Virus record (IMG/VR): IMGVR_UViG_3300025164_000825
Location: 1-23,290 of that record
Origin: a virus
Direction: 5' to 3' (one strand)
DNA: 23,290 nucleotides
Both the position numbers and the translations under genes were made by a program. The notes under the pieces are model-generated. The model did no database searches, was not told the DNA's origin, and saw only the letters and a list, made by a program, of their open reading frames with translations. Within the stretch, counting starts at the first letter, position 1. Every line of letters starts with the position of its first letter. Shown in pieces: positions 1 to 23,290 of the stretch.

Positions 1-219
1 GACCCTCACCTGCGCCACCGGCAGACGATCGTGGACGTGGAGGAGCCGGAGCGTGACCGCCGCCCGCAGGTAGGAGTGATGGTCAAGCTGTCCGAGACGC
101 CGGGCGCGATACGCAGCCCGGCGCCCGAGTTGGGCCAGCATACTCGGGAGATCCTGACCGAGCTGGGTTACGACAAGCGGGCCATAGCGGCCCTTAGGCA
201 GGCACAGGCCATCGGCTAA
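1..219 (+). CDS. CaiB/BaiF-type CoA-transferase, C-terminal fragment
   Basis: The first frame is open from base 1 to a TAA at 217-219, giving the last 72 residues of a protein whose start lies outside the window. The segment KLSETPGAIRSPAPELGQHT and the following ILTELGY are the typical C-terminal signature of family III CoA-transferases (CaiB/BaiF, formyl-CoA transferase group), where the R-x-P-A-P-x-L-G-Q-H stretch closes the CoA-binding fold. Such enzymes move CoA between short organic acids. An acyl-CoA dehydrogenase follows 70 nt downstream on the same strand, so the two look like one bacterial acyl-CoA catabolic operon. Nothing here is phage-like; it belongs to a different replicon from the rest of the window. 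Family assignment is confident from the motif, substrate unknown. Confidence 0.8.
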   Translation, partial: DPHLRHRQTIVDVEEPERDRRPQVGVMVKLSETPGAIRSPAPELGQHTREILTELGYDKRAIAALRQAQAIG

Positions 220-289
220 GACGAACGCCCCGTAATTCGCCAGCCCTGGTGTCGTGCCCCTGGCTTCCCAAGAGAAGGAGGCAAGAGCC

Positions 290-727
290 GTGAACTTTCG
301 TTTCAGCGAAGAGGAAGAAGCCTTCCGCAACGAGGTGCAGGAATTCATCGCCGAGGAGATGACGGACGAGATCCGCTCGCGCTGGTTGGGCGGCCTGCTG
401 GATACTGCGGAGCGTCGGGAGTTTGTCACCAAGATGGCGCGGCGGGGCTGGCTCGCCATGGGCTTTCCAAAGGAGTACGGCGGCACGGGCGAAGCCATGC
501 CGTACGCCCAGTACATCCTCAACGAGGAGCTGCACAAGGCGCAGGCGCCGATCGTCGGAAAGAACCTGGGCGTCGTCGTCAACACGCTGCTCCACCACGG
601 CAGCGAGCAGCTCAAGCGCGAGTTCGTCCCGCGCATCCTGCGCAACGAGATCCAGTGGGCGCTCGCCTACACGGAGCCCGAGGCCGGCTCCGACCTGGCG
701 AACATGCAGATGCGCGCCGTCATCGAC
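290..727 (+). CDS. Acyl-CoA dehydrogenase, N-terminal part, cut off at a chimeric join
   Basis: The GTG at 290 is chosen because AGGAGG lies at 276-281 with an 8-nt spacer. The product begins NFRFSEEEEAFRNEV and continues through GFPKEYGG, ILNEEL and AYTEPEAGSDL. These are the N-terminal helical domain and the conserved T-E-P-x-A-G-S-D-L flavin/substrate motif of acyl-CoA dehydrogenases (FAD-dependent alpha,beta-desaturation of acyl-CoA). Only about 145 of the usual 380 or so residues are present. After RAV at 716-721 the expected N-G-x-K flavoprotein motif is missing, and the sequence becomes the antisense of a phage virion gene. The frame stays open by chance to 1258, but that part has no dehydrogenase character. 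It sits behind the CaiB-type gene in an apparent operon. Confidence 0.85.
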
Positions 728-733
728 ATTGAG
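719..733. other. Chimeric junction between bacterial operon and phage genome
   Basis: Left of this point the plus strand encodes a well-conserved acyl-CoA dehydrogenase. Right of it the minus strand encodes a phage internal virion protein (reading DEIEIEKLFPTPLNVDD toward the join). Both proteins stop making sense within a few codons of each other. The bases GTCATCGAC (719-727) fit either reading and may be a short shared patch. No integrase, att-like repeat or terminal repeat is visible here. Confidence 0.75.
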
Positions 734-1810
734 TGGGGTGGGAAACAGCTTCTCGATCTCGATCTCATCCAGCGCGCGGCGAATGGCGGGATCGGCGTCG
801 GGGCCAAGCGCCGCAGCGAGCTCGCGCATGGCATCCTCGTCGCCATCGGCGGCGCGGCGCAGCGTCGAGCCTTCCGGCGCATTGCGCGCGGCCTGCTCCA
901 GCGCTTCCATGGGCGGAAGGGGATCGGCGCCGCGATACACGCGCGGGGCTGGTGGTGCGGTCTCCGCAGCACGGCCCTCGGGAAGGCCGGGAAGTCTTGC
1001 GCCCGTGTGTTCGGCGCCGCCCGGTGCTGGCTCATCGGGGCCGAGATAGGGCCGCCCCGCCAGCCGCCGCCCGCCGCGAACGAGACCGCGCACGCCCGCA
1101 TCGAGACCAAACCCGAAAACCGCCGCGCCGCCGACATTGATCGCCGCCTGGCCAAGGCCGTAATCCATCCCGGCTTCCTTGCGCCAGGACTGCACGGCTG
1201 GCTGGATCGCCGCTTCAGTGGCGGCGTTCGCCGCGCCCTGCTTCAGCCCCATCCATAGCAGGCCCTTCGCGCCCTTGGCCGCATGTCCGGCGGGACCGAC
1301 TGCCATGGTAAAGATGTTCACCGGATCATGCATCGCGCCATAAAAGCCGCCGGCAAGCCGGGCACTCCAGGCCGCCAGGCCGCCCGATGAGCGCGACCAG
1401 ACATCCTCTGAACGCTTCTCGGCCGAAAGAGCCAGTGCTTTGGCGTCTTCGGACACCGGGCGATGCGGGGCAATGACCTCGCGCTGTTCGGGATGCTGCT
1501 CCGCCAGTCCCTCGATCTGGCTCTGAAACGCGGCGTGCGGATCGGTTTCCTCCTGGATGCCAAAGCCCGCCATGGATGACGGTCCCGCCGAATTGGTGAC
1601 GGGATTGCTCAGCTCCGTGCCCACCGCCCCCTTGATGTCGTCGATGCGCTTGTCATAGGCGCGCTCGAATGCGACCAGCCGGGAATTGGCGTTCTCGCCC
1701 AGCCGCATGGATTCGAGCGTGGCGTCCAGGATATCGCCGGCAGTGGATTCCTCGCCGCTGGTCGCCGATGAGGTGGGATCGAAGCGCGGTTTTTCCAGAA
1801 ACATCACCAT
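722..1810 (-). CDS. Internal virion (core) protein, C-terminally truncated by the join
   Basis: The gene starts at the ATG ending at 1810, four nucleotides after the TAG of the 921-aa core protein gene, with GGGGGA just upstream. About 363 residues remain before the chimeric junction near 722, so the true C-terminus is lost. The protein starts MVMFLEKPRFDP and is Ala/Gly rich. It carries a stretch at roughly residues 135-230 with several moderately hydrophobic or amphipathic segments (for example GLLWMGLKQGAANAATEAA and INVGGAAVFGFGLDAG), as expected for ejected core proteins that interact with membranes. Its place beside the transglycosylase core gene resembles the T7 gp15/gp16 pair. I see no catalytic motif. 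Assignment as an internal virion protein rests mainly on position. The ORF remains open beyond the join to 194 only because it is antisense to the dehydrogenase. Confidence 0.55.
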
Positions 1811-1814
1811 GACG

Positions 1815-4580
1815 CTATTCCCCCAGCTCGAAGCCGGCCATGCTGGACGGCGCGGTCTGCGGCGTTTCGGGATCGCCAAGGAATAATTCCGGACGGCGCT
1901 TCGACAGGACCGGGCGCAACTGGTGCAGGTCGATCTCGTATATCTCGTCCGGCGCGTCCTGGCGCTTGATCCACTTCTCTTCGCCAGGCGCATCGGGATC
2001 GCCGAGGCTGAGCTTGTAGCGGCCATTGCCGGATTGCACGAGAATGGCGCCCTTCACCCGGCCCAGCGCCACCGGCTGGCCATCGCCGCCCGCCGGCACA
2101 CCAAGCCCCGCCTGCCACAAATCTTGCAGGGTCACCGCCTCGATCACATCGCGCCAGCCATCCTTGGCCACGAATGGTGGCAGGATGATATTGCGCGCCC
2201 CGCGCCATGCCGGATCAGCATCCACGACGCCGCCGTAAGTCTTGCCGTCAACCTCGCGTTCGCCCACCACCTCGCGCAAAGCCTGTTGCCAGACGCTGCT
2301 ATCGAATTCGGTGAGTTGCTGCTTGCGTGCGCGGACTTCATAGATCGCATTGGTGGCGTCGATGATGGCGGTCTCCGTCTTGGGCATGCCAGAAAGTGCA
2401 GAGCCAAGCGCCTCGGTCACTGCCTTGCGCGACTCTTTCTTGGGCGGCGCCACGCTCTCAAACCCCGGCTCCTTGCGCAGTTTCAGGCCATCGGCCGCAT
2501 CGCGCGCGGCGCCGGTCATCCCGGCTTCCGTCACCATGCCGCCGACAATGGCGGCTGTGGGCGAATTCTTGGACAGTTCGGAAAGGATCGCCGGGGCATG
2601 CTCACCCGCCGCGCTGGCGATCATTGCCGTGGTGGCGAGCGTCTTCTCCCCGCCTTCCTCGATCGCCGCCGTCAGCGCCTGCTTCTCATCGTCACGCAGA
2701 TATTTCGGCTCCAGCCCATAGCGCTGGGCGACGATTTCGGCCTGCTTCACCCGCAAGCCAAGAGATGCCTGCGCGGTCTCCGGCGTGGACATATCCACCG
2801 GCTGCACGGCAATCATCCCGATGCGATCCGCCCAGCCGAGGGGATCGGATTTCAGCCCCTGGCGCATGTTGGTCAGCAGCTTGTCCGCCATGGCGAGGCG
2901 CTTGGTGTCGAAACTGGTTGCCCCGCCCTTGCGCAGCCGCTCGGTTTCGGAGCGCACGAAGACATCAAGTTCCTCGGGTGTCACCCTGCGCGCGTTGTCC
3001 TGCCACTTAACGATTTCCTCGGCCTGCATGAAGCTTTGCCGCGTCTCGGCGTCCGCGCCGTCGGCGACACGCTTGCGCAGCGCCTCCATCTGGCCGGGTT
3101 TGGGGGCAAAGCCCTGCTCGGCGATGTTCTCGAAGGCGCGGACATCCTGCGCCACCTCGGCGGCTTCCTGCTTCAGCAGGACGCGCGCCGCCGTCGCATG
3201 CTTCAGACGGTCTTCAGCTGTGAGATGGCGATAAGGGCCGGAATAGGTGTCGGGAGATGATGCCACGCGCGGACCAGTTGCCGCTTCGCCGCCGCCCAAG
3301 CGCGCAACCTTCTCACCCCAGATGCCGATGAAATCCTGGGATGTGACGCTCTCCACCCCATCGGGGAAGCGCTTCTTCATATCATCGGGGATGTTCCCCC
3401 AGATCGCCTGCTTGGCCCAGCCAGCGCCCTTCTGGCGCCCCTCGCCGGTCCCCGCCATGTTCTGCCAGGCGGGCGCGTCGGGGCGCGCCATGTGCGACGC
3501 ATAGCCCGCCTCGCCCTGCTGGTGGACGAGATAGAGATCGAGCGCCGACGGCTGTCTGCCATGCTTCAGTTCGAAGCTTGCCGCCTCCGCCTTCAGTTTT
3601 CGCGCCGCCGCGTCGGCATTGGCATCCGCGTCAAAGATGTCGCCTTCGCCGCCATGCTTGCGGAACTCACTCTCGGAAAGTTGGAACAGCCCCTTATAGC
3701 TGCCGGTCTGTGCGCCCGGACGGCCGCTGCTCTCGATACGGGCGAATGTCGCCAGCAGGCCAGGATCGACGCCATGCTTCCGCGCGGCGTCGGCGATGGC
3801 GGCATTCACGGGCGCGGCGAACGCTCGCACGGGGACGCGCGGCTGGGCAGGCTGCCCCGGCTGCGCGCCGGATACGCCCTTCGACGCCTGTTCCTCGGGC
3901 GCATCTTCCGGCCCATATCCCAGATCGCGCAGCACGTCGCGAGCCTTGGTGCGATCCCCCAGCAGCGTCGTGACATGACGCTCTTCGAGATCGTTCAGCC
4001 CCTTGCGGCGCAACTCGTCCTTTTCACTCGGCGTCAGCCAGGGATTGGCGGCGACGATCTCCTCATATGAGCTGCGCGCCTTGTCGAGATTGCCGCTTTT
4101 GACGAGGATATTGTTCTTGAAATCGTCGATACCGTTGAGGGATGCGCGCTTCTGCTCCGTCCGCGCGAACGTCGCCGCCGGGCGGTAAAGCTGGCGCTCG
4201 GTATCGAACAGCTTGGCGTCGTATTTCTGGCGCTGTTCCGGCGACATGCCGTCGAGGAATCCCTTGGCGCGCTCCTTGTAGCCCTGGGACCATGTTTGCG
4301 CGAAGTTGCCCGCCTGTCCCGGCTCGACATTGCGCGTTGCATCCTCTAGCCCAAGCTCCTCGTTCCATTTGAATTCCTGGAACTTGCGCTCGGTCTCGTA
4401 ATCCTCCGCAGCCTGCTGGTGCTTGACAATATCCATGCCAGCTTCGCCAACGCCGGCAATGCTCTTGCCGAGCGCGATCTGGCCCTTGGCCGCGGCGGAT
4501 GTGTCAACGGTCGCGATGGGACGGCCGGAGCGGGCTGAAGGGACCGGGCCGAGATCGTCGCGTGTCGGAAGTTTTGCCAT
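1815..4580 (-). CDS. Large internal virion protein with lytic transglycosylase domain (T7 gp16-like role)
   Basis: This 921-residue protein begins MAKLPTRDDLGP. Residues about 1-220 are charged and helical. A Pro/Gln-rich linker at about 230-256 precedes a soluble-lytic-transglycosylase (SLT-like) domain at about 258-380: HGVDPGLLATFARIESSG with the probable catalytic Glu at 283, GLFQLSES at 298-305 and LYLVHQQGEAGY at 349-360. Family knowledge says such virion transglycosylases cleave peptidoglycan non-hydrolytically so that the ejected core can cross the periplasm. The remaining 540 residues are helical without a recognised domain. It lies between a gp14-like gene (11 nt upstream) and the truncated core protein gene (4 nt downstream), matching the internal-core cluster of T7-like phages. 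The domain call is confident; the gp16 equivalence is by analogy. Confidence 0.8.
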   Translation of the reverse strand: MAKLPTRDDLGPVPSARSGRPIATVDTSAAAKGQIALGKSIAGVGEAGMDIVKHQQAAEDYETERKFQEFKWNEELGLEDATRNVEPGQAGNFAQTWSQGYKERAKGFLDGMSPEQRQKYDAKLFDTERQLYRPAATFARTEQKRASLNGIDDFKNNILVKSGNLDKARSSYEEIVAANPWLTPSEKDELRRKGLNDLEERHVTTLLGDRTKARDVLRDLGYGPEDAPEEQASKGVSGAQPGQPAQPRVPVRAFAAPVNAAIADAARKHGVDPGLLATFARIESSGRPGAQTGSYKGLFQLSESEFRKHGGEGDIFDADANADAAARKLKAEAASFELKHGRQPSALDLYLVHQQGEAGYASHMARPDAPAWQNMAGTGEGRQKGAGWAKQAIWGNIPDDMKKRFPDGVESVTSQDFIGIWGEKVARLGGGEAATGPRVASSPDTYSGPYRHLTAEDRLKHATAARVLLKQEAAEVAQDVRAFENIAEQGFAPKPGQMEALRKRVADGADAETRQSFMQAEEIVKWQDNARRVTPEELDVFVRSETERLRKGGATSFDTKRLAMADKLLTNMRQGLKSDPLGWADRIGMIAVQPVDMSTPETAQASLGLRVKQAEIVAQRYGLEPKYLRDDEKQALTAAIEEGGEKTLATTAMIASAAGEHAPAILSELSKNSPTAAIVGGMVTEAGMTGAARDAADGLKLRKEPGFESVAPPKKESRKAVTEALGSALSGMPKTETAIIDATNAIYEVRARKQQLTEFDSSVWQQALREVVGEREVDGKTYGGVVDADPAWRGARNIILPPFVAKDGWRDVIEAVTLQDLWQAGLGVPAGGDGQPVALGRVKGAILVQSGNGRYKLSLGDPDAPGEEKWIKRQDAPDEIYEIDLHQLRPVLSKRRPELFLGDPETPQTAPSSMAGFELGE

Positions 4581-4591
4581 TTATCCGTTGC

Positions 4592-5107
4592 TCACTTATA
4601 GCCGTAATAGCCGCCGCCGGACGCCTCGGCCGTCTTCCCGTAGGGCTGCGCGAACTTGCTGGCCATGCTGGAAATGCCCCCAAGGATCGTTCCCAGCGCC
4701 GCCGAGCGTGCGCCGGACAGCGCGGCCTTGCCTTCCATCCGCCGCCCGGCCGCCTGCGCCTCGATGCCGGCGCGGCGCGAGGTTCCGCCATACATCGACA
4801 TCTGCTGCTGGACGGTGCCGTATTTCTCGATCTCGTCGGCCAGTGCGAGCGATGTCGGATCGGTCGCTGTGAAGCCGGACGCGGCGGCTTTGGTGGTCAG
4901 TTCCGACAGCGCCAGTTCTTTCTTGCGCTGATGCTCGAAGCCCTCACGTTGCGCGGCGGCCTGTTCTTCCTTGGCCTTAATGTCAAGCTGGGCGGCTTCG
5001 TAATCGGCGGCAACCTTGGCCTGCTTTCCGGCGGCGATGGTGCCCTGTGCCTGTACGACGCTGCCCATCATGCCGACAACGGCCGAAATCATGGCTAATT
5101 CCGCCAT
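4592..5107 (-). CDS. gp14-like internal virion protein
   Basis: The start is the ATG ending at 5107, preceded by GGAGAG, giving 171 residues; the longer open frame upstream overlaps the GNAT gene and is not credible. The product starts MAELAMISAVVGMMGSVVQA, a short hydrophobic or amphipathic N-terminus. A long Ala/Glu/Gln/Lys helix follows at about residues 25-85 (AAGKQAKVAADYEAAQ, EEQAAAQREGFEHQRKKE). The C-terminus is Gly/Tyr rich. This layout, size and position match the small internal virion or ejection proteins (T7 gp14 type) that insert in the outer membrane after adsorption. The next gene encodes the transglycosylase core protein. No enzyme motif is present. Confidence 0.65.
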   Translation of the reverse strand: MAELAMISAVVGMMGSVVQAQGTIAAGKQAKVAADYEAAQLDIKAKEEQAAAQREGFEHQRKKELALSELTTKAAASGFTATDPTSLALADEIEKYGTVQQQMSMYGGTSRRAGIEAQAAGRRMEGKAALSGARSAALGTILGGISSMASKFAQPYGKTAEASGGGYYGYK

Positions 5108-5111
5108 TGGT

Positions 5112-5483
5112 TCAAGCTCTCCAGCGGTGAAGATATTGGGTGCGGGGATCGAGGTGGAAGCCGAGGCTGTCGAGCCAGCGCAGGGCTGTCGGCTCGGATA
5201 GATCGGCGTCGGCGTAGATGAATTTGATGCCGTCGCGCCTGGCATCCGCAAGGAAGCGGATTGCGGCACGGGCTATCGTCATTTTATAGGGCCGGGCGTC
5301 TTCGGTGAGATCGCAGAAGCCGAGCCAGCGGCCACGGTGGAGGACAACGCCAGCGAGCCCGACAATGCGGCCGTCGAGTTCGCCCACCATCGCGCGGATG
5401 GTCGGCTTGTTCGGCATCGGGGAAAAGGCTTCGATGTCCTCGCGGGTGGCGGGGCGGATGGTCAGGCTAGGCGTCTTGCTCAT
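5112..5483 (-). CDS. GNAT-family N-acetyltransferase at the T7 gp13 position
   Basis: The 123-residue product begins with a beta strand and the pattern LTIRPATREDIEAF (residues 7-20) typical of GNAT N-termini. It continues with GRIVGLAGVVLHRGRWLGF (38-56), a central strand block, an alpha-3-like helix TIARAAIRFLADAR (69-82), and the C-terminal IYADADLSEPTALRWLDSLGFH (89-110), where the A-x-x-x-L-x-x-L-G-F motif is the classical end of the fold. The canonical Q/R-x-x-G-x-G/A pyrophosphate loop is poor, so the acetyl-CoA binding site may be altered. Small GNAT-like proteins often occupy this position (between tail and internal-core genes) in podophages. The start overlaps the end of the upstream gene by 17 nt. 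Substrate unknown. Confidence 0.7.
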   Translation of the reverse strand: MSKTPSLTIRPATREDIEAFSPMPNKPTIRAMVGELDGRIVGLAGVVLHRGRWLGFCDLTEDARPYKMTIARAAIRFLADARRDGIKFIYADADLSEPTALRWLDSLGFHLDPRTQYLHRWRA

Positions 5484-5733
5484 CCATCAAGGCGTTGAGG
5501 TGGTCGTGCTCTGGCGACATTTCAGCGTTCTTGATCGCCTCAATCCATTCGTCGGAGAGGTCTTTGGTTAGTCCGACGCGCCGCCGATCAATCTCCTCCC
5601 GCGCCTCCTCGCGAAGCAAATCCCGGCACTCCAGCACATTGAGCAGGTCGAGCAGCTTCCTCGGGGTGCGGTCGCGCATCATCGACAACGCGATCTTGTA
5701 TGCCGCCAAGATGCGCCGCTGATCTTCGGTCAT
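5467..5733 (-). CDS. Hypothetical phage protein, charged helical, 88 aa
   Basis: This small acidic and basic helical protein starts MTEDQRRILAAYK and contains repeated Leu-rich helix segments (KLLDLLNVLECRDLLREEA). It ends in an acidic tail. No known domain is recognised. Its ATG overlaps the stop of the preceding gene as ATGA (5730-5733), and its 3' end overlaps the GNAT gene by 17 nt, so it is translationally coupled in the block between tail and core genes. It has no signal peptide or membrane segment. It could be a small accessory or assembly factor, but the sequence alone does not say. Confidence 0.6.
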   Translation of the reverse strand: MTEDQRRILAAYKIALSMMRDRTPRKLLDLLNVLECRDLLREEAREEIDRRRVGLTKDLSDEWIEAIKNAEMSPEHDHLNALMDEQDA

Positions 5734-5969
5734 GCGCCGTACATTTCGATTTCAGCGGGGTGGAGGTGATAGAGCCAAAGATCGGCTACCTCATCGCGGA
5801 TGCCTGTCTTGGCAAACGCCCTGGAACGCCGCTGATACTTCCTCTTCCAATAGGCGTTATCGCCCGCCTTCGCGAACATGGCGCGGCGGCGACGACAGCG
5901 ACGGCTGAAAGCATCCACCTCACCGCCACAGATCGTGCGGATGTCTGGTCCCTTTCTCATGCACATCAT
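5730..5969 (-). CDS. Hypothetical basic phage protein, 79 aa
   Basis: The start at 5969 is chosen because its ATG overlaps the TGA of the upstream gene (ATGA at 5966-5969). The product starts MMCMRKGPDI and is strongly basic in the middle (FSRRCRRRRAMF, YWKRKYQRRSRAF). It then has a hydrophobic helical end with DEVADLWLYHLHPAE. The Arg-rich segment suggests nucleic-acid contact, but no family is recognised. The whole gene is coupled on both sides by four-base overlaps. The open frame upstream of the chosen start lies inside the preceding gene and is a shadow. Confidence 0.6.
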   Translation of the reverse strand: MMCMRKGPDIRTICGGEVDAFSRRCRRRRAMFAKAGDNAYWKRKYQRRSRAFAKTGIRDEVADLWLYHLHPAEIEMYGA

Positions 5970-6226
5970 CTCACCCCAATCACCACCGCTTGCGGAAAAT
6001 GCCTCCGCGCCTCCATCACCCTGGCGAAGGCTTCCGCCTGATCCTTGTCCGTCCATTTCAGGAAATCCCACACCACGCGCTTGTTGGATGCATCAACCGC
6101 GCCGAACATCCTGCCGATCTGGGGTGGCGTCAGCGGGGAATGCGCGGCGACATAGGCTTCGAAGGCTGGGCGGTTGAACGACGCTTCTGCCAATTGGCGA
6201 TCCCGGTTCTGCTCTTTGCAGAACAC
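5966..6226 (-). CDS. Hypothetical phage protein whose start lies in a tRNA-like structure, 86 aa
   Basis: No ATG is available near the start of the good coding stretch. In-frame GTG codons occur at 6232-6230 and 6226-6224, and a TTG at 6193-6191. I prefer GTG 6226 because GAGG (6240-6237) lies 10 nt upstream; the GTG at 6232 is only 4 nt from that sequence. From there the product reads (M)FCKEQNRDRQLAEA, then NRPAFEAYVAAH, PPQIGRMFGAVD, KRVVWDFLKWT and EARRHFP, compact and phage-like with no known domain. Its first codons and its ribosome-binding site sit inside the long tRNA-like RNA described at 6209-6323. It ends in an ATGA overlap with the next gene. Existence of the gene is likely, the exact start is not settled. 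Confidence 0.6.
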   Translation of the reverse strand: MFCKEQNRDRQLAEASFNRPAFEAYVAAHSPLTPPQIGRMFGAVDASNKRVVWDFLKWTDKDQAEAFARVMEARRHFPQAVVIGVR

Positions 6227-6323
6227 CCGCACCGGACCTCTAACCAGCTGAGGTACATCTGGCCGAAGCCGATGGCGGGAATCGAACCCGCGACTTCCGA
6301 TGCGGATGCTCCGCAAAAAGCAG
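6209..6323 (-). ncRNA. Circularly permuted tRNA-like RNA with capped acceptor stem and 27-bp anticodon helix
   Basis: Read on the minus strand, the parts of a tRNA appear in permuted order. First is the 3' side of an anticodon-type helix (6323-6297), then a 5-nt variable loop AAGTC (6296-6292). The T arm GCGGG-TTCGATT-CCCGC follows (6291-6275). An acceptor-like stem CATCGGC (6274-6268) is joined by a TTCG loop (6267-6264) to GCC-A-GATG (6263-6256), giving 7 bp with one bulged A. Then come TA (positions 8-9), the D arm CCTC-AGCTGGTTA-GAGG (6253-6237), T26, and the other helix strand (6235-6209). The two helix strands pair over 27 consecutive positions without mismatch, five being G.U. On the plus strand those five would be C-A, so the fold belongs to minus-strand RNA. 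Conserved tRNA bases T8, A14, G15, G18, G19, A21, C48, T54, T55, C56 and A58 are all in place. It lies just before a small gene and contains that gene's probable RBS. Function unknown. Confidence 0.7.
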
Positions 6324-6354
6324 GTGCTGGCGGGCCGGGCGCTACTCCGGCTCC

Positions 6355-6432
6355 TCGCGGGGATGGAAGTCGAATCCATATCTGCGGCACGTCGTGCGAA
6401 GCCGCCGCCTTGAACCATTTAGCCACCCCACG
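6355..6432 (-). tRNA. tRNA-like gene with a 12-nt anticodon loop (possible CGC anticodon)
   Basis: The minus strand folds as a cloverleaf. The acceptor stem is CGTGGGG (6432-6426) with CCCCGCG (6362-6356), 7 bp with one G.T pair, and discriminator A at 6355. TG follows at positions 8-9. The D arm GCT-AAATGGTTCAA-GGC resembles serine/leucine-type D arms, and the T arm ATGGA-TTCGACT-TCCAT has a canonical loop. The anticodon stem GCGGC/GCCGC closes a loop of 12 nt, five more than normal. Its first seven bases TTCGCAC would be a standard loop with T33, anticodon CGC and A37, followed by an extra GACGT. No CCA is encoded (GGA follows). It could be a decayed tRNA, a tRNA with a mini-insertion, or a decoy. 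Confidence 0.5.
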
Positions 6433-6520
6433 AGGCTATCCATGACGAGTGCGATGGGTATGTCTGCTTTCCACACTGCCGCCAGTCTTGAGGCTCAACC
6501 CCTTTCAGAGTGAGCGAACA

Positions 6521-6585
6521 ATCATCCCGAAGGACTCGAACCTTCGCCAGCCCCCGGCTACGGGCCACGCATCCAGGCAGGATGA
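6521..6585 (-). ncRNA. Short tRNA-like element lacking a normal D arm
   Basis: On the minus strand a standard T arm GAAGG-TTCGAGT-CCTTC is followed by GGGATGA (6528-6522). That strand pairs over 7 bp with TCATCCT (6585-6579). Only 33 nt lie between the acceptor strand and the T stem, against about 41 in a normal tRNA. A stem such as GCCC/GGGC with a loop around GTAGCCG could serve as anticodon arm, which leaves about 13 nt where the D arm should be. G8 replaces the usual T8, and the discriminator is T. I call it tRNA-like, not a functional tRNA. The octamer GCCTGGAT occurs twice here (6592-6585 and 6578-6571). Confidence 0.35.
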
Positions 6586-6610
6586 TCCAGGCTACCCGCC
6601 GTTTTCCTTG

Positions 6611-6683
6611 CGCCCTCGCACCCTACTTCCGGCGGAACCGGACACGCGCACCAAAAAGGGTGACAGTTCGGAATGCGAGGGCG
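6611..6683 (-). repeat. Branched inverted repeat (possible three-way RNA junction)
   Basis: A perfect 10-bp inverted repeat CGCCCTCGCA (6611-6620) and TGCGAGGGCG (6674-6683) encloses two smaller hairpins. These are TCCGG-5 nt-CCGGA at 6628-6642 and CACC-6 nt-GGTG at 6649-6662. Together they would fold into a three-way junction on either strand. It sits directly upstream (minus sense) of the tRNA-like elements and upstream of a plus-strand moron gene, so it could be a structured RNA of the same island or a transcription-terminating structure. No T-run follows the closing stem. Confidence 0.4.
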
Positions 6684-6700
6684 ACTTTGCTTCATGTGGG

Positions 6701-6729
6701 CTGACAAGGATTTGGCGAGACGTTCATAT
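6701..6729 (+). promoter_or_regulatory. Weak candidate sigma-70-like promoter for the plus-strand moron
   Basis: CTGACA at 6701-6706 and TCATAT at 6724-6729 are separated by 17 nt. The first is a fair -35 match, the second a poor -10 match. It points toward the isolated plus-strand ORF that ends at 7176. Between this site and that ORF (6730-6870) I see no other gene. Low confidence because alphaproteobacterial-type promoters are hard to recognise by eye. Confidence 0.2.
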
Positions 6730-6870
6730 ACGCAATGTAGTCCCGCCGAGCATTCAGCCCGAATTCGTGCCGCGTATCACGCCCGCGACCGGCTGACGCC
6801 TCTCTAACCGAGACGCGGCGATCGCGCAAGCCCGCGCGTTTCGCACTCGGCCAGAGAAGCGTCCCGCCAG

Positions 6871-7176
6871 TTGCGGTGCGCACGGAGCACCGCTGGAGAA
6901 CGCCTCGGCGTTGATACTATTGAATGCGAAGGTAAGCTTTGGCTTGTGCCGCAATGGCTTGACCCGCAAGTCGAAGGCATGACCATGCCAACGCGAATAA
7001 TATGCCTATCGAACCTGAGGCATCAGAAGAGTCGGTTGAATGGCGTTGACTTCTTACTAACTCGCTCAATTCCCAAAGGCGTTCTTTTTGCCCCCGACCC
7101 GTCAAAATATACAGACGATTTTCTGATTGTTGAAAATCCACCGATACATATCCGGGGCGGAACAGGCGTGAATTAG
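6871..7176 (+). CDS. Lower-GC moron gene on the opposite strand, possibly 5'-truncated
   Basis: This is the only plausible plus-strand gene inside the minus-strand virion block. From about 6905 the base composition drops visibly toward AT. The coding stretch reads TIECEGKLWLVPQWLD, then MPTRIICLSNLRHQ, DFLLTRSIPKGVLF and DDFLIVENPPIHI, which has the look of a real soluble protein. I do not recognise the family. The frame is closed by a TAA at 6805, and the only usable start codon upstream of the conserved part is a TTG at 6871 without a clear RBS; the next ATG (in MTMPTR) would remove about 30 residues. The start may therefore have been lost or replaced when the gene was acquired. It ends 36 nt from the convergent end of the tail gene. 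The opposite strand is also open here (from about 7190), but reads as low-complexity Ser/Leu/Gln. Confidence 0.5.
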   Translation: MRCARSTAGERLGVDTIECEGKLWLVPQWLDPQVEGMTMPTRIICLSNLRHQKSRLNGVDFLLTRSIPKGVLFAPDPSKYTDDFLIVENPPIHIRGGTGVN

Positions 7177-7212
7177 CTTCTAAGCTCTGCATGGCTGGTG
7201 ACTCTATAAAGC

Positions 7213-10200
7213 TCACACCTTCTCGTTGGTCTGAACCGTCGGCACAGCCGCCAGCACCGTCACCGGCCTTGGCGCTTTCGCCCTGAGATGGATACGGCTG
7301 TCCGCTTTCCACAATCCCGGAAACGGCATGGCCGGCTCGTCGAAATGCTCGAAGATCTTGTCGGCGTCCACCACGGCCCCGCCATCGATGACGCGCGGCA
7401 GTGGGTCCAGATGGCCGCTGTCGGAGCCGAAGAAAAGCGCATTGTTGTGGGTCTGGTGGAGCACGAAACCGATCTTGTCCGACCGCTTCATCTGCGCCAG
7501 CGCGGTGCCCGCTTCCGCCGCATAGGCCAGTTTGGTGGATTTCCAGTCGGCGAGGAACCCCTTGCCGGCCACGGCGTGATGCACGGGAACCGACAGCGTG
7601 ATGTCGCCGCCGGTGTCCACGGTGTAGACGGTCTGAACGCCGCCGACATCGGGGGAACGGTCAACGCCGGGGATCGAGCCGGTGTCGTCGGACCAGACCA
7701 CGCAGGATGCGCCGACGAGATGCGCGCCGATGTCAACCAGTGCTGCGGCGCGCCCGGTGTCGGTGTAGCTCTTGGCGCAATCCATGATCCAGGTCAGCCC
7801 GGTGTCGCCTGTGCATTCGGACTCCATCGCCCATTTTTCGAGATAGCGCTTCGTCGCGCCGTTGATGGTGCGGCGCACGTGGTAGAACACGGCGTCCTCG
7901 GAAAGCCCCGGCAGCACCATGGCCTTTTCCACCGTGCCGCCCGTGCCGGTGTCGGTCTGCCACATCGACCAGCAGATGACTTCTTCCTGCGGCTCATAGG
8001 TGAGGATGGCGACGCGGCCATCGCCGAGCACGCAGTGAATCCGGGTGTCGGGCTGGCGCTGCACCGCGATGGAAACGACGCCTGCCGCCAGCAGGTCGGG
8101 CACCAGCAGCGTCAGCTCGAACGCCTCGTAATCGCCAAAGCTGGTTCCCTGTCCGCCGGGGCCGACCATGAACACGCGCTGGCGGGACCGCTGCACCATG
8201 ATGGCGCGGCTGTCCATTTTCACCGCGCGGATATTGGCCGACCCTTGCGTGGCGAAGCCCCGCGCCGAGGAGTTCGCTGGCGTCGGCGGTTCATCCAGCG
8301 ATGAGGAGGTCAGCGCCAGTTCCGCGCCGGCTGTCCCGATGATCATCCGCAGCAGCGAGACGAGGTAATGGATGTTGTCAACCGGCCCCGATCCCAGCGT
8401 GCGGATGATCGGCCCCTTGTCGCCCACGGTGTCCTGATCGAAGCTCTCGTAATCGTCGGCGACCGACAGGAACAGGCTGCCCCCCTGGGCATGACCAAGA
8501 CGCCCGCTATGCAAGGCGACCGCCGTCGGGAAGCCGCGCGATGTGGACCAGTAGCCTTCCTGCCAATTGTCGGTGGGACCGGTGTCGGAGAAGCGGGAGA
8601 GCACCTCGATATCGACATCGGTGTTGGAATTGTAGCCGGTGATGCGGGCGATGCCGGTCACGCCGCCATAATCGTAGCGAACCTTGACGACCGCGACGCC
8701 AGACACGTAGTTGGTCATTCGCGCGCGATAATGGGCTTTCACATTGTCGTCGCGATCAACAATCTTGCGGAAGAACGTGCCGGTATCCGACGCGGCCGCC
8801 GACGGAAATGAAAAGTTGGTGGGGATCTCCTTGAAGCCGGATTCCGGGCCATCAATAGAGCGCTCGATTTGGATTCTTCCCGACCACGTACCGCTGACAT
8901 TGAAGGTGATATTGCGGTCCGACGAGCCTGTGTCATCGATAATGTTGAGAGTGTTGCCGGTATCGGTGAGGGTGATGCCTATGACTTCGATCGGATCGGT
9001 TTTCGCATCGAGCGCGCCAAGCCGCCATTGCCCGCCCTGTCCCTCATGGAACGCCCGGATCAGCGCGCCGACATGGCCGGGATTGAAATACGGCACGTCC
9101 GAATTCAGCGTGGTGTTGCCGGAAAAGTGGCTGACCGACATCTTTGCCTGCGACGAAGCCGTCGGCAGAAACGGCCCGTTGCTTGGCGCATAGTCCACCA
9201 CCGACCACGACCGTCCCGTCCCGCGCCTCTCGATCTTGGATGTCTGGACGCCATCGCAATCGGCATAGACCACATCGGCGGACTGATCATAGCGGATGTT
9301 GGCGAGATCAGCCGCATCCCACGGCGCGGTGATCTCCACTGTGCCGCTGTCGCCGATGGCGATCGAGGACACGATGCGGTTGACGATGGCGTCGGACTGC
9401 AAGGTGATGTGGAAATCGCCGCCTGGCGTGAAGGCAAGATTGTGATAGCCGGTGCCGAGCGAAGTCTCCGACACATAGTCGTCATCGCCGGCCGTCGAGC
9501 CGACCCGGAATACCACTGGCCCCCGCGCCACGGTAATTGCCAGCGAATGCTCGACGCCCAGATCGCCGGTATCGACCACCACCCGCTTACGCGCACGCGC
9601 CAGCGAGCCGATCGCCGAAGCGTTCAGGGTCAGGCCGTTGCTGTCGAATGTGACCTTGGTGTTGGATGCGGTTTCGAACATCTCGATTTCGGAGATGATC
9701 AGCTCGATGTCGGACGAGACCGCAGTAACGTGCATCCGCCAATAGCGCCACGGGCCGGGCGTTCCTGTATCCTCCAGCGTGTAGGTGCGTTTTTCGCTCG
9801 CCCCCCAGCTGATCTCCGAACCCTGGGTGTCCTCGATCGTCCAGCCATTGCCGGTATCGACATCGTTGCCCTGGAGGGACCAGACGCGCGGAGCACTGTC
9901 AGCCTGGCTGCCGGCGATCGATGCGCGGACAGAATAACGGGTGATCGATTTTGGCGAACCGAAATCGACTTTTAACCAGCTTGGCAGCAGATCGACATTA
10001 TCGGGAGCATTCGCCCATTGCGTGGAAACGTTATCGTCAGCGGTCGTCCATGGGGTGGACCCCGACGAGGCTGTGACCGTGACACCGCTGGTGGTCTCCC
10101 CCGTCATCGTCGGGATAGCATCGGTGGCGCTGATCGACGCCGTGCCGCCGGTGGAGGCGTCATTCCATCCAGTGTCGGTGAAGTTGACACTGGCGCCGAC

Positions 10201-10515
10201 GAGCGGACGGCCAAGCAGCGCCAAGGCATGGGCGTCATCGCCAAGCCAGACGCGCATCTTGCCGTGCGTCAGTTCCAACAGCGCGACATCATCGGTCGAG
10301 GCGACGAACTCGATGAACTCCGCCCCGGTGTCATTCAGGCTGGAGCCGAAAAACTTCGTGCCCGGCCGGATGGTCATCGCCCCTTGGGTCTTGGGCAGCC
10401 AGTTGGTGTACACCTCCGCCGAGAGCCGGGTGCGGTCCAGATCGACGCGGGCAAGCGCCTTGGGCGAGAGCAGCCCGCGGTTGAACGAGAGGAATGGCGT
10501 GTTGGTTCTGGCCAA
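7213..10515 (-). CDS. Tail tubular protein B (T7 gp12-like), 1100 aa, with discoidin-like insertion
   Basis: The product starts MARTNTPFLSFNRGLLSPKA followed by SAEVYTNWLPKTQGAM and IRPGTKFFG (residues 33-57). This N-terminal pattern is typical of podophage tail nozzle proteins that sit under the gp11-type adaptor. At about residues 138-281 there is a discoidin (F5/8 type C)-like sandwich: SWLKVDFGSPKSITRYSVR, then RVWSLQGN and PWRYWRMHVTAV with a terminal ISEIEMFE. This suggests glycan or envelope binding. Further on, WQEGYWSTSRGFPTAVALH and GRLGHA belong to the conserved tail-tube core. At 1100 residues it is larger than T7 gp12 (about 794). The protein carries 14 copies of the tripeptide DTG (for example residues 62-64, 114-116, 220-222, 249-251). 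It starts 6 nt after the gp11-like gene. It is the last virion gene before the RNA island. Confidence 0.8.
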   Translation of the reverse strand: MARTNTPFLSFNRGLLSPKALARVDLDRTRLSAEVYTNWLPKTQGAMTIRPGTKFFGSSLNDTGAEFIEFVASTDDVALLELTHGKMRVWLGDDAHALALLGRPLVGASVNFTDTGWNDASTGGTASISATDAIPTMTGETTSGVTVTASSGSTPWTTADDNVSTQWANAPDNVDLLPSWLKVDFGSPKSITRYSVRASIAGSQADSAPRVWSLQGNDVDTGNGWTIEDTQGSEISWGASEKRTYTLEDTGTPGPWRYWRMHVTAVSSDIELIISEIEMFETASNTKVTFDSNGLTLNASAIGSLARARKRVVVDTGDLGVEHSLAITVARGPVVFRVGSTAGDDDYVSETSLGTGYHNLAFTPGGDFHITLQSDAIVNRIVSSIAIGDSGTVEITAPWDAADLANIRYDQSADVVYADCDGVQTSKIERRGTGRSWSVVDYAPSNGPFLPTASSQAKMSVSHFSGNTTLNSDVPYFNPGHVGALIRAFHEGQGGQWRLGALDAKTDPIEVIGITLTDTGNTLNIIDDTGSSDRNITFNVSGTWSGRIQIERSIDGPESGFKEIPTNFSFPSAAASDTGTFFRKIVDRDDNVKAHYRARMTNYVSGVAVVKVRYDYGGVTGIARITGYNSNTDVDIEVLSRFSDTGPTDNWQEGYWSTSRGFPTAVALHSGRLGHAQGGSLFLSVADDYESFDQDTVGDKGPIIRTLGSGPVDNIHYLVSLLRMIIGTAGAELALTSSSLDEPPTPANSSARGFATQGSANIRAVKMDSRAIMVQRSRQRVFMVGPGGQGTSFGDYEAFELTLLVPDLLAAGVVSIAVQRQPDTRIHCVLGDGRVAILTYEPQEEVICWSMWQTDTGTGGTVEKAMVLPGLSEDAVFYHVRRTINGATKRYLEKWAMESECTGDTGLTWIMDCAKSYTDTGRAAALVDIGAHLVGASCVVWSDDTGSIPGVDRSPDVGGVQTVYTVDTGGDITLSVPVHHAVAGKGFLADWKSTKLAYAAEAGTALAQMKRSDKIGFVLHQTHNNALFFGSDSGHLDPLPRVIDGGAVVDADKIFEHFDEPAMPFPGLWKADSRIHLRAKAPRPVTVLAAVPTVQTNEKV

Positions 10516-10521
10516 TGTGGA

Positions 10522-11163
10522 TTACCCGGTAAACGAGCCGCGATTGCCGCGATCGCCGCGCGCGATACGGCCGCCGCGCGCGAGCGTCCACCCGCCAGGC
10601 GGCGGAAAGACCGGCTGCGCCTGATTCATGGCGTCCTGGTTGAGCGCAGCTTTCCGCGCCCGGTCGCGCGCCTTGCCGATGCTCTCCTTCAAGGTCTCGC
10701 TCTGGTTGATGCGCTTGACGCAGCGATGCGCCAGTTCCAGTTCGACAAAACGGGTAAATGCCGCGCCCCAGCGGGTCAATTCCAGCCCAAGGCCGGTGTC
10801 GTTCGAGACATAGCGGATATAGATCGGCGATGAATCCGCCGACCAGAAGCTGGCGTCGTCGTAATAATGCAGGAGCGGAAAGGAAAAATATTCATCCTGG
10901 CTCACACCGATGGTGCGCACCCAGTCGGATGGCTTGGCGAACACCTCGGTAAAACCGAACTCGGGGGTCACGCCGGTATCGGCCTCGGCCTTGATGGTCT
11001 CCATGGCGAAGTTCCAGGAGCCAACGGCGAGGCAATCGGCGACGACGCGGTCATAGTTGGCGACAAGCACCCGGCCCGGTTCGATGGCTTCGCCGGTATC
11101 GCTGAGCGGCCGCTCGCCGATCTCATTGAGCGCCGCGTTGAACAGGCCGAGTTTGGTTGCCAT
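10522..11163 (-). CDS. Tail tubular protein A (T7 gp11-like adaptor)
   Basis: The 213-residue product starts MATKLGLFNAALNEIGERPL and has the landmark string of gp11-type adaptor proteins in order: WNFAM, PEFGF, PSDWVRT, DEYF, PLLHYYDD, YIRYVSND and a C-terminal helical part ending near NQAQPVFPPPGGW. In T7-like virions this protein forms the ring between portal and nozzle. The ATG abuts the TAA of the upstream gene, and the gp12-like gene follows after 6 nt, the expected pair order. It contains three DTG tripeptides (in LSDTGEA, EADTGVT, SNDTGLG), matching the excess in the neighbouring tail protein. The family call is confident by motif pattern. Confidence 0.8.
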   Translation of the reverse strand: MATKLGLFNAALNEIGERPLSDTGEAIEPGRVLVANYDRVVADCLAVGSWNFAMETIKAEADTGVTPEFGFTEVFAKPSDWVRTIGVSQDEYFSFPLLHYYDDASFWSADSSPIYIRYVSNDTGLGLELTRWGAAFTRFVELELAHRCVKRINQSETLKESIGKARDRARKAALNQDAMNQAQPVFPPPGGWTLARGGRIARGDRGNRGSFTG

Positions 11164-11727
11164 TTACGCCGCCGCCTTCGTGGTCTTCCTGATCCATTCC
11201 GCCGCAAGCTCCCGCGTCGGGAAACTGCCGCCGTCGGCGATCACCTGATTGTCCGACTTGCGGATGATGTCGAAGCCGCGCTTGCCGACATTCCATTTGA
11301 CATCGAACATGTCGGATTCGAGCGCCGCGCCGCCGGTCCAGGGCAGTCCGGTGGACAGATCGACCGGCCATGCCCGGCCCGTCTTGGGATGGATGGTGGG
11401 CCCGATGCACTGCACGATCAGTCCGGTTGCGGTCACCGCGCGAACATAGAGCTTGGCATAGAAGGCGTGATCCTCGGTGCCGCAGTCGATGAACGCCCCG
11501 GCGCGGTCGCCCTGGCCGGTGGCGATATTGCGGGCCAGCATGCCGAAGACGTTGCTCCAGTAGCCCGGCTTGAAGACCTCCTCGAAGGGAACGCCGGCCT
11601 GCATGACGTGATCGATGCGCACGCGGGCGAATTCCGATCCCTTGAAGGAACCGGGCTTGGCTGTGTGCGGCTGTTCGGCGCGCGCGGGTTTTTCCGCCGG
11701 CTTGGCAGCCGTCGTGACATTCGACAT
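11164..11727 (-). CDS. Hypothetical virion-cluster protein, 187 aa
   Basis: The start ATG ending at 11727 is preceded by AAGGAA with a 7-nt gap; the longer open frame upstream overlaps the end of the previous gene and has no such signal. The N-terminal 30 residues are Ala/Lys/Pro rich and probably disordered (TTAAKPAEKPARAEQ). A compact domain follows with HVMQAGVPFEEVFKPGYW, NVFGMLARNI, AFYAKLYVRAV and a C-terminal stretch DVKWNVGKRGFDIIRKSDNQ then TRELAAEWI. That last block looks like a small beta-alpha domain. No known family is recognised. It has no DTG tripeptide although its neighbours on both sides do. Position between capsid and adaptor genes suggests head completion or decoration, which is inference. 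Confidence 0.6.
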   Translation of the reverse strand: MSNVTTAAKPAEKPARAEQPHTAKPGSFKGSEFARVRIDHVMQAGVPFEEVFKPGYWSNVFGMLARNIATGQGDRAGAFIDCGTEDHAFYAKLYVRAVTATGLIVQCIGPTIHPKTGRAWPVDLSTGLPWTGGAALESDMFDVKWNVGKRGFDIIRKSDNQVIADGGSFPTRELAAEWIRKTTKAAA

Positions 11728-11797
11728 GCGATTTTCCTTGATTGATGATGGGGGCTGAGGGCGGCCACAAGGACCGCCCCCCCCTTTGGATGAGTGC

Positions 11798-12073
11798 TTA
11801 GCCCGTGTCGCCGATGAGGGTTCCCGGACCAGTCGTGCCCTGCGTCGCGCCGGTATCTTGCACCGGAGCAAATGCAGCGGACCTGATGACCCTCGTCGTG
11901 CCGGCTAGTCCGCCGGCGAAGATCAGGTCGCCGCTATCGACGCCCATATCGCCGGCATTCGCAAAGAACCCGGCAACATCGAGAACCGAACCCGTGTCGG
12001 TGTAGCTCCAGACTTTGCCGCCGGTGATGCCCTGCGAGATGAGCTTCAGCTTATCCTTGGAATAAGTAGCCAT
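11798..12073 (-). CDS. Small virion-associated protein, 91 aa
   Basis: The product begins MATYSKDKLKLISQGITGGK, followed by VWSYTDTGSVLDVAGFF, an aromatic and DVAGFF pattern, then MGVDSGDLIFAGG and TRVIRSAAFAPV. From memory, small proteins that start S-K-D-K-L-x-L and contain x-Y-T-x-D-V-x-x-x-G-Y-F are common just after capsid genes in phages and may be head-decoration or stabilising proteins. It has three DTG tripeptides, the last being the final three residues. It lies 13 nt after the capsid gene. Confidence in existence is high, in role low. Confidence 0.65.
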   Translation of the reverse strand: MATYSKDKLKLISQGITGGKVWSYTDTGSVLDVAGFFANAGDMGVDSGDLIFAGGLAGTTRVIRSAAFAPVQDTGATQGTTGPGTLIGDTG

Positions 12074-12086
12074 GTTTCAGCCCTCC

Positions 12087-12920
12087 TTAGATGGCCGAAG
12101 CGTCATGCAGGAACTGCACGATGCCCGACTGTTGCAGGAGCTTGGCCCCGGTGAAGGACGATGCGCGAGCATAGGAATAATCCTGCTCGTCATTGTAGCC
12201 GATGGCCGTATTCAGGCCCTCGCCGCTGTCGAAGGCGCTTCCCATCGCATCCTGATGATAGAAGGCGCATTTCTCCGAAGCCGTCCCGACGCCGGTGAGG
12301 TTCGGGTGGAAGATGCAGTTGAACCCGGCCCAGCGGCGCACGCGGCGCGTGGGGCCGGTCAGCGGCTTGATCTCCACATAATCCGAGGAGTTGAACTCCG
12401 GGATCTGCATCAGATAGCCGCGCACCGCCGGTGTGAGCACCGCCCACATCTTGTCTTCCTCCTCGACGGGAACCTCGTTCTCGCCGAGCGTGGTCGAAGC
12501 CTTGGCGAAGATCGAAAGACCCGCCGTGGTGGCGCCGCCAAGATTGCTGGTGGCCGTATCGAGCTGCGCGATGATATCGGCATCGATGCGGCGGTTGAGG
12601 ACTTTCTTCGTCGTCTCCTGCATCAGGCGACGCTGGTCGCCCTGGGACTGGAAGATGTTGAAGCGAGTTTTACGGACGAGATCATGCCACTCCGTAAGTG
12701 TCGCGGTCGCCTGCGTCATATCGTCGGCGCGTGCCGGGATAAGGCCGTTAATACCGCGTGTATTCGCAGTCGCGCCGCCGGAACCGGCCACGAGGAACGT
12801 GGCCTGATTGCCTTTGATGACTGCTTCGGTGACGGTAGTCTGGCGCAGCCAGGACATACCCTCTTCAAACGTAGCGACAATTTCTTGCCGATACTGAATT
12901 TGAGCTGCAGATTCTGCCAT
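12087..12920 (-). CDS. Major capsid protein
   Basis: The 277-residue product has a strong RBS, GGAGG with a 7-nt spacer before the ATG ending at 12920. It reads MAESAAQIQYRQEIVATFEEG, with LRQTTVTEAVIKGN, then DMTQATATLTEW, FNIFQSQGDQRRLMQE and DADIIAQLDTATS. The last third has GFNCIFHPNLTG and KCAFYHQDAMGSAF, then DEQDYSYARASSFTGAKLLQ. The C-F-Y-H-x-D-A-x-G-x-A pattern and the terminal KLLQQSGIVQF are typical of the P-domain and end of podophage HK97-fold capsids. Its place after scaffold and portal, and before the tail adaptor, fits. A 234-nt leader without ORF lies upstream. Confidence 0.8.
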   Translation of the reverse strand: MAESAAQIQYRQEIVATFEEGMSWLRQTTVTEAVIKGNQATFLVAGSGGATANTRGINGLIPARADDMTQATATLTEWHDLVRKTRFNIFQSQGDQRRLMQETTKKVLNRRIDADIIAQLDTATSNLGGATTAGLSIFAKASTTLGENEVPVEEEDKMWAVLTPAVRGYLMQIPEFNSSDYVEIKPLTGPTRRVRRWAGFNCIFHPNLTGVGTASEKCAFYHQDAMGSAFDSGEGLNTAIGYNDEQDYSYARASSFTGAKLLQQSGIVQFLHDASAI

Positions 12921-13154
12921 TGAGGCACCTCCGAATACTTGGAAGATGCCGTCCGCTCCGGTTGTCTCCTTCCGATCAAGTCGCGGGTTGTCCTGCCCCT
13001 AAAAGCAGGCGCCGCTTCTCATCCAGGAGCGCGTCGTGACGGTGGATGGGTGATCGCCTCCCCGGCGCCGCTTTCGCGGGTTGTCCGGTCGTGGCAATCG
13101 CTATCGCGGGCGTGGCATTTGCCGCCGCCGCGTCGATTCCGTGGTGGCGCCCAG
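12921..13154 (-). other. Leader region of the capsid gene, no gene seen
   Basis: Neither strand carries a convincing gene here. On the minus strand there is a small hairpin CCTGC-8 nt-GCAGG (about 12992-13009), then GGAAGGAG (about 12970) that resembles an RBS but has no start codon at the right distance. The true capsid RBS GGAGG follows at about 12928-12932. A leader of this length in an otherwise packed operon may hold a promoter or mRNA-stabilising structure for the most abundant protein, but I see no clear -35/-10 pair. Confidence 0.35.
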
Positions 13155-13355
13155 CTAAAATCTCGGGCGCAAGAATAGGGGTACAAGGAGCTTCGAGGAA
13201 AACCCAACACTCCGGCCTGCTGGCGCGGGCGTCGCGGGCGGTTGAGACTCGAAGAATTCCTCAGCGATCAGCGCCGATGCATCGACGGTCTGATCGCGAA
13301 CGAAATGCCGCCAGTTCAGCCGGGACGACGCCATGCGCCTGGCGATGCTGGACAT
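13155..13355 (-). CDS. Hypothetical small protein, 66 aa
   Basis: The ATG ending at 13355 lies two nucleotides after the TAG of the preceding structural gene. The product reads MSSIARRMASSRLNWRHFVR followed by DASALIAEEFFE and a basic, hydrophobic end. Codon use looks like the neighbours. It has no strong RBS (only GGCTAGGC), so translation would rely on coupling. No family is recognised. If it is not real, the span between 13357 and 12921 is a non-coding stretch of about 435 nt before the capsid gene. Confidence 0.45.
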   Translation of the reverse strand: MSSIARRMASSRLNWRHFVRDQTVDASALIAEEFFESQPPATPAPAGRSVGFSSKLLVPLFLRPRF

Positions 13356-13357
13356 GC

Positions 13358-14152
13358 CTAGCCGTTATAGATCATCAGTTCCAGATCCGGCAGCCCGCTG
13401 GAGGTGCTGTCGGCCGAAACCAGTGCGCACAGCGCGCTGTCGGCGAAAACCTGCGGCAAACCAAGCCGGAGCGCGTCGAACACGTCGCCGTCATTAATCG
13501 ACCGCACCCGCATCTCCGCCAGCGGGCGCAGCACCAGCACATTGAACGTTCCCGCGCTCGCGACGCTTCCCGCAACGTTCGTCACCACCTGGATACCGCT
13601 GTCGCCAGCGGCGAAAGGCAGTTGCCAGCAGCGCCCGACCGTCGGCGCGGCGCCAATGCCGGTCGCGCCGGTTGTCGCGCCTGTGTTGCCGTCCTGGTCA
13701 GTATAAGTGACGTTCACCGCCAGATTGCCCGTCGCGGCAGTCACGGTCTCAACCCATAATTCCGTCTGTTTATAATCCGTGCCGGGAAGCCTGCCCGCAT
13801 AAGAAGGCTGCGAAGCCAACGCCGTATTGGCGTTGAAAGCATAGGCGCCAGCCTTGAACAGCATGTCGAACAGCCGGATGCGGCAGGCGACGTTGCTGGC
13901 GAAGGAAAGATTGCCGAGATAGCCGGTGGAGCCGCCGCCAAAGGCGTTGATGACCGGACAGCCATTCGTTGCGTCGGTTGGAACAACGCCAGCCGCCGTG
14001 CTGGAACCGGCCAGTGTTCCGGCGCCGGGGTCTCCGGCAATGTCAAAAAGTGAAAACCAGCCCGCCGCCACCGTGGTGCGCGTGGCGGTTTTCATCCAGC
14101 TTAGCTTCTGCTTGGGTGCGCCAATAAGGCCGTCGAGGGTCGTGATCGCCAT
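13358..14152 (-). CDS. Phage structural protein (head or decoration type), 264 aa
   Basis: The ATG ending at 14152 gives MAITTLDGLIGAPKQKLSWM. From memory, this opening resembles phage proteins that start M-A-x-T-L-D-x-L and then K-x-S-W-M-K-T. Later segments are AGWFSLFDIAGDPGAG, then YLGNLSFASNVAC, RIRLFDMLFKAGAY, TELWVETVTA, YTDQDGNTGATTG and LPFAAGDSGIQVV, and near the end NVLVLRPLAEM. The Gly/Thr/Ala-rich, strand-rich pattern suggests a beta-sandwich surface protein. A longer frame up to 14215 is possible (MLRIYADRS), but the conserved opening argues for the shorter form, though its RBS is weak. It sits between scaffold and capsid genes. Confidence 0.65.
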   Translation of the reverse strand: MAITTLDGLIGAPKQKLSWMKTATRTTVAAGWFSLFDIAGDPGAGTLAGSSTAAGVVPTDATNGCPVINAFGGGSTGYLGNLSFASNVACRIRLFDMLFKAGAYAFNANTALASQPSYAGRLPGTDYKQTELWVETVTAATGNLAVNVTYTDQDGNTGATTGATGIGAAPTVGRCWQLPFAAGDSGIQVVTNVAGSVASAGTFNVLVLRPLAEMRVRSINDGDVFDALRLGLPQVFADSALCALVSADSTSSGLPDLELMIYNG

Positions 14153-14204
14153 TGGATGCCGGGTAAGATTTCGCCTTAAAAGGCTTCTGTCTGCATAAAT
14201 CCGT

Positions 14205-14234
14205 AACATCCCCACTTAATCATATGTCAAGTGG
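14205..14234 (-). promoter_or_regulatory. Candidate promoter with inverted repeat upstream of the capsid-module genes
   Basis: On the minus strand a perfect TTGACA (14230-14225) lies inside an inverted repeat CCACTT/AAGTGG (14234-14229 and 14217-14212) with CATATG near its centre. At 16-18 nt downstream only weak -10 matches (around GTTACG) are found, so promoter strength is uncertain. It lies in the 151-nt gap between the scaffold gene and the structural gene at 14152, one of the few gaps in this operon large enough for a promoter. A host or phage repressor could bind the inverted repeat. Confidence 0.3.
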
Positions 14235-14297
14235 ATAAGCGAATAGCGCCTTTCGATATCGAACCGGCCATTGGCGATAAAACGGTCGCGTTCCACG

Positions 14298-14313
14298 GCG
14301 CGGTTAGCCGCGC
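14298..14313 (-). terminator. Hairpin over the scaffold stop codon, possible attenuator
   Basis: GCGCGG-CTAA-CCGCGC (minus strand, 14313-14298) forms a perfect 6-bp GC stem with a 4-nt loop that contains the TAA stop of the scaffold gene. A short T-run (GTTTTAT) follows only about 15-20 nt later, so it is not a classical intrinsic terminator. It may act as a partial terminator or as a 3' mRNA-stabilising structure between scaffold and later genes. Confidence 0.3.
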
Positions 14314-15413
14314 GCCCGAATCTTTTCGCGGGCCGTGATCAGCTCGCGGTAGCGGGCTTGGGCCGCCTCGTCCTTGAAATATTTCTGGCGATCGTCGCGC
14401 ATGCGCTGCTCGATGGCCTTGATCTCGGCATCAATCGACATGCCGCTTTGGTTGCCGTCCTCCACGACGGTCGCCGCCGGATTGACCTCCTGGGCGAGAC
14501 CGACGAGAAAACGCACCATGTCGGGATCATTGCCGATCATCTTGCCATCGGCTGTGCGCCCGCCCATCAACCTGGCGTAAAGCGAACCTTCATTCTTGAT
14601 GTCGGTGCCGCCGGGAGCGATGGCGAACAGCGAGGCGATGCCGTTGGTCTTGCGCTTGAAGGCGGGGCCGTATTCGTCCTTGAGCGCGCGCTCGGCCTCA
14701 CGGCGGAATTCATCGTCCGCCTCGTCCATCGCGGCGGCCTGCTCCTCCAGCCCGGAGAAATACCAATTGGTCGCCTTATTCACGAATTCCTGGGCGGTTG
14801 TCGCGCCATGAACAGCTTGCAGGAAGCCGCCAAGCACCGGCTTGTCCGCCTCGCCGAGGACAGCGCCGTTCTCCAGCTTGATCTCCGTGAGCATTTCTTC
14901 CGGCTTTTCCGTCCAGCCAAGCGCTTTCTGATATTCCTTGACCTCTTCCGGCTTGGCGTCCTTGCCGGGTTTCTTGATCAGCCCGCCGGAAGTGAGCTTG
15001 CCCTCGACCTCGCGGTACATGCCGTAAACGCCGGCCGGATCAGCGATGCGCTCCAGGCGCTTGAGTTCGCGGGCATAGGCTTTCTTGTCGCCAGCCGCGA
15101 TCTGCTCGGCGAGCTTCTCGCGCCAGTTCTCCGGCCAATAGGGCTTGGCCTTTTCGTCCTTCGCCTTGTCCTCGGCCTCGCTGTCCGCGCCCGTGGCGAG
15201 CGTCTGCTTGCCGTCCTTGGCTGGTTCAGCCTTCTCGCCGCCGGCAGCCAGTGGCGGCTCGGCTTTGGCGCCTTCCGCCGGGGCGGCTTTCTCGGCTGGC
15301 TTATCGGTGACCTTATCGCCGCCGCCTTCGCCGCCATCATCGGCGGGGGTATCGCCCAGCGCGGCGAGGTCGCCCTCGGAAAAGTCCTGCTTGCTATCCT
15401 CGATCGGTGGCAT
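14304..15413 (-). CDS. Scaffolding protein
   Basis: The 369-residue product starts MPPIEDSKQDFSEGDLAALG. Residues about 20-95 are a low-complexity acidic Ala/Glu/Lys/Pro region (DKPAEKAAPAEGAKAE). A helical body follows with PYWPENWREKLAEQIA, KRLERIADPAGVYGMYRE, EYQKALGWTEKPEEM and, near the C-terminus, AEIKAIEQRMRDDRQKYFKD with a basic end. An acidic disordered N-terminus, a helical body and a basic C-terminus between portal and capsid genes is the typical layout of podophage scaffolds, which guide capsid assembly and then leave. Its ATG overlaps the TAA of the upstream gene (TAATG at 15411-15415). Confidence 0.7.
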   Translation of the reverse strand: MPPIEDSKQDFSEGDLAALGDTPADDGGEGGGDKVTDKPAEKAAPAEGAKAEPPLAAGGEKAEPAKDGKQTLATGADSEAEDKAKDEKAKPYWPENWREKLAEQIAAGDKKAYARELKRLERIADPAGVYGMYREVEGKLTSGGLIKKPGKDAKPEEVKEYQKALGWTEKPEEMLTEIKLENGAVLGEADKPVLGGFLQAVHGATTAQEFVNKATNWYFSGLEEQAAAMDEADDEFRREAERALKDEYGPAFKRKTNGIASLFAIAPGGTDIKNEGSLYARLMGGRTADGKMIGNDPDMVRFLVGLAQEVNPAATVVEDGNQSGMSIDAEIKAIEQRMRDDRQKYFKDEAAQARYRELITAREKIRARG

Positions 15414-15607
15414 TACTTGCTCTCGCCGTCTTTCTTGATGGCCTGCATGGCCTTCATTTTCTCATCGCGGCACTTCATCGCGGCGGTGAAGCGCGCCTTG
15501 TCCTTTTTGATGGCATCGGCCGCGAGCAGCATGTGCAGATCGCTCTCGGCCATCATCTTCTTTTCATCGGGCATGCTGCCGTAAGCTCCGGCCATGGCGG
15601 TGTTCAT
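15413..15607 (-). CDS. Hypothetical small helical protein, 64 aa
   Basis: This small Lys/Met/Ala-rich helical protein starts MNTAMAGAYGSMPDEKKMMA, then LHMLLAADAIKKDKARFTAA, and ends in a charged tail. The ATG overlaps the upstream TGA (ATGA at 15604-15607), and the stop overlaps the scaffold start. The tight coupling on both sides supports a real gene. No known family. Proteins of this type next to scaffold genes may be minor head-assembly factors, but that is only position-based. Confidence 0.6.
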   Translation of the reverse strand: MNTAMAGAYGSMPDEKKMMAESDLHMLLAADAIKKDKARFTAAMKCRDEKMKAMQAIKKDGESK

Positions 15608-15864
15608 CCTCTGAAGTTGGCGTATTGCTGGTTGAACGCGATAGCGTCAGCCTCGCTTCGGATGCCCCGGATGCGCTCGATCAGAGCGGTACAATCCATG
15701 TACGCAGGCAGGCGTTGCAAGATGTGGATGTCGTAGGGACATTCGCGTAAAGCCGCACGGAGCGGCGTCGGAAGCACGTCATAGGCGGCATAGAAGCAGC
15801 GCCGCGCATGCGCCTCGGCTTCCTGCCCATCCAGCGGCACCAGGGAATATCTGGCTCGCATCAC
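15604..15864 (-). CDS. Hypothetical phage protein, 86 aa
   Basis: The first in-frame start is a GTG at 15864-15862 (GTGA overlap with the upstream stop), followed directly by an ATG at 15861-15859, so the start is ambiguous by one codon. The product reads RARYSLVPLDGQEAEAHARR, then CFYAAYDVLPTPLRAALREC, HILQRLPAYMDC and a helical end with RSEADAIAFNQQYANFRG. No enzyme motif or membrane segment is visible. It is part of a run of three short coupled genes between portal and scaffold. Confidence 0.6.
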   Translation of the reverse strand: MMRARYSLVPLDGQEAEAHARRCFYAAYDVLPTPLRAALRECPYDIHILQRLPAYMDCTALIERIRGIRSEADAIAFNQQYANFRG

Positions 15865-16175
15865 CCTTTGTCCTTGTCGAAAATTGCGGGCTTGACGGTC
15901 ATCATTTTCACGATGGCGAGACCGACGGAGCGCCGGCCCAGCATGTAATCGCGCACATCGGGCTGGCCGGGCCGGAACGGCTCGTCATAGGTCGCCGCCG
16001 CCGTGTTGATGATCCAGTCGAGCGCGCGCTTCACCTCCGCCGGGGATGGCGGCTGAAGCGGTTCGCCGGGTTCCGGCGGGGTCTCGGCGGCCTTGGCGTA
16101 AAGGGCGAGCGCTTGAATGGCGCGGATGTCGGATGGCGTGTAGAGCGGCGGATGCCAGGCTTCGTGCTTTGCCAT
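15861..16175 (-). CDS. Hypothetical phage protein, 104 aa
   Basis: The product begins MAKHEAWHPPLYTPSDIRAI, with a helix QALALYAKAAETPP, a proline-rich linker, then EVKRALDWIINTAAATYDEP and a C-terminal MLGRRSVGLAIVKMMTVKP. It starts 8 nt after the portal stop codon. No family is recognised. The gene may encode a small protein acting with the portal, but only its place supports that. Confidence 0.6.
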   Translation of the reverse strand: MAKHEAWHPPLYTPSDIRAIQALALYAKAAETPPEPGEPLQPPSPAEVKRALDWIINTAAATYDEPFRPGQPDVRDYMLGRRSVGLAIVKMMTVKPAIFDKDKG

Positions 16176-16183
16176 TCAGCTGG

Positions 16184-17842
16184 TCACGCTGCCTGCTGCG
16201 GCTGCATGCCAGCGCCAGCATTGGCCAGCGCGTCGATGCCCTGGCCAGCCTGCTGCGCGGTTGCCCCGGCGGCTGCCACCTGCTGCATCATCTGTGCCGC
16301 TTCCTGCTCCTCGGCGACCTGGGCGCGCTTCTCGTCCACCGCCTCTTTCGGCTTGAACCATTTGGCCTTCCAGCCGGCGGCGCGCATCGCGTCGCGGGTG
16401 GCCTCGGTCAAATCCACATTCTCCATCTGCGCGGGGTCGATCTGCGCGGCAGGCATCACGATGCGCGTCATGATATCGACATAGGTGTCGGCCTCGTTCT
16501 GCTCCTGCAACTCATCAAGTGGCGAGCGGAACTTGAACTTGATATCGCGGCCCTGGAGGCTTTCCGGCATCTGGTCGAGCGGGAAGACGCCGTGCTCGGT
16601 GAGCAGTTGGAACACACCCTCGCACAGCGGATAGTTGCGCTCCTGTTGGATCGGCTTGGTGAGCGGGGCGGCGGCGCGGATATGTTCCTGGATGATGCGG
16701 CGGACTTCCGTCGCCGTCATGGCGCGGCCGGTCTCGGGCAGCTTGATCTTGTCGAGGAAGAAGCCCCGGCTGACATCATCCTTGAGCGCCGCGGCCAGTT
16801 CCATGCCGATGGGAAAGCCGCCGCGATCCTTGGTGATCGGGCGCAATACTTCGCCGAGACGCTCGTCATATTCCATGTCGGCGGTGGTGACGCCGCCTGG
16901 ATAAAGCGCGATATCGCCGCGGATCGCCTCGGTGATCGCCACCATCGGCGGGTTGACATAGTTCTCACCCGCCTCGCGCAGCGTGCGCATCATCACCTGC
17001 ATGGTGCGCGCGTCTGGCAGCAAAAGCTGGGTCGCCATGGAGACGCCGTAAGGCGAACCGGACACCCGCATCCAGCGCGAGATCACATAGGGGAAAGCGT
17101 TCAGCCCGGTCTCTTCCAGGACGGTTTCGCTCTCGCGCTCGACGAACAGCGACACGAACGGGAACTGCTTGCCGCCCTTGGATTTGTAGTCGTAGATCCG
17201 GCTGGGCAGCACGACATGGCGGCAGTGAAAGCGCTTCTCCGGGTCTTCCTCGCAGGCCCGGATGACGTCCTTGCTGACCTTGTCGCGGAAATGGTGCTTC
17301 AACTGCCGTGCGCTGGGGTTCCAGTTGCGATGATTGCAGTCGATGACGTTCTCGCCATTCTCGCTCCAGGCGTTGTCGCGGAGGTGGAAATTGCGGAACA
17401 GCAAGCCATCGCCTGCGAAATTGGTCCCGAAATGCAGCACACCATTGCCGAAGGCGGCATAATCGTGGTCGGTCTGCCCCTCGGCGGTCACCAGTTGCGC
17501 GGCCGGGTCGCTCATCGCCCGCCACTGGATATTGGTCAGATGCTCCAGGAACGGGCGCTCGGCATCGCCGCTGTCCAGGTCCTCGTCATCGACATGGATG
17601 GACAGGAACTTGTCCGGGCGCAGCAGCTCCGAGAGCATGTTGGCCAGCTCGCGCTTGGCCAGCACCGGATAGGAGGAGAACAGGTGGTCGGCGAACTCCT
17701 CGCCCTCATTGCGCTTGGTGGTGAAATCGGCGCGCTCGGGGTAGAAGTTCAGCGCGATCTCCTGCCACAGGCTGTCCACCTGCATTTTCTGGCTGAAGGC
17801 CGCATCACCGATGCGGATTACCTCACGCGCGCGGGTGTCCAT
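16184..17842 (-). CDS. Portal (head-to-tail connecting) protein, T7 gp8-like
   Basis: The 552-residue product has the T7-type connector pattern: a short helical start (REVIRIGDAAFSQ), then LWQEIALNFYPERADF and DHLFSSYPVLAKRELANML, LSELLRPDKFLSIHV, YAAFGNGVLHFG and a central SRWMRVSGSPYGVSMATQLL. The clip/stem part shows TMQVMMRTLREAGENYVNPP and TGRAMTATEVRRIIQEHIRA, which correspond to the long stem helix region of portal rings. The last 60 residues are Gln/Ala-rich (EEQEAAQMMQQVAAAGA), like other podophage portals. It lies directly after the terminase and a 68-aa linker gene, the usual packaging order. The dodecameric ring role is from family knowledge. Confidence 0.85.
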   Translation of the reverse strand: MDTRAREVIRIGDAAFSQKMQVDSLWQEIALNFYPERADFTTKRNEGEEFADHLFSSYPVLAKRELANMLSELLRPDKFLSIHVDDEDLDSGDAERPFLEHLTNIQWRAMSDPAAQLVTAEGQTDHDYAAFGNGVLHFGTNFAGDGLLFRNFHLRDNAWSENGENVIDCNHRNWNPSARQLKHHFRDKVSKDVIRACEEDPEKRFHCRHVVLPSRIYDYKSKGGKQFPFVSLFVERESETVLEETGLNAFPYVISRWMRVSGSPYGVSMATQLLLPDARTMQVMMRTLREAGENYVNPPMVAITEAIRGDIALYPGGVTTADMEYDERLGEVLRPITKDRGGFPIGMELAAALKDDVSRGFFLDKIKLPETGRAMTATEVRRIIQEHIRAAAPLTKPIQQERNYPLCEGVFQLLTEHGVFPLDQMPESLQGRDIKFKFRSPLDELQEQNEADTYVDIMTRIVMPAAQIDPAQMENVDLTEATRDAMRAAGWKAKWFKPKEAVDEKRAQVAEEQEAAQMMQQVAAAGATAQQAGQGIDALANAGAGMQPQQAA

Positions 17843-17849
17843 GAACTGA

Positions 17850-18056
17850 TTATGCCCCCAGCTTCTGGCCGGATGATCCCGTCGTGGCGCGCATCTGATC
17901 GGTGAGAATGGTGGAGAGCCGCCCCTGGCGCATCAGCGAGGCCGCGCGGGTGCGCTGGGCCGCCTGCTGGACGGCGGGATCGGTTTCAACCGGCATGCGG
18001 ACAGGCTTTGGCGCCTCGGGCTTTTCCACCTTCGGCTGCTTGAACAGGCCACCCAT
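17850..18056 (-). CDS. Small linker protein between terminase and portal genes, 68 aa
   Basis: The start at 18056 (MGGLFKQPKVEKPEAPKPVR) lies one base after the terminase stop, with AGAGGAAG upstream. The longer open frame to 18179 is antisense-like and lies within the terminase gene. The product has a Met-Gly-Gly start, a Pro/Lys/Glu-rich N-terminal half and a helical C-terminal half (AVQQAAQRTRAASLMRQGRL). Small Gly-start, proline-rich proteins between terminase and portal genes are common in podophages; their function is unclear. Confidence 0.6.
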   Translation of the reverse strand: MGGLFKQPKVEKPEAPKPVRMPVETDPAVQQAAQRTRAASLMRQGRLSTILTDQMRATTGSSGQKLGA

Positions 18057-18057
18057 G

Positions 18058-19638
18058 TCATCTTCCTCTTCGTTTGGCGTTGGCGTAGGCGAGAACCACT
18101 TTTGGCGGGGAACGCCGCAGCCCGGACTGGCGAAGTACCGCCCTGTCTCCAGGCTCCAGGCACATGACGACGGACTCACCGCGGTCCGGCGAGCGCCCCA
18201 GGCGCTTCTTGATGTCTTCCTTCGGCTCGATCTTGATGCCCTGGGCGCCGCTCATGCGGACGGGCTCCCAGATGAAGGAAGCGAGGTCGGCTTTCAGTTC
18301 GGAGTCGCTGGGGTCGAGCGCAATGACCGAGCCGCCTTCCTGGTTCGGGTCGAGCGCCTCGCGGAATTTCCAGATCGTTGCAGCGCGCTTGTTGAAGAAG
18401 CCCAGCCGGCCATCGCGCGTTTTGGCCGATGACGGGTTCAAACCCATATAGGTCACGACGATGATGCCGTTGTCGTTCAGCGCGATTGCGGCGTCGCCGC
18501 CCCAGCCGCCGCCCATGTCGACCACCACCGGGCAATTGTCGCGGCGAAGCCTGACAATGGCCCCCGCGGTCAGCCGGCCATCGGGGTCGACCTCTTTTTT
18601 CACATCGAGCGGCGCGTACCAGCCGCCATAGCGACAGGCAATGACACGCTTGTCGCCGCCGCCAGGAGCCACGTCGACGGCCATTGCCGTCATGGCGCAG
18701 CCTTCGGGCGGGCGCGGCGTCCAGCGGGCTTGTGCCGCCTCGATCCAGGCCGTGGGTATGACCTGATAGTCGCCGTCCTTCAGGCCGACGGTGAAGTCGC
18801 CGCCGCGATAGACGCGCCGCAACTCCTCGGGCAGGCTTTCCAGCCGGTCGCCGTAATCGGTCTCGGCGAGGTCGGGATTGTCTTCCAGCCGGGAGCGGAT
18901 GAAGGTCCGCGACGTTGCGCGCACCATCTTGCCCCGCACCTCATGCGGGCCGGGGCCGTCGAATTCGACATCGACATCGCCGACGCGGATATACCAGCGC
19001 AGTTCGCCGTCCTTGGCCGGGTTTGGGTGCTTGGGATCCAGCCAGGCGGCCCAGCGCTTGACGATCCACTGGCCTTCCGCCGTGGTCGGGCCATTGGTTG
19101 CGCCGACGACGCGGCAGCGCTGTTTCGGATCGACTGAGCGGTTCCAGGTGTTGATGAAGACATACTGGCTTTCGAGAAAGTCGGCCAGTTCGTCATAGCC
19201 GATGAAGTCCCGCGCCTTGCCCTTGTAGCGCTGCTTATCCTTCTCCATCTCGCAGCCGCGAAACTCGATGAGCCTGTTGCCCTCGCCGCGCCATGTCGGC
19301 GGCTGGCGGGTGTAGCCATCGTCGTGGCCCATGATTTCCACGAGACGGTCGCCGAGTTCGGAGGCGTCCATATTGATGCGGCGCAGCAGGCGCGAGCGCT
19401 TGTGCTCGTTCTTGGCAAGGCCGATCAGCAAGTCGCTTTTGCCGCCGCCAGCTTCTCCGCCGAATAGGAGTTCGTCGGCTTCGCAGTAATAGGCCTTGGT
19501 TTGGGGCCCTGGGTTCGGCTGCCATTTGCCGAGCCGCTGCTGCACGGCCGGTAGCTGGGCGATGGCGGCAAGTTTCTCCGCAGGCAATCCCTCGATCAGG
19601 CGCTCAAGCGCCTGGAGGTCGGCGAGGGTGGCTGTCAT
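18058..19638 (-). CDS. Terminase large subunit
   Basis: The 526-residue protein has both parts of a packaging motor. The ATPase domain shows a Walker A-like GGEAGGGKS (residues 60-68), a Walker B FIGYDE (145-150) and a coupling-like segment GATNGPT (179-185). The C-terminal RNase H-like nuclease shows candidate metal-binding acids: Asp322 in MAVDVAPGGGDK and Asp374 in VVVDMGGGWGGD. Residues 1-45 are a helical leader (LADLQALERLIEGLPAEKLA). The length is usual for podophage TerL. No small terminase gene is evident next to it; the 72-aa gene upstream has no helix-turn-helix that I can see. Confidence 0.9.
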   Translation of the reverse strand: MTATLADLQALERLIEGLPAEKLAAIAQLPAVQQRLGKWQPNPGPQTKAYYCEADELLFGGEAGGGKSDLLIGLAKNEHKRSRLLRRINMDASELGDRLVEIMGHDDGYTRQPPTWRGEGNRLIEFRGCEMEKDKQRYKGKARDFIGYDELADFLESQYVFINTWNRSVDPKQRCRVVGATNGPTTAEGQWIVKRWAAWLDPKHPNPAKDGELRWYIRVGDVDVEFDGPGPHEVRGKMVRATSRTFIRSRLEDNPDLAETDYGDRLESLPEELRRVYRGGDFTVGLKDGDYQVIPTAWIEAAQARWTPRPPEGCAMTAMAVDVAPGGGDKRVIACRYGGWYAPLDVKKEVDPDGRLTAGAIVRLRRDNCPVVVDMGGGWGGDAAIALNDNGIIVVTYMGLNPSSAKTRDGRLGFFNKRAATIWKFREALDPNQEGGSVIALDPSDSELKADLASFIWEPVRMSGAQGIKIEPKEDIKKRLGRSPDRGESVVMCLEPGDRAVLRQSGLRRSPPKVVLAYANAKRRGR

Positions 19639-19662
19639 TCAGCGAAGAGCGTCAGAGACGGC

Positions 19663-19881
19663 TCACTTCACGCACCAATGGAAGTGCGGGCGTATAAAAA
19701 TGCCACGGCGCAAATAACGCCAGGGCCAACGGAAGGCGAACATCATGGAATGCTTCCACGGGAACAAGCCGTTAATCCCGCGCTCGCTGCCCATGCCGCC
19801 CCAGCTCAGGCGGAAGGCGTAATTGTCGTGCTCATCGTCATACCCGATGAAAAATGACCACGTGTTTCCCTTAAGGCGCAT
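19663..19881 (-). CDS. Hypothetical Trp/Phe-rich small protein, 72 aa
   Basis: The ATG ending at 19881 follows AGAGG with a 6-nt spacer and overlaps the end of the ParB-like gene by 11 nt, so it is well placed in the operon. The product is unusually aromatic: NTWSFFIGYDDEHDNYAF, then WGGMGSERGINGLFPW, MMFAFRWPWRYLRRG and RPHFHW. It is too polar for a typical membrane protein. It ends 24 nt before the terminase start. No family is recognised. Confidence 0.55.
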   Translation of the reverse strand: MRLKGNTWSFFIGYDDEHDNYAFRLSWGGMGSERGINGLFPWKHSMMFAFRWPWRYLRRGIFIRPHFHWCVK

Positions 19882-20428
19882 TTTGGACCTCTATCGATAA
19901 CTCTTTCCAGTCCCGGCACAGCCGCTCCAGATCGTCATGGCCCATGCCATTGGCGACGAACCAGTCATAGCCCCAGGCTGGAGCCCATGCGTGGCGGTGT
20001 TCCAGCTTCACCGGGATGTCGGCGATCCCCAGCGCCAGCGCGCAGGCGACGCGGTGGCTGCCGTCCAGCAGTTCGCCAAGCGGATCAATGGGGACGGCCC
20101 CATTCGGATGGAAGCCATCGTCGCGCATTCGCTCAAAGAGCGCTTTCGCAAACCATACGTAATGATTGAGCGTGGTCTTCCATTGGTCCGTCGGCAACCC
20201 CGCCCGCATCCTTGCGCCCGAACGCTTCTCGATATGCCAGCGGTAAACGCGCTCGGCGTCCGGATCATCCCCACCAAGGAGGTGGAGAAAGAAGCGGCGC
20301 TTCACCGCCAAATCCCAGCGCCGTTCGGTCACAAGGCGGATTGTCGGCGAAAGCGACAAGCTGGGCGCGGGCATCATCTGGGGTTTGGGACTGAACATCG
20401 ACTTCCAGGATGGGGACGCCTCGTTCAT
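19871..20428 (-). CDS. ParB/sulfiredoxin-fold protein
   Basis: The start at 20428 is fixed by a very strong Shine-Dalgarno, AAGGAGGT (20434-20441), 5 nt before the ATG, even though this places the first 164 nt inside the kinase gene. The 185-residue product has TERRWDLAVKRRFFLHLLGG, then NHYVWFAKALFERMRDDGF and the signature IDPLGELLDGSHRVACALAL (residues 114-133). D-G-S/N-H-R is the core of ParB/Srx-fold proteins, which bind or hydrolyse nucleotides. In phages such proteins often occur with base-modification or nucleotide enzymes. The kinase and glycosyltransferase genes just upstream fit that pattern. Exact activity unknown. Confidence 0.65.
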   Translation of the reverse strand: MNEASPSWKSMFSPKPQMMPAPSLSLSPTIRLVTERRWDLAVKRRFFLHLLGGDDPDAERVYRWHIEKRSGARMRAGLPTDQWKTTLNHYVWFAKALFERMRDDGFHPNGAVPIDPLGELLDGSHRVACALALGIADIPVKLEHRHAWAPAWGYDWFVANGMGHDDLERLCRDWKELSIEVQNAP

Positions 20429-20981
20429 GCAGGACCTCCTTGGCGATACGGATCGGTTCGCGCATCAGCGGCACCATGAATGCCCGGTCTTCATGCGCGG
20501 TCGCGGCGACCTGTTTCCTGGCATTGTTGCGGGCGATGATGGTGGCGTCGTCGGCTTCGAGAAACGCCACACCGATGGAGACCGGCATCAGCCAGAAGAA
20601 CCGGCGGATGAGGTTGACATCGGCGCCCATCTGATTGAGACGCCAGCCAAAGCCGAGGCCGCGTTGGACGAGGCCGGTCTGGGTGTAGGGCGGCACGTCC
20701 GCCATTTCGATGATGCCATCAGGGCACTTCGTATAGGTCGCGTCACCCATCCGCGCCACGGTTGCCATCTTGCGCACCGAGCGGTTGTTCATCCGCACGG
20801 CTGGCACGAAGGACCAATGCCCCCGGATCAAGCCGAACAGCGTGGTCATCTCATCCAGGAACGGTTGCCATGATGAGGGAGGCAGCTTGCCGTCCCAGTC
20901 GATGGCTTTGTGATGCCAGATTACGTCACAAACCGTGCTCTTCCCAGCCCCCGGCGGGCCAGCGACATCAAGCCAATTCAT
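20265..20981 (-). CDS. P-loop nucleotide/nucleoside-type kinase
   Basis: The product starts MNWLDVAGPPGAGKSTVCDV, with a textbook Walker A (GPPGAGKST, residues 8-16) at the N-terminus as in small-molecule and nucleic-acid kinases. It continues with DEMTTLFGLIRGHW, RMGDATYTKCPDG, DVPPYTQTGLVQRGLGFGW (lid or substrate region), IGVAFLEADDATIIARNNAR and a C-terminal VPILEVDV. The FLEADDATIIARN pattern is a common core helix of phage P-loop kinases. The last 20 or so residues are low complexity and correspond to the 164-nt overlap with the ParB-like gene. The ATG overlaps the upstream TGA as ATGA (20978-20981). Substrate (nucleotide, modified base in DNA, or other) is not shown by the sequence. 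Confidence 0.75.
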   Translation of the reverse strand: MNWLDVAGPPGAGKSTVCDVIWHHKAIDWDGKLPPSSWQPFLDEMTTLFGLIRGHWSFVPAVRMNNRSVRKMATVARMGDATYTKCPDGIIEMADVPPYTQTGLVQRGLGFGWRLNQMGADVNLIRRFFWLMPVSIGVAFLEADDATIIARNNARKQVAATAHEDRAFMVPLMREPIRIAKEVLHERGVPILEVDVQSQTPDDARAQLVAFADNPPCDRTALGFGGEAPLLSPPPWWG

Positions 20982-21166
20982 ACGACCGACTCCATAGCGC
21001 GGAGAATATCGGCCGCGAATAGTCGCAACGCCAAATGCCCGTCTATCGTGACGTAATCGTCCTCAGCGCCGGCATTCTTCCGCTCGGAAACATATGGCCC
21101 GTTCTCAGCATCGCTGTGCTGCTTCAGAATGCGGTAAAGTTGATCGGCCAATTCATCGATGCTCAC
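20978..21166 (-). CDS. Hypothetical small protein, 62 aa
   Basis: The start is a GTG at 21166-21164, overlapping the upstream TGA (GTGA) and preceded by GGAG with an 8-nt gap. The product reads (M)SIDELADQLYRILKQHSDAE, then YVSERKNAGAEDDYVTIDGH and ends LALRLFAADILRAMESVV. It looks like a small mixed alpha/beta cytoplasmic protein; I do not know the family. The frame is open further upstream to 21337, but that part lies antiparallel to normal codon use and inside the glycosyltransferase gene. Both ends are coupled by four-base overlaps. Confidence 0.6.
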   Translation of the reverse strand: MSIDELADQLYRILKQHSDAENGPYVSERKNAGAEDDYVTIDGHLALRLFAADILRAMESVV

Positions 21167-21888
21167 CGCCGATACTCCGCGATCCAAGGGTTCGCCGCCG
21201 CAATCGCGGCATCCCATGGCTTTCCCTCGGACCCCGGAAAGGTCACAACCCGCGCATTCTCCGGCAGCGTGCCGCTCACCCCAGACCCCGGCGTGTCTTC
21301 CCGCGCCAGCCGGTAGACGCCATCGGAGCCGTCCCAATACGGCACATTCGGCCCGAGCTTATCCGACAGCAGCCATTGATCGTCGCGATAGCGCGGGGCT
21401 TTGGGGTCGAACTCTTCCCAGATATGCGTCAGCGTTCCCGTGCGATGCAGCAGCATCGAGGTGTTGTAATAGGGCCGTCCCGCTTTTGCCGGAGCATCCC
21501 AGGGGATGCGGGCAGGATTGCGCCACATCACGATGTCGGAGGTGCGTGAGACGATGCTGTCCAGCCCGCCGACGATGACGGTATCGAGATCGAGTTGCAG
21601 CACCAGTTCGCCGATGGTCTCCCGCGCGGCGGGACTGAAGGTCATCAACCGGACGAAGCAGGTGCCCGGAACGTGCGTGGTTTTGTCGATCGGCACCGCG
21701 CGGATGTGCTCATCATCGGCGAAGAACTCCGGCCGGTCGGTGATCACCGCGAAGTCGTGCGGCTGGCCCATATAGCGCGCCACCATCCGTTGCAGCAGGC
21801 GGACATCATCGGGGCCATATTGATGTTTGGCGTTGAATTTGGACGGGTTCTCGTCCGTCCAGAAATAGGTGGCAACGGTGAGAGTCAT
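21163..21888 (-). CDS. GT-A-like glycosyltransferase family protein
   Basis: The 241-residue product starts MTLTVATYFWTDEN, with a nucleotide-sugar-type start followed by PDDVRLLQRMVARYM and HDFAVITDRPEFF. The central LVLQLDLDTVIVGGLD (residues 95-110) carries a D-x-D type metal site, as in glycosyltransferase families of the GT-8/GT-A fold. Later segments NTSMLLHRTGTLTHIWEEF and RDDQWLLSDKLG match the acceptor side of such folds, where a Gly/Asn-x-S-x-x-x and a D-D-Q/E-x-x motif are usual. Its ATG overlaps the end of the previous gene (ATGA). Possible targets are hypermodified DNA bases or host surface glycans. The family is likely, the substrate open. Confidence 0.65.
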   Translation of the reverse strand: MTLTVATYFWTDENPSKFNAKHQYGPDDVRLLQRMVARYMGQPHDFAVITDRPEFFADDEHIRAVPIDKTTHVPGTCFVRLMTFSPAARETIGELVLQLDLDTVIVGGLDSIVSRTSDIVMWRNPARIPWDAPAKAGRPYYNTSMLLHRTGTLTHIWEEFDPKAPRYRDDQWLLSDKLGPNVPYWDGSDGVYRLAREDTPGSGVSGTLPENARVVTFPGSEGKPWDAAIAAANPWIAEYRR

Positions 21889-22363
21889 GCGGCGCTCCTG
21901 CGTTGCTCAACAATAACCTTCGGCAGCACGGCCGCACCCGTCATGCTCGGAACGACATGAACCGGGAGCCCATGATACTGGGCGCGATAGCCGTTCTGTC
22001 CGCAATAGAAGGACGAGGCCGGGACGCACAAGCCTTCGAGAACGGCATATCCCGCATGATCTCGGAGAAATCCTTGGCTCCGACAACGATGCAATAGTCA
22101 TTGGGATCGCGGCCTTGGTCCAGAACGGTGCAAATGCCCTTCTTGACCAAATCGGTGACCACACCCTGTTCCACTTCGCCGTAGCGGTAGATGGTTTCCG
22201 TATACTGAAATGCCTCTACGGCCTTCAAACGGTGAAGGATGCGCCAGCACAATGCTGCGACTTTATCGCGCCACCAGCCCGCAGACTTGGCCTTCATCCG
22301 CCACCCTTCCGGGCGTCTCCACACTTCGGCAGGCGTATAGCTGACGAGATCCAGGCGCATCAT
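21885..22363 (-). pseudogene. Unknown phage gene with a frameshift near 22030-22050
   Basis: The first part, from an ATG at 22363 (ATGATG overlapping the methyltransferase stop), reads MMRLDLVSYTPAEVWRRPEG, then TETIYRYGEVEQGVVTDLVK, NDYCIVVGAKDFSEIMRDMP. After about 22040 this frame becomes Arg/Ser/Pro-rich and stops at 21941. A shifted frame continues sensibly as LCVPASSFYCGQNGYRAQYH, HGLPVHVVPSMTGAAVLPKV and ends in an ATGA overlap with the glycosyltransferase gene at 21885-21888. Together they would form one protein of about 158 residues. One missing base or a -1 shift near codon SK of MPFSKA would restore it. This is either a sequencing error, a recent mutation or a recoding event. Family unknown. 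Confidence 0.6.
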
Positions 22364-22977
22364 ACCGGTTCAGCCATGAGAATCCGGTAATCCAAATCAA
22401 CGCCAGCGTCATTGCGCACGATCGCCCAACCATCCAGCGCCGCCTCGAACAACTCCACCGTCCGGGCGTGTTGATGGTTCGCCACCCGCGCCGTCCAGAT
22501 GATCCGCTGGCACGCGACGCGCTGCATTTCCCGGATCATCGTCTGGCAGTCCTGCGGCGACAGCCAGCGGGTTATTCTGCAATTTATGGCGACATCGATC
22601 GACTTGTCCGGCAACCCGGTGTTGCGCACGTCGCCCTGGCGCAGTTCGCCCACGGCGTTCGCCGCGATCGGTGCGATCTTCGCCTCGGTCTGTTTGAGCA
22701 TATCGAGCGACAGGTCCATACCGAGGATATGGAAGCCTTTCTCCACATAGAACGGCAGGAAGCGCCCGGTGCCCACGGGGCAATCCAAGACGACGGTTCC
22801 CTCGGGCAGGTCATCCAGCATGCCGGTGATGATCTGCTGCTCGATCACCCATTTGGGTGACTGCTCGCGCTTGGCGTCATAGCCGGTGGCGATCTGCCCG
22901 TGATATTTGCCCGCGCCCTGGGCTTGGGGCTGTTGCGGCTGCGCGGGGGGCAGGTATTCCATCAGGGGGTTGTTCAT
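22360..22977 (-). CDS. Class I SAM-dependent methyltransferase
   Basis: The 205-residue product has a Pro/Gln-rich N-terminal tail (residues 10-22), then IATGYDAKREQSPKW and the SAM-binding motif I VVLDCPVGTGRFLPF (62-76). An acidic residue at the end of strand 2 (GMDLS, Asp88) follows, and motif IV-like SIDVAINCRITRWLS (126-140). This is the Rossmann-like core of small methyltransferases. The target is not clear; no DNA-type DPPY or NPPY motif is present, so a small molecule, protein or modified base is more likely than standard DNA methylation. It is the first gene of the minus-strand operon in this window. Its start codon overlaps no other gene and the RBS (AGAGG about 12 nt upstream) is weak. 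Confidence 0.75.
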   Translation of the reverse strand: MNNPLMEYLPPAQPQQPQAQGAGKYHGQIATGYDAKREQSPKWVIEQQIITGMLDDLPEGTVVLDCPVGTGRFLPFYVEKGFHILGMDLSLDMLKQTEAKIAPIAANAVGELRQGDVRNTGLPDKSIDVAINCRITRWLSPQDCQTMIREMQRVACQRIIWTARVANHQHARTVELFEAALDGWAIVRNDAGVDLDYRILMAEPV

Positions 22978-23163
22978 GTGGTGGATGTGACCTCTCTAAC
23001 AACAAGGCGGCCGTTGCCGGAGCGCGGCCCCGAACCCAAGCCACGGTGCTTAGCTGAACACTTCTTCGAACAGAAGACAGAGCCGGCGTGTTTCATATGA
23101 CGCTCTGCGGCGGCTGCGATTACATTTTCCACACTCAATGCCAGGAGAATTGGAGGCAGGCTA
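22978..23163. promoter_or_regulatory. Divergent intergenic region
   Basis: This 186-nt gap separates the leftward operon (first gene ending at 22977) from a rightward ORF at 23164, so divergent promoters are expected. I see no convincing -35/-10 pair. An imperfect palindrome CTTCTTCGAACAGAAG at 23061-23076 with a TTCGAA core could be an operator. The last 25 nt contain the strong RBS of the plus-strand ORF (GGAGG at 23152-23156). Confidence 0.35.
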
Positions 23164-23286
23164 ATGAGTGGCTTTCAACGCACTATTCCGGATAACCCCT
23201 TTTCTGATGCGTCGGCTAGCAAACCCGGCCCGCCGGGGTCGTTATCACGGATAGCGATGATCGCGGCTTGGATGGCGGTGCTCTGA
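23164..23286 (+). CDS. Small hypothetical protein, 40 aa, first gene of a divergent operon
   Basis: An ATG at 23164 follows GGAGG with a 7-nt spacer, a second AGGAG lies 10 nt further up, and the frame is open to a TGA at 23284-23286. The product reads MSGFQRTIPDNPFSDASASK and then a Gly/Pro turn and a short hydrophobic helix (RIAMIAAWMAVL) at the C-terminus, which could be a membrane-touching segment. It is not similar to a family I know. The strong RBS and plus-strand orientation opposite to all phage virion genes suggest the beginning of a rightward (possibly early) operon that continues outside the window. Confidence 0.5.
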   Translation: MSGFQRTIPDNPFSDASASKPGPPGSLSRIAMIAAWMAVL

Positions 23287-23290
23287 ACCC

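What the first reader, a model, noticed from the sequence alone, without database searches (positions are those of the whole stretch)
6209..6323. A complete tRNA core in circularly permuted order, with a TTCG-capped acceptor stem and a 27-bp anticodon helix
Every conserved part of a tRNA is present on the minus strand, but the 3' half (variable loop, T arm, acceptor 3' strand) precedes the 5' half (acceptor 5' strand, positions 8-9, D arm). The acceptor strands are joined by only TTCG, so the stem would be a closed hairpin with no free amino-acid-accepting end. The anticodon stem runs on into a helix of 27 uninterrupted pairs (6323-6297 with 6235-6209). Five of the pairs are G.U in minus-strand RNA and would be C-A on the other strand, which argues for selection on the RNA and shows the sense strand. 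Permuted tRNA genes are known from some algae and archaea. Two-piece tmRNA of alphaproteobacteria is also permuted but lacks a D stem. I know of no phage RNA of this form. It may be a tRNA mimic, a decoy for tRNA-cutting or modifying enzymes, or a cis-regulator.
Basis: partly seen in the sequence, partly recalled or inferred. Interest (0 to 1): 0.85.

Follow-up and report, generated by a model that had tools for sequence, protein, structure and literature searches.

The report
Phage-encoded Y RNA that mimics tRNA
The odd 'inside-out tRNA' is real, but it is a phage copy of a known bacterial RNA (YrlA, a Y RNA), whose tRNA-shaped head with a sealed acceptor stem sits on a long handle normally gripped by the Ro60 protein; this copy is unusual because its handle lacks the usual grip site and no Ro60 gene lies on the fragment.

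Summary
On the minus strand a T arm, an acceptor stem closed by UUCG and a D arm follow in permuted order on a 27-bp stem (22 Watson-Crick, 5 G.U). It is far beyond chance (28 pairs against at most 14 in 2000 resampled flanks; fold z -4.8).

The form is not new. The RNA matches the bacterial Y RNA family YrlA (Rfam RF02553, 45.7 bits, E 2e-9) over its full length. A YrlB-like RNA (RF02565, E 2e-6 for the record) with a Ro60-site-like motif lies 370 nt upstream, in the yrlB-yrlA order of Salmonella.

A pattern search found about 14 more permuted, UUCG-closed tRNA domains in other phages. Nine of 15 contigs carry a Ro60 (TROVE) gene, against 0 of 19 control contigs with plain tandem tRNAs (p = 1e-4). 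A relative of this phage (L017) has such an RNA about 40 nt before its Ro60 gene.

This copy departs from the type: its stem has no Ro60-site internal loop, no Ro60 gene lies on the 23-kb fragment, and it sits among virion genes. Best reading: a variant YrlA-type Y RNA. Its function as a Ro60/PNPase-tethered tRNA mimic is inferred, not shown.

The parts
6209..6323 (-). YrlA-type Y RNA-like RNA (whole structured unit)
   Evidence: RF02553 YrlA full-length match 6317-6212, 45.7 bits, E 2.2e-9 and E 4.7e-11 for the record; fold
6297..6323 (-). 5' strand of the 27-bp basal stem
   Evidence: 27/27 pairs, 5 G.U
6275..6291 (-). T arm (GCGGG-UUCGAUU-CCCGC)
   Evidence: sequence; fold; YrlA alignment
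6256..6274 (-). acceptor stem closed by UUCG (CAUCGGC-UUCG-GCCAGAUG, one bulged A)
   Evidence: fold; same closure in other phage RNAs
6237..6253 (-). D arm (CCUC-AGCUGGUUA-GAGG)
   Evidence: sequence; YrlA alignment
6209..6235 (-). 3' strand of the basal stem; a possible GTG start of the next ORF (6226-6224) lies inside it
   Evidence: ORF
6693..6765 (-). YrlB-like second Y RNA with Ro60-site-like internal loop (GAAUGCU ... CCUUGUC)
   Evidence: RF02565 31.5 bits, E 1.3e-4, E 1.7e-6 for the record with 0 of 14 control genomes ringing; fold shows two helices with the internal loop; conserved in L002 4721-4795

Best explanation
The element is a phage-encoded YrlA-type Y RNA. Its two ends pair into a long basal stem. 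In bacterial Y RNAs that stem is the handle bound by the Ro60/Rsr ring. On the stem sits a tRNA-like module: D arm, T arm and an acceptor stem sealed by a tetraloop, so it can look like a tRNA to elbow-reading proteins but can never be charged. Shown here: the anatomy, the YrlA match, the YrlB-like partner upstream, and the linkage of the same RNA form to Ro60 genes in other phages, including one related to this phage. Inferred: it is transcribed, it is recognised by tRNA-modifying enzymes, and it works as a Ro60-tethered tRNA mimic that redirects PNPase or protects against tRNA-damaging enzymes, using a Ro60 encoded outside this fragment or by the host.
For: Full-length RF02553 match, E 2.2e-9, equal in score to the Ro60-linked RNA of L110 (44.8 bits). 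RF02565 YrlB-like RNA 370 nt upstream on the same strand, as in rsr-yrlB-yrlA-rtcBA of Salmonella (PMC9879122). A pattern that fixed only the T loop, TTCG and D loop found 46 contigs. Where no ordinary tRNA is called on either side, 13 of 16 junctions have a closed complementary acceptor, against 4 of 32 in plain tandem arrays (p = 5e-6). TROVE/Ro60 genes occur in 9 of 15 such contigs and 0 of 19 controls (p = 1e-4; 8 of 14 after removing a near-duplicate, p = 2e-4), all within about 6 kb of the RNA. The related phage L017 (tail protein 59% identical) has the same form (CATCAGC-GCAA-GCTGATG) about 40 nt upstream of a 434-aa TROVE ORF. Known biology of YrlA: PMC8394870, PMC7790460.
Against: The score is below Rfam's gathering cut-off of 69 (but none of the 40 phage records searched reaches it, Ro60-linked ones included). 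The basal stem is 27 uninterrupted pairs: the YrlA internal loop (AAUGC / ACUUGU) is absent from the alignment. No TROVE gene and no RtcB gene on the 23-kb fragment, and the RNA lies among virion genes, unlike the Ro60-linked cases. No expression data.
Confidence: 0.78

Rival explanations
1. Ro60-independent tRNA mimic: a YrlA-derived RNA whose stem has lost the Ro60 site and which now works alone as an unchargeable decoy for tRNA-binding or tRNA-cutting enzymes.
For: Uninterrupted stem; no TROVE on the fragment. Similar closed permuted RNAs also occur in long contigs without a detectable TROVE: L093 127 kb, L097 79 kb, L098 65 kb, L099 166 kb. [quoted passage not shown]
Against: The YrlB-like partner keeps a Ro60-site motif. 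The fragment is incomplete. Divergent Ro60 could be missed by Pfam. No anticodon loop is present in the window RNA, which argues against a decoy for anticodon nucleases.
Confidence: 0.2
2. Cis-regulator of the next gene: the stem hides the start region (GAGG at 6240-6237, GTG at 6226-6224) of the small ORF 5966-6226, and tRNA-like binding by a protein opens or closes it.
For: The possible GTG start lies in the 3' strand of the helix. The ORF has gene-like codon composition (G+C 0.62/0.45/0.74 by position, like the phage's other genes).
Against: The true start is unknown (an in-frame TTG lies at 6193). The protein has no Pfam or PHROG match and no viral relative was found. The L002 phage has a different small ORF there.
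Confidence: 0.08
3. Ordinary junction between two decayed tandem tRNA genes: 3' half of one followed by 5' half of the next, read as permuted.
For: Any tandem tRNA pair reads as permuted; the related contig L002 has four ordinary tandem tRNAs at the same place. ARAGORN calls a degenerate tRNA at 6352-6265. The sequence CCGGGATCGCCA just downstream also ends an L002 tRNA-Arg.
Against: The YrlA model beats the tRNA model (45.7 against 28.5 bits). The second half has no T arm downstream. The 27-bp helix between the two anticodon sides is not expected from two ordinary tRNAs (controls 6-10 pairs). Closure is rare in true tandems (4 of 32).
Confidence: 0.04
4. A permuted tRNA gene that is processed into a working tRNA, as in red algae and some archaea.
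For: Correct order of halves.
Against: No anticodon loop, no bulge-helix-bulge seen in the fold, no CCA, and a 4-nt UUCG closure in place of a processed intervening sequence.
Confidence: 0.01

Closest known systems
YrlA, bacterial Y RNA (Rfam RF02553; S. Typhimurium YrlA structure PDB 6CU1)
   Same: D arm, T arm and closed acceptor in permuted order on a long stem made by the 5' and 3' ends; full-length covariance-model match
   Different: Stem is one uninterrupted 27-bp helix without the usual internal loop; no rsr gene on the 23-kb fragment; lies among virion genes
YrlB, second Y RNA of Salmonella (Rfam RF02565)
   Same: The neighbouring RNA at 6765-6693 matches it, with a GAAUGCU/CUUGUC internal loop between two helices
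   Different: Low score (31.5, cut-off 97); no rsr gene near it
Y RNA-Ro60 modules of other phages (found here: L017, L089, L091, L096, L104, L110, L118, L121, L135)
   Same: Permuted tRNA domain with a tetraloop-closed acceptor and a terminal stem
   Different: They lie within about 6 kb of a TROVE gene; many keep an anticodon-arm-like hairpin that the window RNA lacks
Permuted (two-piece) tmRNA, RF04321
   Same: Same order of tRNA parts; long helix in place of the anticodon stem
   Different: 14.1 bits against a cut-off of 47; real D stem here; closed acceptor without CCA

Membership tests
YrlA-type bacterial Y RNA (RF02553) | tRNA-like domain with D, T and acceptor arms in permuted order, acceptor closed by a hairpin loop | tested here: met
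   covariation over 15 phage relatives, partly circular
YrlA-type bacterial Y RNA (RF02553) | Large stem formed by the 5' and 3' ends | tested here: met
   27 bp; definition from PMC8394870
YrlA-type bacterial Y RNA (RF02553) | Score above Rfam's curated cut-off | tested here: inconclusive
   45.7 bits against 69, E 2e-9; but none of the 40 phage records searched reaches it, Ro60-linked ones included, so the cut-off does not separate phage members
YrlA-type bacterial Y RNA (RF02553) | Ro60-binding internal loop in the stem (AAUGC / ACUUGU in the model) | tested here: inconclusive
   Absent from the window stem (deleted columns), but Ro60-linked phage RNAs such as L096, L104 and L121 also lack the exact motif; the YrlB-like neighbour has it
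YrlA-type bacterial Y RNA (RF02553) | Ro60/Rsr (TROVE) gene near by | tested here: inconclusive
   None in the 23,290-base fragment; fragment incomplete; present in the related phage L017 and 9 of 15 class contigs
YrlA-type bacterial Y RNA (RF02553) | Binding to Rsr and PNPase, modification by TruB and DusA | not testable with these tools
   Needs biochemistry
YrlB-type Y RNA (RF02565), for 6765-6693 | Two helices separated by a GAAUGCU/UUGUC internal loop | tested here: met
   0 of 14 control genomes ring at the same threshold; score below the curated cut-off
Permuted tmRNA (RF04321) | Score above cut-off | tested here: not met
   14.1 against 47 bits
Permuted tRNA gene (algae, archaea) | Anticodon loop and a processable intervening sequence between the acceptor strands | tested here: not met
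   UUCG directly closes the stem; no anticodon loop

The most novel reading that the evidence does not exclude
Some phages, this one included, carry YrlA-shaped RNAs that have cut loose from Ro60: a sealed, unchargeable tRNA mimic on a plain double-stranded handle, used as a free decoy or regulator of tRNA-handling enzymes during infection.
Probability: 0.2. Interest if true: 0.6.

Novelty: new variant of a known kind. Interest (0 to 1): 0.4.

Why it matters
Y RNAs and Ro60 in bacteria were characterised in a few hosts. Phages that carry both, or only the RNA, give natural experiments on what the tRNA mimic does, and the Ro60-free cases could separate the role of the tRNA-like head from that of the Ro60 tether. 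For annotation, these RNAs fall below the Rfam cut-off, so they are missed or called degenerate tRNAs.

Tried and rejected
Junction of two decayed tandem tRNAs: considered first because L002 has ordinary tandem tRNAs at the same site; rejected by the model comparison, the helix and the closure test. Permuted tRNA gene and permuted tmRNA: rejected by anatomy and score. DNA similarity in phage and plasmid records: only a 57-base tRNA-like piece and nothing. Relatives of the small downstream ORF: none. Tail-gene relatives in GTDB genomes: none. Of 27 contigs with the related tail gene, only L018 (the same contig as L002) matches the window's RNA island or has a tRNA just downstream of that gene, so the window RNA itself could not be tested by close relatives. 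My own model R1 of the permuted core also rings on tandem tRNA junctions and is not specific; I did not rely on it. RtcB linkage: 2 of 15 class contigs other than the window and 1 of 11 controls, no signal. Promoter and terminator scan: nothing useful.

Full report
OBSERVATION. RNAfold gives the long helix, T arm, closed acceptor and D arm in the MFE and centroid structures (-86 kcal/mol, z -4.76, 0 of 200 shuffles as good). All 27 pairs of 6323-6297 with 6235-6209 form, 22 Watson-Crick and 5 G.U. The best helix between the flanks is 28 pairs; 2000 first-order resamples give a mean of 7.9 and a maximum of 14.

SURROUNDINGS. The window is a 23,290-base linear IMG/VR virus record with podovirus-type virion genes: portal/adaptor, major head protein, tail proteins, internal virion proteins (one matching T7 gp14). 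The RNA lies in a non-coding island, minus strand, between the large tail gene (7213-10515) and a small ORF (5966-6226). The same island holds a DUF3800-IX RNA (6682-6608, above its Rfam cut-off) and degenerate tRNA-like pieces. The related contig L002 (tail-gene piece 82% identical) has ordinary tandem tRNAs for Gln and Arg at the same place. That raised the plain rival: any tandem tRNA pair reads as a permuted tRNA.

TEST OF THE PLAIN RIVAL. A pattern fixing only the T-loop, TTCG and D-loop letters was scanned over 2.9 million viral contigs (46 contigs). Many hits are plain tandem tRNAs with a TTCG spacer and acceptor strands that do not pair. A second group has no ordinary tRNA on either side, and its two acceptor strands pair across TTCG. 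Counted mechanically over distinct junctions, closure occurs in 13 of 16 junctions with no tRNA called and 4 of 32 with tRNAs on both sides (p = 5e-6). The window counts as 'one side called' because ARAGORN calls a degenerate tRNA over its 3' half. In an alignment of 15 cores, 97% of cells pair, the covariation score is 0.724 (shuffles 0.187, slid structures at most 0.172), and all seven acceptor pairs show changes on both sides. That alignment was picked partly for closure, so one search is the less biased test.

WHAT IT IS. Several members have further terminal helices with CCGAA/CUUGU-like internal loops, which suggested bacterial Y RNA. Three tests agree. First, Rfam with an E-value threshold: the window RNA matches YrlA, RF02553, over the full model (45.7 bits, E 2.2e-9), as does the member from L110 (44.8 bits); permuted tmRNA scores 14.1 and tRNA 28.5. 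The cut-off of 69 is reached by none of the 40 phage records. Plain tandem arrays also ring on this model, mostly at 20-34 bits, with one at 39.6, so the model alone would not suffice. Second, Ro60: TROVE (PF05731) genes occur in 9 of 15 contigs with closed permuted tRNAs and 0 of 19 tandem-tRNA controls (p = 1e-4; 8 of 14 after removing a near-duplicate), within about 6 kb of the RNA in contigs up to 193 kb long. Third, a contig chosen only because its tail gene resembles the window's (L017, 59% identity) has a TROVE gene and, about 40 nt before that 434-aa ORF, a closed permuted tRNA (CATCAGC-GCAA-GCTGATG). Its loop is GCAA, so UUCG is not obligatory; my census is biased to UUCG by the pattern. 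L017 is the only one of 24 tail-gene relatives with a TROVE gene.

A SECOND Y RNA. The conserved block after the tail gene (87% identical in L002) matches YrlB, RF02565, at 6765-6693 (31.5 bits, E 1.7e-6 for the record; no control genome rings). It folds into two helices around a GAAUGCU/CCUUGUC internal loop. The order YrlB then YrlA is that of rsr-yrlB-yrlA-rtcB-rtcA in Salmonella (PMC9879122).

HOW IT PROBABLY WORKS. YrlA is described as a modular RNA with a large end-to-end stem and a tRNA-like domain; DusA and TruB modify it, Rsr binds the stem and PNPase the head, making a degradation machine (PMC8394870). The head has also been proposed to inhibit a tRNA nuclease (PMC7790460). By analogy the phage RNA would tether a Ro60 ring to host RNA-decay or tRNA-handling enzymes during infection. 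The analogy is inferred, not shown.

HOW IT DIFFERS. The internal loop that carries the Ro60 site in the YrlA model is missing; the stem is continuous. No Ro60 gene lies on the fragment, which is incomplete. It stands among virion genes. Long phage contigs with closed permuted tRNAs but no detectable TROVE also exist (L093, L097, L098, L099), so a Ro60-free variant is possible. A possible GTG start of the next ORF lies in the helix, leaving room for cis-regulation.

NOVELTY. Phage TROVE proteins are reported in some jumbo phages, in a text that notes the tRNA-like partner of their cellular counterparts (PMC7824862), and a YrlA was annotated in one mycobacterial prophage (PMC8190616). From memory, Chen et al. 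2014 (RNA 20:1715) reported Y RNAs near Ro60 in over 250 bacterial and phage species; that paper is not held. So the kind is known; this is a variant.

Noticed in passing
window 6785-6875, minus strand: A second very strong hairpin (18 uninterrupted pairs at 6863/6795; -60 kcal/mol, z -5.6) just upstream of the YrlB-like RNA. Not identified.
   Followed up: partly
window 6608-6682, minus strand: DUF3800-IX RNA above its Rfam cut-off, an orphan motif RNA sitting inside the Y RNA island; L002 has a similar-looking block near 4925-5000 by eye, below the Rfam threshold.
   Followed up: no
window 6521-6586, minus strand: T arm with a 7-bp acceptor (ATCATCC/GGATGAT) but no proper D or anticodon arm; weak tRNA-Sec match. 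L002 4800-4905 also gives a weak tRNA-Sec match.
   Followed up: partly
window 6354-6433, minus strand: tRNA-Ala(CGC)-like gene with an odd, roughly 10-bp acceptor and a poor anticodon arm; may be a decayed tRNA or another mimic.
   Followed up: partly
L092/L099 group, L093, L097, L098 contigs: Closed permuted tRNAs in long phage contigs (65-166 kb), several rich in tRNA genes, without a detectable TROVE gene: possible Ro60-free family.
   Followed up: partly
L089, L110, L096, L098, L104, L180: Many phage YrlA-like RNAs keep an anticodon-arm-like hairpin (often with loop CUGCUAA) 5' of the variable region, so the permutation point lies between the D and anticodon arms.
   Followed up: partly
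window 6207-6192, minus strand: CCGGGATCGCCA right after the stem is identical to the 3' end of the L002 tRNA-Arg, a likely remnant of a lost tRNA.
   Followed up: no
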